Shown: positions 1-64,000 of the stretch, piece by piece
How the letters are laid out: each line of letters begins with the position of its first letter
Position numbering within the stretch: position 1 is the first letter of the stretch
From: Fidelibacterota bacterium
GTDB lineage: Bacteria > Fidelibacterota > Marinisomatia > Marinisomatales > SCKK01
Reading direction: 5' to 3'
DNA: 64,000 bases
Assembly (NCBI GenBank): GCA_004124475.1
Contig: SCKK01000012.1
Location: 1 to 64,000, forward strand
Notes under the pieces: generated by a model
Seen by the model: only the letters and a program-made list of their open reading frames with translations
Database searches by the model: none
Told to the model about the DNA's origin: nothing
Position numbers and translations under genes: made by a program

Positions 1-205
1 CCCCCTCTAATAACTCAGGCTGGTCACTCTCTCCAAATCGCTCAATCACTTCATCGTAAACTGCAATCGCATCTTCTGAACGGTCCAACTGGCCAAGCAT
101 CACCCCCTTGTTGACTAATGCCCTGGCAACCCGCTCTAACAACTCAGGCCGGTCACTCTCACCAAATCGCTCAATCACTTCATCGTAAACTGCAATCGCA
201 TCTTC
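1..205 (-). pseudogene. In-frame continuation of TPR repeats past a stop codon
   Basis: The reading frame of the TPR-ATPase gene stays open from its TAA stop at 206-208 to the window edge, and still encodes the same 43-residue repeat (LDRSEDAIAVYDEV type). In the sister repeats the stop codon position is TCA (Ser), so one C-to-A change would create the TAA. The gene was probably longer and this is its detached 3' part, or the stop is a sequencing error. The true end lies outside the window. Confidence 0.75.
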
Positions 206-720
206 TTAACGGTCCAACTGCCCAAGCATTACCCCCTTGTTGACTAATGCCCTGGCGACCCGCTCTAACAACTCAGGTTTGTCACTCTTACCAAATCGCT
301 CAATCAACTCATCGTAAACTGCAATCTCATCTTCTGAACGGTCCAACTGCCCGAGCGTCACTCCTTTGTTGACTAATGCCCTGGCAACCCCCTCTAACAA
401 CTCAGGCTGGTCACTCTTACCAAATCGCTCAATCACTTCATCGTAAACTGCAATCGAATCTTCTGAACGGTCCAACTGGCCAAGCATTACCCCCTTGTTG
501 ACTAATGCCCTGGCAACCGGCTCTAACAACTCAGGCTGATCACTCTCTCCAAATCGATCAAACACTTCATCGTAAACTGCAATCGAATCTTCTGAACGGT
601 CCAACTTCCCAAGCGTCACTCCCTTGTAGACTAATGCCCTGGAAAACTGCTCTAATATCTCAGGCTGGTCACTCTCTACAAATCGTTTGATAAGTTTATC
701 CAAAATCGTAATTGCTTCTA
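1..720 (-). repeat. 129-bp tandem repeats encoding 43-residue TPR units
   Basis: The landmark cggtccaact recurs at 81, 210, 339, 468 and 597, exactly 129 bp apart, and the units are nearly identical at the DNA level. As 129 is divisible by 3, the protein frame is kept. The array runs off the left edge, and a more diverged unit sits at its right end (about 600-720). High DNA identity suggests recent unit expansion or gene conversion. Confidence 0.95.
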
Positions 721-2122
721 AATACTGCTCTTGTTCATGAAAAGAATAGGCTTCATCGAGTAACGTTTGCGTTTCTTTCAATTGATCATCCATTGCTCTT
801 TCACCCACTTTAGCGCGACTTACTTCAATTGTTATTTCATCCGAAACACTTATTTGTTCTTTGAATGTAACCTCACGTTCAATCTTTTGCATTTCTCTTA
901 ACGCTTCATGGTAATACGTTTGTATATCTGCCGGAGCCTCTTTTTCCAGTTTACGGAGTTCCTTTTCCGCATACCAAAATCGGAGGAAATTAACAATTAG
1001 TGGTAAAGGACCGTCGCGACCTTCTTTCATATCCAATACGATTCGGAGAAGTGGCTCATTTAACTCATAAAATGATTCTCGACCAATTTTATTTCTTTTT
1101 ATAAACAATCCATGGTAAAGATCGTGCAATTGGCGGGAAACCACCTGTGAAGCAAGAAATGTAAAATATGCTATTTCTTTTACCGCTAATGCTTTCCCAT
1201 GGTGATCGGCAATAGCGCGTAAAATCTTATTTTGTTGAGGGGATAAACTACTTAAACGCTGTTGATAATAAGGCGTAAGCTCCCGGTCAACCATTTGAAC
1301 AAAGGGACCCACTAATTCCGCCAATCCTGCGACATCCAGCACATTAGCAAGCATTGAAAGCAAACGGTGATTCCCACCGGTGAGATCATAGATGGCATTT
1401 ACTTTCGCTTGTGCCTGCTCTTTTCTTAATTCTTTCGCTAATTCATTTTTCTTATTTGCTTCTGCCAGAGTTGCTAGAAATATTCGGGCGTTTTTCCTGT
1501 CAAGAGACTCCAACGGGTGAATGTTGAAAAATCCATAGAAAGGGTGATCGGGCCTACTACTGGATTTATAGAGGATAACCGAAGAAGCAATTAATGAGAT
1601 GTTCGGATGGGTTTGGAAAAATCCTCGTAGATCTAATAAATCATTGTTTTTAAATCCCCTGAAAATATCACTCAGATTTTCCATAAAGATTTGCATTGGA
1701 ATATTACCGGTTTGGTTCCTGAACAGATCTTCGGCTGCACTCAAGGCTGTAACTGCATCTCCCCTCATTACATTCCCGGCTATTTCCTCAGGACTAAGGT
1801 TACAGGCACGCAGGCAGGCAAGAAGAAAATCCAGTAAGGAGGTCAATCCGCGTTCCTCCTCTGAGAGTCTTATAACCTTTAATTTTTCACCGTCTGCAAA
1901 TTCTTTTTTTATTGTTTTATAGATAAAGGATAAAATATGAGTTTTCCCGGAACCTCGTGGTCCAATAATTAGTTCATAATGAGATCCTACTTTTTGATCT
2001 CGAATACGGCGTAAAATAATATTCGCTAATTTCCTATATTCAGGTGTTAGCGTTTTATCAAGCGTCTCCAGATTACTGTTCTGGGGACTAAACAACAACT
2101 GCATCCCAAATCCATTGATCAT
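206..2122 (-). CDS. AAA/STAND-like ATPase with winged helix and C-terminal TPR repeats
   Basis: The 638-residue product has a P-loop at residues 54-61 (GPRGSGKT), a degenerate Walker B near 142-149 (PMQIFMEN), a MarR-like winged-helix region at about 290-360 and TPR units from about 450 to the end. This order (NTPase, winged helix, superstructure repeats) is that of STAND-type signalling ATPases and ORC/Cdc6-like proteins. Its ATG overlaps the stop of the preceding ATPase gene by 4 bp, so the two are translationally coupled. It ends at an in-frame TAA inside a repeat, while the repeat continues downstream, so the protein may be truncated. The biological role is unknown; defence, signalling or DNA-associated functions are all possible. 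Confidence 0.8.
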   Translation of the reverse strand: MINGFGMQLLFSPQNSNLETLDKTLTPEYRKLANIILRRIRDQKVGSHYELIIGPRGSGKTHILSFIYKTIKKEFADGEKLKVIRLSEEERGLTSLLDFLLACLRACNLSPEEIAGNVMRGDAVTALSAAEDLFRNQTGNIPMQIFMENLSDIFRGFKNNDLLDLRGFFQTHPNISLIASSVILYKSSSRPDHPFYGFFNIHPLESLDRKNARIFLATLAEANKKNELAKELRKEQAQAKVNAIYDLTGGNHRLLSMLANVLDVAGLAELVGPFVQMVDRELTPYYQQRLSSLSPQQNKILRAIADHHGKALAVKEIAYFTFLASQVVSRQLHDLYHGLFIKRNKIGRESFYELNEPLLRIVLDMKEGRDGPLPLIVNFLRFWYAEKELRKLEKEAPADIQTYYHEALREMQKIEREVTFKEQISVSDEITIEVSRAKVGERAMDDQLKETQTLLDEAYSFHEQEQYLEAITILDKLIKRFVESDQPEILEQFSRALVYKGVTLGKLDRSEDSIAVYDEVFDRFGESDQPELLEPVARALVNKGVMLGQLDRSEDSIAVYDEVIERFGKSDQPELLEGVARALVNKGVTLGQLDRSEDEIAVYDELIERFGKSDKPELLERVARALVNKGVMLGQLDR

Positions 2123-3351
2123 AACTCAAGCCCTCCTCGCTGTTCATACCACCAGCGTCGAACTATTTCCAATTTGAATTGCCATTGGGAAGATTGACCG
2201 ACCAGGTAATGATCATCTCGAAGTGTGCGAAGTATCTCCAGAAGCGACTCCGGATCAATTGTCAAAGTACTGGGTCTATACCGCACAAGATTTAAAAGCT
2301 CATTAAAGTGCAAGCCATTGTTATTTCTGGAGAGTATATCAAGTGCTGCACGGGCTTTCTCCACAATATCCTCCGGGTAGTATTGATCTAAACGTGTATC
2401 ATAGTAAAGAAAACCGGCAGGATCTCCAGGGGTATCAAACAGTTTTTGAAGCGTACCATCAATCATCTCAGGATCAACCAAGTCGACAGAATGATCTGAT
2501 AGCCAAATGATGATATGTTTAATATAATAGGGTATGCCGGAGCTAACTTTAGCAATGACAGTTGCCACGTCTTCAAGATTAGAGCACTTTATCTTTTCAC
2601 TCAATAAAAGACCTGCTGCAAGATAAGTGGCGTCTTCCGTTATCAAAGGAGTAAGTTCAAGAGGTTCCATATCATTGATAGGCTGCCCTATATAACCACT
2701 ATCTTTGAGTTTCTGTAGTACAATGTGCATACCCAAGGATCCGCAAAAAGCCATTTGAAATGAATTAACAGTTTGCCGTATAGCCCTAAGTTTATCCAAT
2801 AACTCAGCAGCATTTCTATGCCCCTGATTTTTGTAAATTTTATCTATAAGAAAAGGCAGCTCATCAATAATAAGTACCGCCATTCTATCTCCGCTTTTTT
2901 CAACAAAATTCCTGCAGGTATCTTCAAGGAATGTGCTCCATGGATCCAAACCACTTGGTAATTCATATTCTCCTATTGATTGGCCCCGCATACGTTGTTT
3001 AATACGTCGAAACCAGTCTGTTGCTTTATCCATACCATTGTCAGACATGAATCCTTGACGGTGCATTTCCTGATTGAGTTTCCATACAAATTCTTCTACT
3101 GCGTTCACTTGCTCAGCGTCGAAAAAGATAGGATTTACCCAGGTTGGTTTTTTTGCAATTGCCAACCAGATTGCCCAGGTTTTACCCATACGCCTCTCTG
3201 AAAGTATATGAAGATTACTGCCTGCTTTTGTTTTCTTCCAAAAGCGACTTACAAAATCATTTCTACCAATAACCAAAAAGGGAGCATTCGTGGCATTAAC
3301 TGATCCTGTCGCTAAAGGTATGGGTTTGAATCTTTTAGTAGATTTAACCAT
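2119..3351 (-). CDS. P-loop ATPase, archaeal-ATPase (ATPase_2)-like, partner of the TPR ATPase
   Basis: The 410-residue protein has Walker A SERRMGKT at residues 51-58 and Walker B VLIIDELPF with D163 and E164. A sensor-like strand follows (AFCGSLG), and the C-terminal region looks like a winged helix (about 340-405). The RRMGKT loop is typical of the ATPase_2/DUF234-like AAA group. It is the first gene of a two-gene operon with the TPR ATPase. The start ATG is preceded by AAGGAAGAAATT. A palindromic operator lies 30-57 bp upstream. Function is not known. Confidence 0.8.
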   Translation of the reverse strand: MVKSTKRFKPIPLATGSVNATNAPFLVIGRNDFVSRFWKKTKAGSNLHILSERRMGKTWAIWLAIAKKPTWVNPIFFDAEQVNAVEEFVWKLNQEMHRQGFMSDNGMDKATDWFRRIKQRMRGQSIGEYELPSGLDPWSTFLEDTCRNFVEKSGDRMAVLIIDELPFLIDKIYKNQGHRNAAELLDKLRAIRQTVNSFQMAFCGSLGMHIVLQKLKDSGYIGQPINDMEPLELTPLITEDATYLAAGLLLSEKIKCSNLEDVATVIAKVSSGIPYYIKHIIIWLSDHSVDLVDPEMIDGTLQKLFDTPGDPAGFLYYDTRLDQYYPEDIVEKARAALDILSRNNNGLHFNELLNLVRYRPSTLTIDPESLLEILRTLRDDHYLVGQSSQWQFKLEIVRRWWYEQRGGLEL

Positions 3352-3380
3352 AATTTCTTCCTTTTAAGTTTACAACATCT

Positions 3381-3408
3381 ATCGTACGACAAATATATCG
3401 TACGATAT
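3381..3408 (-). promoter_or_regulatory. Tandem palindromic operator upstream of the two-ATPase operon
   Basis: ATATCGTACGATAT (3395-3408) is a perfect 14-bp palindrome. Its core ATCGTACGA recurs at 3381-3389, with the two copies 16 bp apart. The pair lies between an AT-rich, -10-like region (about 3410-3435) and the start codon at 3351. Two evenly spaced palindromes upstream of an operon suggest binding of a dimeric repressor. The regulator is unknown. Confidence 0.6.
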
Positions 3409-3559
3409 TTCTGGTGCATAATAATATATAATTAAACTGATGTCAAGGAGAAAAAGTAGCAATAAGAAAGAATTTTTACGCTTTTTGAAATTAATAAATC
3501 AAATCACAAACGTGATTCGGAAATATTTCATATTTACCAGTATTCATTTGGATTATAAT

Positions 3560-5455
3560 TCAGCTTACATTTGCACCATTTCCGATATCTGCATCGTCTA
3601 CAACCACTAAAGCCAATTTTTTACCTTTCTGAGCAGCCAACAACATGCCATTCGATTCCACTCCTCTGATGGTGGCGGGCTCCAGATTCATGACCACAAC
3701 AATCAGCTTCCCCACCAAATCTTCGGGAGAATAATGTTCAGCAATTCCGGCAACAATCTGCCTCTCCTCATCCCCAACCTTTATCTGAATTTTCAATAGA
3801 CGGTCTGCGCCTTCAATTTTTTCAGCTTTCAGCACTTTGGCTGTTTTTAATTGAACTTTTGAAAAATCCTGAAATGAAATCTTGTTGTCTATCATTGTGA
3901 TTTCCTCCGTTGGTTTTTTATCAATACTTATAGGTTCTTTCTTTTTCTCAATTCTAGGAAATGGAGCTTCAAACCGACCTAATTTTGCTCCGCTTTTTAA
4001 TTTTCCCCAAGTCTGATCTGCATAATCTGTCGCCTTCACACCGATCATTTCCATCATTTTTTTTGTCCTCGACGGCATTATGGGGTGAAGAAGCTGTAAT
4101 CCCAATCTGAGTGATTCTGCTGCATAGTAGAGTACCGTACCGGCTTTATTTTTATCCTCTTTTACTAACTTCCAAGGCTGATTCGTTTCCATATACTTAT
4201 TGATGGCTCGGATAAACTGCAATGTTTCTTCCACCACTTTATTCACCCTCATGTTCTCAATCAGATTTTTAACTACCCCGCCTATTCTTTCACCGTGACT
4301 CCTGAGGTCATCATCTCCTTCCGACACATCGCCCACCTGAGGGATTTTTCCATCGAAATGCCGAGTGATAAGCGTGCAAATCCTTCCCACAAGATTCCCC
4401 AGATCGTTGGCAAGATCACTGTTGTATCGACGGACAAACGCCTCGATTGAGAAATTGGAGTCCTGACCGAGAACCATGTCTCTCATGAGAAAATAACGTA
4501 TTGGGTCGACACCATACTGATCAATCAAGTCAAGAGGTTTAACAATATTTCCAAGCGATTTAGACATTTTAAAATCACCACTCAGCCACCAGCCGTGAGC
4601 AAAGATGGTTCTTGGAAGTGGAATCCCTGATGCAAATAGCATGGTAGGCCAATAAACACAATGGGTTGTCAAAATATCTTTGCCAATGAGGTGGAATTCC
4701 GCAGGCCACCACTTATCAAATTGCTTTTTATCTTTCGTTACTCCAATGGCGCTCACATAATTAATCAAGGCGTCAAACCAGACATAGGTAACATAATCCG
4801 CATCGAATGGAAGTTCAATTCCCCATGTCAGGCGAGTTTTTGGCCTGGAAATGCAGAGATCCTCCAACGGCTGTCGAAGGAATCCCAACACTTCATTGCG
4901 ACGGAAATCCGGCTGAATAAACTTGGGGTTTTCGTGAATGTAATCAATCAACTGTTGTTGGTACCGGCTCATTTTAAAGAAATAATTTTTCTCAGTAATG
5001 ACGTTTAAAATTTTCTTGTGTTGAGGACATTTACCGTCCAACAATTCCTTTTCCGTATAAAACCGCTCACATCCCACACAATAGTGACCGCTGTACTCAT
5101 CGAAGTAAATATCTCCCTTTTCATAAATATCATTGAGAATAGCCTTTACCACCTCTTTGTGATACTCATCTGTTGTTCGTATAAAATAGTCGTACCGAAT
5201 ATGTAATTTTTCCCATAATTCTTTAAACCGAACAACTGTTTCATCGCAATGTCTTTTCGGATCGATACCCCGTTCCTGGGCAGCCTGGTAAACTTTTTGT
5301 CCGTGCTCGTCCGTACCTGTCAGAAAAAAGACGTCATCCCCGGCTTCTCTATGATAGCGACTAAGCACATCTGCCAATATTGTCGTATAGGCATGACCAA
5401 TATGGGGCTCGTCATTTACATAGTAGATGGGCGTTGTGATGTAAAATTTACTCAT
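3560..5455 (-). CDS. metG: Methionyl-tRNA synthetase
   Basis: Charges tRNA-Met with methionine in the cytoplasm. The 631-residue protein has the class I signatures HIGH (18-21) and KMSKS (296-300). The connective-peptide zinc site is C126-x2-C129 with C143-x2-H146. The C-terminal ~100 residues form the Trbp111/EMAP-like tRNA-binding domain (FSKVQLKTAKVLKAEKIEGADR...), which dimerises the enzyme in many bacteria. A linker rich in Lys/Glu joins the two parts. The start overlaps the holB stop by 4 bp, so it is expressed with the genes upstream. Confidence 0.97.
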   Translation of the reverse strand: MSKFYITTPIYYVNDEPHIGHAYTTILADVLSRYHREAGDDVFFLTGTDEHGQKVYQAAQERGIDPKRHCDETVVRFKELWEKLHIRYDYFIRTTDEYHKEVVKAILNDIYEKGDIYFDEYSGHYCVGCERFYTEKELLDGKCPQHKKILNVITEKNYFFKMSRYQQQLIDYIHENPKFIQPDFRRNEVLGFLRQPLEDLCISRPKTRLTWGIELPFDADYVTYVWFDALINYVSAIGVTKDKKQFDKWWPAEFHLIGKDILTTHCVYWPTMLFASGIPLPRTIFAHGWWLSGDFKMSKSLGNIVKPLDLIDQYGVDPIRYFLMRDMVLGQDSNFSIEAFVRRYNSDLANDLGNLVGRICTLITRHFDGKIPQVGDVSEGDDDLRSHGERIGGVVKNLIENMRVNKVVEETLQFIRAINKYMETNQPWKLVKEDKNKAGTVLYYAAESLRLGLQLLHPIMPSRTKKMMEMIGVKATDYADQTWGKLKSGAKLGRFEAPFPRIEKKKEPISIDKKPTEEITMIDNKISFQDFSKVQLKTAKVLKAEKIEGADRLLKIQIKVGDEERQIVAGIAEHYSPEDLVGKLIVVVMNLEPATIRGVESNGMLLAAQKGKKLALVVVDDADIGNGANVS

Positions 5456-6621
5456 GCGTAATTTCTCAGCCTTCCATGTAATAAATTCTGTATATCTAGC
5501 AGTAGATTCATCAATACCAAATTTAAATTATAATTCCGTGAAAGTGAATCAACACATGTTTCAAGCTGATCGATAATTTCTGGATACTTCGCATTTGGAA
5601 ATCGGGTGATATATTCTGCTAATTTCTCTTTCCGATCTGTGAGGATTAATTGAGCTTTGCCATTAAGTTTAGCTAAAAACATGGCGTCCCTGAACCAGTA
5701 ACTCATCAATTGAAGTTGAAAGGCAAACTCCTGTGGATTCGACCGATACAGTGAAGAACCGTTAACTAAAAATCGCCTCCAACCCGATTCTGATTCCTCC
5801 GATACCGAATTGATCAACGATTCCAGGAGTTCAAATATTTCATTCATATCTTTCTTAATGAGATTAAGACCTGTGCGGATGTTACCCTGACTCAGATGTG
5901 AAATTAATAGGGCTTCATTTTCCGTTTTTTGATGTACCTCCTGAAAATATTCAGTAAGAACCTGATCCGGCAGAGGTGGAAAATAGAGTGACTGACATCG
6001 AGACCGGATTGTTTCCGGAAGTTGATCGGGGAAATCCGTGGTTAAAATAAATGTGGTATCCTCAGGAGGTTCCTCCAGGATTTTCAGCAGTGCATTCCCC
6101 GCTTCTCCCTGCTGTGAAGATAGCTTATGAGCATCAAATATGAGAATGACCTTTCTCCCCGGTTCTATCATTTTAAGGAAAATCGTTTTCCTCAAATCAC
6201 GAATGCTGTTGATTAAAATTCTATTGGCTCGTGGAAGATTAATTTTGGAATATGGATTTCGTCCCTTTTTGCCCATTAATTCGGTTAAAAGTTTCAAATT
6301 CTTGTCCGACAGCGCTTTCACCACACTATCATTCTTAGTAATATCTTTATCTTTAGGTAGAGGAACAATAAGCGTCAAATTGGGGTGCTGTAACGAATAG
6401 AATTTTTTGCAGGAAAGACAATCACCACACGGTTCGGCGTCGCCTTTTCGGCAATTCAGAAGGGTTGCGAATTTGATGGCATACCCTTCTTTTCCCGTTC
6501 CGGCTGGACCATAAAAGAGGTAAGCAGAAGCAACCCGATTGCGTTTATAAGAAGAAATAATTCTTCTCCAAATTATCTCCTGTTCCACTAACCGGTCTAA
6601 CATTACGATTTTTTCAACCAT
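5452..6621 (-). CDS. holB: DNA polymerase III delta' subunit (clamp loader)
   Basis: Clamp-loader AAA+ subunit that helps place the sliding clamp on DNA. The 389-residue protein has a Walker A-like loop at residues 38-45 (GPAGTGKE), the clamp-loader zinc module C57, C65, C68, C71, and the RFC-box-like stretch ALLKILEEPPEDT followed by SRCQ. An alternative start is M7. It overlaps the upstream M23-like gene by 19 bp and metG downstream by 4 bp, giving a compact three-gene operon. Confidence 0.93.
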   Translation of the reverse strand: MVEKIVMLDRLVEQEIIWRRIISSYKRNRVASAYLFYGPAGTGKEGYAIKFATLLNCRKGDAEPCGDCLSCKKFYSLQHPNLTLIVPLPKDKDITKNDSVVKALSDKNLKLLTELMGKKGRNPYSKINLPRANRILINSIRDLRKTIFLKMIEPGRKVILIFDAHKLSSQQGEAGNALLKILEEPPEDTTFILTTDFPDQLPETIRSRCQSLYFPPLPDQVLTEYFQEVHQKTENEALLISHLSQGNIRTGLNLIKKDMNEIFELLESLINSVSEESESGWRRFLVNGSSLYRSNPQEFAFQLQLMSYWFRDAMFLAKLNGKAQLILTDRKEKLAEYITRFPNAKYPEIIDQLETCVDSLSRNYNLNLVLMNLLLDIQNLLHGRLRNYA

Positions 6622-7808
6622 AATTCAGGATTGAGTTTTTGTCGATTTCCCCAAATTTCAAAATGAAGCTTGGCTCCGTCGAAGGAGCCGGAATCCCCCA
6701 CATGAGCGATCACTTCTCTCACATCAACGTACATATTTTCTTCCACTTCAACGTCTACCACATGGGTATAAACCGTATAAAACCCCCCGCCGTGATCAAT
6801 GATGATCGTATTACCGTATCCACGAATGTAAGTCACCGTGGTCACTATTCCATCGAAAACTGCCCTTACCTCAGTTCCGGCTTTCCCTTTAATGTCAATC
6901 CCTGAATTCTCCGTGACTGTTTTCAATGTGGGATTTCTGTGCGAACCGAATCGTGACAATATTTTCCCTTCCACAGGCCATGGCAGTTTCCCTTTAATTG
7001 CGGAAAAATTCCCACCGACTAAGAGGCGTTCTTCCTCTCTACGCCTTCGCTCAAGTTCCGCCAAACGAACAGCCTTTTCTTTTTCGAGTTTTGCCATGAT
7101 TTTTTCGATTTCTTTTGCAGATGATTTTCGATCTTCAAGCCTCCTGGTAAGAGCCTGCTTGTCTTTTTTTACCTGTTCAAGCTCCCGTGCTCGAGCACGA
7201 CGATTCCGTTCTAAACTTTTTTTATAGGCACTTTTTTCCTTATCAATTTTCTTGAGATCCCTGAAATCTGCCGTAAGACGGGTTTTGTCTGCATTGATTT
7301 CATTGATACTGTTATCGATCTTCCTGGCTATTGATTTATCATATTCTGAAATGATTTTCAAATACTTTGCTCGATACATCGCACGTCTCCAAGAACCTGC
7401 ATCTAAAATAAGTTCAAGATCGGAAAGTCGACCTTTCATGTAGATATTCACTGCCCGTTGTGCATAGCGTTCCTGAAGGTCTTTATACTCTTCTTCATTT
7501 TTTGTAATTTTTTTCTCTGCCTGCTCAATGGCTATTCTTTTGGATTTTTCTTCTTTTCTTAGACGATAAATTAAATTCCGAACTAAGGATATTTCTTCAT
7601 CCAATTCATTAACTCTTTGAAGGGTGGTTTTTTCCCGGTCAGATGTCTGCCTGATTCGTTTCTCAAAATTTTTGATTTCCCTTCTTATCCTGTCCAACTC
7701 CTTGGAATGAAATTGAATATCTTCATCGATATCTTCCGTTTGACCATAGATCCCCACGGGTATCGAAGCGACAAAAATGGAAATGATGAATAATTGTCTT
7801 AATTTCAC
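6603..7808 (-). CDS. EnvC-like coiled-coil protein with degenerate LytM/M23 domain
   Basis: Predicted periplasmic activator of peptidoglycan amidases. The 401-residue protein has a signal peptide (residues 1-22), a long charged coiled coil (about 25-255) and a C-terminal LytM domain (about 275-398). The metallopeptidase ligands are partly missing. The usual HxxxD reads NxxxD (ENSGID), and the HxH motif reads KLH; only the YTH histidine and the final His remain. Loss of zinc ligands is the hallmark of EnvC/NlpD-type non-catalytic regulators, so regulation rather than hydrolysis is inferred. First gene of the operon with holB and metG. Confidence 0.87.
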   Translation of the reverse strand: MKLRQLFIISIFVASIPVGIYGQTEDIDEDIQFHSKELDRIRREIKNFEKRIRQTSDREKTTLQRVNELDEEISLVRNLIYRLRKEEKSKRIAIEQAEKKITKNEEEYKDLQERYAQRAVNIYMKGRLSDLELILDAGSWRRAMYRAKYLKIISEYDKSIARKIDNSINEINADKTRLTADFRDLKKIDKEKSAYKKSLERNRRARARELEQVKKDKQALTRRLEDRKSSAKEIEKIMAKLEKEKAVRLAELERRRREEERLLVGGNFSAIKGKLPWPVEGKILSRFGSHRNPTLKTVTENSGIDIKGKAGTEVRAVFDGIVTTVTYIRGYGNTIIIDHGGGFYTVYTHVVDVEVEENMYVDVREVIAHVGDSGSFDGAKLHFEIWGNRQKLNPELWLKKS

Positions 7809-8174
7809 GACGGGAAAATAGATTGACCCTTAGTGATTCGCAATTGTTTTAAAGACACAAAATCCTTCAAATATCAAATGATAATAATTTTAGTAAGAAA
7901 ATGACCGATTAATTTTGTACAACATTTCCATCAGACTATTGTCAAGCAGGAAGTGTATAATTAAAGAAGATTAGTTTTACCAATATTCAAATTACCCCCT
8001 TCCCCCTTTTCTTCACAAGAGAAGGGTAGCTCTAACCACACATCGACAGATTTAGCTGGGGAGAGTTTCTGATTATTTTATTGATATTGTATAGACTTTA
8101 GCATAATATGTTAGAGAAAATATTTGTCGTAATAGATTCTTATTATATTACATCAAAGTTCGGAGAACAAAAAT
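7809..8174. other. Divergent intergenic region
   Basis: This 366-bp gap separates the minus-strand envC-like operon from the plus-strand peptidase gene. I see no coding frame. It holds a C/T-rich stretch (about 7990-8030) and the promoter candidate listed separately. Confidence 0.6.
8081..8109 (+). promoter_or_regulatory. Candidate sigma-70-type promoter for the isoaspartyl peptidase
   Basis: TTGATA (8081-8086), a 17-bp spacer and TAATAT (8104-8109) lie 66 bp before the start codon at 8175. A GGAG ribosome-binding site follows at 8161-8164. Confidence 0.45.
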
Positions 8175-9254
8175 ATGAATAAACCGTTGAAATTCACATT
8201 TAGATTCCATTTAACATATAGGCTATTGGCACTTACAATTGCCGTTTTGGTGGTGCTCTCATGTCAACAAAAAGAATCCCCCAACCCACCTTTTGGAATG
8301 GTCATACACGGAGGAGCCGGTACCATCCTGAAAAAGAATATGACATCTGAACTTGAAGAAGCGTACAGCATGAAGCTGACAGAAGCTTTGTCATACGGGT
8401 ATAATATCCTCAACAACGGTGGCAGTAGTCTGGATGCAGTGGAAACAGCCATTAAGATTCTGGAAGATTCCCCCCTCTTCAATGCAGGGAAAGGGGCTGT
8501 CTTTACTCATAGCGGGACGAATGAGTTTGATGCATCGATTATGGATGGGAAAACACTTATGGCTGGAGCCGTTGGAGCAGTCAAACATGTTAAAAATCCA
8601 ATCGAGCTCGCTCGATTGGTGATGGAAAAGACACCTCATGTGATGTTGATTGGAGATGGAGCAGAAGCATTTGCCAAAGAACAAGGTGTTGAATTGATGC
8701 CAGATGATTATTTTTTTACAGAGAGAAGATGGAAACAACTCCAGAAAAGAATAGAGCAGGAAAAAAAGAATACAAATCCATCAAAAGACAAAACTACTAC
8801 CATTAAAGGGCTGGAGTTTGAGAGTAGTTCAATGGGAACCGTAGGAGCTGTAGCATTAGACAAGGCTGGAAATCTTGCTGCAGCTACTTCTACAGGTGGA
8901 TTGACCAATAAGAGGTTCGGACGGGTTGGCGATTCCCCAATTATCGGGGCTGGAACCTACGCCAACAATCAAACATGTGCCGTCTCAGGTACAGGTCAGG
9001 GAGAATATTTTATGCGCTCCCTCGTAAGCTACGACATCTCAGTGTTGATGGAATATCGAGGCATGTCATTAAAAGAGGCGGCAGATACTGTTGTGATGGA
9101 AAAACTGGTGAAGATGGGAGGTACAGGCGGTGTCATCGCTATTGACAAAGACGGAAATGTGGCTATGCCATTCAATACGGAGGGTATGTATCGGGGCTAT
9201 GTTGATAGTGATGGTAAAGTTATTGTAAAGATATACACCCTCAATAAAAGCTAA
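8175..9254 (+). CDS. Lipoprotein isoaspartyl peptidase / type 2 L-asparaginase (Ntn hydrolase)
   Basis: Cleaves isoaspartyl dipeptides and/or asparagine; family members self-cleave before a catalytic threonine. The 359-residue protein has a lipoprotein signal (VVLSC, C30) and so is probably anchored in the envelope. It contains the HGGAGT motif of the alpha chain and the autocleavage site MGTVGAVALD with nucleophile T222. The GGLTNKRFGRVGDSP and GTGQGEYFMR stretches that line the substrate pocket are also present. The last residues (TLNKS) read into sequence that is intergenic in the duplicate copy at 13.4 kb, so the C-terminus was altered by a rearrangement. Export of this enzyme suggests scavenging of damaged or external peptides. 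Confidence 0.93.
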   Translation: MNKPLKFTFRFHLTYRLLALTIAVLVVLSCQQKESPNPPFGMVIHGGAGTILKKNMTSELEEAYSMKLTEALSYGYNILNNGGSSLDAVETAIKILEDSPLFNAGKGAVFTHSGTNEFDASIMDGKTLMAGAVGAVKHVKNPIELARLVMEKTPHVMLIGDGAEAFAKEQGVELMPDDYFFTERRWKQLQKRIEQEKKNTNPSKDKTTTIKGLEFESSSMGTVGAVALDKAGNLAAATSTGGLTNKRFGRVGDSPIIGAGTYANNQTCAVSGTGQGEYFMRSLVSYDISVLMEYRGMSLKEAADTVVMEKLVKMGGTGGVIAIDKDGNVAMPFNTEGMYRGYVDSDGKVIVKIYTLNKS

Positions 9255-9346
9255 TTCCTTGACAAATCATGTTACCTTCCCTATTTTGCTCCGAAATTTT
9301 TAACACCAGATCAGGAGGTTAGAGTGAAAAACGCGGTGTGGGAAAA
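8926..9346 (+). repeat. Left copy of a diverged direct repeat
   Basis: Covers the 3' third of the peptidase gene, the promoter, the ribosome-binding site and the first codons of the cNMP-binding gene. It matches 12917-13491, with identical blocks interleaved with blocks of mostly silent differences. It lacks about 155 bp present in the right copy (13228-13382). Confidence 0.93.
9259..9287 (+). promoter_or_regulatory. Duplicated promoter, now upstream of the CsgG remnant
   Basis: TTGACA, a 17-bp spacer and TATTTT, the same arrangement as at 13404-13432, where it serves the intact cNMP-binding gene. Here it reads into a broken gene. Confidence 0.5.
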
Positions 9347-9819
9347 GGAAACTTGGGTCTATTGCTTCAGATATTTTATACAATAAACTTGTACAATTAG
9401 GGATGTTTAACGTGATCGAAAGAAAACAATTGAAACTTTCTATAGACGAACTAGCCTTAGGACAATCAGGATTGATCGAGGACTCTGAATTAATTGAAGT
9501 AGGGAAATACATGGGAACTGAAATAATTATTACAGGCTTGATACCTCAATTTGGGAGTAGAATTGAAGTTAACGATTTAGTCTAGTACCAGAGTAAAAGT
9601 CAAATTGCAGAAGCAGTTGTGGGTGTAAGATTATTTGATGTCAAAACTACAATAATTATCGGAGCCTTCACTGGTAATGGTTTGGGAAACAAAACTACCA
9701 AATCCTTTATGGGGTTTGGAGAAAGAGCGGGATACGACAAAACTTTGGAAGGGGAAGCATTAAGAGCAGCTATCATTGATGTTGTTAATCAAATAGCAAG
9801 TGATGGTAGTAATTATTAG
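9345..9819 (+). pseudogene. CsgG-family remnant (curli secretion/assembly-like lipoprotein)
   Basis: The frame reads SDILYNKLVQLGMFNVIERKQL, then EVGKYMGTEIIITG, then VGVRLFDVKTT, a pattern typical of CsgG-family proteins. The 5' end (signal peptide and first strand) is missing, because the frame starts abruptly at the end of the left direct repeat. An in-frame TAG lies at 9583-9585, and the frame continues to TAG at 9817-9819. It is therefore broken twice and presumably inactive. CsgG homologues form outer-membrane export pores or act as envelope lipoproteins. Confidence 0.75.
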
Positions 9820-9905
9820 AAGGTTTAAAAACCAAATATTACTCAAGGGCGCTTTTAAAGACAAATGTGTGGGGTTTTAATTACAAATAACTCCCACACA
9901 AGAAA

Positions 9906-10625
9906 ATGAAGAGCGTGGCAATTAGATTTTCCTTTACTGCCTACGCAATAGGGCTTCTGATATTCATGGGATGTGCCCCCCCTTCAACTTATCAGTCCCC
10001 CAGAGTGCTTGAACCAAGAGAAAAAGTTCTAGGGGTTGGATTTTCGCTCCTAAGATTCAATGAAGAGGATGGAGAAGAAGTAGCAATCGTTCCATCAGAC
10101 CTCTCTGTCTACGCCCGCTTTGGTGTTTATAATAAAATGGATATTGGTTTTAAGATATTCGGTTTTCCTAATCCCGACTATTTTGACTTGGCAAGCCCTA
10201 CATGGGAGGATGCTTTGCTTGGCTACAGCCTCTTTTTTGACATAAAATATAATTTTATGAAACGACCCCTATTGGTATCTGGTAACGTAGGATTTTTTAG
10301 GGCAGGGGCTTGGCCATTCGAAAGTAAACTTGATATTCGTGGCATTCATCCTACATTACTCTTTGGTAGTGAGCGCGTTTATGGGGGTATTGGGTGGAAT
10401 TATCTTATTTTTCGAGAAGAGCATGGAATCATCCGTCAGTCAAGTAAAGAACCATCTATAAGAGTTTTGGTTGGGACTTCTTTGACAAAATGGAAATTTC
10501 AAATCAATCCGGAGTTGAATTTCTATTTTCGACTTCCGGCACATAATTCAGAAACTATCCTATATTCTTATCCCTTCTTTGTTGCCGGGTTTGGTTTACA
10601 ATACCTTTTCGGAAGTAAGAAATAG
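9906..10625 (+). CDS. Hypothetical lipoprotein with beta-rich outer-membrane-like body
   Basis: The 239-residue protein has a lipoprotein signal ending FMGC (C23). The rest alternates hydrophobic and aromatic residues (SVYARFGVYNKMDIGFK, ISGNVGFFRAG type) and ends GFGLQYLFGSKK, as in small outer-membrane beta-barrels. I do not recognise a family. It sits 2 bp before the beta-helix lipoprotein gene, so the two are probably co-transcribed, and both lie in the insert between the direct repeats. Confidence 0.7.
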   Translation: MKSVAIRFSFTAYAIGLLIFMGCAPPSTYQSPRVLEPREKVLGVGFSLLRFNEEDGEEVAIVPSDLSVYARFGVYNKMDIGFKIFGFPNPDYFDLASPTWEDALLGYSLFFDIKYNFMKRPLLVSGNVGFFRAGAWPFESKLDIRGIHPTLLFGSERVYGGIGWNYLIFREEHGIIRQSSKEPSIRVLVGTSLTKWKFQINPELNFYFRLPAHNSETILYSYPFFVAGFGLQYLFGSKK

Positions 10626-10627
10626 CT

Positions 10628-12817
10628 ATGACTGAAAAACATTCCTGCCGTATCATCGCTTCCCTGAAATGCAGGATGCTCGCTCTGATTACAATTTGTC
10701 TCATCATCTTGGCATGTGAAGACGAGTATGCTAGAGAAAACCTTTGCGACCCAATATCCTATTCTTCAATACAGAAAAAAATCAACAAAGCTCAGGAAGG
10801 AGACACGATACTGGTTGATCCCGGCACCTATGTTGGAAACATAGACTTTAAGGGAAAAGATATTGTTGTTGCCAGTCTATTTCTTACAACCGGCGACACT
10901 TCCTACATCTCCCAAACCATTCTTGATGGGAATCAGAAAGGCAGCGTGGTAAGATTTTGGAATGGGGAAGGTTCAGGAGCACTACTAAGTGGGTTTACCA
11001 TTACAAACGGTTCGGCAGATTACGGAGGCGGCATTTCCTGCATTGGATCCAACCCAAGGTTGGAAAACCTGAAAGTGAGTGGGAATACATCTGAAATTTG
11101 TAGATATATTGATATTGGCGGGATGGGTTTTGGTGGTGGGATTTCCTTAAGAAATTCCAGCCCCAGTTTGGTCAATGTAATGATCAGTAGAAATACCGCT
11201 GATGAGGGTGGTGGGATTTACTGTGTTAATTCAAGCCCGAATCTAAATAATGTTACAGTGAGCGGTAATACCGCTGAATACGACGGTGGTGGGATTTCCT
11301 TAATAAATTCCAGCCCGAGTTTAGTGAATGTGATGTTGAATGGCAATACGGCTCACTTTGGAGGTGGGATTAATTGTAGTAGCTCCAGCCCGAGCCTGGA
11401 GAGCATTACAATAAGCGGGAATGGAGCTGATAATGGGGGTGGGATTTACTTCTCGGGTAATTCCAATCCGAGTTTTGAGAATGTGACAGTAAGAGGAAAT
11501 ACAGCTAATTTGAATGGAGGTGGGATTTACTGTTATGAATCCAACCCGAATTTGATGAATGTAACTGTCAGTGGGAATATGGCTCATCGTGGAGGCGGGA
11601 TTTATTTTTATGACTCCAGCCCAAGTTTTGATAATGATAACCGCTGTAACATTTACTTAAATAACGCTGATTCGGGAAATGACCTATATACCCAAACGTC
11701 GCTCATGATTAATATAGTAGTGGATACGTTCACAGTAATGAATCCCACTGGATATTTCGCTCATCCTGTTAATAATTTTACCTTTGATATCCTTCATGCT
11801 AAACTGGGTCAGGTGGATTCTGACCTATATGTGAGTCCTAGTGGCAATAATGCCAGTAGCGGGCAATCACCCTTGGAGCCACTAAGAACTATATCCTTTG
11901 CTCTTTCGATAATTTTAACTGACAATCTCCATCCCCATACGATTTATCTTGCCACTGGTGTTTACAGTCCCTCCACGACTGGAGAGGAGTTCCCCTTAAA
12001 TATGATAAGTTATGTTTCTTTATCCGGGGATTCGCAAGATGACGTGATTTTAGATGCAGAGAGCCATAGCGGTGTGATGGTATTTGATCAGACTCAGGAA
12101 ATTACTATTGCGAACCTAACCGTCACCGGGGGCTCAACTTACTTCGGCGGTGGGATTTACTGCTCTAACTCCAGTCCGAGTCTGCATAATTTGTCCATCA
12201 GAGGAAATATGGCTGATCAAATGGGCGGTGGAATTTATTGTCGAGATGATTCCAGTCCAAGTTTGGTGAATGTAAAGGTGAGCTGGAATACTGCTGAATA
12301 TCATGGCGGTGGGATTTACTGTCGTAATAATTCCAATCTAACTCTGGAGAATGTCACAGTGAGCGAGAATAGGGCTAATAATGGGAGTGGTATTTTCTGT
12401 GTCAATTCTAATCCAAAGTTGGTAAATGTGGCGGTAAGTAGGAACACAGCTTCTGATTTTGGCGCAGGGATTTTCTGTTTTGAGTCCAACCCAAGTTTGG
12501 TGAATACGATTTTATGGGACAATTTGCCTCAGGAAATTTATTTCGACCAGTATGGGAACCCGAATTCCATTACAATCGATTATTCGGATGTGCGGGGAGG
12601 TTCCGCGGGTATTGTGACAAACGACAACGGTACCATCAAATGGCTCGAAGGCAATATTGATGAGGACCCCCTGTTCGTCAACGCTGAGAACGGAGACTTC
12701 CACCTCCAGGACGTCTCCCCATGCATCGACGCTGGCAATCCCGACCCAGAGTACAATGACCCCGATGGCTCAAGAAATGACATGGGGGCATATGGCGGGC
12801 AGAATGGGGATTGGTAG
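10628..12817 (+). CDS. Lipoprotein with right-handed parallel beta-helix repeats
   Basis: Predicted surface-exposed or periplasmic protein of 729 residues. It has a lipoprotein signal (ILAC, C30) and a DUF1565-like start (SIQKKINKAQEGDTILVDPGTY). Two blocks of beta-helix rungs follow (about 95-330 and 490-640), with recurring GGGI, NSSPSL and NVTVSGNTA motifs like those of polymorphic outer-membrane proteins. A second DLYVSPSGN start occurs at about 395, so the protein looks like a duplicated module. The C-terminus (DPDGSRNDMGAYGG) is common in such proteins. A role in adhesion or polysaccharide binding is possible, but no catalytic residues are evident. Confidence 0.85.
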   Translation: MTEKHSCRIIASLKCRMLALITICLIILACEDEYARENLCDPISYSSIQKKINKAQEGDTILVDPGTYVGNIDFKGKDIVVASLFLTTGDTSYISQTILDGNQKGSVVRFWNGEGSGALLSGFTITNGSADYGGGISCIGSNPRLENLKVSGNTSEICRYIDIGGMGFGGGISLRNSSPSLVNVMISRNTADEGGGIYCVNSSPNLNNVTVSGNTAEYDGGGISLINSSPSLVNVMLNGNTAHFGGGINCSSSSPSLESITISGNGADNGGGIYFSGNSNPSFENVTVRGNTANLNGGGIYCYESNPNLMNVTVSGNMAHRGGGIYFYDSSPSFDNDNRCNIYLNNADSGNDLYTQTSLMINIVVDTFTVMNPTGYFAHPVNNFTFDILHAKLGQVDSDLYVSPSGNNASSGQSPLEPLRTISFALSIILTDNLHPHTIYLATGVYSPSTTGEEFPLNMISYVSLSGDSQDDVILDAESHSGVMVFDQTQEITIANLTVTGGSTYFGGGIYCSNSSPSLHNLSIRGNMADQMGGGIYCRDDSSPSLVNVKVSWNTAEYHGGGIYCRNNSNLTLENVTVSENRANNGSGIFCVNSNPKLVNVAVSRNTASDFGAGIFCFESNPSLVNTILWDNLPQEIYFDQYGNPNSITIDYSDVRGGSAGIVTNDNGTIKWLEGNIDEDPLFVNAENGDFHLQDVSPCIDAGNPDPEYNDPDGSRNDMGAYGGQNGDW

Positions 12818-12849
12818 AATGCCACCACAACCGGAAGGGACAGAATATC

Positions 12850-13236
12850 ATGAGTAACATAGCGGTGAAATCTGTCTGTACCCTGGCTTTCTTGGTTTCA
12901 GTTCTACACAGCGGTATTGGCGATTCCCCAATTATCGGGGCTGGAACCTACGCCAATAATCGAACCTGTGCTGTTTCAGGCACCGGACAAGGAGAATACT
13001 TCATGCGCTCCCTCGTAAGCTACGACATCTCAGTGTTGATGGAATATCGAAATATGTCATTAAATGAGGCGACAGAGGAGGTTGTAATGAAAAAACTGGT
13101 GAAACTGGGAGGTTCAGGCGGTGTCATCGCTATCGACAAAGACGGAAATGTGGCTATGCCATTCAATACGGAGGGTATGTATCGGGGCTATGTTGATAGT
13201 AATGGTAAAGTTATTGTAAAGATATACAGAGAATAA
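12850..13236 (+). pseudogene. C-terminal isoaspartyl peptidase fragment with a new signal-peptide-like N-terminus
   Basis: From about residue 24 the 128-residue frame is the last third of the peptidase at 8175 (GDSPIIGAGTYANN... to VIVKIYRE). It lacks the alpha chain and the catalytic threonine and cannot be an active Ntn hydrolase. Its first 22 codons (MSNIAVKSVCTLAFLVSVLH) resemble a signal peptide and follow GGAAGGGA, so a short secreted protein may still be made. Its own C-terminus (YRE) is followed by a hairpin and is probably the ancestral end of the gene. Confidence 0.8.
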
Positions 13237-13257
13237 TTCTCAGATAAGTAATATTCC

Positions 13258-13292
13258 AAAGATACTATCCAGAACTTTCTGGGGGTATCTTT
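13258..13292 (+). terminator. Hairpin after the peptidase fragment
   Basis: AAAGATAC (13258-13265) pairs with GTATCTTT (13285-13292), and CCAGAA pairs with TTCTGG inside. The T-run is weak (TTTCTATAATT). It is absent from the left repeat copy. Confidence 0.5.
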
Positions 13293-13403
13293 CTATAATT
13301 GAACTAAATTTTATTATTACAGTCTTCTTACTGGGAAACACTATATTCCTTTACTGTAAAATCAAAATATTTTTTCATGCTTCCCTCAATAAAAGCTAAT
13401 TCC

Positions 13404-13432
13404 TTGACAAATTATGCTACCTTCCCTATTTT
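13404..13432 (+). promoter_or_regulatory. Promoter of the cNMP-binding gene
   Basis: TTGACA (13404-13409), a 17-bp spacer and TATTTT (13427-13432). An AGGAGG ribosome-binding site follows directly before the GTG start at 13469. Confidence 0.6.
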
Positions 13433-13468
13433 GCTCCGAAATTTTTAACACCAGATCAGGAGGTTAGA

Positions 13469-13993
13469 GTGAAAAACGCACTGTGGGAAAATATCTTTCG
13501 GGGAAAAAGTAAAGAGGTAAGCCAGGAAGTTCTGACATTAAAGAAAGTCCCCGTGTTTGAGGGTCTTGAACCCAAGGAACTGTCAGAAATTGAAAAACTC
13601 ATTCACCACCGGACGTATAAACCTGACGAAGTTGTCTTTCGACGGAATGCGCCCGGAGAAGGCATGTATATCATTCTCAGAGGAAAGGTGGATATCCTCA
13701 CCGAATCAGGAGAAGGCACATCAAGTGTAGTAGCGTCTCTCACAGAAGGAGATTTTTTTGGTGATCTGTCCCTTTTGGATAAGGAACCCAGATCCGCCAC
13801 TGCCTTAGCCAAGGATCACACTACTCTCCTTGGTTTTTTTCGTCCGGATTTGACGGCTCTCCTTAAAAGAAAACCCCAGCTTGGTGTCAAAATCCTCATG
13901 AACCTCGCTGCTGTTATCGGGGAAAGACTGCGGAAAACCAACGACCTTCTATCACAGATGCAAAGTAAAAATATTAGTGCAACAAACACCTAA
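13469..13993 (+). CDS. Cyclic nucleotide-binding domain protein
   Basis: A 174-residue soluble protein with one CAP-like cNMP-binding domain (about 22-140). The phosphate-binding cassette reads FFGDLSLLDKEPRSATALA; the usual Glu is Asp, and the Arg is kept. No DNA-binding helix-turn-helix follows, so it is a sensor or regulator rather than a Crp-type transcription factor. The GTG start is chosen because AGGAGGTTAGA precedes it. It overlaps the downstream permease by 17 bp, which suggests it regulates or partners that membrane protein. Confidence 0.88.
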   Translation: MKNALWENIFRGKSKEVSQEVLTLKKVPVFEGLEPKELSEIEKLIHHRTYKPDEVVFRRNAPGEGMYIILRGKVDILTESGEGTSSVVASLTEGDFFGDLSLLDKEPRSATALAKDHTTLLGFFRPDLTALLKRKPQLGVKILMNLAAVIGERLRKTNDLLSQMQSKNISATNT

Positions 13994-15113
13994 AGACTCT
14001 GTTCAAAAATTCTACCGCCTGACTCTAATGCTTTTAGGGATAGGCTTTCTCTACCTCATTTGGCAATACATTTCCGATATCATCCTGCTGATAGTTTTTG
14101 CGTTTCTTTTTACCACTATTCTCCTCCCCGCTGTGGACTGGCTGGAAGGGAAATTGAGAAGCAGAGGACTGGCAGTACTGGTTACTGTTGTATCGCTAAT
14201 TGCCGGTGTCGGTATCTTTTTATCCAGCTTTGGGATGCAACTATCTAATGAAGCTATGGACACCTATCATAAATTTGAAAAAGAAGAACTCATCACTGTG
14301 ATTGACAATTTACGTAGCAACTTCACTGCAATACTTCCGGAATTCGCAAAAGAAATTTTAGAAAGCAGCTCAGATGAAACTGCCAGCGCAGATAAGATCA
14401 GCGGCTATGTCAAAACGGTACTTGGTAGCCTTTCTCAACTAACCAGCGCTATCGGATCATTCCTGTTTTTTGCTACCATGATACTCATCTTTACGATTAT
14501 CATTTTATACGAATATCACAATTTCAAACGGTCTCTGGTCAGTTTTATCCCAAACAAATATTTTGAATTGGGACTTCGGTTGATACGAAATATCGAGAAA
14601 CAGGTCAGCAGTTATCTGCACGGACAACTATTGGCTGCCAGCAGTGTCGCCATACTTTCCATATTTGGACTTTGGCTTCTGAATGTATTTATGGATGCCA
14701 ATCTATCCCTAATCATTTTCATAGGTATCATTGCCGGATTAGCCAACTTGATTCCGCTCATCGGTCCTTTTGTCGGGATGGTTCCGGCAGTTTTGGTTGC
14801 AGTGATGAATAATATCGACACTGGCGCTGTTTCCCACTATCTCTTCAATGTAACCCCAATCCCCTCACCCTTTTTCATATTCGATATCATTTTTGTCTTT
14901 CTGATCGTCCAGCAAATCGATAATAATCTGGTGACGCCAAAATTGATTGGACAGAGTGTTGGGATACACCCGATATTAGTGATCATCGCTCTATTAATTG
15001 GTGCAAACCTGATGGGGGCTATCGGTATGCTGATGGCAGTCCCGGCAGCAGGAACGATAAAAGCGGTATCGAAGGAAATTATGTGGGCGGTGAGAAACAC
15101 GCATCTGCTTTAA
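13977..15113 (+). CDS. AI-2E family (PerM/TqsA-like) membrane permease
   Basis: A 378-residue inner-membrane protein with about eight hydrophobic segments and the family's conserved end (DNNLVTPKLIGQSVGIHP, then LLIGANLMGAIGMLMAVPAAG). Members export autoinducer-2 or other small solutes, or act as Na+/H+ antiporters; the substrate cannot be read from sequence. The GTG start at 13977 lies inside the end of the cNMP-binding gene, so translation is coupled. Confidence 0.9.
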   Translation: MQQTPKDSVQKFYRLTLMLLGIGFLYLIWQYISDIILLIVFAFLFTTILLPAVDWLEGKLRSRGLAVLVTVVSLIAGVGIFLSSFGMQLSNEAMDTYHKFEKEELITVIDNLRSNFTAILPEFAKEILESSSDETASADKISGYVKTVLGSLSQLTSAIGSFLFFATMILIFTIIILYEYHNFKRSLVSFIPNKYFELGLRLIRNIEKQVSSYLHGQLLAASSVAILSIFGLWLLNVFMDANLSLIIFIGIIAGLANLIPLIGPFVGMVPAVLVAVMNNIDTGAVSHYLFNVTPIPSPFFIFDIIFVFLIVQQIDNNLVTPKLIGQSVGIHPILVIIALLIGANLMGAIGMLMAVPAAGTIKAVSKEIMWAVRNTHLL

Positions 15114-15128
15114 AAAGTGTTTCCCGTC

Positions 15129-15149
15129 CCATAGGGATCCCTTTGGGAT
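15129..15149. repeat. AGGATCC-family intergenic palindrome
   Basis: CCATAGGGATCCCTTTGGG. A near-identical copy occurs at 49464-49484 and related ones occur elsewhere in the window. Confidence 0.7.
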
Positions 15150-15292
15150 AGGGACTCCTCTGGAAAAAGTATTCTGGTGTTAATGTGTTTTGGTGTTAGA
15201 GTGTTCAAGTTGTTAAACTTCAATAAATCGAATTAATTAATATCCAATTCAATTTAACACGTGAATACGATTAACACTTTTACTCAATAAAC

Positions 15293-17182
15293 TCACTTCT
15301 CTTCTATTCTAAATAAAACGTAATCCTCAAAATAGAAATATGCTTTTTTCCGGTCAGGAGTCTCATATATCCACATCTGGTAATTCAGGTTTTTCTCATC
15401 CACCCGTTCTACGACATCTTGAGGAGAACCCATGATATATTCCACCTCTGCTACAAGCATCCCAAGTCTCACCTTAGGCATATGGCGAAATGCAATTTCA
15501 TCCCTTGCCACTTCCATATATTCTTCCATTTTCTGTTTGAGTCTGAATTCAGATAATAATGCAAGTTGGCGCTCGAGTTCTGAGATGATCCTGTCCATTT
15601 CTTCGTCCTTTTTCCCAAATATCTCTTTTGCATGGAGAAGGGATGATAAAGCCAGCCTTACAGAGGATTCATCACTCGCTTTATTTACATCTTCCAACAT
15701 ACCCACAGCCGCTTCAAGCTCCAGCCGTCTGATATCATGTTTTAAATGAGGCGCCAGAGATAGAGCTTCGGAATATTTTTCTAATGCACCCGAGAAAAAT
15801 CCCCGGGTGGCGAGGTGTTTTCCATTTCTCATAAGTATCCTTGCTTCCAGTCTACTAAGAGCTAATTTCCCATTTTCAGAAACTACCGCAGCCTGTTGGG
15901 CAAACATGAGCGCTCTCTCATCATCACCGCTTTCAAACAGGCTATCAGAAATTTGCATAAATAGTTGGGCGATCTCTTCCATCTTCCAGCGGAGTACTTT
16001 TCCCAAAGAATCGTTGGCTGTCCTGGACGATTGAACATACCTCTCTAAAGCACGATCGAGCTTATCCCTTTTTTCAAACTCTCGTCCCTCTCCATAAAGT
16101 TGAAACGGGATTTTTTCATCACATATCTCCAAAAGCTTTTTGGCTCGTTCTATCCGCCCGTGGCGGGGGTAACCTTCCACAAACTGACCCAAAAGGCGTT
16201 TTGCCGAAATGTAATCTTTTTTGAGAAACCGCTTTTTCCCCTCATCGCCTACAGTGGGTTTGCCTCCATAAAAAGCGCTGAATGTAAAGTAAATCCCAAA
16301 CTGCGGAAGATTGAAACCGGTTATTGGAGTTACATCCGATGGATCTTTTATTTTTTTTACCTTATGGTAAATATGGCGAAGTTCCAATCCAAATGCAAAC
16401 CGGGCTGCAGTTTCCGATTCCCTGATGTATTTGACTCCTACCCCGTAGGTTACACTTGTACCAGTACCGTATGGCAGAGGGTTCAATCCTTCATCACTGT
16501 AAAATCGAATACGATTGAGCCCATAGGAATACCTCAGATGGAGCATCCATTTGGGGAACCATTGAAATATCAACGACGTCGAAATATTTCCTTCCAATAC
16601 CGACGGTGTAAATTTTTTGGTCACACCCCAGGATGAAGGAACCTCGGGGGGTCCTTTCACCAATTCTCCGCTCGGAAGCGTCACATTAGGTATAGGGACG
16701 ATTGAAGAATACCGAAATCCAAATCCGGTCAGAAAATCAAGGTAACTTTTTTTAAAAAACAGGTAAGACAAATTCGTTTGAAATCCTTCAACTTCCATAA
16801 ACTGACCCGTTCGACCACTTAGAGGAATTTTTTCAATTCGGTCAGCAGTATCCTGTTCGTACTTAATCAATTTGGGGGAAAAGCCAAATATATTGAACCC
16901 ATCCATACCGTAATAACCGATTCCATACCTCACTTCTGCCGGCATGGTGATGATGGGTTCCCTGAATTCCAATGGCCGAAATAGCCCTTCAAGGAACGGA
17001 TTCTCACTTCGTCTGTAAGACCCGACGAGATGCTTGATAGAAAGAATCTTTGGCAGAAGTCTTGGTAGATTTTTCCCAGACGCCGTCTTTTCTAAATCCG
17101 TAACCCCTGCCCCGTTTATCGGGTACACAATAATTACAAGTACCCAAAAGACAATGGATGATCTTAAACTTCTACGTACCAT
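15293..17182 (-). CDS. Envelope protein: beta-barrel-like region, TPR-like helices and BamE-like C-terminus
   Basis: The 629-residue protein starts with a signal peptide (about 1-25). Residues about 70-320 are rich in aromatic beta-strands, as in outer-membrane proteins (YGIGYYGMDGFNIFG, LRYSYGLNRIRFYS). Residues about 330-560 are helical repeats resembling TPR. The last 60 residues (VRLGMLVAEVEYIMGSPQDV... FEDYVLFRIEE) resemble a SmpA/OmlA (BamE) fold. The combination suggests a role in outer-membrane assembly or maintenance. I cannot name a family for the whole protein. It is a single gene on the minus strand. Confidence 0.7.
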   Translation of the reverse strand: MVRRSLRSSIVFWVLVIIVYPINGAGVTDLEKTASGKNLPRLLPKILSIKHLVGSYRRSENPFLEGLFRPLEFREPIITMPAEVRYGIGYYGMDGFNIFGFSPKLIKYEQDTADRIEKIPLSGRTGQFMEVEGFQTNLSYLFFKKSYLDFLTGFGFRYSSIVPIPNVTLPSGELVKGPPEVPSSWGVTKKFTPSVLEGNISTSLIFQWFPKWMLHLRYSYGLNRIRFYSDEGLNPLPYGTGTSVTYGVGVKYIRESETAARFAFGLELRHIYHKVKKIKDPSDVTPITGFNLPQFGIYFTFSAFYGGKPTVGDEGKKRFLKKDYISAKRLLGQFVEGYPRHGRIERAKKLLEICDEKIPFQLYGEGREFEKRDKLDRALERYVQSSRTANDSLGKVLRWKMEEIAQLFMQISDSLFESGDDERALMFAQQAAVVSENGKLALSRLEARILMRNGKHLATRGFFSGALEKYSEALSLAPHLKHDIRRLELEAAVGMLEDVNKASDESSVRLALSSLLHAKEIFGKKDEEMDRIISELERQLALLSEFRLKQKMEEYMEVARDEIAFRHMPKVRLGMLVAEVEYIMGSPQDVVERVDEKNLNYQMWIYETPDRKKAYFYFEDYVLFRIEEK

Positions 17183-17232
17183 ATGTAACTCAAAATAGAC
17201 GCATCAATTTAATATTCCAAGTTACAAGTTTC

Positions 17233-17248
17233 TCCCGAAACTTCGGGA
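17233..17248. repeat. CCCGA/TCGGG palindrome
   Basis: TCCCGAAACTTCGGGA, followed by a low-complexity stretch of ACTTGTGACTTGT-like words (17260-17305). Member of the dispersed palindrome family described in the findings. Confidence 0.75.
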
Positions 17249-17401
17249 TGATACTTTAAACTTGTGACTTGTTACTTGGTACTTGATACTTGTGACTTGT
17301 CACTAAGACCTTACATCATATTTTGCTCCATTTTAAAGAAATTATCCTGGTGGAACAAATGAAGCATTGTATCTTTTTAAGGTATTAAATTCATACTATT
17401 C

Positions 17402-18088
17402 ATGGAAATTAAAAAACACTTATTTGCCTGGATCACAATATGCAGTCTAATCACTCTACCTGTTTTTAATTTTGGATATTGTCAATCCAAGGATGAGGGG
17501 CTGACTATCTGCCGTATAAAATATTCCGGCGGTGGCGATTGGTATAGCGATCCAAGCTCACTCCCAAACCTGCTAAAATTTATTTCCGAGAACACCCATG
17601 TGAAAGTTACAAATACAGAAGCTCGAGTCTCCCTGAGTGATGAAGATTTGTTCAGTTATCCCTATCTTTATTTAACAGGGCATGGAAATATTCGGTTTTC
17701 GGAACGTGAAGTTATTCGCCTGAGAACTTACCTTTTGGGAGGTGGTTTTCTCCACGCCGATGATAATTATGGCATGGATGAATCTTTCCGCCGGGAGATG
17801 AAACGGGTGTTCCCAAATAAGGATTGGGTGGAGCTTCCTTTTGATCATCCTCTCTATAACGTATTCTACAAATTTCCCGACGGATTGCCTAAGATACACG
17901 AGCACGATGAAAAACCACCTCAAGGGTTGGGACTATTTGAAGACGACCGATTAATTTTATTCTACACCTATGAAACAGACCTTGGCGATGGTTGGGAAGA
18001 CACCGAAGTCCATAATGATCCCATAGAAAAACATATAGCAGCTCTCAAAATGGGGACAAACATTTTTCTCTATGCATTCGTCCAGTAA
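17402..18088 (+). CDS. DUF4159 domain-containing exported protein
   Basis: A 228-residue protein with a signal peptide (about 1-27) and a DUF4159 domain covering the rest: RIKYSGGGDWYSDPSSLPNL, then YLYLTGHGNIRFS, then LLGGGFLHADDNYG. The fold is thought to resemble class I glutamine amidotransferases, but its activity is not established. It overlaps the following DUF4175 gene by 17 bp. In FCB bacteria these two families often occur together near MoxR/vWA genes, which are not seen here. Confidence 0.88.
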   Translation: MEIKKHLFAWITICSLITLPVFNFGYCQSKDEGLTICRIKYSGGGDWYSDPSSLPNLLKFISENTHVKVTNTEARVSLSDEDLFSYPYLYLTGHGNIRFSEREVIRLRTYLLGGGFLHADDNYGMDESFRREMKRVFPNKDWVELPFDHPLYNVFYKFPDGLPKIHEHDEKPPQGLGLFEDDRLILFYTYETDLGDGWEDTEVHNDPIEKHIAALKMGTNIFLYAFVQ

Positions 18089-21000
18089 CATAAATCCGGT
18101 TATCAATGAACTTACACGATTTCGAAGCCGAAAAATCGTACACGATCTCCTAGCTTTGGCATGGGTGGGTATGTCAGTTTTTGTCACTGTCATTATACTC
18201 TTACTCGGACTTGAATCTATATTCTGGTTCTCCACCTCAATCCGCTATAACCTTTGGTGGGGAGGATTACTGGTATTCATTGCCTTGATGTTTATTTCAA
18301 TCATCACTTTCTACCTGATTATAAATAACCGTATCTCCCGTTACTCCTTCTCGGCGCTTGCGAGTGAAGTTGGTAAAAAATCATCTGATAAACCCGACGA
18401 AATTCTCAACGCCTTGCAACTTGCCTCCTCAAGATTCCCAAGTACTTCACGTTCATTGGCGTTAAAATACGTATCCGGAATTACTTCTAAATTGCAGAGA
18501 TTGGATACCTCTTCTATTTATCGTACTCTGGAACATAAAAGAAAAAGTATCATATTTGCAATAATCGTAATTATCTCACTTTTGATTTCCGCCGGTTTTC
18601 AACAACAATTCAGTGAAGCTTTCAAACATTGGATTCACCCTAGAACCAATTTCCCAATCCCATATCCTTTTACACTTCGTAGCGTGACAGGGGATCTTTC
18701 TCTCATGGGAGGTGACAATGCCACAATTAAATTCAATGCAAAAGGGGGCGATCCGGAAATCATCACTATTGAACTCAGTTCACCGGAAAAGGATACTTAT
18801 CTGACCTTATCACGACAGGAAGGTGGAAGTTTTGTCCACGAAATGGAGGATGTGTTTCAAAATATCCACTATCGAGGATTTGTTCAGTCTAGCCATTTCT
18901 GGCAGCCTTGGGATGAAATCTCCTCCCCTACCTACACCATCGAGGTTATTGACCGACCCATTATTGAGGATTTCGTTGTAACAATAACACCCCCTGATTA
19001 CACCAATCTCAAACCTGTAGTACAAAAAGGAAACATCGCTGAAATACGGGGTCTTAAAGGGTCTGAACTGTCGTTTCTTTTAAAAGTTGATAAAAAACTA
19101 TCCAGAGCTTATTTTGATTTCACACCTCTCGGAGAACCCGAAGGGATAGACCAAATCGTACTCAACATTAATGGCAGGAAAGCCACCGTTTCTTTTCTTC
19201 TATTAGAAGATGGCACCCTTATCTCCCGTGTTTTTGATCGACGTAATACCAGCAACCTTGATCCTATAGAATATCATTTAATGGTCTTAGATGACATGCC
19301 TCCGGGTATGGATGTAATACAACCGGAAACGCCTTCTGAACTGGGAACAGATTTTGCTATTCCTATTCAGCTACATATCGAGGATGATTTCGGCTTTTCC
19401 AACCTTCAGATTGTTTATGAAGTCAAACATCCGGATTATCTCTCAGTTGGGAACAGTCCGTTCAATAAAGAATTAGTCAATATCCAAACCATACCTGGAC
19501 TAAGTCATGAGGATATCTCTCAGGAAGTCTATTACCTCTGGACTGTAGAGGACCTCAATCTTATGCCCGAGGACGAGATTCGTTTCCATTTTGAACTGTA
19601 TGACAATGATACGGTTTCAGGCCCCAAAAAAGCTGTTTCTCATACTCTCATTACTCGTTTTCCCTCAATTGCAGACCTCTTTGCCCGGACTGTGGAAAAA
19701 GAATCCGAAGTACAAACTTCAATCGAAGAGATGATCGAGGAGTTGGAATCCTTAGACCAATCCCTGGAATCCGTTGAGTTAGACCTTCTTAAAAACAGGG
19801 AACTCAATTGGGAACAGGAACAAATACTTAAGAAATCACTGGACGAAATGAGAGAAAAGGTGAAAAATATTCAAGACCTCCAGGAACAGGTAAAAGATAT
19901 CATCGAGCAGTCGGAAAAACACAACCTTTTTTCTGATGAACTGTTAGAGAAATTCCGCGACCTTAATGACCTGTTATCTGAAATCATTACTCCGGAACTC
20001 ATCGCGGCGATGGAGCAGCTTCAATCATCCATGGAACAACCCTCTGCTCAAGACTTGATGGATGCAATCAGGGATCTTCAATCCAATACTGCGGCTATGG
20101 AAGCACAGTTGGATCGATTTATCGAAATCTTTAAACGAATCCAGGCTGAGCAGCGGATAGATGAATTAGTGGCTCGGATGGAAAGTCTTGTAAAGCGCCA
20201 GCAGGAAATCGTGAATAAAGTGGAAAAGGATGAGTTAACTAAAAATCCTGCAAGGCTAATCGAGGATCAAGAGCGGACTCAACAGGAATTCGAAAATCTA
20301 CGGGAAGCAATGGATGATGCTGCAGATATCATCTCAGAGTTTGCCAAATTACCCGGACAGGAACTCAAGGATCTCTCACAATCAGAACTAACCGAACAGA
20401 CTTCTCATGACCTTTTGTCTGCTCTTGAATCTCTAGAATCACGAAACTCTTCCATGGCAAGTGAAATGACAAGTACATCTCTGCAGGACTTGCAGCAAAT
20501 GGTAGATCAACTTCAAAACATTCAATCTCAATTCCAGATGCAAACCATCGCAGAAATGTCCAGGGAGTTCGACAAAATTTTTCAGAACACACTTTATTTA
20601 TCTAAACACCAGGAGGCACTCTATCAAGAAACCAGCGAACTTTCCCACAACAGCCCACGTCTTGGCGATATGGCGGGAAGCCAACAGCTCCTCAAAGATC
20701 AACTTGCTCAATTGACTCAATCGGTATTGGAATTGTCCCGGAAGACTTTTTCCGTTACTCCCCAGATGGGAAAAGCCCTTGGAAGAGCATCAGCAGGTAT
20801 GTCCGAAACCATAAACAAGCTTGAGAATAGGAATGGTAAAATGGCGGCAAGATCCCAGAAGGAAACGGTAGGCGCATTAAATGACCTGGCATTATCCACA
20901 CTCAGCGCCATGAATGCCATGCAGCAGTCGGGAATGGCGTCCGGATTCGAGCAGTTTTTAAAACGAATGGAGCAAATGGCTGGTCAGCAACAGGGAATTA

Positions 21001-21503
21001 ATAGCATGACATTTCAACTCGCCATGGGACAAATGGCTGCAAGCTCAAAGGAAGGAATGATGAAGCGACTCGGTCAGGAACAAGGTCAGCTGAAAAAGTC
21101 TCTTCAGCAGATGATACGGGAAATGCGTGGGTCACAAAATGCAGGAGGAAATTTAAGCGGAATCGTGCAAGATATGGAAGAAGTCATTAAAGACTTCAAC
21201 CGGCGCCGGGTCACTCGAAAAACCATAGACCGCCAGCAGAGAATCCTCTCACGGATGTTAGATTCTCAAAAATCCATGAGACAGCGCGATTTATCGGAAA
21301 AACGGAGGTCATTCACGGGTGAAGATATTTTCCGAACAGGTCCTGAAGGATTGCCGGAGGATATGGGACAACGGCGAAATCTTGCCATGGAAGCGTTGAA
21401 CCTGGCGCTTAAAGCCGGTTATCCCCGAGATTACCAGGATATGATTCGAAGGTACTTCAACGCCCTTGCCCAATCCCCGCAAATGGCGCCTGAAGATGAA
21501 TAA
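18072..21503 (+). CDS. DUF4175 family membrane protein with long coiled coil
   Basis: The 1143-residue protein has two N-terminal membrane helices (about 28-50 and 58-80) and a third at about 158-176. A large beta-rich periplasmic region follows (about 190-530), then a Gln/Glu/Met-rich coiled coil (about 535-1050) and a soluble tail. This is the DUF4175 layout. The role is unknown; a structural or secretion-related envelope function is inferred from topology. Translation is coupled to DUF4159, as the start lies inside that gene. Confidence 0.88.
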   Translation: MHSSSNINPVINELTRFRSRKIVHDLLALAWVGMSVFVTVIILLLGLESIFWFSTSIRYNLWWGGLLVFIALMFISIITFYLIINNRISRYSFSALASEVGKKSSDKPDEILNALQLASSRFPSTSRSLALKYVSGITSKLQRLDTSSIYRTLEHKRKSIIFAIIVIISLLISAGFQQQFSEAFKHWIHPRTNFPIPYPFTLRSVTGDLSLMGGDNATIKFNAKGGDPEIITIELSSPEKDTYLTLSRQEGGSFVHEMEDVFQNIHYRGFVQSSHFWQPWDEISSPTYTIEVIDRPIIEDFVVTITPPDYTNLKPVVQKGNIAEIRGLKGSELSFLLKVDKKLSRAYFDFTPLGEPEGIDQIVLNINGRKATVSFLLLEDGTLISRVFDRRNTSNLDPIEYHLMVLDDMPPGMDVIQPETPSELGTDFAIPIQLHIEDDFGFSNLQIVYEVKHPDYLSVGNSPFNKELVNIQTIPGLSHEDISQEVYYLWTVEDLNLMPEDEIRFHFELYDNDTVSGPKKAVSHTLITRFPSIADLFARTVEKESEVQTSIEEMIEELESLDQSLESVELDLLKNRELNWEQEQILKKSLDEMREKVKNIQDLQEQVKDIIEQSEKHNLFSDELLEKFRDLNDLLSEIITPELIAAMEQLQSSMEQPSAQDLMDAIRDLQSNTAAMEAQLDRFIEIFKRIQAEQRIDELVARMESLVKRQQEIVNKVEKDELTKNPARLIEDQERTQQEFENLREAMDDAADIISEFAKLPGQELKDLSQSELTEQTSHDLLSALESLESRNSSMASEMTSTSLQDLQQMVDQLQNIQSQFQMQTIAEMSREFDKIFQNTLYLSKHQEALYQETSELSHNSPRLGDMAGSQQLLKDQLAQLTQSVLELSRKTFSVTPQMGKALGRASAGMSETINKLENRNGKMAARSQKETVGALNDLALSTLSAMNAMQQSGMASGFEQFLKRMEQMAGQQQGINSMTFQLAMGQMAASSKEGMMKRLGQEQGQLKKSLQQMIREMRGSQNAGGNLSGIVQDMEEVIKDFNRRRVTRKTIDRQQRILSRMLDSQKSMRQRDLSEKRRSFTGEDIFRTGPEGLPEDMGQRRNLAMEALNLALKAGYPRDYQDMIRRYFNALAQSPQMAPEDE

Positions 21504-22215
21504 CTGCTATTTATCTGCTCAAGTTTCGCACATGGTAAGTGTTTTATATTTAAGAAGATGTTCATAAATAAAGTCTTTTAGTATCGTAATAAAAAAGACG
21601 AATTTCTTATTACTGTTATTCTATGTACTTTTCTTAGCGTAAGAAAAGTACCAAAAGAAACTGTCGCTGGAGAAAAATTCTATCCGTCTGCACCATTGTT
21701 TTGGGAATGAATTAAACTCATCCCTCCTTCCAGTCGGTCTTCAAACAGTAATTCATTCTCATCCAAAACAATAGTTTGATGATAATGATAATCCCGATGC
21801 ATCGGGACTAATGCGACAAAGAAATCCTATAATGGATCTAATTGATCAGATGTGCGAAACATGAGTTATCTGTATCGCCTGTATGCCAATAGGCAGGCAT
21901 GCCTGCTCAGTATAGCGTTTCCAAAACGGCTATCCAATTAAGGACTATCGTGTTAATGTGTTTCCCGAAGCTTCGGGATTAATGTATTATTGTCCTATCT
22001 CGACGGGAAAACCTGAACACTTAAACACTTGAACACCTGAACACTTGTCCAAAAGATGCCGCGCGAACGCTGTTTATTGCTATAATATTAAGGAAAGTCA
22101 ATAATAGTCTCCCTGCAGGCAGCGGACGGACATGCAGGGAATTTCTCCGAAGGATCCTTTGGAAATTTTTGTCGTGTATAAACATGTGAATGGTCTGTTG
22201 TTTTTTGCCTACTGT
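21504..22215. other. Gene-free region rich in palindromes
   Basis: No supported gene. It contains a MITE-like unit (21518-21865), GCAGGCATGCCTGC (21893-21906), TCCCGAAGCTTCGGGA (21963-21978), and CCCTGCAGG...ATGCAGGG (22111-22139). TCCGAAGGATCCTTTGGA lies at 22146-22163, and there is an AACACTTGAACACCTG-like low-complexity stretch at about 22015-22045. Three palindrome families meet in 300 bp. Confidence 0.75.
21518..21865. repeat. MITE-like unit with 16-bp terminal inverted repeats
   Basis: CTCAAGTTTCGCACAT (21518-21533) is inverted at 21850-21865 with one mismatch. Inside are a second inverted pair (ATTGTTTTGG near 21697 and CCAAAACAAT near 21760) and the palindrome TCCCGATGCATCGGGA (21792-21807). 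There is no coding frame. A third copy of the terminal word (TGTGCGAAACTTGAGTTA) lies at 29870-29887, beside transposase remnants. Confidence 0.55.
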
Positions 22216-22281
22216 CTACTGCATACTGACCAGTAACCACATTACATCAAGTACCACATTTGTGTCAAAAAGAACTTTCAA
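22216..22281 (-). pseudogene. Truncated VapC-type PIN toxin (first ~13 codons)
   Basis: Overlapping the antitoxin stop as TTGA, a TTG start opens the frame MKVLFDTNVVLDVM, the conserved first strand and first catalytic Asp of PIN-domain toxins. The frame then runs into intergenic-type sequence and stops at TAG (22216-22218). The toxin body and the rest of the cassette, including its attC, are missing. Confidence 0.75.
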
Positions 22282-22520
22282 AGGTATTTTTTCTCTAAGT
22301 ATCGTTTATAGTCTTTTTTATCTATTTTGCTTTCTTTGAACGCCTCTTTTAGTGATCGCACTATCGGTGTAATTTCAGAATCAGATTGTGAATACTTACC
22401 CAAAAGTATTGAAAAATAATCAGAAACTATTTGAGAAACATATTTCCCGTATTTTTCAGAAAAAAACTTCGCTTTTTCAATAAGATTTTCATCTATTCTT
22501 GATGTTAACTTTTTTTGCAT
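22278..22520 (-). CDS. DUF6364-type antitoxin (VapB-like), orphaned
   Basis: An 80-residue protein starting MQKKLTSRIDENLIEKAK, with a ribbon-helix-helix type N-terminus (KLTSRIDENLI) followed by KYVSQIVSDYFSILL. It resembles DUF6364 antitoxins, which neutralise PIN toxins. I chose the ATG at 22520, with AGGG 9 bp upstream; starts at 22529 and further upstream are open, but the latter would run through the attC site. Its stop overlaps the start of the truncated VapC. With no toxin body it is probably an orphan antitoxin, in the third, incomplete cassette. Confidence 0.78.
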   Translation of the reverse strand: MQKKLTSRIDENLIEKAKFFSEKYGKYVSQIVSDYFSILLGKYSQSDSEITPIVRSLKEAFKESKIDKKDYKRYLEKKYL

Positions 22521-22560
22521 TTTATTCATCCCTAGGATTTTTGTTGTAAAATTCATTTTT

Positions 22561-22659
22561 ACATAACGCCTAGCATCATCGGCTGCCAAAAGTGGTGTGG
22601 CTGAAGCGTAGCGGAAGCCGCGCCGCTTTTGGCAGTCCGCGTGTATGCTATTGTTAGGC
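22561..22659 (-). other. Integron attC recombination site (attC2)
   Basis: On the minus strand it starts GCCTAAC (R'') and ends GTTATGT (R'). It folds through perfect arms CTGCCAAAAG (22583-22592) and CTTTTGGCAG (22626-22635), with outer pairs TAGCAT/ATGCTA and GCCTA/TAGGC. The R'' with two more bases (GTGCCTAAC) is the exact complement of the 5' terminus of its own cassette, GTTAGGCAC at 25871-25863, as expected for an integron cassette. Confidence 0.88.
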
Positions 22660-22700
22660 ACTGTGTTGTTGTGCGATGTCCCTTGCAACTACCAATATGT

Positions 22701-23813
22701 CTAATTGATTTCTGAAACCATATCTTGCTTAGGTAGCTTGCTACATATTAAATCAAGTCTAACTTTTTCCGATTTGAAGTCTTTTAAATCCATTTCCTTA
22801 ATATACCTAATGCTCTCCGCTGCCTTTTCCCATTGATGATCTGAAAGATACACTTCTGCCAAACCAAGGCAAGATCGAGCAACTTGTAATTTCTCAGTAT
22901 TTCTATCAGCTTGACGCAACACACGGCGATATATGTCCTTTGCGTCGTCATTCTTTCCCTTTTTATACTCAATATCGCCCTTCATCACCAAACTCATGTT
23001 ATATCTATATTCATCATTTAGTAATTCAAAACACGCTATTGCCTTATCTATATATATCGATGCGTTATCAAAATCTTTTGTGAAATAATACAATGATGCA
23101 TATGCATAGTGGAGACCTGCTATTAGCACCTTTTTATCGTGCTGATCCTCAATTTTCCCTGCATGCTCCATTGACTGCTTATAATACTGCGCTGCTTCTT
23201 TATATTTTTCAGTTCTACGCGCAATAACGCCAAGATGGCGATACCCTTTAGCCTCATAAAACTCATCATTAATTCCGCGACAGATATCAATTCCATGCTC
23301 AATTGATCGTTGTGCTTCAACATACTCTCCTAACTCTACTAAAGACCATCCGATAGAATCGATAAGTGCGACTACCTGCACATCTTTACGACCTGTAAGG
23401 GCTGAAGCTTCTTCAACAATTCTCCCAATCTTTAGCCGCGTAACAAAGTTTCCTGCTTCAAATAGAGGCCTATTTAGTGCGATACCAATTCTAATCGCCT
23501 CAGCGTAATTTTTATTCTTTATAGCTGAAGCCAATGTCTTAACAAGGCTTTGGTCAAAAGCATACTCGGCTAACGTGCCATGCGCATGCTTCCTAGGAAA
23601 GATTGTTTTAATTACCACCGCGACAAGCCCAATATTTATAGACAACAATAACAAAATTACTGCCGCAAGCGTCTTAGTAGTGACTCCAGAAAACCAATTC
23701 AATTCAAAATACGCATAAGCCTCAATAGCTCCCCATAAAAAACCAAAAGCCGCAACAAATACCCCGCCAAATATAATAGGTATCGTAATGTTTTTTCTTA
23801 TATCGAGGTTCAT
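22701..23813 (-). CDS. TPR membrane protein (cassette-borne)
   Basis: A 370-residue protein with two N-terminal membrane helices (about 10-32 and 45-68) and TPR repeats from about 95 to 350 facing the cytoplasm or periplasm. No enzyme motif is visible. It begins 5 bp after nagA ends and is the last gene of cassette 2, lying directly before attC2. It may scaffold the products of the genes before it, but this is only inferred from linkage. Confidence 0.75.
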   Translation of the reverse strand: MNLDIRKNITIPIIFGGVFVAAFGFLWGAIEAYAYFELNWFSGVTTKTLAAVILLLLSINIGLVAVVIKTIFPRKHAHGTLAEYAFDQSLVKTLASAIKNKNYAEAIRIGIALNRPLFEAGNFVTRLKIGRIVEEASALTGRKDVQVVALIDSIGWSLVELGEYVEAQRSIEHGIDICRGINDEFYEAKGYRHLGVIARRTEKYKEAAQYYKQSMEHAGKIEDQHDKKVLIAGLHYAYASLYYFTKDFDNASIYIDKAIACFELLNDEYRYNMSLVMKGDIEYKKGKNDDAKDIYRRVLRQADRNTEKLQVARSCLGLAEVYLSDHQWEKAAESIRYIKEMDLKDFKSEKVRLDLICSKLPKQDMVSEIN

Positions 23814-23818
23814 TTTAT

Positions 23819-24961
23819 CTACCCATTTGACAACACCAAAATTCCATCTACATATGTGTGTTTTACTTCAAACTCATTATCGATAACAACGATATCGGCA
23901 GCATTGCCGGCCTTTAGCTGACCAATCTCATCTTGTCTGCCGAGATAAGTAGCTGGGTTTAGACTGACGGCATTGATTGCTTCGTTTAAACTACAATTGG
24001 TAAATGCCTTTAAATTTCTAGCGGCGACATTCAGAGTTAATGTGCTTCCAACCAGTGTTTCAGTTCCTTCTAATACGGCTCTATCTTCCCTTTTCTCAAT
24101 ACTACGAGAGCCAATTTTATGAATACCAACATCCATGCCAGAAACAGCTGAACCATCTGTAATACAAATCACTTTCTTCTTATCTGTTTTTGACTTCCAA
24201 AAAATGCGTACAGTAACAGGATCAACATGTATCCCATCTGCAATCAAAGAAACAAAATACTCATCTTTTTCAAGTGCAGCCCCTACAACCCCTGGCTTTC
24301 TAGAGTTCAAATCAGCCATTGCGTTAAACACATGAACTATCATCATGTTATTACTGTCGAACAAGTCAATTAACTCTTTATAGTCAATCAACGAATGTCC
24401 AACACCAACTTTTTTTCCATCTGCGATTAACCTATCGATAAATTCTTTTGATCCTTCTAGCTCGGGAGATATCGTGACTATCTCTATATGCTCAGTAGCG
24501 TACTTCTCGTATGGACAATCTATAGGATTATGCAACAATGCAGCATTTTGCGCCCCAACTTTAGATGGGTTTAAAAATGGTCCTTCTAAGTGCATCCCTA
24601 TGATCTTGGCACCTAATTCTGTCCCCACTCTTTGCATAAGGGTTTCAACATGATCTTGATAAGTATCTAGAGGTCTTGTTGTCACAGTCGGACAAAACGA
24701 AGTAGTACCAAATTTTGGAAGTTTGGTGCGAATGACTTCAACAGCATCCACATCGGACTTGAATTCTTTACCAAAAGCTCCGTTTATCTGTATATCAACA
24801 AACCCCGGACAAATATATTGATCGTCAGGAACTTTTACAGTAGGCGTTAAAAAGTCTTCAGGATTGTAATGTATAGTATCAATCCGACCTTCCTTAATAA
24901 CTACCTGCCCATATCTAACGTTTTCTGGAAGTACCAGTTGGCCTTCGAATATTTCAGTCAT
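23819..24961 (-). CDS. nagA: N-acetylglucosamine-6-phosphate deacetylase
   Basis: Removes acetate from GlcNAc-6-phosphate to give GlcN-6-phosphate in the cytoplasm. The 380-residue amidohydrolase has PGFVDIQINGAFG, metal-ligand motifs HLEGPF and GHS, HVFNAM, the substrate-loop ADGIHV, and the catalytic Asp in ITDGS (usually TDA). Its length is normal. It overlaps the acyltransferase gene by 8 bp. A nagA inside an integron cassette, next to an acyltransferase, suggests a unit that changes the acyl group on an amino sugar rather than simple catabolism; this is an inference. Confidence 0.93.
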   Translation of the reverse strand: MTEIFEGQLVLPENVRYGQVVIKEGRIDTIHYNPEDFLTPTVKVPDDQYICPGFVDIQINGAFGKEFKSDVDAVEVIRTKLPKFGTTSFCPTVTTRPLDTYQDHVETLMQRVGTELGAKIIGMHLEGPFLNPSKVGAQNAALLHNPIDCPYEKYATEHIEIVTISPELEGSKEFIDRLIADGKKVGVGHSLIDYKELIDLFDSNNMMIVHVFNAMADLNSRKPGVVGAALEKDEYFVSLIADGIHVDPVTVRIFWKSKTDKKKVICITDGSAVSGMDVGIHKIGSRSIEKREDRAVLEGTETLVGSTLTLNVAARNLKAFTNCSLNEAINAVSLNPATYLGRQDEIGQLKAGNAADIVVIDNEFEVKHTYVDGILVLSNG

Positions 24962-25598
24962 CGAATATCTCTCTATTATCTGATTGTCGTTTATCGTACA
25001 AAATGGTGTCTGGCTTGATATCCTTTCTTACGATAGTACCAGCACCGATCACACAATTGTTACCTATTGTTACCCCATCCAGAACAATGACATTTCCTCC
25101 AAGCCAGACATTGTCACCTATCGTTATGCCCTTTCGTACATCACCTTGGAGCATTATCGGAAGTTCCCTACTTCTAAAATTGTGGTTGCTCGCTATAATG
25201 TAACAATTAGCTCCAAATATGACATTACGCCCAATTGTCACCCCTCCACCACCGTGAATAATAGTGTTCTGCGCGAACGCACATTGGCCAGCAATATCAA
25301 TAAATCCTCCGTAAGCATCTAAATAACAGTTTTCCTTTATGTATGTATCACCACCAAAAGTTATCCCGTGCTTGCGAATTGTTGACCGTCCGTTCAATAT
25401 CGTTCTTGCATTTATTACACATCCACTTTTCATACATACTTGGCGAGGTGTTCGCAAGACACATGAGCTGTGTATCTCGAAAGGCATTTCCAACTCATCA
25501 ATTAAATAATAATTAACTGAGTTGAATATGCTTTGCCTTATACGGCGGTGTATTTCTAGATATTTAGCGAGTATGTTTCCAACTAATTTATTTGGCAT
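24954..25598 (-). CDS. Left-handed beta-helix (hexapeptide) acyltransferase
   Basis: A 214-residue protein ending in hexapeptide repeats (ITFGGDTYIKENCYLDAYGG, then ITIGDNVWLGGNVIVLDG, VTIGNNCVIGAGTIV), as in maltose/NodL-type O-acetyltransferases. The catalytic-type histidine is in ASNHNF. Trimeric acetyl-CoA-dependent transfer to a sugar is the family role. I chose ATG 25598; an earlier in-frame start at 25628 would overlap the preceding gene by 46 bp. It overlaps nagA by 8 bp. The substrate is unknown but is likely an amino sugar given its neighbour. Confidence 0.88.
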   Translation of the reverse strand: MPNKLVGNILAKYLEIHRRIRQSIFNSVNYYLIDELEMPFEIHSSCVLRTPRQVCMKSGCVINARTILNGRSTIRKHGITFGGDTYIKENCYLDAYGGFIDIAGQCAFAQNTIIHGGGGVTIGRNVIFGANCYIIASNHNFRSRELPIMLQGDVRKGITIGDNVWLGGNVIVLDGVTIGNNCVIGAGTIVRKDIKPDTILYDKRQSDNREIFDD

Positions 25599-25804
25599 TT
25601 TATCGCTTCTTGCAGTTCGCTCTCGCAATGAGAGATATCAAATTCTTTTGACTTTTCGATAATTCTTAACGCGATAATCTTCTTTAACCATTTGTCTGTT
25701 TCTGTGCGAAATAGATCAATAGCATTATCCATATCCTTATTGGAAGCAATCGCCATTTCAGACAGTTTTTTTCCTCTATGCTCGTACGGGTCTATTTTTT
25801 TCAT
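25583..25804 (-). CDS. Small hypothetical protein, first gene of cassette 2
   Basis: A charged, helical protein of 73 residues (MKKIDPYEHRGKKLSEMAIA...). A GTG start 9 bp earlier is also possible. I do not recognise a family. It overlaps the acyltransferase by 16 bp and begins about 60 bp inside the cassette terminus. An acyl-carrier role cannot be argued, as there is no DSL motif. Confidence 0.6.
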   Translation of the reverse strand: MKKIDPYEHRGKKLSEMAIASNKDMDNAIDLFRTETDKWLKKIIALRIIEKSKEFDISHCESELQEAIKCQIN

Positions 25805-25864
25805 TTTTATCACACTTACATATCAATTCCTTAGTGAATTTTCAGTTACTGCGCCTCTTAAAGT

Positions 25865-25997
25865 GCCTAACGGAAAAACTCACCGCGCGTGAGGCTTTCA
25901 CTTTCGTACTTTTGTTAAACAAATTTACTCTCATTTTTCTTTCAAACTCTAAAATCACGCTATCATTGTCTCGCGTCCGGTGCAGTGAATGTTAGAC
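25865..25997 (-). other. Integron attC recombination site (attC1)
   Basis: On the minus strand it opens GTCTAAC (25997-25991) and ends GTTAGGC (25871-25865), 133 bp apart, within the usual attC range. The arms CTCGCGTCCGGTG and CACCGCGCGTGAG pair imperfectly near the ends. The R'' plus two bases (GCGTCTAAC) is the exact complement of the 5' terminus of cassette 1, GTTAGACGC at 26929-26921. Confidence 0.8.
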
Positions 25998-26020
25998 GCA
26001 AATTAAACTTTAATTAGTCT

Positions 26021-26908
26021 TTACCATGCATATTCAATTTCATCTCTTCTTTCTAATAAACGGTCAATTTCTCTACTGTATTCATCAATATTTTCTACAT
26101 CCCCAAATTCAATTATGTACTCAATGTTCTTTTCTTCATTCTTATCAGATTCACATATCTGTTCAATAAAATCAAATAATTGACGTACTGCTTTCCTAAT
26201 GATATCCGACCACCCTAACTGTAACCCGTGAAGCTGTTTTAGTTCTTCAGATGGAATTACCTTTCTAAGGGATCGCTCAAATTCAACGGTCTCCTTATAG
26301 AAACGAGAAATTGTATTTACAGTCTCAAGTATCTCAATAGGTGTGGCAGGTTTTTCTTTAGTAGACTGTAAGGCTTTTGGGAAATCAAATAATAAGAGCT
26401 GTTTTGCTACATCTAACATTTTCAATAAATTTGCAGTACTTGACCTACTCCAATTGATATAACTTTGGAAAGATTCAGGTTTCATTGCTATCAGAAATAC
26501 TTTCCCATTTTCTATATCTTCTAATTCCTTTTCAATTGGGGTGAGCTTTTTTTCTAATAATACTTTTGCTAGATGAAACTGCCAAAATGGTCTTTGCAAA
26601 TGTGCTATCTTCTGTGACTTACTGGATTCATTTTCAAATCCCTCAGGTACATAGGAAAGATATTTATAAACTCGCCAACAAAATGCAGTAAATAATGAGA
26701 ATATGATTAGCACTAAATATGAATACCAGCCACGAGGTTTGGCTCCAGAAAACTGTATTGCAGCCTCCCCAAATGTCCATAGAATACTAAAGGTATAGAT
26801 GGTCACGGACAATAACTGCGTGGGTTTAGAAAAATAATCATGTATGTGAGTAAAAATAGATTTCTTTGAAATTTCAAATTTTCCAGAAAATCCTTGTTCA
26901 TCACACAT
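26021..26908 (-). CDS. Hypothetical membrane protein, cassette 1
   Basis: A 295-residue protein with two membrane helices (about 30-52 and 66-86) and a long helical cytoplasmic part (about 100-295) ending in charged residues. No recognised motif. It is the only gene of cassette 1, beginning 14 bp after the cassette's GTTAGAC end. A promoter is not evident, so it may depend on read-through from upstream. Confidence 0.7.
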   Translation of the reverse strand: MCDEQGFSGKFEISKKSIFTHIHDYFSKPTQLLSVTIYTFSILWTFGEAAIQFSGAKPRGWYSYLVLIIFSLFTAFCWRVYKYLSYVPEGFENESSKSQKIAHLQRPFWQFHLAKVLLEKKLTPIEKELEDIENGKVFLIAMKPESFQSYINWSRSSTANLLKMLDVAKQLLLFDFPKALQSTKEKPATPIEILETVNTISRFYKETVEFERSLRKVIPSEELKQLHGLQLGWSDIIRKAVRQLFDFIEQICESDKNEEKNIEYIIEFGDVENIDEYSREIDRLLERRDEIEYAW

Positions 26909-26929
26909 ATTTATTTATATGCGTCTAAC

Positions 26930-27439
26930 TAGTATTTATACAGAATTATTTGGTAACGTGAAATCGTGATATCTAGTCAATTCCTCTGTAAGATGTAAGT
27001 ATTTTGCGAGAATCAATAGTTAAAATCTGATTAATGATAATTCTTAATATCATGACCGTTGAGAATTCTAAATAACAATCCATTCTGTCCTATGTAATTT
27101 GTTTATCACAATGTTTCATTTACCCCCGCCATCGTATAAAGTTATTCATATAAGGTTATGAAATGTAACAACTTTTGTACAATAAAAACAGGCCTAACGG
27201 GATAAGTCACTAAAATGCGTTTCCATCGCTGCTGAGATGCTGTCATCGGTAAATGAGAAGATACAGAAGTATATTTAATAATCATCCGTCCCATCAAAAC
27301 TCAGCGCCTTGCCTCATAGGTTAAACTATGCATATGATAAGCTTTGAAAACGATCTTTTAAAACCCTGGAGTGGGGGGGGGTGGGCCCAGACCTCGCTCA
27401 CCTTCAAGTGTTACATTTTTTGTATTTAATTCAACAAAT
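26930..27439. other. Gene-free stretch between cassette array and IS110 element
   Basis: No gene supported on either strand. A G-rich tract lies at about 27371-27383. This is where an integron integrase or attI site would be expected if the array were still joined to its platform, but neither is visible. Confidence 0.55.
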
Positions 27440-27743
27440 AGCATCATTAGTTTCATCCTGATGGAAATCACTAACATAATTGGTCAACGGAGAGAGAGGA
27501 CCACCTTGCCTTGTGAATTGCCTCGTCATAAAAGACAAGATAAAATCACCAGGGGCAGATTGTCCCTCTCTCTGGTTAACCTGTCTGACTGCCCAACAGA
27601 ACAACGCAGTCGATCGGGCGCCAGACAGGAAGGAAAGCCTTTGATCTTCAATAGTATGATGTCTCTCCAAAAATTTGGTAAGAAGACCACTATGAGGCCA
27701 GGACATGGCTTGCTTGACCACATAAAACAAAGGAGGTAATAAA
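27440..27743 (+). other. IS110-family 5' non-coding end, possible bridge-RNA region
   Basis: About 300 bp with no convincing protein, ending in AGGAGGTAATAAA before the transposase ATG. In IS110-group elements this non-coding left end encodes the structured bridge RNA that pairs with target and donor DNA. I cannot fold it reliably by eye, so the assignment rests on position. Confidence 0.4.
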
Positions 27744-29023
27744 ATGTTCTTTTGTGGCATTGATTGGTCAGACAAGGGGTTTATTGCTGTAATCGTAGAT
27801 CCCTTGGGAAAAGTAGTCAAAAAGTTTATCGTCCGGAACAGCGCGAAAGAATTTGATAAATTCATAGATAAGATACGGATAGTAACCTCTCCACAGAATC
27901 CAGCGGATAATGTGTCTGATATGTTATTTACCATAGAAACTCCCAATCTGGCTATAGTGGATTACCTGATGGAAAATGGGTATACGGTCTATGCTGTTAA
28001 TCCAAAGTCCGTGGATCGCTATCGTGACCGGTATCGTATAAGTGGTGCAAAAGATGATTTCTTTCCTGCCTGTCGGCAGACAGGGATGCATTCGTACTGG
28101 CAAACATACTCCGGACTGATAAAGACCAACACCGACCTCTTTCCTCTGGAAGTGATTTGGCAAGAGAACTGAAGATTCTTACTCAGGATAGAGAGAAATT
28201 TGTCAAGACAAAGTCGAAGATGACGAGCCAACTCCGATCCTGTCTGAAAGTGTGTTACCCTGAAGTCTGCGACCTGTTTGATGATCTTTCCAGTCCCTCG
28301 GCGTTGACGTTTCTTATTACCTTCCCCACCTGGGAGGATTTGAAAAAAAAGAGCGAAAAGAAACTGATTCAATTCCTCAAAAAGCGCAAGATAACTAATC
28401 CGGTTCTGTTGAAAAAGATCATTGAACATACTCACACGCCCCCTATCCCCATAGACCCTGTGGTGAAAAGAGCCAAGGTGAGGCAGATGCTAACCCTGGT
28501 GAAACAACTGATATCGCTATGCCAGCAGATTAAAGAGTATGACCAGGAGATAAAACAGCTTCTTGACAACCATGAAGATAAGGACATATTTTTAAGCCTC
28601 CCCGGAGCTGCTGAAAATCTTGCATCTCGTTTGTTGAGCCAGTTCGGTGATGACCGTTCCCGGTTCCAATCTGTATCTGAATTGAGACCCATGGCTGGCA
28701 CTGCCCCCGTAACTAAACAAAGCGGTAAGTATAAATACGTTATATTCAGGTTTAGCTGCCGTAAACCTTTTAGGAATGCTCTCCAGTTGTTTTCTTTTAG
28801 CAGCCTTACCAAATGTAAATGGGCTGCTCTTTATTATGAAAAACACAGAGAAATGGGGAAAACACATCATCACGCCTTAAGACTCTTGTCTGATAAGTGG
28901 ATCAAAATCATCTTTGCTATGTGGCAGAATCACCATGAATATGATGAAAATAAGTTCCTGGCAGATAAATTTAAACACATGATGGATCAACCAGATAATA
29001 ATCCTATTTTAGAATATGCTTGA
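27744..29023 (+). pseudogene. IS110-family transposase, interrupted by a 23-bp insertion
   Basis: The N-terminal DEDD RuvC-like part (FCGIDWSDKGF... VYAVNPKSVDRYRDR, GAKDD) is read in one frame. The rest (DAFVLANILRTDKDQHRPL... to the Transposase_20 domain with TAPVTKQSG, the catalytic-serine region) is in another. Deleting 28062-28084 restores one open frame of 418 codons, normal for the family. The insert is a palindromic word (CCTGTCGGCAGACAGG), not a base miscall. The transposase is therefore inactive unless frameshifted. Confidence 0.9.
28062..28084. repeat. CCTGCC/GGCAGG-family palindrome inserted in the IS110 transposase
   Basis: The 23-bp segment includes CCTGTCGGCAGACAGG. It lies between the codons for GAKDDF and DAFVLA and shifts the frame. 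Related palindromes lie at 21893, 22111, 33400 and 43741. Confidence 0.8.
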
Positions 29024-29222
29024 CATAGTATGTCTGCCCCGTTTGCTAAAATAGTAGCATTTTTAATTCTTTCATAAAATATTCATCTATCTAACGGGGC
29101 CGGCGCCCTGGGCAAATAAGATATTGGTGCTAAATGATAATATTACTAAAACGAAAGTGATAGTTATTTGTCTTTTCATAACCAACTACTACTATTTCAT
29201 TTTTGAGAATATGTGCACAATC

Positions 29223-29387
29223 TTACTTCCTCCGTCTTTTTTTCTTGCCCTTGAGTGATATGTGGTCCTCTAACACAATGCGGAGGTAGTCCGATAAGCT
29301 GTGGCGACCGTCTTCAGCAAGCACTTCTAAGGATTTCTTGAGAGATGGGGATATACGAAGAGCGATAAATTCATCTTTGATTTCCAT
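29223..29387 (-). CDS. Small ribbon-helix-helix (CopG-like) protein
   Basis: A 54-residue protein: MEIKDEFIALRISPSLKKSL at the start, then LSDYLRIVLEDH, and a basic tail GKKKRRRK. The strand (FIALRI) and two helices match the CopG/Arc-type DNA-binding fold used by antitoxins and plasmid regulators. It begins 22 bp after the end of the transposase remnant on the same strand. No toxin partner is seen downstream. Confidence 0.65.
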   Translation of the reverse strand: MEIKDEFIALRISPSLKKSLEVLAEDGRHSLSDYLRIVLEDHISLKGKKKRRRK

Positions 29388-29408
29388 GGTTGTATTGTAT
29401 AACGTTGT

Positions 29409-29816
29409 TTAACATTTCGCAAGCAGATATCCGCAGGATCCTGTGGATAAAAACCCGCGACAGTTAAACTTTGGATTATTCTTCTGTCGAAATATAGTGT
29501 CCTTTTGTGCTTCGGAGAGATAAGCGTATCCACTTAAGAAAAAGGAGCGTACAGCTGAAATATCGAAAAAGGGGAATAACATCAACAAGGTGATAAGATA
29601 ACCGGGACGAAAACCTTTTTCCTTAACCATATTACTCTTTGCAGCCAACGTCCCGATAGTAAAGGGCTTAATCATATCGAAAAGCGTATCACATATTACA
29701 TCCTTTTTGTCTTTTATTGTTTTAGTAATTTCGTCAAAATTATGTAAATTTGATTGTGAATTAATGAGAAATGCTCCTATTTTTGTTGTTGGTTTAACTA
29801 CCTGTAATTTAACCAT
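29409..29816 (-). pseudogene. N-terminal fragment of an IS4-type DDE transposase
   Basis: The 135-codon frame contains GFRPGYLITLLMLFPFFD, then EAQKDTIFRQKNNPKFNCR, like the N-terminal part of IS4-superfamily transposases (KD-xYRLKNNPxINWR type). It then enters an AGGATCC-family palindrome (29429-29448) and stops. The whole catalytic DDE domain is missing. TAGGAGCATTT words at about 29772 and 29818 form an inverted pair around its start and may be what remains of the element end. Confidence 0.65.
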
Positions 29817-29894
29817 TTAGGAGCATTTTTCATACTGTTTTTATGGTAAATTTACTCTATTATTAATGGTGTGCGAAACTTGAGTTACTAATAA

Positions 29895-29910
29895 TCCCGA
29901 AATTTCGGGA
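29895..29910. repeat. CCCGA/TCGGG palindrome
   Basis: TCCCGAAATTTCGGGA, a perfect 16-bp palindrome; the same word occurs at 35107-35122. It directly follows TGTGCGAAACTTGAG, the terminal word of the MITE-like unit. Confidence 0.8.
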
Positions 29911-29965
29911 GGTAGACAGCAGACTTTTTAATTCAATTACTACTCAATTAAGGTGAGAAATTTTA

Positions 29966-31900
29966 GTGGATAACGTTAAAATAGTGATCGTTTCCGTGCT
30001 TTTTATCCTTGGATACTTATCATCTCAAACTACTCCCTTTCTATTACGCCAAGATGAAAATGCATCATTGAAAAGGGCAACTCAATTAGAAAGAATCCAT
30101 TTGTACGATGAAGCAGAAGCAATTTATAAATCCCTGTTAGAGAAAAACCCCTCAAATACACGTGCATTTCTGCAACTCAAATCATTTTATCGCAGAAATA
30201 AAAACTTTTCCGCTCTTGAGACTTTGATAAAAAATCGATTGGCGCTATTCCCTAACGACCTCCAGAGCCATATCGAGCTTGGAGAAGTACTATTATTAGA
30301 AGGTGATGAGGATCGAGCATTAGAATATTGGGAGAACCTTATATTACAATATAAATACTCTCAAACAGCATATCGAATCATGTTGCAGATGTACATGAAA
30401 TACCATTTAGATACTCCGCTGAAGAACCTTGTAACAGCAGGTAGAAAACAGTTTAATGACCCTTCCATGTTTTCATTTGAACTCGCAAATGCTTATCAGG
30501 CAAAACAGCAGTATAAAGAAGCAACTCATGAATATATCACATATGCACTATCACACCCGCGTAGAAGTAAAACCGCATCGCAAAAAATTCTGAGAATGTC
30601 CGATGTAGAGGAAAGTCGTACTCTAATAAAAGACGTGTTCTTCAATCGGCTCAACGAAAATGAGTCTTTGATTGGTAGACTATACAGTGATTTTCTCTTC
30701 AAAACAGGTGAATACCTCGAGGCATTTGAGCAACATGATCAGCTCGGGTTTGAAATGAACTCGGACTTTGAGCGGTGGCTAAAGTTTGCAGAAAATCTGA
30801 GAAAAGAACAACAATACTCGTTATCCCTGAAAGCTTACTCGAAAATATTGGAAACCACATCTTTACGGAAAAGTAATCTTATCAATAGTAGTCTTCCCAG
30901 ATTCTCTGGGGAAGCACTATATGGGTTAGCCTTAACTTATGAACAACTGATCTTACCAGAGCTGTCGTTTAAATCTTTAGCAGAATATTATCCCAACAAT
31001 ATCTTTTTTGAAAATCACTTCTACTCCGTGGAATCAATAGAAACATACAGGCTTGCAGAAACTTTTACTCTTTATGATTCTATACTTACTTCCCTGCCTT
31101 CCACCATTTTTTCCCCAAAAGCCCATTTCCGCATTGGCGAAATCAAATACAGGTTAACGCAGGATTTTGACGGTGCACTGGAAGCCTTTCGCTTGGCAAG
31201 CAGCATGTTGAAAGAAGAAAATATCATAAGGAAAGCAAACGGTCGCATTGGAGACGTTTTGATAGCGAAAGGAGATTTGGCAAGCGCATTAGTTTTTTTC
31301 GACCAACTGACTTTGACAGAAAAATCAAATGAAAATACAATATTTTACCTCACAAAAAAGTGTCAGATCCAGTTTCTTATGGGCGAATTAGATTCAGCGC
31401 TTGTGTTGCTCAACGACCTTGTTTTTCGCCTTGATTTGACCAATAACAGCTATAACGATATCCTGGAACTTAGGGGTTTTATTGAGAAAAGGTATAGTCG
31501 TGCCGATGCCGAAGCCAAAGAAGCATTTTTATTATACCTTGAAGGAGAAAAATCGTTAAAGCAGGCGAACCCCTATCAGGCAACGGTCTATTTTAGTGAG
31601 GTAACGAATAAATATCCCCAATCTCCCATTAGCGTAAATGCTGCTTTCAGAAATGGAAAGATTGCTGTTCAAATGGGGAATTATGATGAAGCGGTGACAG
31701 AGTTCGAGTCCATCAAAGAATCACCTTTTGGTGATAAAGCAACGGTTATGATAGGGGAAATCTATGATCGTTACACTCATGACTCGAACCAGGCTATCCA
31801 ATGGTATCTATCTGTTCTGGAACTATTTCCGGAGAGTATGCTCGTTGAACCTGTCCGATACCGAATTCGTGAACTTTCGCAGGATAGGGAGGTGAATTGA
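29966..31900 (+). CDS. Exported TPR protein
   Basis: The 644-residue protein has an N-terminal membrane/signal segment (about 5-22). TPR repeats fill nearly the whole chain (AEAIYKSLLEKNPSNTRA, then ALEYWENLILQYKYS, FDGALEAFRLASSM, and others). It resembles periplasmic TPR scaffolds such as those found with envelope assembly systems. GTG start with AAGGTGAG upstream. It is followed by a short gene and the asparagine-synthetase-B-like gene, probably one operon. Confidence 0.8.
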   Translation: MDNVKIVIVSVLFILGYLSSQTTPFLLRQDENASLKRATQLERIHLYDEAEAIYKSLLEKNPSNTRAFLQLKSFYRRNKNFSALETLIKNRLALFPNDLQSHIELGEVLLLEGDEDRALEYWENLILQYKYSQTAYRIMLQMYMKYHLDTPLKNLVTAGRKQFNDPSMFSFELANAYQAKQQYKEATHEYITYALSHPRRSKTASQKILRMSDVEESRTLIKDVFFNRLNENESLIGRLYSDFLFKTGEYLEAFEQHDQLGFEMNSDFERWLKFAENLRKEQQYSLSLKAYSKILETTSLRKSNLINSSLPRFSGEALYGLALTYEQLILPELSFKSLAEYYPNNIFFENHFYSVESIETYRLAETFTLYDSILTSLPSTIFSPKAHFRIGEIKYRLTQDFDGALEAFRLASSMLKEENIIRKANGRIGDVLIAKGDLASALVFFDQLTLTEKSNENTIFYLTKKCQIQFLMGELDSALVLLNDLVFRLDLTNNSYNDILELRGFIEKRYSRADAEAKEAFLLYLEGEKSLKQANPYQATVYFSEVTNKYPQSPISVNAAFRNGKIAVQMGNYDEAVTEFESIKESPFGDKATVMIGEIYDRYTHDSNQAIQWYLSVLELFPESMLVEPVRYRIRELSQDREVN

Positions 31901-31945
31901 CGCGATGCGTGATGCGTACAACATGTAACTAAGAGAGGGAAAACT

Positions 31946-32056
31946 ATGGAATTTGATGAATGGGTCAAGCTGGTTCCTGATGAAATTACTCAGGATTCCC
32001 TTCATGAATATGAGACCAAGATCGTCGATCTGCTCACTGATATTCCACTTCCATAA
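31946..32056 (+). CDS. Short ORF, possible remnant of a four-helix-bundle protein
   Basis: A 36-residue frame, MEFDEWVKLVPDEITQDSLH..., preceded by a good ribosome-binding site (AGAGAGGGAAA). The start resembles the N-terminus of four-helix-bundle (23S-IVP-like) proteins, whose normal length is about 120 residues. If so, it is truncated, and the tail (YETKIVDLLTDIPLP) is unrelated. Family assignment is tentative. Confidence 0.4.
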   Translation: MEFDEWVKLVPDEITQDSLHEYETKIVDLLTDIPLP

Positions 32057-32101
32057 CCAAGTATTACATTTTGCGTTTTATACTAATCAGAAGGAGGTAA
32101 A

Positions 32102-33355
32102 TTGAGAAGAGTAATTTTCATCCTTGCATTCTTTTGCCAGTTTTTGTCGGCTGACAAGATCCTCATCCCCATGGATTTGGCTCAAAAAGATCATCTGAAA
32201 GCTTATGGGATTGCTTTTTGGATATTATCGGGAGATATCAACGTGGAATGGCTTCTTAATTACCGCGGTGGCTCATTCATGATTGAAAACTATCCCGCTA
32301 TTCTTCAGGAGTGCCGAATTAGAGGAGTCACGGCAGAGGTTATTACCGAAGCTGATATTGTGAATATCTACGGTGAGATTGACATGAGTAACATGGAAAT
32401 AATTTTATTAGAAAAAGTACCTAAAATCGCTATATACTCCCCTCCTAACAAGCAACCATGGGATGACGCTGTAACTCTTGCTCTCACATACGCAGAAGTG
32501 GAATACACTACTTTATGGGACGAAGAAGTGTTTCTTGATTACCTCGATAAATATGATTGGCTACACCTTCACCATGAGGATTTTACAGGTCAATATGGGA
32601 AATTTTACCGAAGTTATCACAATGCCCCCTGGTATATCCAACAACAGAATGAATCCGAAGCAATGGCGATCCGGCTGGGATTCACTTCTGTATCTGAAGA
32701 AAAGAAAACAGTAGCGCAAAAAATCAAAAGCTACGTGGGCAGGGGCGGATTCATTTTTGCCATGTGTTCCGCCACCGATGCACTGGATATTGCACTCACC
32801 GCCGAAGGTGTTGATATCGTCGAAAGCGTATTTGACGGAACACCAAGTGATCCACAGGCACAGCAAAAGTTAGACTTCAACAAATCTTTCGCGTTCGAAA
32901 ACTATACTCTCATCAAAGATCCGTTTATCTACGAATTTTCCAATATTGATATTCCCCCCAGTGATCGACCAACCATTAGCGGACCAGAAGCAGACTACTT
33001 CACACTCTTTGAATTCTCTGCGAAATATGATCCAGTCCCTTCCATGCTGACTCAAAATCACGTGGGTATTATTAAAGGTTTTATGGGACAAACCACCGGA
33101 TTTCGGCGAAGTTTGATCAAAAAACATGTCACCATTCTTGGAGAGGTAGAAGGCGAGGAACAAATCAAGTATATTCACGGAAATTTCGGCAAAGGAACGT
33201 TCACATTCCTCGGAGGACACGACCCGGAAGATTACCAGCACTTTGTGGGTGATCCCCCTACCGACCTATCACTCCATCGAAATTCCCCGGGGTATCGACT
33301 GATTCTCAATAACATCCTTTTCCCGGCGGCACGGAAGAAAGAAAGGAAGACATAA
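32102..33355 (+). CDS. Exported protein of the type often labelled asparagine synthetase B
   Basis: The 417-residue protein has a signal peptide (1-17: MRRVIFILAFFCQFLSA), then KILIPMDLAQKDHLKAYGIAFW and LLNYRGGSF. FCB-group homologues carry the label asparagine synthetase B, although it lacks the AsnB glutaminase and synthetase domains. A flavodoxin/GATase1-like core with LHLHHEDFTGQYGKF and FIFAMCSATD is visible. Actual activity is unknown. TTG start with AGGAGGTAAA. It follows the TPR gene. Confidence 0.75.
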   Translation: MRRVIFILAFFCQFLSADKILIPMDLAQKDHLKAYGIAFWILSGDINVEWLLNYRGGSFMIENYPAILQECRIRGVTAEVITEADIVNIYGEIDMSNMEIILLEKVPKIAIYSPPNKQPWDDAVTLALTYAEVEYTTLWDEEVFLDYLDKYDWLHLHHEDFTGQYGKFYRSYHNAPWYIQQQNESEAMAIRLGFTSVSEEKKTVAQKIKSYVGRGGFIFAMCSATDALDIALTAEGVDIVESVFDGTPSDPQAQQKLDFNKSFAFENYTLIKDPFIYEFSNIDIPPSDRPTISGPEADYFTLFEFSAKYDPVPSMLTQNHVGIIKGFMGQTTGFRRSLIKKHVTILGEVEGEEQIKYIHGNFGKGTFTFLGGHDPEDYQHFVGDPPTDLSLHRNSPGYRLILNNILFPAARKKERKT

Positions 33356-33743
33356 GGTAACTATTAAAGTTAAGGCTAAGGCGCCCATCTACACTACCGT
33401 TACGACGGACAGGCAGGCGAAGGAAAAGGAAAAGAGAGATGGGCTATAAAGAATGACAAATAACGAATAAGTAATATAAAAATAGTAATTAGTAAGTCTT
33501 ACATTAATGAGAAAACGAAGAGTATTCTGGTTGAATCTGTCCCAAGGATCTTTTGAACAAGAAATATCCTATAGGAACTATCCACAGGATCCATTGGAAA
33601 TGCTATTATTCATTCGTTGTCCCAGGGACCCCCACGGAGGAATCTTAGCCTTCCTGTCCCGTAGGGAGCTTGTGACCGTACGGGGAACCTATGCCTTAGC
33701 CTAGTTCCGGAAAATAGGCTGAATAGTTACAACATAAGTCAAA
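33356..33743. other. Gene-free region with palindromes
   Basis: No gene. It holds a GGACAGGCAGGCGA word (33407-33420), TCCACAGGATCCATTGGA (33581-33598) and TCCCGTA..TACGGGGA (33657-33686). Confidence 0.65.
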
Positions 33744-34193
33744 TTGGAATTACCCCTGAATTTTACCATAAAAGAACATAGGCTGAAAGATGCCATTGCT
33801 GTCTCCAGCCAGATACCGGAATTTGAAAATCCATACGGCATTGATGAATACAAAAAGCGGTTCGCCGGTGTTGCCCACCACATTCTGACCGCCTATAAAG
33901 ATAATCAATCTGTTGGATTTAAAATTGGATATGATCGGTATCATGATGGATCTCTTTATAGTTGGATGGGTGGTGTAATACCAAAATTTAGACGCTTTAG
34001 AGTTGCAGAACTACTGGCTGATAAACAGGAAAGCTGGGCAAAAAGTAAGGGATATGAAGCTATTATTCTGAAAACTCGAAAAAAATACAAAGCGATGCTT
34101 CACTTTTGTGAAAAAAGAGGGTTTACAATTGTTGAGACTATCCAAAAGCTGTCCGATAGTGAAACACGAATTATTTTAAAGAAACTACTATAA
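33744..34193 (+). CDS. GNAT-family N-acetyltransferase
   Basis: The 149-residue protein has the GNAT core: GFKIGYDRYHDGSLYSWMGGV (strands 3-4), PKFRRFRVAELLADKQESWA (acetyl-CoA loop and helix, a variant of RxxGxG/A), and MLHFCEKRGFTIVE. It transfers acetyl from acetyl-CoA to an unknown amine. TTG start at 33744, with no strong ribosome-binding site. It lies 12 bp before the FAH-family gene. Confidence 0.82.
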   Translation: MELPLNFTIKEHRLKDAIAVSSQIPEFENPYGIDEYKKRFAGVAHHILTAYKDNQSVGFKIGYDRYHDGSLYSWMGGVIPKFRRFRVAELLADKQESWAKSKGYEAIILKTRKKYKAMLHFCEKRGFTIVETIQKLSDSETRIILKKLL

Positions 34194-34205
34194 AAACCAT
34201 ATATC

Positions 34206-34822
34206 ATGAAAGTCTTCAATATCTATTGTGTCGCTAGAAATTATAAAGAGCACGCAAAGGAAATGAAAAGTGCAGTCCCTGAAGAGCCGATCTTTTTTCA
34301 GAAACCTTCTGTCTGTGTAACAACTGAACCTATCCTCTATATTCCTCCGGACAAGGAAATACATTATGAGCTGGAAATCGTCGTGAGGATAACCAAACCA
34401 GGCTATCAAATACCTCAAGAACTCGTATGGGATCATGTGGGAGAGTTGTGTTTAGGACTTGATTTAACCGACCGACCTCTCCAAACCAAACTTAAAAAGG
34501 CACAACTACCATGGTTTCTTGCAAAATCATTCCTAGGTTCCGCGGTCCTGACACAATTTAAACCGATTGATTTTAAATTGTGGGAAAACAATTTCTGGTT
34601 GAAGATTGACGGAACCATAGTACAATCCGCCTATATGAAGGATATGATTTTTAGTATTCCTTTCCTCATTGAATATCTCTCAGCAAGAATTCCCCTTATG
34701 GAAAACGACATTATATTTACCGGCACACCCAGCGGTGTTGTTCTCTCAATGATGAGGATAAACTTTCCATGGGAATCGGTGACACAATAGAAGGCAACTT
34801 TCTTGTCACAGTAAATAATTGA
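34206..34822 (+). pseudogene. Fumarylacetoacetate hydrolase (FAH) family gene with 3' frameshift
   Basis: The frame from 34206 encodes a normal FAH core: NYKEHAKEM, the metal-binding YELEIVV and LDLTDRP, and IIFTGTPSGV. It then leaves the family. In another frame the expected end follows at once (LNDEDKLSMGIGDTIEGNFL, stop 34820-34822), so a base was lost or two gained near 34738-34746, in a TTCTCTC run. Enzymes of this family hydrolyse or decarboxylate 2-oxo acids. The frameshifted product would have a wrong 16-residue tail. A sequencing error is possible. Confidence 0.8.
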
Positions 34823-35398
34823 CAAATTTGACTCTGTTCTAAATACCGTATGATTTATGCCGATTGAGAAAGTGGTAAAAAGGTGAGTGGTGAGTGGTAA
34901 CTGGTGAGTAGTAACTGCCTGCCCCGTAAGGAGCTTTTGCGACTGTACGGGGGTGTGGAGTGCCTGCTCTGTAGGGAGTAACGACCGTACAGGGGTAATT
35001 GGTGCATTGCTCTTAATACTATTACATCCCAACTGTGGTAGAGTTGATTGCTCACAGAGTCCCGCGGACAGATTCGAGCGGAAAAACGTGAACTGCCTCC
35101 CCTATCTCCCGAAATTTCGGGATGAGCACCTGCCCGACTTTGGTCAGGCGGGGAGATAGGTTGACCATACATTATTTTTGGCATCGTTGAAAAGAAATAC
35201 ATCACCGTTAACCGCTAACTACTCACCAATAACCAATATCAAACCTCAGTTTAAACATAGTAGCGAGAAACAGGCGATTATTAATACAGTTCATAGAACA
35301 TAGCTACAAATTTTAATATTTCTCATTTTAATATTTGTAAAATTCCCCAAGTTGGATTAACATCTTTATATGTCAATGAGTTAATTCTTGGAGGTAAT
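34823..35398. other. Gene-free region with palindromes and low-complexity DNA
   Basis: No gene. It contains GTGAGTGGTGAGTGG-like words (34882-34915), two CCCCGTA..TACGGGG units (34922-34952 and 34966-34995) and TCCCGAAATTTCGGGA (35107-35122). Confidence 0.7.
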
Positions 35399-36115
35399 AT
35401 GAGTATAAAATTATCAATTGTTTTTCTTGTTACAATCTTCATTGGAAGTTTAACTATACTCCATGCGGACGGCGCTATCACCGGTAACATAAAATTTGAA
35501 GGTAAGGCGCCGACCATGAAAAAAATCAAGATGGGCGCTGACCCCATCTGTTCAGCCAAACATGATAAAGCGGTTACAACTGAATGGTTACTCACAGGTG
35601 AAAAAGGTGAATTAAAGAATGTCTTTGTCTACATCAAAGAAGGCGTCACAGGTAACTTCCCAACCCCTTCAGAACCTATTGTAATTGATCAAAATGGTTG
35701 TATTTATCAGCCTCGCGTATCAGGTGTACAGGTAGGACAATCCATTGATATTTTAAACAGTGACGGCACATTACACAATATTCATGCAAAACCAAAAATC
35801 AATCGTGAGTTTAATAAAGCTCAGCCCAAATTCAAGAAAAAACTTACGGTTTCCTTTGATAAGGTAGAAATCATGGTACCATTAAAGTGTGATGTCCATC
35901 CGTGGATGGGAGCCTGGATAGGTGTGCTTGATCATCCATTTTATGCGGTTACGGGAGATGATGGTTCCTTCACTATTTCCGGCTTAGCTGCTGGAACATA
36001 TACAATCGAGGCATGGCACGAAAGACTTGGGAAACAGACGGCAACAGTAACCATCACAGCTGATGAAACAACAAGTACGGATTTCATTTTTACACCGCCA
36101 AAAAGGAAAAAATAG
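35399..36115 (+). CDS. Exported cupredoxin-like protein, copy 1
   Basis: The 238-residue protein has a signal peptide (about 1-23). Likely type 1 copper ligands are H126 or H129 (TLHNIH), C164, H167 and M170 (KCDVHPWM). It ends in a carboxypeptidase-regulatory-like beta domain (SGLAAGTYTIEAWHERLG). A role as periplasmic electron carrier or copper-binding protein for the oxidase locus is inferred from motif and position. It has a paralogue at 38545. GGAGGTAAT precedes the ATG. Confidence 0.8.
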   Translation: MSIKLSIVFLVTIFIGSLTILHADGAITGNIKFEGKAPTMKKIKMGADPICSAKHDKAVTTEWLLTGEKGELKNVFVYIKEGVTGNFPTPSEPIVIDQNGCIYQPRVSGVQVGQSIDILNSDGTLHNIHAKPKINREFNKAQPKFKKKLTVSFDKVEIMVPLKCDVHPWMGAWIGVLDHPFYAVTGDDGSFTISGLAAGTYTIEAWHERLGKQTATVTITADETTSTDFIFTPPKRKK

Positions 36116-36459
36116 CAAAGAAAATATTTCCCAACGGTATAAATACCAGACCAAACTAAATCGCACATATAATAGGGTCTAGTAATTAACTTACTGCTTA
36201 TTCACTTAAATCAACAAAGTAGGGGAAACTAAAATTCGAATATCGAATTTATAATCCCAGAAATGTAATTTGCTGCTGCAATGATGATTGTTGAGTTATG
36301 TCAATAGGATATTTACTTATTTCAGTTCCCCTTTGAAAATCAGCTCCCATTTGGAATAAAGCACTTAATTTATAACGATTACATGTTTACATCAATAATG
36401 TGACCTTTTTGGTCATCTATTGATTAAGGTTAAGGTAAACAGATATATAAAGAAATATT
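36116..36459. other. Regulatory gap before the Rrf2 remnant
   Basis: No gene. TGACC-TTTTT-GGTCA (36401-36415) is an inverted repeat 45 bp upstream of the Rrf2 start and could be its operator or a small hairpin. Confidence 0.4.
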
Positions 36460-36911
36460 ATGAGATTATCGAAGACAGGTGAATACACAATCCGCACAGT
36501 GCTTCATCTTGAATCAGAAGAATATGGGAAAATTGATCAAATCTCAGAGGTATCCTAAGATCAAAGTATTCCTGAAACACTTCTACGGAAAATAATTGTT
36601 AAGTTTGTTAAACTTGGTTTAATTCATTCTTATCTTGGGACAGGTGGTGGTATATCTTTAGCCAAACCCGCAGAATCCGTCAGTTTATTAGACGTAATTG
36701 AAGCAATTGAAGGGAAAATTTTCTTAAACAATGCCTGATTGGAACAGATTTCTGTAACCGCACCCAATATTGTTCTGTACATTTGGTATGGAAAGAAGCT
36801 CAAGAAAAATTAACAGAGATTCTGAAGAGCAATTCTATCGCTTTCTTAACAGAAAAAATAAAACTTTACTTCATGAAACCCAAATCTAACAATATTGAAA
36901 TCAAACCATAA
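36460..36911 (+). pseudogene. Rrf2-family [Fe-S] transcriptional regulator, broken
   Basis: The frame opens MRLSKTGEYTIRTVLHL, stops at TAA 36556-36558, and continues in frame (SIPETLLRKIIVKFVKLGLIHS, GGGISLAKP). It then shifts frame near 36724-36732 and ends with the three-cysteine cluster C-x6-C-x5-C (CLIGTDFCNRTQYC). Rrf2 proteins such as NsrR and IscR sense NO, redox or Fe-S status with these cysteines. Two lesions make it non-functional. It sits directly before the oxidase-assembly genes, so their former regulator may be lost. Confidence 0.85.
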
Positions 36912-37809
36912 TAAATACTCCCTCATCCAAAAACTTTCGGCGTATTGGGAATTAACTAAGCCTGAGATCACTTTTCTTGTGATATTAACAACAGCTATGG
37001 GGTATTACTTAGGGTTAAATACATTAGGAAAAGGATTTAATGATTTCCATGTTTGGGGAAAATTATTGCATCTATTGATCGGATCATTTTTGGCTTCCGG
37101 TGGCGTATCTGCTTTAAACGAATATCTTGAACGGAATTTTGATGAGAAAATGAAACGTACATTTCATCGTCCTCTCCCCTCTAAGCGGATTACTCCATCA
37201 GAAGCTAAATTATTCGGCATTTTTATTTCTACGACCGGGGTTGTTTACCTTGCCTTTACAACCAACCTATTAGTCAGCGGTCTAACAGCTACCACAATTA
37301 TATTGTATCTGTTTGTTTATACTCCTTTGAAGCGAGTAACCACCTGGAATACCTTGATTGGGGCAATTCCGGGCGCAATGCCTCCCCTGGGTGGTTGGGC
37401 AACAGCCACAGGTAACCTGGAATGGGGAGCGTGGATACTCTTCGCTATTCTATTTTGCTGGCAAATACCTCACTTTTTATCAATCGCCATTTTATATAAG
37501 AATGATTATAAATTAGGCGGATTTAAGATGCTCCCAGTTGTCTATCCCAAATCGTACCAAACTAATCTACATATTATCTTTTTTACACTCGCACTGTTTG
37601 GAACCAGCCTTACATTATATTTTGCCAACGTGACGAGTATTATTTATGCTTTTGGAGTAACTGTCCTCAGCATCAGTTTTTTTATGATCGCGTTACAAAC
37701 AGTTCGAAATAACTCAAAGGCAATAACTCGTAGACTACTTTTTGCTTCAATAGTTTATTTACCTGCTTTGTTTATTATTACCATTATCGATCAAATTTTA
37801 AAAATCTAA
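36895..37809 (+). CDS. ctaB: Protoheme IX farnesyltransferase (heme O synthase)
   Basis: Adds a farnesyl group to heme B to form heme O, the precursor of heme A. The 304-residue inner-membrane UbiA-family protein has the first Asp-rich site in NEYLERNFDEKMKRTFHRPL and about eight membrane helices. The TTG start at 36895 overlaps the end of the Rrf2 remnant. It heads the oxidase assembly cluster; ctaA lies at 43862. Confidence 0.92.
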   Translation: MKSNHNKYSLIQKLSAYWELTKPEITFLVILTTAMGYYLGLNTLGKGFNDFHVWGKLLHLLIGSFLASGGVSALNEYLERNFDEKMKRTFHRPLPSKRITPSEAKLFGIFISTTGVVYLAFTTNLLVSGLTATTIILYLFVYTPLKRVTTWNTLIGAIPGAMPPLGGWATATGNLEWGAWILFAILFCWQIPHFLSIAILYKNDYKLGGFKMLPVVYPKSYQTNLHIIFFTLALFGTSLTLYFANVTSIIYAFGVTVLSISFFMIALQTVRNNSKAITRRLLFASIVYLPALFIITIIDQILKI

Positions 37810-38520
37810 ATGAATTGGGACTCATCAATGAAAGACATTCTTAAAACTGAATGGGTTGAAAAAATAAAGAAGAAAAACACTTCTTTACCGAATCTCGCTT
37901 GGGGTATTTGGTTTTTAGACCGCCGGAAGATATTTCTCTGAATGGATACAGAATAGACAAAGTGAATCAATACACAGACACCATCATAACTTTCTATTTT
38001 GGTCTCGTGGCAGCAGGTTTGGTTTATTTTATTTTCAAATACCGTTCAAGGCCAGGTCATAAAGCAGTATATGACAGAGGTGATACAAAAAAGCATATTG
38101 CGATTACAACTGCCGTGAGGCTGCTGGTGTTCCTTTCCATAGATGTCGTTATTGAAACAATATCTTTCAAAGATTTAAAAGAAGCATTCTGCAAATTCCC
38201 AAAAGGTAACGAAGTTATCAGAATCGAGGTGATGCCACAGAAATTTGCATGGAATTTTAGATATCCAGGTTTAGACAGGGAGTTTAATACGGATGATGAT
38301 ATAATTCCCGCACAAAATCAAATGCACATTTCTGTGAATACTCCCATAGTAATCCAGATTGCACCATGGGAATTAATACACTCGTTTTATCTACCGAATT
38401 TCCGCATAAAAATAGACGCGACTCCTGGAATGACCAAAACGATGTGGTTCCAGGCAGTAAAAGTTAGCAATTACGAAATTGCTTGTGCAGAACTATGTTG
38501 AAACGATCACTACCAAATGA
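37810..38520 (+). pseudogene. Cytochrome c oxidase subunit II, degenerate second copy
   Basis: The frame starting at 37810 (MNWDSSMKDILKTEW) shifts near 37900-37912 into VFRPPEDISLNGYRIDKVNQ and continues with the membrane helices and cupredoxin domain (MPQKFAWNFRYPG, ELIHSFYLPNF). At 38499 the glycine codon of the CuA motif is TGA, so it stops at CAELC. The remaining ligands (NDHYQM) are still readable after the stop. The CuA site cannot form in the product. An intact subunit II gene lies at 42700. Confidence 0.87.
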
Positions 38521-38544
38521 GAGGAATTTTAAAGGAGGAAAACT

Positions 38545-39288
38545 ATGAAAGTCAGAAGATTAAATAGAAAAATAACAGGTTTTGCAGTTCTTTTGAGTGC
38601 TACCAGTCTGTTTGCCGGAGGTAGCGTAACAGGCACGGTAAAGTTTATCGGCAAAGCTCCCCAGATGAAGGCCATCAACAGGCAGATGGCAGCCGATCCC
38701 CTTTGCGCTGCCCAGCACCAGGACGCACCCGTCCGGACTGAGTGGCTGGTAGCAGGTGAAAACGGCGAACTGAAAAACGTCTATGTGTACGTCAAGGAAG
38801 GATTAGAGGGACAGGAGTTTTCTTCCCCTGAATCTGCCGCCACTATCGACCAGAATGGGTGCATTTACATTCCGCACGTGCTGGGAATTCAGGTCGGACA
38901 GCCTATCGAAATCTTAAATAGCGACGGAACGCTCCATAACGTCCATGCCCTCCCTAAGGTAAAAGGGAACGACGCCTTTAACGTGGCCATGCCGGGCATG
39001 CGGAAAAAGATCACGAAGAAATTTGACGTGCCTGAAGTCATGATAAAGATTAAGTGTGATGTCCACCCATGGATGGGCGCCTATGTGGGTGTATTGGATC
39101 ACCCATATTTTTCGGTGACAGATGACTCAGGAACTTATACTATCGAGGGGTTGCCCCCGGGAAATTACACCCTGGAAGCGTGGCACGAGCGGCTTAAAAC
39201 CCTGACCGTAACGGTGACCATCAAAGGGGATGAAGCGGTCGAAGCTAATTTCAATTTTAAGCGCCCGGAAAAGAAGAAGGACGAGTAA
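38545..39288 (+). CDS. Exported cupredoxin-like protein, copy 2
   Basis: A 247-residue paralogue of the protein at 35399 with the same layout: signal peptide (1-25), putative copper ligands H131 or H134, C171, H174 and M177 (CDVHPWM), and a regulatory-like beta domain at the end. The codon choice is visibly more GC-rich than in copy 1, as in the downstream oxidase genes. AAAGGAGGAAAACT precedes the ATG. Probably co-transcribed with the small membrane protein and the oxidase. Confidence 0.8.
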   Translation: MKVRRLNRKITGFAVLLSATSLFAGGSVTGTVKFIGKAPQMKAINRQMAADPLCAAQHQDAPVRTEWLVAGENGELKNVYVYVKEGLEGQEFSSPESAATIDQNGCIYIPHVLGIQVGQPIEILNSDGTLHNVHALPKVKGNDAFNVAMPGMRKKITKKFDVPEVMIKIKCDVHPWMGAYVGVLDHPYFSVTDDSGTYTIEGLPPGNYTLEAWHERLKTLTVTVTIKGDEAVEANFNFKRPEKKKDE

Positions 39289-39304
39289 TGTAGATTACTT
39301 CATT

Positions 39305-39505
39305 ATGTCCCTTAAAGCATTCCATATCTTTTTCATTTCTGTGTCTACTCTATTAGCCATCTGGTTTGGTGTTTGGGGTCTGAGATCCTATTTTAACAGA
39401 GCAGAAAACAGTTTGATACTGGTTCTGGCAATTATGTCTTTCATTGTTGCTGGTGTTCTTATCGTCTATGGTATCAAGGTATTTCAAAAGCTCAAAACGT
39501 TATGA
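39305..39505 (+). CDS. Small two-helix membrane protein in the oxidase locus
   Basis: 66 residues with two membrane helices (about 7-27 and 38-59). The ATG at 39305 follows the cupredoxin-like gene by 16 bp; an upstream in-frame extension would read through that gene's end. No named family. Position suggests an oxidase accessory or assembly role. Confidence 0.6.
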   Translation: MSLKAFHIFFISVSTLLAIWFGVWGLRSYFNRAENSLILVLAIMSFIVAGVLIVYGIKVFQKLKTL

Positions 39506-39779
39506 GGATGATGTGATTCCAAAAGAAACACGTATGTAAGGGAATTTCTTTTTCGTAAGGGCGACAATCTTTTCTCCAGCTATTAATTCCTCCCGATTAG
39601 AAAAGTTTCCCACCGATCCCCAATAATTTGTACTGATTTTAAGGGATATGATTTTAATTATCGTTTGCAGAAAAAATGAGATTGTGGTTAATTTCCCGCA
39701 CTTTTTAATTACCATTTTTCATCATTTGGAAAGGTTATTAACACACATCCGGTTAGATCTGATTTGAGGAGAAAATATT

Positions 39780-41510
39780 GTGAGTAGTGCATATCATGAC
39801 GAAGGATTCTGGCGAAAGTATGTTTTTTCAACAGACCACAAGTGGATCGGTATCCAGTATGCTGTGACTGCTCTCTTTTTTCTTCTGATCGGGTTCTGCC
39901 TGATCCTGGTTATGCGGTGGCAGCTGGCGTATCCCGGTGAGGCTGTTCCCATTATTGGGAAACTCCTGTCAGAAGAGGGTATGTTGACCCCGGACCTTTA
40001 CAACTCCTTCGGCGCCATGCATGGGACGATTATGATCTTCCTGGGCGTAGTTCCCCTGGCTGTGGGAGGATTTGGCAACTACGTTCTACCCCTGCAGATC
40101 GGCGCCCCGGATATGGCATTTCCAAAAATCAACATGGCAAGTTACTGGTCGTTTTTTGTAGGCGGAGTTGTGATGCTGGCAAGCTTCTTCATGCCCCAAG
40201 GTGCCGCCTCCTCAGGATGGACCATGTATCCCCCTCTCTCAGTTATTCAGACTACAGGAGAGACTATGTGGCTTATTGGAATGGTCTTTCTGATTACATC
40301 CTCTCTCCTAGGTGCGATTAACTTTATTACAACGGTTATTCAGCTCCGGACGAAGGGGATGACCTGGATGCGTCTTCCGTTTTTTGTCTGGACACAGTTT
40401 ATTACTTCCTTTTTGTTGCTTTTGGCGTTCCCACCCTTGGAAAGTGCCGCAATCCTTCAGCTAATGGACCGGTTGGCCGGCACCAGTTTCTTTCTTCCCA
40501 GCGGTCTGTACGTAGGGGGTGAAGTTCTTAATGTGAGCGGGGGAGGAAGTCCGTTACTGTGGCAGCACCTGTTCTGGTTTTTGGCTCATCCGGAAGTGTA
40601 TGTCTTGATCCTTCCTGCTATGGGGATAGTGGCGGAAATAATCACCAATAACACTAGGAAACCGCTCTGGGGATACCGATCCATGGTTTATTCGCTAATA
40701 TTTCTGGGCTTTATGTCCTTTATCGTCTGGGCTCATCACATGTTTTTGACCGGAATGGGAACCACCATGGCAGCTTTTTTCCAGACGACCACCATGATTA
40801 TATCGATTCCCTCGGTCATCATTCTATCTGCGATGTTTATTTCTCTTTGGGGTGGATCCATCCGGTTTTCAGTCCCCATGCTCTTTGCCCTCGCATTTCT
40901 GCCCATGTTTGGTATTGGTGGTCTCACCGGTCTTCCCCTGGGACTTGCATCTGCAGATATTCACCTCCACGACACGTACTATGTAATCGGGCACTTTCAC
41001 TACATCGTGGCTCCAGGTACTTTGTTGGCACTTTTTGCAGGAATCTATTACTGGTTCCCGAAAGTGACCGGCCGGAAGATGAATGATTCCCTCGGAAGAA
41101 TCCATTTCTTTGGCACTTTTATCGGGATGAATGGTGTTTTTATGCCAATGTTCATCCAGGGGCTGGCAGGTGTCTCCCGACGGCTTTATGATGGAGGAAC
41201 CACTTACCTCCACGCACAACCGGTCCTTCAGTGGAATGAATTCATGACCATCTCAGCCATCCTGCTCGGTCTGTTTCAGATTCCTTTTATTGTCAACTTT
41301 TTTATGAGCATAAAAAGAGGGAAAAAGGTTTCGAGCAACCCATGGGAAGCTACCACGCTTGAATGGGCAGCAGCCCCTTCGCCACCCATCAGACACGGAA
41401 ACTTCTCCTCGGTACCGGAGGTATACCACTCCCCGTATGAATACAATGTACCTGTGAATGGAACGGTGGAAGAATTCGTTCCTCAAAACAAAGTGCTGGA
41501 GGTGGAATAA
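39780..41510 (+). CDS. ctaD: Cytochrome c oxidase subunit I (aa3-type, A family)
   Basis: Catalytic subunit that reduces O2 to water and pumps protons. The 576-residue inner-membrane protein has GAMHGTIMIF (heme a ligand), WFLAHPEVYVLILPAMG (CuB His, cross-linked Tyr and the A1-type Glu), the CuB pair in WAHHMF, and HLHDTYYVIGHFHYIVAPG (heme ligands). GTG start after GAGGAGAAAAT. Followed 3 bp later by subunit III. The A-C-D-x-B gene order differs from the common B-A-C-D. Confidence 0.97.
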   Translation: MSSAYHDEGFWRKYVFSTDHKWIGIQYAVTALFFLLIGFCLILVMRWQLAYPGEAVPIIGKLLSEEGMLTPDLYNSFGAMHGTIMIFLGVVPLAVGGFGNYVLPLQIGAPDMAFPKINMASYWSFFVGGVVMLASFFMPQGAASSGWTMYPPLSVIQTTGETMWLIGMVFLITSSLLGAINFITTVIQLRTKGMTWMRLPFFVWTQFITSFLLLLAFPPLESAAILQLMDRLAGTSFFLPSGLYVGGEVLNVSGGGSPLLWQHLFWFLAHPEVYVLILPAMGIVAEIITNNTRKPLWGYRSMVYSLIFLGFMSFIVWAHHMFLTGMGTTMAAFFQTTTMIISIPSVIILSAMFISLWGGSIRFSVPMLFALAFLPMFGIGGLTGLPLGLASADIHLHDTYYVIGHFHYIVAPGTLLALFAGIYYWFPKVTGRKMNDSLGRIHFFGTFIGMNGVFMPMFIQGLAGVSRRLYDGGTTYLHAQPVLQWNEFMTISAILLGLFQIPFIVNFFMSIKRGKKVSSNPWEATTLEWAAAPSPPIRHGNFSSVPEVYHSPYEYNVPVNGTVEEFVPQNKVLEVE

Positions 41511-41513
41511 ACG

Positions 41514-42113
41514 ATGGAAATACCGTACACTGTTGACGCTCATCCTGAAACCGGTTTACACAATTCCAAAATCGGGATCTGGCTTTTTCTTGCCTCAGAA
41601 GTGATGCTGTTTGGCGGACTTTTTTCCGCTTACATTTTGCTCCGGACAGGTTCTCTTCCTGGTGTATGGCCTTTGGGATCTGACATTCTCAGCGTCCCAA
41701 TCGGAACGTTTAATACACTCGTACTGATCATTTCAAGTGTAACCATGGTAATGTCGTGGGCATCATTGAAAATGAATGATTTCAGTAAATACAAATTGTA
41801 TATGGGAACAACAATTCTTCTCGGTAGTCTCTTTTTAGTGATTAAAATATTCTACGAATACATCCCTAAATTTTCCCATCACCACTTCCCCAGCACAGAC
41901 ACGTTTTACGCAATCTACTTTACACTGACGGGCTTGCACGGACTTCATGTGCTGGGCGGGATCCTGGTCAATCTGTATTTCTGGGGGCCGGGATCGAAGC
42001 TGTGGAAGACGGAACCTGAGCGGTTCAGCAACCGAATTGAAGTTGCGGGGCTTTACTGGCACTTTGTCGATCTGGTGTGGATCTTTCTCTTTCCCACTCT
42101 CTATCTGCTTTAG
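41514..42113 (+). CDS. ctaE: Cytochrome c oxidase subunit III
   Basis: A 199-residue inner-membrane protein with five helices: KIGIWLFLASEVMLFGGLFSAY, and ending HFVDLVWIFLFPTLYLL, the typical subunit III signature. It stabilises subunit I. Tightly linked to ctaD (3 bp) and the subunit IV gene (8 bp). Confidence 0.95.
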   Translation: MEIPYTVDAHPETGLHNSKIGIWLFLASEVMLFGGLFSAYILLRTGSLPGVWPLGSDILSVPIGTFNTLVLIISSVTMVMSWASLKMNDFSKYKLYMGTTILLGSLFLVIKIFYEYIPKFSHHHFPSTDTFYAIYFTLTGLHGLHVLGGILVNLYFWGPGSKLWKTEPERFSNRIEVAGLYWHFVDLVWIFLFPTLYLL

Positions 42114-42121
42114 GAGGAACT

Positions 42122-42454
42122 ATGGAACGGGCAGAAGATGTAAAAAAACACATCAAAGTTTATCTCTGGGTCTTTGCGGGACTGGTGATTGGAACCATCG
42201 TGACTGTGGCGGTCTCGAACCTGCAGGCCGGCGTAGCGCTTGGAATCTTCATCGCTATGGTCATCGCTACATTTAAGGGATCTCTGGTTGCAGGATTTTT
42301 TATGCACCTGAGAACCGAAAAGAAGCTCATTTATTTCGTTCTGGGGATCACAGCCCTACTGTTATTGGTTCTGATGTTTATCACCTTCTTCACGATTGGA
42401 GACCAGGTGGGAGTTCAAATTGTCCCTGAAAGCGCTGGACACAGTGTACATTAA
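42122..42454 (+). CDS. ctaF: Cytochrome c oxidase subunit IV (prokaryotic type)
   Basis: A 110-residue membrane protein with three helices (about 14-33, 38-60 and 71-93), including SLVAGFFMHLRTEKKL, typical of COX4_pro subunits. The ATG at 42122 follows AGGAGGAACT. Confidence 0.88.
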   Translation: MERAEDVKKHIKVYLWVFAGLVIGTIVTVAVSNLQAGVALGIFIAMVIATFKGSLVAGFFMHLRTEKKLIYFVLGITALLLLVLMFITFFTIGDQVGVQIVPESAGHSVH

Positions 42455-42707
42455 AAAAGTTACAGCTTTTATAGTTTGTATTTTGGGGTTAGCTCCATCC
42501 ATTGCCATGGCGTGTGCAACCTGTTTTGGAGCTCCTGACGCCCCCATGACCCATGGAATGAATATGGCCATTATCAGTCTGATGGGCATTACAGGAACGG
42601 TTTTAGGTGGGATTGTGATATTTTTCATTTCTCTCATCAGAAAATCTAAAAAAGTTAATTCTTTAAGTCCATTTCACAACAGAGGAAACGGGAGTACGCA
42701 TGCTTGA
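42444..42707 (+). CDS. Small membrane protein with CxxC motif in the oxidase operon
   Basis: About 87 residues from a GTG start that overlaps the end of subunit IV. It has a hydrophobic N-terminus with ACATCFGAPDAP directly after it, then a membrane helix (about 50-72). The CxxC just outside the first helix could bind copper or act in thiol redox for CuA assembly, but no family is recognised. It overlaps coxB by 8 bp, so it is firmly part of the operon. Confidence 0.65.
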   Translation: MYIKKVTAFIVCILGLAPSIAMACATCFGAPDAPMTHGMNMAIISLMGITGTVLGGIVIFFISLIRKSKKVNSLSPFHNRGNGSTHA

Positions 42708-43647
42708 ATTGTTGACACGGTTAGGATTGCCAGCAAACCTTTCAGCTCAGGGTGGGACCATCGACGATGCCTTAGTTTGGACGCATATATTGATGGTCAT
42801 CCTTTTTCTTTTCTGGGCGCCCTTTTTTATCTATACACTCATTCGGTTCCGCAAATCTAAAAATCCCAATGCGAGCTACAAGGGGATAAGGAGTCATTTT
42901 TCCAATTATATGGAGGGTGGTGTAGCCGTATTTGAGGTGGTCTTGCTGCTCGGTTTTGCCTTCCCGGCATGGGAATTACGAGTGAATGAGGTACCCCCTG
43001 CCGCTGATGCGGAGATTGTCCGTGTGGTGGCTCAGCAGTTTAAGTGGAATGTTCACTATCCCGGTCCGGATGGTGAGTTCGGGCGGACAGATGTAAGTCT
43101 GATAAATGATGAGGTCCTTAATTTTATTGGATTGGACTATGAGAGTGAAACGGCAAAGGATGATATTCTTCCCCCTCAGGGACATCTTCATCTCCCTGTT
43201 GACAAACCGGCTATAATCCAGCTGTCCACTAGGGATGTAATCCACAGCTTTTCCATCCCAGTCATGCGTGTAAAGCAGGATGTGATCCCCGGCATGCGAA
43301 TCCCTGTCTGGTTTGAGCCGACACAAACAGGTTCCTGGGAAATCGCCTGCGCTCAACTCTGTGGTAACAGTCATTATGAGATGAAAGGATATATTCATAT
43401 TCACACCCAGAAAGGGTATGATGCTTTTATGGATGCACTTTCCATCGTAAACGAGATTGATGATTACGATCTCACTTTCGAAGCAGATAAGAAATTGAAC
43501 AAGGTTATTAAATTCCTCAGAGCCGGTGATGCTGAAACAGCAGAATCGTTTGCTGTTGAGGCGAAATCTCTGGCTAAAATTGCTCTCCAGGAAAAAGAAG
43601 AAATGGGTGAAGAAGATGAATGGGAAGATTGGGATGAATGGGAATAA
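42700..43647 (+). CDS. ctaC: Cytochrome c oxidase subunit II
   Basis: Accepts electrons at the CuA centre. The 315-residue protein has two N-terminal membrane helices (about 25-50 and 70-92) and a cupredoxin domain with complete CuA ligands H182, C217, C221, H225 and M228 (CAQLCGNSHYEM). There is no fused cytochrome c domain. Instead it ends in a long helix and a very acidic tail (EEDEWEDWDEWE). The electron donor is therefore a separate protein, possibly the cupredoxin-like proteins encoded upstream. Confidence 0.95.
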   Translation: MLELLTRLGLPANLSAQGGTIDDALVWTHILMVILFLFWAPFFIYTLIRFRKSKNPNASYKGIRSHFSNYMEGGVAVFEVVLLLGFAFPAWELRVNEVPPAADAEIVRVVAQQFKWNVHYPGPDGEFGRTDVSLINDEVLNFIGLDYESETAKDDILPPQGHLHLPVDKPAIIQLSTRDVIHSFSIPVMRVKQDVIPGMRIPVWFEPTQTGSWEIACAQLCGNSHYEMKGYIHIHTQKGYDAFMDALSIVNEIDDYDLTFEADKKLNKVIKFLRAGDAETAESFAVEAKSLAKIALQEKEEMGEEDEWEDWDEWE

Positions 43648-43740
43648 AGATTTTTACCACCTAAGGAGTAATAATTATATCAATTGTGAAACTTTTGTGT
43701 GGCTAATCAACAGTTAAACACCCACTCTTTTTTTCTCCCC

Positions 43741-43767
43741 CCTGCCTGGCCGGCAGGCAAGCAGGGA
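43741..43767. repeat. CCTGCC/GGCAGG palindrome
   Basis: CCTGCCTGGCCGGCAGGC in the gap between ctaC and ctaA. Same family as the word inserted in the IS110 transposase. Confidence 0.7.
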
Positions 43768-43861
43768 GATGTTTCTTCCCCTGATGGAGAGGGAAAAGGT
43801 GAGGTAGAAAATCTTCATCTACAATTTCAGAATAAAAAATCCTCAAGTCATTATTAACAAA

Positions 43862-45154
43862 ATGAGGGTTTCAAAACACCTATCAATTCAAATTACATCC
43901 CCTACTTGGCTGCCACGGTTTGCAAAGTTTACAGCCTTCGCAACCTTAATTCTTATCTTCGCTGGAGGGATGGTGACCAGTACAGGTTCCGGTCTGGCGG
44001 TGCCCGATTGGCCCAATACTTACGGTTATTTTATGTGGGCATTCCCTTTCTCCCAGATGGTGGGTGGAATTTTTTATGAACACCTACACCGGCTTGTTGC
44101 TTCCGTAGTGGGTGTTATGACCCTAATTCTGGCGGTGTGGCTATGGCAAACAGAATCACGAAGCTGGTTGAAAAAATTGGGATTTTCTGCTCTGCTGGCC
44201 GTTGCAGCTCAAGGACTTCTGGGCGGACTTACTGTTTTGTTTCTGCTTCCGACTCCTATCTCCATGTTGCACGCTATTTTAGCCCAAACGTTTTTTTGCT
44301 TAACCATCGGGATCGCTTACTTTCTGTCTCGTGAGTGTAAGGGAAATACTGTCACGATTAAATCAGATAAAAATATTTCACTTTTCCGGTGGGCATTGGG
44401 AGTAACAGTGCTGATTTACATCCAGCTCATTTTGGGGGCATGGATACGTCACACCAATTCCGGTCTAGCTATTCTCGACTTTCCATTATCGGACGGAAGG
44501 GTGTTCCCTATCTTCAACGACGATATGCTTTTTTCTATCAACAGCCAGCGCTTTAGTCTGGGTCTGGAACCCGTTGTAATGCCCCAGATTGCGATTCATT
44601 TTTTCCACAGGATTGGCGCTTTGCTGGTCACTTTCGGTATAACGGGTCTTTTAGTTCAAACGATCAGGTATTTCAGAAATCACCGGGAAATAATGAGGGT
44701 CGGTATCGGTTTAACAGTCCTTTTAATTTTACAAGTGATACTAGCGGCTTTTGTTATTTGGACAGGAAAGGTACCTCTTATTACTACTTTTCACGTCTGG
44801 ACTGGCGCCCTGATGCTGGGAACATCCCTCTTCCTGACTCTACGCTGCTACAAACTGTTGACACTACCGTCAATGTCTTCTGTTCTGTGTTTTGGAAGTG
44901 AAGGGCTGAAGTTGAAAAAAACTCTACTTAAACTTACCAGCCATGTGAAATTGACAAAACTGAACATTATCGGATTGGCGAGGCAGTTTTATCTGGCTGG
45001 ATTTGCAATCCTGGGTGTTGTTTTTCTGGCTGTTGGGACTCATACAACGTTTCATCAAAATAATCTGAACGCCGAACAGTTATTCCACGCGTCCGTGATT
45101 TACCTGCCAGCACTTCTTGTTATTTTGATGATTGACAGAACGATCCTCGGTTAA
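43862..45154 (+). CDS. ctaA: Heme A synthase (CtaA/COX15)
   Basis: Oxidises heme O to heme A. The 430-residue inner-membrane protein has GGMVTSTGSGLAVPDWPN, and its histidine motifs are EHLHRLVAS, LHAILAQ, HFFHRIGAL and TFHVWTG. It is longer than Bacillus CtaA, as in COX15-type proteins. It is directly followed by the SCO gene. Confidence 0.95.
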   Translation: MRVSKHLSIQITSPTWLPRFAKFTAFATLILIFAGGMVTSTGSGLAVPDWPNTYGYFMWAFPFSQMVGGIFYEHLHRLVASVVGVMTLILAVWLWQTESRSWLKKLGFSALLAVAAQGLLGGLTVLFLLPTPISMLHAILAQTFFCLTIGIAYFLSRECKGNTVTIKSDKNISLFRWALGVTVLIYIQLILGAWIRHTNSGLAILDFPLSDGRVFPIFNDDMLFSINSQRFSLGLEPVVMPQIAIHFFHRIGALLVTFGITGLLVQTIRYFRNHREIMRVGIGLTVLLILQVILAAFVIWTGKVPLITTFHVWTGALMLGTSLFLTLRCYKLLTLPSMSSVLCFGSEGLKLKKTLLKLTSHVKLTKLNIIGLARQFYLAGFAILGVVFLAVGTHTTFHQNNLNAEQLFHASVIYLPALLVILMIDRTILG

Positions 45155-45757
45155 ATGATGAAAATGAAAAATTTGATAAGAGAAAAGCGATTCTGGCTGT
45201 TCCTTGGATTTTCGGTCATTGTCATCATGACATTTTTTAAAAAACTGGAAAGAACTGGTGATGAAAACATTCCAGTCTACCACCAGCTTCCGGAATTTAT
45301 ACTTACGGATCAGCATGCGAACGAATTCAGCAGGGAGGATCTTCTCGGAAAAGTGTGGGTGGCAGATTTTATTTTTACGACCTGTGCAGGGCCCTGCCCT
45401 ATCATGACTTCCCAGTTTACCGAACTTCAAGACCGCTTCTCAGAGAATCCTGATTTCCGGCTGCTCTCCATCTCTGTTAATCCCGAGTATGATACACCAG
45501 CGGTTTTAAAGGAATACGGGGATCGCTACAGCGCTGATTACAGCAGGTGGTCATTCCTAACCGGCACAAGAGAGGACATACACGACCTGGCGGTGAACGG
45601 ATTCCATGTGGGATCTGTGGACGAGCCTGTTTTTCACAGCACACGGTTTATTCTTGTGGACAGGCAGTCTAGAATCCGCGGTTACTACATTAGTTCGGAG
45701 CAGGAAGATATGAAAAAGCTCTGGAATGACGTTTCTGTCCTGATTCATTCATCCTGA
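45155..45757 (+). CDS. SCO1/SenC copper chaperone
   Basis: Delivers copper to the CuA centre of subunit II. The 200-residue membrane-anchored thioredoxin-like protein has a helix at 12-28, copper ligands C77-AGP-C81 (TTCAGPCPIM) and H161 (FHSTRF). It starts immediately after the ctaA stop. Confidence 0.95.
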   Translation: MMKMKNLIREKRFWLFLGFSVIVIMTFFKKLERTGDENIPVYHQLPEFILTDQHANEFSREDLLGKVWVADFIFTTCAGPCPIMTSQFTELQDRFSENPDFRLLSISVNPEYDTPAVLKEYGDRYSADYSRWSFLTGTREDIHDLAVNGFHVGSVDEPVFHSTRFILVDRQSRIRGYYISSEQEDMKKLWNDVSVLIHSS

Positions 45758-45768
45758 TCTTTTTTACC

Positions 45769-46302
45769 ATGACTCAAAAAGATGTGCGGAGTGAAAGTTT
45801 CTGGCTCCGGTTGATTTTAATCCTTTCTGTCGTCATCACTGTCACCATTGCATTCCTCATTTTAGGACCCAGGCCGGAAGGTATTGAAGGAAGGCTGGAT
45901 GTCTCCTTTCTTCCCAGGGTCAATGCCTCTTTAAACGGGCTCACCACAATTTTGCTAATCGTTGCCTACCTTTTGATCCGGCAGAAGAAAATTCACCTCC
46001 ACCGAAGATTCATGCTTACAGCTTTCGGTACATCGGCACTGTTTTTGGTGACCTATGTGATCTATCACTGGTTTAAAAGCGGTCCCGCTCATTACACTGG
46101 AGATTGGCCTGCCGTCTATTTTTTGGTTTTGATAAGTCACATTATTCTGGCAGCGATCATCCTGCCTCTTGCCATGGTCACTTTGTATCGCGGATGGAAC
46201 ATGCACGTAGAAAAACACAAGAAAATCGCAAAGATTACTCTCCCGTTGTGGCTCTATGTCTCTGTGACGGGGGTTATCATCTATCTCATGCTTTATGGGT
46301 AG
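45769..46302 (+). CDS. DUF420 family membrane protein
   Basis: The 177-residue protein has five membrane helices and the family's spaced histidines (LHRRFMLTAFGTSALFL, then YHWFKSGPAHYTG, SHIILA). DUF420/CtaM-like proteins are needed for heme A oxidase maturation in some bacteria. Last gene of the oxidase locus, 11 bp after SCO. Confidence 0.87.
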   Translation: MTQKDVRSESFWLRLILILSVVITVTIAFLILGPRPEGIEGRLDVSFLPRVNASLNGLTTILLIVAYLLIRQKKIHLHRRFMLTAFGTSALFLVTYVIYHWFKSGPAHYTGDWPAVYFLVLISHIILAAIILPLAMVTLYRGWNMHVEKHKKIAKITLPLWLYVSVTGVIIYLMLYG

Positions 46303-46612
46303 ATTAAATCGAAAAATATGGTTCGCATACCATTTGAAATTCCCAGTCGTATAAGTAATTTAAAAGACACTGTTTAAGTTATATTCAACAAATCATCGTA
46401 CCCATCGCAGGACTTTTATTGGCTCCCTTTCTTGTAATTGGAATTATTGCCTTATTTATTAAAAAATATTTGGTCGATAACAATCAGTCTTAGCTTGAAG
46501 ATTCTTTTGGTTATTCTGCAATAGTTCCTGACAACCCTTTTTACTATAGCAAAACATCTTGACATCAACCGGTGGTGAAGTAAATTTTCACTGGGAAGAT
46601 TCGGTAATATTC
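46303..46612. other. Gap with a possible small membrane-protein remnant
   Basis: At 46380-46492 a frame reads QQIIVPIAGLLLAPFLVIGI and ends at TAG, but it lacks a start codon. It may be a decayed small membrane protein. A TTGACA at 46559-46564 has no good -10 partner. Confidence 0.35.
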
Positions 46613-47059
46613 ATGTCACTACACCAACAAATACAGACTGAAATGCAACAAGCATTGAAAGCAGGCGAAAAGGATATGGTGCGTACACTCCGCAGTCTAT
46701 TGGCTCAATTGAAAAATGGAGCCATTGCAAAGAGGTCAGATTTGTCTGATGAAGAGGAAATACAAATAATTCAAAAAGCAGCCAAACAGCGAAAGGAAGC
46801 AATCGAAATGTTCCAAAAAGGCAATCGTGATGATCTTGTGGAGACAGAGTCAAAGGAATTGGCAATTATCGAAACATATCTTCCAGATCAACTGCCCCAT
46901 AAAAAAGTTGAGTCCATTATTGACAAAACTATTGAAGAATCAGATGCCACTACGATGAAAGATATGGGGAGAGTTATGTCTATTGTCATGAAACAAATAG
47001 CAGGAAGAACCAATGGCAAAATGGTGCAGAAATTGGTTCAACAAAAACTCCAGTATTGA
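46613..47059 (+). CDS. GatB/YqeY domain-containing protein
   Basis: A 148-residue protein of the YqeY family, related to the tRNA-binding tail of the GatB amidotransferase: LRSLLAQLKNGAIAKR, EEEIQIIQKAAKQRKEAIEMF, IETYLPDQLP, and ending in RTNGKMVQKLVQQ. The precise role is unsettled. The ATG at 46613 is chosen because family members begin MSLxxQI. Overlaps cvpA by 4 bp (TTGA). Confidence 0.92.
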   Translation: MSLHQQIQTEMQQALKAGEKDMVRTLRSLLAQLKNGAIAKRSDLSDEEEIQIIQKAAKQRKEAIEMFQKGNRDDLVETESKELAIIETYLPDQLPHKKVESIIDKTIEESDATTMKDMGRVMSIVMKQIAGRTNGKMVQKLVQQKLQY

Positions 47060-47601
47060 GTCATCCATTTGATATTTTTGCTTATCTTTTTATTACTATC
47101 CTTTCCATAGTAGGATATAAAAGAGGATTTTTAGAAGAAATCAGCCGCATCATCGGAATTTGTCTATCATTTTTCATTGCAAAAAGTTTAATAAGTATCA
47201 TTGTGGAAAGGTTACAACCTTTTACTTATGTTGATCCCAGACTCATCGCGTTCTTGAGCTTTCTAACACTATTTTTGATTTTTATTATTGTCATTCGATT
47301 GATTACAAATGCAATTCAGGGTTTTCTGTTAGCCACCGGCATTAGAATGGTAAATCGATTTCTTGGTCTGGCTTTCGGAACTTTGAAGGGAATTCTCGCA
47401 ATTATAGTTATCGTATGGTTAGCAGACATTTTACCATATCCAAATTATTTTAATAACTTCAAGAATCACTCAACGTTTTATCAATCTTATTCAGGATATA
47501 GGAAGATGATCATACGGTCAATGGCGTTAGAAGAATTGGTTGTACAAAATGAATTTTGGATCAGAGTGAAGTTAGACAACAAGAAAGTACAATATTTTTA
47601 A
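47056..47601 (+). CDS. CvpA family membrane protein
   Basis: A 181-residue inner-membrane protein with four helices and the typical start DIFAYLFITILSIVGYKRGF. CvpA relatives affect envelope homeostasis and colicin V production. TTG start overlapping yqeY; it ends 8 bp before dnaG. Confidence 0.88.
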   Translation: MSHPFDIFAYLFITILSIVGYKRGFLEEISRIIGICLSFFIAKSLISIIVERLQPFTYVDPRLIAFLSFLTLFLIFIIVIRLITNAIQGFLLATGIRMVNRFLGLAFGTLKGILAIIVIVWLADILPYPNYFNNFKNHSTFYQSYSGYRKMIIRSMALEELVVQNEFWIRVKLDNKKVQYF

Positions 47602-47609
47602 CCGGGAAA

Positions 47610-49397
47610 ATGGCAAAAATCTCACCGGATATTATAGATAGAATTCGAGACTCGACAGATATTCTTGATGTAGTATCCGAATACGTAGAACTCCGCCATC
47701 GAGGGAAAAACTATTTTGGGCTGTGTCCTTTTCACACGGAAAAAACTCCCTCCTTTAGCGTGGCGCTGGATAAACAGATTTTCCACTGTTTCGGATGTGG
47801 CAGGGGTGGAAATGTCATCACATTCCTTATGGAATATGAAAAAGTAGAGTTTGTCGAAGCTATTCAAAACCTGGGGAAACGAATCGGGATTGAGGTAGAA
47901 TTCAGTAAGGATGACAAAAAAAAGGAATTTTTCACCCAGCTTTATGATTTACATACAATAGCCGTTAAACTTTACAAGGAAAACCTCCAGTCGAAAACAG
48001 GGGGAAAAGTACGTAATTATCTGAAAAAACGTGGATTATCCAAAGAAACTATAGACCGGTTTAATCTCGGTTACGCCACTTCATCATGGGACCAGTTATT
48101 TTCCGTTATAGCTCCCAAAAATATTCCGGACGACGTGGTCCAAAAAAGTGGTTTATTTTCAAAGAGTGATAAAGGAGTTTTTGATCGTTTTCGGGACAGA
48201 ATCATGTTCCCTATCAAAAACCGGGGGGGACGAGTTGTGGCATTTGGGGGTAGAGACCTCGGCGGTTCTAGTGATGCAAAGTACCTCAACTCGCCGGAAA
48301 CACCAATTTATAACAAGAGCGAAATTCTTTACGGATTATCCATCACAAAAGATGCCATCCGAAAGGAGAAATCCATCGTTGTCGTGGAAGGATATATGGA
48401 TCTCCTTCAATTATACCAGCATGGTATTCTGAATGTTGTAGCTACATCTGGGACGGCTTTGACTGAGAAGCATGTTAACGAGATTAGGAAATTTACGAAT
48501 GTTGTCTATCTTGCGTACGATGGGGATGTTCCCGGTAGAAAAGCCACCATCCGGGCAGGATATAATCTGTTAAAAGGCGGCCTCACACCGGAAATTATAG
48601 AAATCCCTGAAGGATTAGATCCTGATTCATGGATAAAAAACAAGGGCACGAAGGAATTTATGAAGGCAAAAGACCGTTCTATCGGTTTGATAGACTTTCA
48701 TATCAAATTTACGGAATTGGATCTTTCAAAACCTGTAGATCGATCTCAACTTGCCAGAGAGATAATCGACGAAATTGTTAATGTGAAGGATATAATTGTC
48801 CAACAGTTCACTCTGAAACAAATTACCGAATCGCTGAGTATGGATGAAAAAACCGTTAAGGGAATGTTATCGAGAAAATCCCGGTGGATTAATAAGCGAA
48901 GAGGAGATCAAATACAGGTAGTTGACGATTCGGCGCTGAACACCTCATTTGAAAAAGCTCAACGTGAGCTTATCCGCTTATTAGTAAGTAACGATAGTGA
49001 CACTATATCCTTTATTAAAAAGCACGTCGATTTCGACCATTTTACCCATCCGGTGATGAAGACACTCGCTGAACGTCTTATTCAATTAGATAGCGATAAT
49101 TTTATATCGCATCTTTCCGGAGTTCTTGACCAGTTTGAAGACAAATCTGAGAAAGAACTTGCTGCCCGATTGTTTTTTGAAACGACCACACAACGCAATC
49201 CCAAACAGGTTGCTATTGACTGCCTTATCACACTGGAACAAACACCCATAAAGCAAAGTATATCCGAGCATCGCATCATTCTAAGAGAAATGGAAAAGAA
49301 AGGCGAAGATACTTCCAACACTTTATCAGAAGTGGTTACACTCCAAAAAGCGTTAAAAACATTAGAGCAAAAAAGAGTACAAATGTTAAACCTTTGA
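47610..49397 (+). CDS. dnaG: DNA primase
   Basis: Makes RNA primers at the replication fork. The 595-residue protein has an N-terminal zinc finger C39-x2-H42...C60-x2-C63, the RNA polymerase core, and a TOPRIM domain with VVEGYMDLLQ and AYDGDVPGRKA. The C-terminal helicase-binding region follows. The ATG at 47610 is preferred over an upstream frame extension, because GGGAAA lies just before it and family members begin here. Confidence 0.97.
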   Translation: MAKISPDIIDRIRDSTDILDVVSEYVELRHRGKNYFGLCPFHTEKTPSFSVALDKQIFHCFGCGRGGNVITFLMEYEKVEFVEAIQNLGKRIGIEVEFSKDDKKKEFFTQLYDLHTIAVKLYKENLQSKTGGKVRNYLKKRGLSKETIDRFNLGYATSSWDQLFSVIAPKNIPDDVVQKSGLFSKSDKGVFDRFRDRIMFPIKNRGGRVVAFGGRDLGGSSDAKYLNSPETPIYNKSEILYGLSITKDAIRKEKSIVVVEGYMDLLQLYQHGILNVVATSGTALTEKHVNEIRKFTNVVYLAYDGDVPGRKATIRAGYNLLKGGLTPEIIEIPEGLDPDSWIKNKGTKEFMKAKDRSIGLIDFHIKFTELDLSKPVDRSQLAREIIDEIVNVKDIIVQQFTLKQITESLSMDEKTVKGMLSRKSRWINKRRGDQIQVVDDSALNTSFEKAQRELIRLLVSNDSDTISFIKKHVDFDHFTHPVMKTLAERLIQLDSDNFISHLSGVLDQFEDKSEKELAARLFFETTTQRNPKQVAIDCLITLEQTPIKQSISEHRIILREMEKKGEDTSNTLSEVVTLQKALKTLEQKRVQMLNL

Positions 49398-49726
49398 TAA
49401 AGATAGAATATGAGTTTCACCTGAAAAACAACTTTGAGCATGGAACAGGGAGCATTGTCCCATCCCATAGGGATCCCTTTGGGAGAGGGACTCCTGCGGA
49501 GGAGTAGTGGAGTGATGGAGTGATGGAAAAATCTTGTTTACCTTAATAGTGCAAATAATTAATACTCCCTCTACGCCGTTAACGGCGTTATATGTAAAAA
49601 ATAATCTTAACGATAAGGGCATAAATGCTCTGATTTCTTTAAATCACTATATTCCTGGGCTAATGAAAACTGACTTATTAGATGAACACTAAATCATTAG
49701 TAATTCAATTTCCTTCTGAGAATTAG
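49398..49726. other. Gap after dnaG with palindromes
   Basis: No gene. CCCATAGGGATCCCTTTGGG (from 49464) duplicates the word at 15129. ACGCCGTTAACGGCGT (49573-49588) is a perfect 16-bp palindrome not seen elsewhere in the window. Confidence 0.6.
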
Positions 49727-50701
49727 ATGGGTATAGTACTACAAACATTAATTATAACACTTTTAACTTTTAACTTTTGTCAATTACGGGCAGCAGGTTT
49801 CCAAAATAAATCTGATGAAGTCAAACAACAGGAAACCGTAAAATATTTCAGAACTGAGTTAACCCGAATGGAAATATTGGGAGATGAAATCGGGGAAAAA
49901 GAAGCAAAAAAGATCAACCATTTCAAGACGATTTACAGTTCAACTGGCGAATTGATTACAATCGAGTTTTTTCCATCGGGGGAAAAGTCTCTGAAACGGA
50001 TGAAAAAGCAAGAAATTTTCCCTAAGCCTTCAGAGCCATTTCGATTTTTCAAGTCATGGAATCCCCATACCCAAATTTTAAACAAAGAACTTGATGTGGG
50101 GGAATTAGGTGACCGTCCATTCTACCGGGCATCTTATGAAGACAGTACCCATGTTAAGACTGTGGAATATTTCCGTAAAATAAATAAACTACTCTGGATT
50201 TACTATATTCAATGGAATCGAGACAAGTCGGAGCCTACTCTATCAGTTGTTTTTTCCAGTCATCGTCCTTTGACTGCCCTTGATCCCCACCTCTTCCACC
50301 CTTCCCTTAGTGAAATGAAACCCGGTTGGATTGCCGAATTTAAACATAATCGATTAGCAAAACCATTATCGGTGAAAGTCCGGGATGCTGTAGGCAATAC
50401 CTATTATTTCTATAAATTCAGATACCGATTTGAAACGGTCGGTGATACCATAAATCCAACTAAATACAGAATTACAACATCAGAATACTTTAAAGCCGAT
50501 AGTTCCCTTATAGGCAGCCACACCTTGACATTTACAGAGAACAACAGGTTGTGGAAAAAAGATTATTTCGATGCTTTCGGAAAATTGTCAGAGACGATTG
50601 AATATGATTTTAACCACAAGCTCAATGAGGTGACGGTTATCATTCGTGGACCGAAAGGGAATATTCTCTACCGGCAGGTAATGCCACAATCATCAAAGTA
50701 G
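49727..50701 (+). CDS. Hypothetical exported protein
   Basis: The 324-residue protein has a signal peptide (about 1-22). The rest is beta-rich, with recurring FxSTGELITIEFFPSGE / YDFNHKLNEVTV strand patterns, like proteins built from repeated two-strand motifs (MORN/YD-like). No family recognised. A fragment of a paralogue lies at 52080-52151. Confidence 0.65.
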   Translation: MGIVLQTLIITLLTFNFCQLRAAGFQNKSDEVKQQETVKYFRTELTRMEILGDEIGEKEAKKINHFKTIYSSTGELITIEFFPSGEKSLKRMKKQEIFPKPSEPFRFFKSWNPHTQILNKELDVGELGDRPFYRASYEDSTHVKTVEYFRKINKLLWIYYIQWNRDKSEPTLSVVFSSHRPLTALDPHLFHPSLSEMKPGWIAEFKHNRLAKPLSVKVRDAVGNTYYFYKFRYRFETVGDTINPTKYRITTSEYFKADSSLIGSHTLTFTENNRLWKKDYFDAFGKLSETIEYDFNHKLNEVTVIIRGPKGNILYRQVMPQSSK

Positions 50702-51219
50702 GACAGGACAGTATCTTCATATACCTTGATTAATAACCATGATAATTACATTTATACCTTAGCTTTTAGCCATCATCATAACATAACACCGCCTGAATAA
50801 AAGCCGCATCAGCAGAAAACATAAAGTGCCACGCACTATGCTCCAAAGGATCCCCTTCGGGAGAAGTGCGTCGTGGTACCTTACCTTCTAGAGCAGCACA
50901 GACAATGGTCTCATTCACGCTGTATAGGATGCTCCGGACAATCTGCATGCTGATTCTGTGAACTTAGAACCATCAGTTGAGTTCAAGGCAGGTGATGTCC
51001 TAAATATCCAAATCAAATATCACAAAAGGGGATCTTCAACATTTCGATGGCACATAGTTTCTGACATTTTAAAATTTCGTAGTTGAAAAAGAAAGAAAGC
51101 ATAAATTAATTTGGCATTTCAAATTTAAAGTTTTAACCTTATGACATTGTTAGGGCCTAAAGAGGAAAATAGCGAATGACAGATCAAGAACTCATTCGCA
51201 GTTAAATGATAAGGAGTTA
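50702..51219. other. Gap with palindrome and a possible gene remnant
   Basis: CTCCAAAGGATCCCCTTCGG (50841-50860) is flanked by inverted arms AGTGCCACGCACT and AAGTGCGTCGTGGTACC (about 50825-50880). A frame at 50958-51086 (from GTG: NLEPSVEFKAGDVLNIQIKY..., 42 residues) lacks a ribosome-binding site and may be a gene remnant. Confidence 0.4.
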
Positions 51220-51753
51220 ATGATGTCAAAGAGAACATTTTCATGGATTATTCCTGCCATTGTAGTATGTACTTTGGTTTTCATCGCGAGTGTGGCAAAC
51301 GCCCAAAAAGGAATGATGAAAGGTAAGCACGAAAAGGGGATGATGTCACATACGTACATGAAAGGAGAAAAGCATCATGGGGGAATGGGCCACATGGGTA
51401 GGATGCGAGAAGACCATCATGGAGGACACATGTTTTTCCTCGTGATGCAGGATGATTTAGGTCTTTCGGATGAGCAGATCTCCACGCTTCGGACTTTGAA
51501 GAGCAAGACTGAAAAACAGATGATTAGAACCACAGCCGATCTTGACATTCTGCAAATAGAACTTCATGACCTTCTTCGAGAGGATAAGGTGAATGTCAAA
51601 ACGGTTGATTCAAAGATTGAGAAAATCGGGAAACTTCGAACGGAAGTGCACAAAGTCCATGTCCATGCAAAATTGGATGCTCAAAAGATCCTCACTGCTG
51701 AACAACTAAAGAAAGTCCGTGAGTTAAAAGGAAAGGGAGGGCATAAGAAGTAA
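51220..51753 (+). CDS. Periplasmic Met/His-rich Spy/CpxP-like protein
   Basis: The 177-residue protein has a signal peptide (about 1-28). A Met/His/Gly-rich segment follows (about 30-80: GMMKGKHEKGMM, HHGGMGHMG, EDHHGGHM), which probably binds copper or another metal. A helical LTxxQ-like domain comes next (LSDEQISTLRTLKSKTEKQM... LTAEQLKKVREL). This fits periplasmic heavy-metal sensors and Spy/CpxP chaperones. AAGGAGTTA precedes tandem ATGs. The copper-dependent oxidase in the same window makes copper handling plausible. Confidence 0.8.
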   Translation: MMSKRTFSWIIPAIVVCTLVFIASVANAQKGMMKGKHEKGMMSHTYMKGEKHHGGMGHMGRMREDHHGGHMFFLVMQDDLGLSDEQISTLRTLKSKTEKQMIRTTADLDILQIELHDLLREDKVNVKTVDSKIEKIGKLRTEVHKVHVHAKLDAQKILTAEQLKKVRELKGKGGHKK

Positions 51754-52079
51754 ATGAGACGAGAACATGTGGAATGAATTAGCATAATCGAGCAATAGTT
51801 CATTTAATTGACATTTGTATATTAGGGAAACAAATGCGCTAATCTCTAGTTCTCTCTCACCTTTGCCATAGCATATCATAGGAAAATAGGCTGAATGCTT
51901 TAATGGAATTCAGCTTTAAGACGTTTTTACTCCAGATGGTGCCCCCACTGCTCGGATTTCACTTTAGCACTTTTACTTTCTTATAAAGTAGGATATTTTC
52001 AATTCTTCAAAGAATCTGACAGAAACCCTTGTATAAACTATCCAAATAGGATCCTTTGGACAATCCAAGTCTAAAATAG
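51754..52079. other. Gene-free region
   Basis: No gene supported. TCCAAATAGGATCCTTTGGA (52041-52060) belongs to the AGGATCC palindrome family. Confidence 0.6.
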
Positions 52080-52151
52080 ATCACAGCGTTTATTCGGGGT
52101 CCAAAAGACAGCATTCTCCACTAGCAGGTAATGCTGAAGTCGTTAAAGTAG
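52080..52151 (+). pseudogene. 3' end of a lost paralogue of the exported protein at 49727
   Basis: Reads ITAFIRGPKDSILH, TAG, QVMLKSLK, stop. This aligns with VTVIIRGPKGNILYRQVMPQSSK at the end of the 49727 gene, and the DNA similarity continues past the stop (AAAGTAGGA.A.GA..). Only the last ~23 codons survive, with an internal stop. Confidence 0.75.
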
Positions 52152-52273
52152 GATAAGATTATATCTTGTCCAACCTTTAGCCTAATACTCTTTATATACG
52201 TTTTTACCTTGTGGAATTGTAATATCTACCTGAAGGAAAAGAACAAGATAAAATCTTGCTCTAGGGGAAAACC

Positions 52274-52310
52274 AAAAAGCCCCCAACCACAATCGGCAGA
52301 GGGCATTTTT
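52274..52310 (-). terminator. Terminator of the TonB receptor gene
   Basis: On the minus strand GCCCTC (52304-52299) pairs with GGGGGC (52284-52279), followed by TTTTTGG. An A/T run on the other side could make it work in both directions. Confidence 0.65.
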
Positions 52311-52331
52311 TGTGTTTTTTTGTTAGCCGAT

Positions 52332-55094
52332 TTAAAACGCGACTGAAAGACCAATATTGACTGACCTGGGCATTCCAAAGAATACCTCAGCTGCATCAGC
52401 TTTGTGGGAATTTACAATTTTTCTATCAACTCTGTACGCGTTGAAGCTGCTATTATCTACAGCATCTTGAATATATTCAGTATCCAAAAGATTGAATATA
52501 TGTACGAACGCCTGCAACTTAATACCGCCTAAATCAATGGGTAAATTATAGTTGCTATGGAAATCGACCAAACTATAGTTCGGTATATACCAACTCTGAA
52601 CCCGGTCACTTTCATCTGTCCGGCTGAATGGACTAAATTCAGCATAGTGGTTTGAGTATGTCTTTAAGACCAATTGAGCCATTAAGCCGGGTATGGGAAA
52701 CACAGATGCAGCCAATGCAAATTGGGTCTGTGGCGCATCCCCAACTTTCAGATCTTTGATATAGAAGTTGTAGGCTATAGTTGAGTCGACGCCAGCTACC
52801 GGACGGTATTTCCCATTTGCATCTTCAGTATATACCCAGTTACCCAGTGAAAATGCAGCATCCAATCTGAACATACTCATGAGCTGAAATGCAAGTTCCG
52901 CTTCGATTCCTGAATGGTTTGCATTAACACCCGTTAAACTGATTAGTCCTTCTTCTCCATCTATATTCGTGAAGTTTTGGGTAAAGGAACGGTCTTTCCA
53001 GCCTGTGTTGTAATAGTTAGCTGTCAGGTTCAAGAAACCCATATTGTAGCGTACACCAGCTTCGATAGATGTGAATTTTTCATTTTCGAGTTCATAGTTT
53101 AATCTTCCGGATCCATCATCTATCACAAAGTCGAATATGGGTACTTTCTCTACTAAACCGAAATTACCATAAAAGCTCAGAGCATCAGACATTCTATAAG
53201 TGACACCACCTTTCAGTTGAGTAGCACTGATGGGATCATCGAGTTTATCCGTATCGGTCTTCAGTTCTTTCCCCCCACCAGCATCGGCAAAATGATCCAC
53301 AAATGAATATTTTATAGTGGAATACCCAAACATACCGTATGCGGTGATAGGACCACCACTATATTCCCCCTGTCCGAAGAACCCCAGCCAATCTACAGTA
53401 TTCGTATTGTGATAAGCAATTTTGTCACCTAATTTCCTTTGAAAATCTGATTCCGAGGTCCAAAAATCACTGAGTCTATTTCTACTGTAACTTCTCGGAT
53501 CAAAATAATCCCCACCAAGAAGGTCTCGGACTTCTCTCCAGTGACCGATTTCAGCCGTACGCCAATCCAAACCAGCAATGACTCTTACATTCTCACTAAG
53601 ATCAAAATTCAGCTTAGAGATAGCACCAATTGTCCACTGTTGATTTACGCTATTTCTTAATATCCCAACTGATTCACCAATTGCTTTGTCCCCTTTATCA
53701 AAAGAAGTTGAGTCTGCATTCCTAGAGATTGTCGCATCCCAATCGACAATTTGTGAAGGCCCTGAACGATCCCAATCCATTCTTCCATAGGTACCAGTTC
53801 CACCACCTTTACCACCCGACCAATAAAAGACAGAGGAAAGGAACAATTGATCACTAAACGTATGGTACCAGTTCAGGTTTACCTGCGGTTTGTGGAAGAA
53901 ATTCTCACGCTCGTTGAGGAATCCATTATTGAACCGGCTTTCACTTTTACGAGTAGTATACATTGACCAATACTGTTGACCATTGTAGCTGGAACTGACA
54001 GTATTATAGTTTTCATTATACGCCATCTTATCATCAGTGTCTGAAAAATCATCCAGAGCTGCTTCATCGTAGCCATCCAGATCTCTGGCAAAATCACTGT
54101 TGATTGCTCCAATATTCTGTTTGTAAAGATTCTGTCCATGCCGCTGTGGAGCGCCGATTGCATAGAACTCTAACCTATCAGTTTGACTTATGTTGTAACT
54201 GGCGCCGATGAAATATGCCCAAGCATCTGTCCATGTACCATTGTAGTAACCATCACCTGTTTTCTTGACAACTGTACCACTAAAAGCATATTTATCATTG
54301 ATCAACCCGGTATTGGCGCTAAACGTGGATTTCAAAAATCCCCAGTTACCGATTTCCTGCTTGAATTTGAAACCTCTATTCATAGCTGCGGCATCGGTAA
54401 TGATATTCATGGTACCACCGATGGATGGAGTCGCAAGGCTAACAGTACTGAGTCCACGCTGAAGCTGAATGGATTGTGTTGCATCACCCACACCATCCCA
54501 GTTGGACCAGTAAACCCAGGCATTTTCCATGTCATTAACGGGGACCCCATTTAACATAATTGCCACATTTCGTTGGTCGAATCCACGTACATTCATACGT
54601 GCATCACCTGCACCACCACCCTGAGCGGTTGCGTAAACACTTGGAGTAGTATTTAGAACCAAGGGAATATCCCGAGACCCGAGACGTACTTCCATATCAG
54701 CCTTGGATATATTCGTGAATGCCACAGGTGTGTCACGCGTTGCTCTCCAAGCCAGCACTTCAAGTGCGGATAACTCAATTGCTGCTGATTCCAATGCAAA
54801 GTTAACAGTTACCGATCCGCTGCTAGGGACGGTAACAGTACGACTGCTTAATTCATACCCGATGACAGACGCCGTTACAGTATGTGTACCCGCAGGCACA
54901 TTGCTAATACTGAAACTACCGTTTGCATCTGCGGCAGCACCGAGGGTAGTCCCCTCAACCACGACATTTGCCCCTGCCAGTACTTCACCGGTTTCTGCAT
55001 CTGAGACAGACCCTGTGATCGTAGCTTGTGCCAACAGACCCAATGGGAAACAGAGCAGGAACATAGCAGCGAAAAAACTAATTGATTTTTTCAT
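52332..55094 (-). CDS. TonB-dependent receptor with carboxypeptidase-regulatory N-terminus (SusC-like)
   Basis: Outer-membrane transporter driven by TonB. The 920-residue protein has a signal peptide (1-22) and a carboxypeptidase D regulatory-like domain (about 23-110: ITGSVSDAETGEVLAGANVVVEGTT). A plug domain follows (about 125-240: INVRGFDQRNVAIMLNGVPVND), then a 22-strand barrel ending in FGMPRSVNIGLSVAF. No SusD partner is adjacent, so the substrate could be a siderophore, metal or oligomer. ATG with AGGAGAAAAAG upstream. Confidence 0.93.
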   Translation of the reverse strand: MKKSISFFAAMFLLCFPLGLLAQATITGSVSDAETGEVLAGANVVVEGTTLGAAADANGSFSISNVPAGTHTVTASVIGYELSSRTVTVPSSGSVTVNFALESAAIELSALEVLAWRATRDTPVAFTNISKADMEVRLGSRDIPLVLNTTPSVYATAQGGGAGDARMNVRGFDQRNVAIMLNGVPVNDMENAWVYWSNWDGVGDATQSIQLQRGLSTVSLATPSIGGTMNIITDAAAMNRGFKFKQEIGNWGFLKSTFSANTGLINDKYAFSGTVVKKTGDGYYNGTWTDAWAYFIGASYNISQTDRLEFYAIGAPQRHGQNLYKQNIGAINSDFARDLDGYDEAALDDFSDTDDKMAYNENYNTVSSSYNGQQYWSMYTTRKSESRFNNGFLNERENFFHKPQVNLNWYHTFSDQLFLSSVFYWSGGKGGGTGTYGRMDWDRSGPSQIVDWDATISRNADSTSFDKGDKAIGESVGILRNSVNQQWTIGAISKLNFDLSENVRVIAGLDWRTAEIGHWREVRDLLGGDYFDPRSYSRNRLSDFWTSESDFQRKLGDKIAYHNTNTVDWLGFFGQGEYSGGPITAYGMFGYSTIKYSFVDHFADAGGGKELKTDTDKLDDPISATQLKGGVTYRMSDALSFYGNFGLVEKVPIFDFVIDDGSGRLNYELENEKFTSIEAGVRYNMGFLNLTANYYNTGWKDRSFTQNFTNIDGEEGLISLTGVNANHSGIEAELAFQLMSMFRLDAAFSLGNWVYTEDANGKYRPVAGVDSTIAYNFYIKDLKVGDAPQTQFALAASVFPIPGLMAQLVLKTYSNHYAEFSPFSRTDESDRVQSWYIPNYSLVDFHSNYNLPIDLGGIKLQAFVHIFNLLDTEYIQDAVDNSSFNAYRVDRKIVNSHKADAAEVFFGMPRSVNIGLSVAF

Positions 55095-55432
55095 AGTCTT
55101 TTTCTCCTGATTAATTATTGATTATTTGTGATATTTATGAAATTTAAGTTTATGAGATAAGCGAAATGTTTCTCTCATAAGCCCATACAAAAATGATACG
55201 AAATTCTAATTTATGCAATAGTTTTTTACTTAATTTTATAATGATAATCAATCAACAAATAGGGTTATTTTTTTTGATTAACTTATTTACCTGATTAATA
55301 AGAATTTTTAGCAAATTTTGGCCAAAAAAATACAAAAAACTGGTTTTGGCCGTAAAGTCCTGAACGAAAAAGATCCAAGACCGTGGTAAAAATTCTTCAG
55401 ATATTTAGCAAGAATTGAATTAAATTTCACTG
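55095..55432. other. Regulatory region upstream of the TonB receptor
   Basis: No gene. TTATGAGA (55150-55157) and TCTCATAA (55173-55180) form an inverted repeat about 60 bp before the receptor start, so it is either an operator or a leader hairpin. The rest is strongly AT-rich. Confidence 0.45.
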
Positions 55433-55505
55433 GGGCCCATAGCTCAACGGTTAGAGCACCGCACTCATAATGCGTAGGTTCCAGGTTCGAATCCTGGTGG
55501 GCCCA
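55433..55505 (+). tRNA. tRNA with CAT anticodon (Met or Ile2)
   Basis: 73 nt, complete cloverleaf: acceptor GGGCCCA/TGGGCCC, D-arm GCTC/GAGC, anticodon loop CTCATAA, T-arm CCAGG/CCTGG, discriminator A, CCA not encoded. A CAT anticodon means elongator Met or lysidine-modified Ile2. C4-G69 and C5-G68 and a weak 27-43 pair (C/T) resemble Ile2 more than elongator Met, but the call is not certain. Confidence 0.93.
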
Positions 55506-55602
55506 CTGAAAACAGCAACTAATACATTAATGATAATATTTGTGCTTTTCCACAGGGTCCGTCAGCTGACGGGCGGCATGTCCTGTTTGGGAATAAATAA
55601 TT

Positions 55603-56097
55603 ATGGAAAAACATAAACAAAGATCCCATCGAACTCGTAAAATAAAGTCTCCTCAACCGGAATTCTGGAGGCGAAACAGTCTGGAGATCGCCGTTGTAGT
55701 ACTTATACTGGCGGGAATATATCTCCTAGTGGAAAAGACCGATGTCAGTGAAAATATCCTTCACTTTCTTAAAATTATCATCATATTTTTGGCCAGAATT
55801 TTCAGTTCGATAGCTTCATTCCTTCAAAAATGGATCGAAGATACTGAAGCATCAGACATTGTCGGGTATATCCTGATACTCACAGCTGTATTTTTATTAG
55901 GGTATCGTACCAGAACTAACCTGCTTAAAAACTATCGAAATACAAGATCGTACCCAAAATGTGAGAGTGGACTTAGCCGCATTCACAGAAAGTTTAGACA
56001 TAAAATCATCGGCTTTTTATTCAGGATAAGAGTAAAAAATTACCGTTTTTTGGGCAGTAACTGTTCATGGCAGGGAATCCAAATTACAACGCTTTAA
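55603..56097 (+). CDS. Hypothetical membrane protein
   Basis: A 164-residue basic protein with three membrane segments (about 27-44, 55-75 and 86-105) and a cationic tail. No known family. The end overlaps the next gene by 31 bp. Confidence 0.5.
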   Translation: MEKHKQRSHRTRKIKSPQPEFWRRNSLEIAVVVLILAGIYLLVEKTDVSENILHFLKIIIIFLARIFSSIASFLQKWIEDTEASDIVGYILILTAVFLLGYRTRTNLLKNYRNTRSYPKCESGLSRIHRKFRHKIIGFLFRIRVKNYRFLGSNCSWQGIQITTL

Positions 56098-56714
56098 ACC
56101 TGATTTCAATCAACGAAATAACCTCCCCCAACCGCTCTCTCACCTATCTCCTATTTCCACTTGTTTGTATTTCCATCTTATTCCCTGATAATAAACAGGA
56201 TTTAGAAGTAATCTGGGGTATTAGCTTTGGTTCCAGCGAGGAAGAAGTGATTAAAACATTCCAAACTGATCACAACGAAATACCTAATAGAATGTATCAG
56301 CAAAACGGGTATCGAATTCTTGAATACCGGAATTGGGGCAAGAAGATGTGCAGTTTCGACAAACTCCGTATCATGATTCATCCATCTGAAGGCGTCTTTT
56401 CTGTAGAAGAAGAAATATATTTAATCTGGAACTTGCAAAAAAAAGATGAAGAAAATAAGGAAAGGCATCTAAAAGAATTCAATCTCATCATAAAAAGACT
56501 CAGAAAGTTATATGGAAGAGAAGTCTTTTTAGAGAAGCCAATTATCAGTAGAGCCGAAAAATTTTCCGACTTTGTTTCCGCTTCCTGGTTCTTTAAGGAT
56601 CAACGTTGGATACACCTAATGTATGAACCACAAGACTGGAATGTTTTTCCCGAATTAATGAAAATTGTAATCATATATAGAGATTCAAATAGGGATAAAC
56701 GGCAGAATAATTGA
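56067..56714 (+). CDS. Hypothetical exported protein
   Basis: 215 residues with a hydrophobic segment at about 26-42, then WGISFGSSEEEVIKTF and a helical region with EEEIYLIWNLQKKDEENKE. The WGISFG..EEEV pattern resembles small envelope proteins with a BamE-like start, but this is weak. The start is uncertain because the ATG lies inside the upstream gene. Confidence 0.5.
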   Translation: MAGNPNYNALNLISINEITSPNRSLTYLLFPLVCISILFPDNKQDLEVIWGISFGSSEEEVIKTFQTDHNEIPNRMYQQNGYRILEYRNWGKKMCSFDKLRIMIHPSEGVFSVEEEIYLIWNLQKKDEENKERHLKEFNLIIKRLRKLYGREVFLEKPIISRAEKFSDFVSASWFFKDQRWIHLMYEPQDWNVFPELMKIVIIYRDSNRDKRQNN

Positions 56715-56781
56715 AAACAGAATTTTATTTTACTGTATCAACTGCCCCGATTAAATCGAGGTCAGGTAGGGAATTTCTCCA

Positions 56782-56797
56782 TCCCGACGCGTCGGGA
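56782..56797. repeat. CCCGA/TCGGG palindrome
   Basis: TCCCGACGCGTCGGGA, perfect 16-bp palindrome. Further members lie at 57291-57306 (CCCCGACGAGTCGGGG) and 57322-57342 (TCCCGACAT, 3-bp loop, ATGTCGGGA), flanking the DUF971 gene. Confidence 0.8.
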
Positions 56798-56878
56798 CAA
56801 AGGTCAAAATTGACTCTCCATGGGAAGCCTTAGCCTTTTTAATTCCCTCAGACATGTCGGGGGACGTGGCTGTGTTTT

Positions 56879-57193
56879 TTAAGACTCTCCTTCTCCAAGG
56901 GTCTTTAAAAGTTCATACCGGTAAATTCCAGTATTATGCCCATCTCCCCAGAATGGCTGAACGGCATAATATCCAACTAGTTTCAAATTCGTGAGTTGAA
57001 AACTTACTTCCGATCTCATCGGTTGCTTTCCTTTATATACATTCCCAAATACATCACTTTCCCCAGCACAACCGGCACATGGACAATTCTCTCTCAATTT
57101 CTTTAAAGAGATATAGCTTTCCGCCTCTCCTTCCCATTTAATGATCAGGATATCATTAATGACATCATAATTTTTTATCACAAGATCAGACAT
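56879..57193 (-). CDS. DUF971 domain-containing protein
   Basis: A 104-residue protein covering a whole DUF971 domain (gamma-butyrobetaine hydroxylase N-terminal-like): ILIIKWEGEAESYISLKKLRE, CPCAGC, YAVQPFWGDGHNTGIYRYELL. The CxCAGC cysteines probably bind metal or an Fe-S cluster. Stand-alone DUF971 proteins are often encoded near Fe-S or Mrp genes; none are next to it here. Confidence 0.9.
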   Translation of the reverse strand: MSDLVIKNYDVINDILIIKWEGEAESYISLKKLRENCPCAGCAGESDVFGNVYKGKQPMRSEVSFQLTNLKLVGYYAVQPFWGDGHNTGIYRYELLKTLGEGES

Positions 57194-57416
57194 TCAATCC
57201 CCCTTCTTGTTTCACGAATATTATTCTTTTAAATTTGTCCATAAATTTACGGCACTACAAGCATGAAATATAAACAGGTTCGTAGCTTCCCCCCGACGAG
57301 TCGGGGTCGGGATTCAGAGCGTCCCGACATTTCATGTCGGGAAGGTCACAGGGATTCACGCCAAGGCACTTAGCCCTTGAGCAAACTCTGAAGCGCCCCG
57401 TAATGAAGAGGAAATC

Positions 57417-57490
57417 GGGTTCGTAGCTCAGTTGGTCAGAGCGCTACGCTCACATCGTAGAGGTCACAGGTTCAAGTCCTGTCGAACCCA
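57417..57490 (+). tRNA. tRNA-Val (CAC)
   Basis: 74 nt, complete cloverleaf: acceptor GGGTTCG/CGAACCC, D-arm GCTC/GAGC, anticodon arm CTACG-CTCACAT-CGTAG, T-arm ACAGG/CCTGT, discriminator A, CCA not encoded. Anticodon CAC reads GUG (Val). Confidence 0.95.
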
Positions 57491-57494
57491 CACA

Positions 57495-57760
57495 ATGTTT
57501 TATGCATATGTCTTGAAAAGTCAGTCGAATGGGAGATTGTACAAAGGACATACTGATAACCTCGACAGAAGGTTAGAGGAACACAATTCAGGTGGGTCAC
57601 CCTATACGCAGTGGCGTGGATCCAGGCAATTAATCGGATGGCTCCCTTGTAAACAAGGTCTGAAGCTATGCATCTCGAAAACAAGTTAAAAAGAATGAAA
57701 CAGTCTGATAGAGTGATTGACTATCTAGAGAAGTATGGAATTCTTGCAAAGTCAAAATAG
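57495..57760 (+). pseudogene. GIY-YIG nuclease (UPF0213/UvrC-like) with frameshift
   Basis: Opens MFYAYVLKSQSNGRLYKGHTD and continues NLDRRLEEHNSGGS, a clear GIY-YIG start. It leaves the family after about residue 45, near a GGATCC word. In another frame TRSEAMHLENKLKRMKQ resumes, the usual family end, to TAG 57758-57760. At least one frameshift lies near 57645. It begins 4 bp after tRNA-Val, with no room for its own promoter. Confidence 0.78.
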
Positions 57761-57969
57761 GTCAGAGCGTCCTGACACTCGTGTCGGGAAGATCACCCCA
57801 ACAAATTATTGTCGGGATCGAACCCACAATGGTTAAGGAAAAATAATGACATCATTCTATTACAAATTATCCAGGGGGTATTTTGACCCAAAAATTTATT
57901 GTTGAAAAGAGAAATCAACTAAATTTGGAGCAATACCAGAGTCCAAATTTTGTAAAACAAATTAGTTAT

Positions 57970-57992
57970 GCACCGCTTGGTGCGTTTTTTTT
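57970..57992 (+). terminator. Hairpin and T-run before the zinc-ribbon gene
   Basis: GCACC-GCTT-GGTGC followed by G and T8 ends 24 bp before the start codon at 58016. It may end upstream transcripts or act as an attenuator of the downstream gene. Confidence 0.6.
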
Positions 57993-58015
57993 AACTTTAT
58001 TTTAGGAGCGTTGAA

Positions 58016-58720
58016 ATGGCAAAATTATTTCAACTTGTAAAACTACAGGAAATTGACAATCAACTGTTAGAACTGGAGCAGTTGAAAGGGGATCTTCCCC
58101 TACAAGTAAGAAAACTTACATCAAGAACTGATCAACTAGATAAATCCATTACTATAGCAGAAGCCAGATTAAAAGAAATTGCTGTGAGTATTCAACGTCT
58201 TCAAACCCTTGAACTTGAACGAAAAACAAAAACAGACAAATTACAGGAACAACTCTACCTCGTGAAAACAAATAGAGAGTATGACGCCCTCATGGCAGAA
58301 ATTGACCATTTGAAGTCAGAAATTGATGAAGAAGAATTACAAGAGTTGGAATTGTTAGAAGAAAAAGAACGCCTGGAAGAGCAGTTAAAATTAGAAAAAC
58401 TCCAGTTTATAGAATTTTCTAATGAGCTTAACAAACAGGAAAAAAAGCTTAAAAAGACCATTGCGGGAACTGAAAAAGAGTTTGAGGAATTAACGGAAAT
58501 AAGAGAGACAATTGTTCCTGGAATTAATGCTAGGGATCTGGCCGTATACGATAGAATTCGTAAAGCTCGTGATGGTGTTGCCGTGGTTCCAATTCAGAAT
58601 GGGGCTTGTAGTGGATGTTTCGCTCATTTAACCTCCAAAACCATTATGGAAGTACGAAGCGGCCAAAGATTGTTGACTTGTTCTGTCTGCCGACGTTTTT
58701 TATATTGGCTCGAGAATTAA
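58016..58720 (+). CDS. C4-type zinc ribbon protein with coiled coil (DUF164/zf-RING_7)
   Basis: The 234-residue protein is a long coiled coil (about 5-180) followed by a zinc ribbon with CSGCF...LLTCSVCRRFLYW. Homologues are thought to act in nucleic-acid transactions or secretion, unproven. It lies just upstream of rnpB. Confidence 0.9.
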   Translation: MAKLFQLVKLQEIDNQLLELEQLKGDLPLQVRKLTSRTDQLDKSITIAEARLKEIAVSIQRLQTLELERKTKTDKLQEQLYLVKTNREYDALMAEIDHLKSEIDEEELQELELLEEKERLEEQLKLEKLQFIEFSNELNKQEKKLKKTIAGTEKEFEELTEIRETIVPGINARDLAVYDRIRKARDGVAVVPIQNGACSGCFAHLTSKTIMEVRSGQRLLTCSVCRRFLYWLEN

Positions 58721-58938
58721 CCTGAATAATTTGTTTCATCTGAAAATAGCTTTGAACATGCCTGCCCCGTAGTCCCGACATAGTCGGGAGAGCGTATCGG
58801 GGGAGCACGGAACGTGAAGAATTGTCCCAGAGGGACTCCTGCGGAGGAGTGATACCTGCCTCACTCCGTGGGTGGCTGGCAGATAGGGAGGAGTCCCGAA
58901 GCTTCGTGATGAATGTTTCATTTTGTTTTTTGACAATC

Positions 58939-59361
58939 AGAGTTGATCGGGTGGTTGCCCCGACACTTCTATGTCGGGGAGGAAAGTCCGAACACCGCAG
59001 GGCAGGATGCCTCTTAACGGGAGGGGTTCGTCAGCCGACGGATACGGAAAGTGCAACAGAGAGTAGACATCCCTATCCCGAAGATTCGGGACGGGGTTAA
59101 GGTGAAACGGTGGTGCAAGAGACCACCAGTTCCCGATGAAAATCGGGAGGCTCGGTAAACCCCATCCGGTGCAAGATCAAGCAGCCCCGATTATTCCGCT
59201 ACCAGCGGAGATGTAGCCCGCATCAATGTCCCCCTCCCGACCCCGACTTGTCGGGGGGATCGGGAGGACGAGAGGGGCGGGTAGATCGCATGAACTCGAC
59301 TGTGAGGTCGAGTCCAGATGAATGACCACACCAGACAGAATTCGGCTTATAGATCAACTCT
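58939..59361 (+). ncRNA. rnpB: RNase P RNA (type A)
   Basis: Catalytic RNA that trims tRNA 5' ends. P1 pairs AGAGTTGATC (58939-58948) with GATCAACTCT (59352-59361). Conserved blocks follow in order: GAGGAAAGTCCGAACACC (CR-I), GCAGGATGC, AGTGCAACAGAGAG, GTGAAACGGTGGTGCAAGAG, GGTAAACCCCATC, and at the end AGATGAATGACCA with ACAGAATTCGGCTTA (CR-V). About 423 nt, slightly long, because four helices are enlarged by CCCGA..TCGGG palindromes (58958-58979, 59076-59091, 59131-59148, 59231-59267). Confidence 0.95.
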
Positions 59362-59373
59362 GATTTTTTATAT

Positions 59374-59412
59374 AAAGATTCCATCCGTTAGCTAACAGAT
59401 GGAATCTTTTAT
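59374..59412 (+). terminator. Terminator of rnpB
   Basis: AAAGATTCCATC and GATGGAATCTTT form a 12-bp stem closed by GTTAGCTAAC, followed by a short T-run. Confidence 0.85.
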
Positions 59413-59573
59413 ATTCCTATATAATGACGGGAATAATAAATTTAGTACAAAATAAAAAAGACCCTTTTCAAGTGAGATCATTGTGTAATTTCAAATAAGC
59501 AACATCGCAAATTTTAAACACTAATCCATAATAACCGGGAAAAACCATATTATCCAAATCTTTTACTAATTCC

Positions 59574-61286
59574 GTGATTATCTGGCATACTAGAGAACCT
59601 GACCCGATTCTTGTTTTAAAACTTCAAAAGGAGTTTCACGCACCTGAAATTATTGCACGGGTTCTTGCAAATCGGAACATTAGGTCCCTTGAGGAATCCC
59701 GTCCATTTTTTTCCCCCGATCTTAGTCAACTGCACGATCCCTTTTTAATGCTCAACATGGAGAAAGCTGCCGAAAGAGTCGCAAAACAAATACATAAAAA
59801 GGGCAAGATATTCATTTTTGGCGATTACGATGTGGATGGGACATCAGGAGCATCAGTGCTTTATCTTACATTAAAAGGTCTTGGTGCGGATGTTAAAGCT
59901 TATATCCCAGATCGAGAAAAGGAAGGGTATGGTCTATCCGAACATGGTATTGACGTTGCCGTCGATTTTGGCGCAGATCTTCTAATCACCTGCGATTGTG
60001 GAATTAATGCCTTCCAACCAATCGAATATGCCAATTTCAAAAAAGTGGATGTCATTATCACTGACCATCACACACCTGACCCGATACTTCCAAATGCCTA
60101 TGCTGTTCTGAACCCCAATCAAAAGGACTGCACCTATCCATTCAAAGGATTATGTGGCGCAGGCGTGGCATTTAAACTTGCGTTTGCCGTAGAACAGATT
60201 ACGGAACACCAAGATATAAATGCTTTCCAGCATCTTGATCTTGTTACGCTGGGAACGGCTGCTGATCTTGTACCGATACTAGATGAAAATCGAGTAATTG
60301 TAAGTCATGGGCTTAAACTTTTGGAAAATCCGGATAAACCAGGATTAAGAGCATTGTTAGATGTTTCAGGGCTGTCAGATAAAACATTAACCGTCTGGAA
60401 TCTCGTATTTAGCCTAGCACCTCGGATCAATGCTGCCGGGAGGATGGGCGATGCAAACCGAGCAGTAAAACTCTTCATCGAAGACGATTTCTTTGAATGT
60501 GTTCGACTGGCAAAAGTAATTGATAAAGAAAATTCCATCCGAAAAACAATTCAGGAAACGATTGTTGAAGAAGCCCTCTTTAAAGTCAATGCTGAAGTCG
60601 ACCTTGATAAGGATAGAGCTATTGTACTCTGGGATAACACCTGGCACCCTGGAGTAATAGGAATTGTTGCTTCGAGAATCAAAGAAGAGTTTCATCGACC
60701 GGTGATTATTATTAGTACGGATAGTGATCCGGGAAAAGGATCAGCCAGAAGTATTCATAATTTTGACCTTTATTTAAAGCTCTCAAAATGTGCGGATAAT
60801 CTGGAAAGATTTGGTGGTCATCCCATGGCAGCAGGGTTAACAATTTTAGAAAAAAATCTAAAAAGCTTTCGCCGGGCATTTATAAACATTGCAAATGAAT
60901 CTTTATCTGATGATGATTTGATTAAGACACTTGACGTTGAAGGTGAAATGTCATTAAATATTATTGATAAACGATTCATGAGATTTTTACATGAACTGGC
61001 TCCTTACGGTCCTGGAAATATGAGACCAGTATTTGTAACAAAGGGAATTCAGTTATCAGGAACACCTCGTTTGGTCGGTAACGGAGATCATCTTAAATTC
61101 ACGGCAAAACAAAACGGTAAATCGATTGATGCTATCGGTTTCAATATGGCAAATCATTATGAGCATCTCATCACAGGGAATCCTATTGACATTGCCTATG
61201 TAATAGAAGAAAACGAATGGCGGGGAGTTAAATCAATCCAGTTGAATATTCGCGATATTAAACCAATGAAAGTAAACACACTATGA
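59574..61286 (+). CDS. recJ: Single-strand-specific DNA exonuclease RecJ
   Basis: 5'-3' exonuclease for recombination and mismatch repair. The 570-residue protein has DHH-family motifs GDYDVDGTSG, DCGI, TDHHTPDP and LGTAADLVP, the DHHA1 signature GGHPMAAGL, and a C-terminal OB-like domain. GTG start; the upstream ribosome-binding site is weak. Overlaps fabH by 4 bp. Confidence 0.95.
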   Translation: MIIWHTREPDPILVLKLQKEFHAPEIIARVLANRNIRSLEESRPFFSPDLSQLHDPFLMLNMEKAAERVAKQIHKKGKIFIFGDYDVDGTSGASVLYLTLKGLGADVKAYIPDREKEGYGLSEHGIDVAVDFGADLLITCDCGINAFQPIEYANFKKVDVIITDHHTPDPILPNAYAVLNPNQKDCTYPFKGLCGAGVAFKLAFAVEQITEHQDINAFQHLDLVTLGTAADLVPILDENRVIVSHGLKLLENPDKPGLRALLDVSGLSDKTLTVWNLVFSLAPRINAAGRMGDANRAVKLFIEDDFFECVRLAKVIDKENSIRKTIQETIVEEALFKVNAEVDLDKDRAIVLWDNTWHPGVIGIVASRIKEEFHRPVIIISTDSDPGKGSARSIHNFDLYLKLSKCADNLERFGGHPMAAGLTILEKNLKSFRRAFINIANESLSDDDLIKTLDVEGEMSLNIIDKRFMRFLHELAPYGPGNMRPVFVTKGIQLSGTPRLVGNGDHLKFTAKQNGKSIDAIGFNMANHYEHLITGNPIDIAYVIEENEWRGVKSIQLNIRDIKPMKVNTL

Positions 61287-62275
61287 AACGAGCAAAAATA
61301 ACAGGTATCGGTCATTATGTCCCCGAACATGTAGTCACCAATGCTGATCTGGAGAAACTAATGGATACAACAGATGAATGGATTATTAATCGCACAGGAA
61401 TTAAAGAGCGACGTCATGCAGACAGTAAAACGGGAGCCTCAGACCTTGGGGTTATCGCATCGGAAAATGCGATGAAAATGGCTGGAGTGAAACCGGAAGA
61501 TATTGATTTAATTATTTTCGCAACAGTCTCTTCTGATTATTATTTTCCTGGGGCAGCTGTGTTAATACAAAAGAAAATGTCTATGAAAAATATCGGGGCC
61601 TTTGATGTTCGAGCAGCGTGTTCAGGTTTTGTATATGGTTTGTCTATTGCAGACCAGTTTATTCGGGCGGGAATGAACGAAAATATTCTTCTTATCGGTG
61701 CAGAAGTTCAGACTGTTGCTCTGAAATTTGATACGAAACACAGGGATTTATCCATTTTATTCGGGGATGGCGCTGGAGCCGTGATCGTCCAGCCATCAAA
61801 TAATAGTTCGGGAATATTATCGACACATTTACACTCACAGGGAGAGCACGCCGAAAGCCTATGGATGCCCGCACCAGGAAGTCATTTTCACCCGTGGATC
61901 AGCCATGAAATTATTGATAATGAACTGCATATCCCCGTCATGAATGGAAAGGAAGTATTTAAGCACGCCATCGTCCGGTTCCCCGAAGTCATTCAAGAAG
62001 CATTAGATACCAACAACTTATCTTTGGAAGATGTCGCTTTAATAATCCCCCATCAAGCTAACTACCGGATCAGTCAAGCTGTGGCAAGACGGATGGGAAT
62101 TGGGATGGACAAGATATACAGCAATATTCACAAGTACGGGAATACCACCGCTGCATCGATCCCCATAGCAATGTCAGAAGCTTACGCAGAAGGCAGGTTT
62201 TCTGAAGGGGATTATGTAATCCTTGCTGCCTTTGGCTCTGGATTTACCTGGGCTTCGGCTGCCATTCGATGGTAA
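61283..62275 (+). CDS. fabH: 3-oxoacyl-ACP synthase III
   Basis: Starts fatty-acid synthesis by condensing acetyl-CoA with malonyl-ACP. The 330-residue thiolase-fold protein has catalytic C113 (AACSGFVYG), His in IPHQANYRI and Asn in YGNTTAAS. Its ATG overlaps the recJ stop (ATGA). Confidence 0.96.
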   Translation: MKRAKITGIGHYVPEHVVTNADLEKLMDTTDEWIINRTGIKERRHADSKTGASDLGVIASENAMKMAGVKPEDIDLIIFATVSSDYYFPGAAVLIQKKMSMKNIGAFDVRAACSGFVYGLSIADQFIRAGMNENILLIGAEVQTVALKFDTKHRDLSILFGDGAGAVIVQPSNNSSGILSTHLHSQGEHAESLWMPAPGSHFHPWISHEIIDNELHIPVMNGKEVFKHAIVRFPEVIQEALDTNNLSLEDVALIIPHQANYRISQAVARRMGIGMDKIYSNIHKYGNTTAASIPIAMSEAYAEGRFSEGDYVILAAFGSGFTWASAAIRW

Positions 62276-62381
62276 ATATTTTTAGATGGAATCCGATACT
62301 CGGGTTTTGCACCAGTTCAGACATATCTAAAGGATCCTGTGGAAAGGCAAATTGAATTACTTTATTTTATCGTCTCGCCGA

Positions 62382-62416
62382 CCCCGACTTGTCGGGGGGG
62401 GGGGTTGGGGGGACGT
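62382..62416. repeat. CCCGA/TCGGG palindrome followed by a G-rich run
   Basis: CCCCGACTTGTCGGGG runs into an 11-G tract and a second run of six G. The same core (CCCCGACTTGTCGGGG) occurs inside rnpB at 59240. Confidence 0.7.
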
Positions 62417-62453
62417 AACTATGTTCTTTTACGTTAACTAAAATATCAAAAAA

Positions 62454-63632
62454 ATGAACAAACTTTTCTTAAATGATGAACATATTATGCTTCAAGACAT
62501 GGTGCGGGATTTCGCCGCCAAGGAGGTTTTACCCCATGTCATGGAGTTGGATGAGACAGGGAAATTCCCCCATAAAATTGTTAAAATGATGGGGGAACTG
62601 GGTCTTATGGGAATACCCATTCCCGAAAGCTACAGTGGCGCTGGAATGGATCAGGTTGCCTACTGTCTTGCAGTATATGAACTGAGTAAAGTAGATGCCT
62701 CAGTTGCCATCACCATGGCAGCCCATACTTCTCTCGGAACCATGCCTATTCTGTTGGCAGGGACAGAAGATCAGAAAAGAAAATACCTCCCTCCTCTTGC
62801 ATCAGGGAAAATGATCGGTGCTTTTGGTTTGACAGAAGTTGAAGCAGGAAGTGATGCGGGAAACACCAAAACCACAGCGATTTTGGACAAAAATGAATGG
62901 GTCATAAACGGCGGAAAAATATTCACAACCAATGCAGGTGTGGCCGGCATACTGATCATCACAGCTCGTACTATTATTAATAACAAGGATGAGGGTATCA
63001 GCGCCTTTATCATCGAGACAGATAATCCTGGATTGAAAATAGGGCCTCTGGAAAAAAAAATGGGGTGGAAAGCTTCGGATACTCGCCAATTATTTTTTGA
63101 AGATCTGCGGATCCCAGAGGAAAATTTACTTGGAAATGATGCTGATGGATTTAAAACCTTTCTTCGTACCTTAACGGGTGGTAGGATTTCAATTGGAGCC
63201 TTATCGGTGGGGACGGCAGAAGGGGCATTTGAAGCTGCTCTTAAGTACTCTCAAGAAAGGGAGGCGTTTGGATTGCCTATTTATCGTTTTCAATCTATTG
63301 GTTTTAAACTTGCTAACATTGCAACAGAAATTGAAGCAGCGAAACTTCTTGTATATCAGGCAGCTAAAATGTACGACCAGGGAGAAAACGTTATTAAACA
63401 GGCCGCCATGGCGAAATTATATGCTTCTGAAGTCGCTATGCGAACCACAACAGAAGCGATACAGATTTTCGGTGGGTATGGTTACATAAAGGAATATCCA
63501 GTGGAAAAATATTTCCGCGATGCGAAAGTCCTCACGATTGGCGAAGGTACAAGTGAAATCCAGCACCTTGTGATAATGAGAGAACTCGTAAAGGAATATC
63601 AAAAATCCTTGAGTTTCGCTGACACTAAGTAG
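62454..63632 (+). CDS. Acyl-CoA dehydrogenase
   Basis: FAD-dependent oxidation of acyl-CoA to enoyl-CoA. The 392-residue protein has the ACAD signatures FGLTEVEAGSDAG, EGGxR-type region GRISIGALSVGTAEGAFE, and IQIFGGYGYIKEYPVEKYFRDAK. The catalytic Glu lies in GEGTSEIQ, in the position used by short/medium-chain enzymes. The exact chain length is not readable. Not coupled to fabH (178-bp gap with palindromes). Confidence 0.93.
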   Translation: MNKLFLNDEHIMLQDMVRDFAAKEVLPHVMELDETGKFPHKIVKMMGELGLMGIPIPESYSGAGMDQVAYCLAVYELSKVDASVAITMAAHTSLGTMPILLAGTEDQKRKYLPPLASGKMIGAFGLTEVEAGSDAGNTKTTAILDKNEWVINGGKIFTTNAGVAGILIITARTIINNKDEGISAFIIETDNPGLKIGPLEKKMGWKASDTRQLFFEDLRIPEENLLGNDADGFKTFLRTLTGGRISIGALSVGTAEGAFEAALKYSQEREAFGLPIYRFQSIGFKLANIATEIEAAKLLVYQAAKMYDQGENVIKQAAMAKLYASEVAMRTTTEAIQIFGGYGYIKEYPVEKYFRDAKVLTIGEGTSEIQHLVIMRELVKEYQKSLSFADTK

Positions 63633-64000
63633 TGAATTTTCTTAAAAGAAAAAAGACAAATCCCTTAAATAAAGAGGACAAAAAAAACCTCACCAAGCGG
63701 ATTTTGATTTTTACCGGTTTAACACTTATTCTATCTCTGTTCTTCCCACATGGGAAATACCTTGAATACAATTACGAGATTAATGATATCACGAAAGAGA
63801 AAATTTTAGCGGAATTTGATTTCTACATCCTGAGAACGGAAGAAGAACTCCAGGCTGACGAAGATCAAGTCATCCGCAAGACACCCTTCCTATTTCACAA
63901 GGACAGGAATATCACAACCAGTCAGACGGATGTAATTCTTACGTTTCTGGATGATATGGAAAACATCCACAAACTGCGAAAGCGGTATGAAAACCGAAAA
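63632..64000 (+). CDS. 7TM-HD phosphohydrolase (PgpH/YqfF-like), 5' part
   Basis: The GTG start overlaps the stop of the acyl-CoA dehydrogenase gene by one base (TAGTG). The 123 visible residues have a basic start, a membrane helix (about 26-42: ILIFTGLTLILSLFF) and the beginning of the extracellular 7TMR-HDED domain (YNYEINDITKEKILAEFDF, then RKTPFLFHKD). Full-length family members carry seven more membrane helices and an HD domain that degrades cyclic di-AMP. The rest is outside the window. Confidence 0.82.
   Translation, partial: MNFLKRKKTNPLNKEDKKNLTKRILIFTGLTLILSLFFPHGKYLEYNYEINDITKEKILAEFDFYILRTEEELQADEDQVIRKTPFLFHKDRNITTSQTDVILTFLDDMENIHKLRKRYENRK

Follow-up and report, generated by a model that had tools for sequence, protein, structure and literature searches.

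Dispersed palindromic repeats and the peripheral hairpins of RNase P RNA in a Fidelibacterota bacterium

In the bacterium studied here, short palindromes that are dispersed over the genome appear to have entered peripheral hairpins of the RNase P RNA gene rnpB and then to have changed in place by ectopic copying and template switching. We give this reading a probability of about three in four. The window, i. e. the whole stretch of 64,000 nucleotides that was analysed, belongs to a genome of 3.15 Mb in 77 contigs (G000; Fidelibacterota, Candidatus Neomarinimicrobiota). A covariance model search identified positions 58939-59365 of the forward strand as rnpB for a type A RNase P RNA (RF00010, 253.8 bits at a cut-off of 100, with the model covered completely from position 1 to 367). 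This single RF00010 match makes rnpB a one-copy gene in G000, and it is flanked by a zinc-ribbon protein gene on one side and by recJ on the other. The genus mate G001, with a RecJ that is 94% identical, was used for comparison and is called the sister below. Genome-wide counts were obtained by pattern search, and finer analyses made use of a 464-kb sample of stretches of G000. The hairpins of interest in rnpB are as follows:

58958..58979, + strand: P3 hairpin CCCCGACACTTCTATGTCGGGG; outer CCCC/GGGG usual in RNase P, tip different in the sister
59027..59043, + strand: P9 hairpin TTCGTCAGCCGACGGAT; recurs exactly over 17 nt at L152:11985, with related sites in the 464-kb sample
59076..59091, + strand: P12 hairpin TCCCGAAGATTCGGGA; one base off the commonest dispersed palindrome, CCCGAAGTTTCGGG
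59131..59148, + strand: P14 hairpin TCCCGATGAAAATCGGGA; GAAA loop (GNRA-type), identical in the sister
59210..59224, + strand: P17 stem-loop GATGTAGCCCGCATC, placed by an alignment of relatives and by folding
59231..59267, + strand: accessory (P17-side) hairpin, 3' of P17, inside P16 and before the 3' strand of P16, placed in the same way

The loop of P17 presumably holds the 3' strand of P6, the assignment of the two helices being made after known type A structures.

Repeat copies among the rnpB hairpins

All 35 nt of positions 59233-59267 recur unchanged in intergenic DNA of a different contig (G000:C15:53987-54021). A BLAST search of the own genome with positions 59200-59290 returned 27 matches, one of them the query itself; the matches centre on the P17-side hairpin, and the best of the 26 non-self matches has an E value of 6e-12. 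The repeated unit, family B, is nested and asymmetric, with a part CCCGAC-CCCGACTTGTCGGGG-GGA that is common to copies of both orientations, and palindromy alone can thus not account for the 35-nt match. Judged by its sequence, 59233-59267 is certainly a copy of this dispersed nested palindrome.

P12 and P9 are probably repeat copies as well. The sister's P12 is exactly CCCGAAGTTTCGGG and has a 20-nt match in the intergenic DNA of the sample, and the window's P9 belongs with a second dispersed palindrome family, TCCGTCAG..GACGGA. P12 is reportedly also the position of the STRR repeats of cyanobacterial RNase P RNA. The matches of the window's own P9 and P12 are 17 nt long and say little if taken alone, since chance gives a match of 15 nt even for a part of rnpB that is not palindromic. 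Moreover, some CCCGA stems at these two places may be old and vertically inherited, since such stems are common to several families: TCCCGA..TCGGGA-type P9 stems are present in the sister and in members of the families f3, f4 and f7, and many families have P12 stems of the CCCGA type. For P3 and P14, there was no match above chance length outside rnpB, and P3, P12 and P14 had no BLAST match to the own genome among the matches listed. P14 is probably an ordinary RNase P stem. P3 is not distinguishable from an ordinary RNase P stem, and its CCCC/GGGG base is one that the Rfam consensus has for type A RNAs in general.

An earlier note on this DNA, made from the sequence alone, had pointed to four palindromes in rnpB as built from the words that litter the intergenic regions. 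All four are where it placed them and correspond to P3, P12, P14 and the P17-side hairpin; P9 had escaped it. Its idea that a palindromic element invaded, or was tolerated in, variable stems holds for the P17-side hairpin (35 nt copied exactly, with about 26 relatives) and is likely for P12, it is not supported for P14 and it stays undecided for P3; only one of the four helices matches other sites beyond chance. The conservation of stems in relatives, which the note had named as an argument against invasion, applies in part, namely to P9 and P12. The core CCCCGACTTGTCGGGG that it had seen both in rnpB and at 62382 is indeed present exactly at 59241 and 62382, and if up to three mismatches are allowed, the window contains eight matches compared with 0.26 expected from shuffles.

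Palindrome families across the genome

The abundance of these words outside rnpB, without which the earlier note would have had to be given up, is evident from the pattern search: CCCGAN{2,12}TCGGG occurs 285 times in G000, as compared to eight times for the reversed control word, and CCCGACTTGTCGGG is present 25 times in the genome versus once for its reversed word. In the 464-kb sample, 63 of 70 CCCGA palindromes are intergenic and seven lie in predicted coding DNA, with intergenic DNA making up 18% of the sample (binomial p 7e-36, the rnpB sites left out). An unbiased scan of the sample for 6-bp inverted-repeat arms found the CCCGA words to be the commonest by a wide margin, followed among the GC-rich arms by the CCTGCC, TCCGCC and ATCCGT/CCGTCA types. 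The excess of single arms over the Markov expectation (67 and 75) is about as large as the number of palindromes (70), indicating that the palindrome is the enriched unit. Four palindromes in 427 nt, as in rnpB, correspond to Poisson p values of 9e-8 at the genome density and 5e-5 at the intergenic density, values that are overstated since rnpB is rich in stems. The word GAGCTTGTCGAAG was considered as a third dispersed repeat and rejected, with zero to two copies per genome in the order; a word of its type is present in P12 of G041 and G057 (L045, L066), and a mutated form in G055 (L062). Several relatives have TCCGCC..GGCGGA as a dispersed palindrome, and some of their rnpB genes contain it as well, in small numbers.

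Four intergenic features of the window show how the palindromes are arranged outside rnpB:

56763..56825, + strand: larger repeat E3 around CCCGACGCGTCGGG; 89% identity over 63 nt to L150:11761-11840
57291..57311, no strand assigned: intergenic relative of family B; centre GA here, flipped to TC in the sister
58760..58803, + strand: larger repeat E1 upstream of rnpB with a CCCGA palindrome in its centre; copies in L151, L161 and L173
62382..62397, + strand: core of family B, CCCCGACTTGTCGGGG, in intergenic DNA; found by sequence match and BLAST

Palindromes are contained in the larger repeats E1, E2 and E3. Other copies of E1 carry different palindromes at the same centre, among them family B at L140:14620, and these exchanged centres indicate that palindromes nest in palindromes, both in rnpB and elsewhere. 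Just upstream of rnpB, the palindrome GTCCCGAAGCTTCGGGAT contains 71 nt (positions 58829-58899) that are inserted as compared to the sister; GTCCC stands at each junction, and parts of the insertion recur at window position 49484 and in L150 and L145.

The sister species and other relatives

Outside five hairpins, rnpB of the window and of the sister are identical in 288 of 291 columns without any gap, which shows that the conserved core has been retained despite the inserted hairpins. The differences are concentrated in P3, P9 and the P17-side hairpin, with 24 substitutions and 17 gap columns in total, and all three are still predicted to fold and pair in both species. The P9 hairpin is a member of different families in the two species, TCCGTC in the window and TCCCGA in the sister (TCCCGACTATTTCGGGA). 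As TCCCGA forms of P9, with differing tips, are also present in G003, G004 and G034 from three other families, the window's form is probably the derived one by this informal rooting. In the sister, the P17-side hairpin contains the family B repeat in reverse orientation and, like that of the window, has an exact counterpart of 35 nt in the DNA of G000; its 5' arm equals the window's 3' arm once the latter is reverse-complemented, and the window's inner 19 nt are found inverted. The intergenic palindromes are changeable, too: among 33 sites outside rnpB that were compared with the sister, nine were unchanged, eight modified, two occupied by another palindrome, one centre-flipped and 13 absent. 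A second centre flip is apparent at L144:13004. A clean empty site together with a target duplication could not be proven; a candidate 8-nt repeat at L152:9964 could also be a deletion footprint.

Across the order (46 genomes), an rnpB with more CCCGA palindromes tends to belong to a genome with a higher load of them (rho 0.61), and the same is true for family means (rho 0.63, p 0.012). Part of this correlation is due to the G+C content of rnpB (partial r 0.45 if this is taken into account), and within families it is not significant (permutation p 0.15). On average, there are 3.4 CCCGA pairs per rnpB in five high-load genomes versus 0.23 in 22 low-load genomes. The P9 palindrome families differ also between G004 and G016 of one genus, and this is another swap. 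The rnpB gene of G008 (L058, 571 nt) contains an insertion of about 140 nt beside P17 with the ends GTGAAATAA..TTATTTCAC, which looks like a MITE-type element; G045 of the same genus is devoid of this insertion and has a short TTATTTCAC only. For G005 and G010, both nearly complete and with many CCCGA palindromes, no RF00010 match was obtained under stricter filters, which could reflect an assembly gap or a divergent gene.

The look at other structured RNAs that the earlier note had proposed gave a positive result in relatives. The tmRNA of G034 (L212) contains a 32-nt double palindrome, CCCGAAGTACCGGGATCCCGATTCGTCGGGA, that is absent from five other tmRNAs aligned. In 23S rRNA, CCCGA palindromes were found in G003 and G010 (four each), G002 and G034 (two each) and G035 (one); the CCCGA..TCGGG hairpins (L217, L224, L223, L219/L220, L227) are located in variable helices, and at some of these places the hairpins of the aligned relatives are shorter and lack the CCCGA word. 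In G000 itself, neither the tmRNA nor the 23S rRNA, of which the 3' part is assembled, contains a CCCGA palindrome. The 23S rRNA of G004 (L225, contig C47) was excluded because of a poor alignment (1834 bits); it is probably from another lineage, a possible contamination.

Competing explanations, proposed mechanism and known systems

One may argue that nothing has invaded rnpB, and that its GC-rich hairpins are ordinary RNase P stems retained by common descent that resemble intergenic DNA by coincidence. The presence of the P3 base in the Rfam consensus, the identity of P14 and its GNRA-type loop in the sister, and the recurrence of CCCGA-type P12 and P9 stems across several families are in agreement with this idea, and for P14 and the P3 base it may hold. 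For 59233-59267 it is refuted by the 35-nt match to intergenic DNA and the 26 family members, and neither the difference between low-load and high-load relatives in CCCGA pairs per rnpB nor the exchange of P9 between sisters for another dispersed family is expected from it; as a general explanation, we regard it as quite improbable. Template switching during replication might also have made and perfected the stems in place, with no need for copying between loci. The reverse-complementary arm and the inverted inner 19 nt of the P17-side hairpin, the centre flips at 57292 and apparently at L144:13004, and the precedents in rRNA hairpins, which include loop inversions (PMC8794818), all fit such a process. 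Yet it cannot yield 35 nt of identity between rnpB and unlinked intergenic sites, and it cannot turn both arms of P9 into another dispersed word in a single step. As the only process at work, template switching is therefore unlikely.

The palindromes might be REP/REPIN-like elements that are mobilised by a genome-encoded Y1 (RAYT) transposase. Y1_Tnp matches are indeed present (seven in G000, five in G001 and six in G003), and the Y1 gene at C63:19333, one of the seven in G000, has CCCGA palindromes on either side. Most Y1 genes, however, have other hairpins, or no hairpins at all, at their flanks, no Y1_Tnp match was obtained in G034 with its 153 palindromes, and GTAG/GGAG stands beside 8 of 66 palindromes as compared to 11% at random positions, i. 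e. at background level. An inspection of the Y1_Tnp genes and their flanks revealed no transposase tied to the CCCGA repeats, and we see only a small chance for this explanation. The Y1_Tnp genes in L130, L120 and L136 are flanked by repeated hairpins of their own, such as CCATCAACCGTGTTGATGG, and probably represent REP/RAYT systems that have nothing to do with the CCCGA words; two Y1 genes (L123, L120) contain CCCGACTCGTCGGG within their coding region, at corresponding positions. Even less probable in our judgement is that the palindromes, those in rnpB included, are binding sites or RNA signals such as terminators or processing sites, each selected at its own site. The strong intergenic preference would suit such signals, but the palindromes lie between divergent, convergent and co-directional genes broadly in line with intergenic length, the 13 of 33 sites that are missing in the sister speak against selection site by site, and the rnpB copies lie within the RNA.

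We therefore favour the entry of dispersed palindromes into rnpB, followed by changes in place. Families of short palindromic repeats (16-35 nt) are scattered over the genome, chiefly in intergenic regions, and copies have entered the outer, length-variable hairpins of rnpB, certainly so for the P17/P16 hairpin and probably for P12 and P9. Since each unit folds by itself, its arrival would add or replace a hairpin and leave the catalytic core undisturbed, which may be the reason why selection tolerates it. Between the sisters, units are flipped, extended or exchanged for another family while pairing is kept, and two routes may contribute to these ongoing changes: (i) Ectopic copying from other copies, by insertion or gene conversion, seems to be needed for the 35-nt identity and for the P9 family swap. 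(ii) Template switching within a hairpin would produce the flips and the perfected arms. The reverse-complementary arm in the sister is a signature of template switching (PMC8794818), and the distant identities call for copying between loci. A new role for RNase P RNA is not implied. It is tempting to speculate that palindromes are interchangeable stem cassettes throughout the phylum, with families entering hairpin tips and junctions in intergenic repeats, rnpB, tmRNA and 23S rRNA and being swapped by hairpin-targeted copying; this wider idea is tentative, and we consider it possible rather than probable.

Point substitutions with compensation are the usual explanation for variable helices in ribozymes and rRNAs. 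In the present case, genomic repeats appear to supply whole stems, and sister species are in different states while the core is nearly unchanged. The case thus offers a natural test set for the origin of RNA expansion segments and for ectopic copying versus template switching, and it illustrates the absorption of repeat DNA by an indispensable RNA. It is also a warning not to read the covariation counts of such stems as independent compensatory changes.

Literature searches on palindromes in Marinimicrobia gave nothing directly relevant. The Rickettsia palindromic elements (RPE; Ogata 2002, as described in PMC2229807) are similarly dispersed palindromic DNA that is present in the rnpB (M1 RNA) and tmRNA genes and apparently tolerated there, the tmRNA case here being limited to G034. 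According to the same account, RPE are single stem-loops of 105-146 bp that are also fused in frame into protein genes, whereas the units here have 16-35 nt, fall into at least two families and are about 90% intergenic by site count (7/70 in predicted coding DNA); unlike the RPE described there, several units share one rnpB and show flips and family swaps between sister species. The STRR repeats of cyanobacterial RNase P RNA (Vioque 1997, as cited in PMC2858038) are likewise genome-dispersed repeats in a variable rnpB stem; by that secondary account they are tandem short repeats, and there is no tandem repeat here at 58700-59600. With the template-switch mutations in rRNA (PMC8794818), the P17-side hairpin shares loop inversion and replacement of a whole arm with pairing kept, as seen from two genomes without a reconstructed ancestral state; those events are purely local and leave the identity to distant repeats unaccounted for. 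REP/REPIN elements with RAYT are short intergenic palindromes in hundreds of copies, too, but the excess of GTAG/GGAG and the consistent linkage to a transposase are missing here. Another deep-branching phylum provides a REP-like parallel: Caldithrix abyssi has an 18-nt, mainly intergenic palindrome, AACCGTTgaAACGGTT, with 38 exact copies (PMC5317091), which differs in sequence and for which the accessible part of that paper reports no copies in RNA genes. Precedents for repeats in RNase P RNA thus exist in Rickettsia and cyanobacteria, and the case presented here differs from them in the size of the units, in the number of families and stems, and in the visible swapping.
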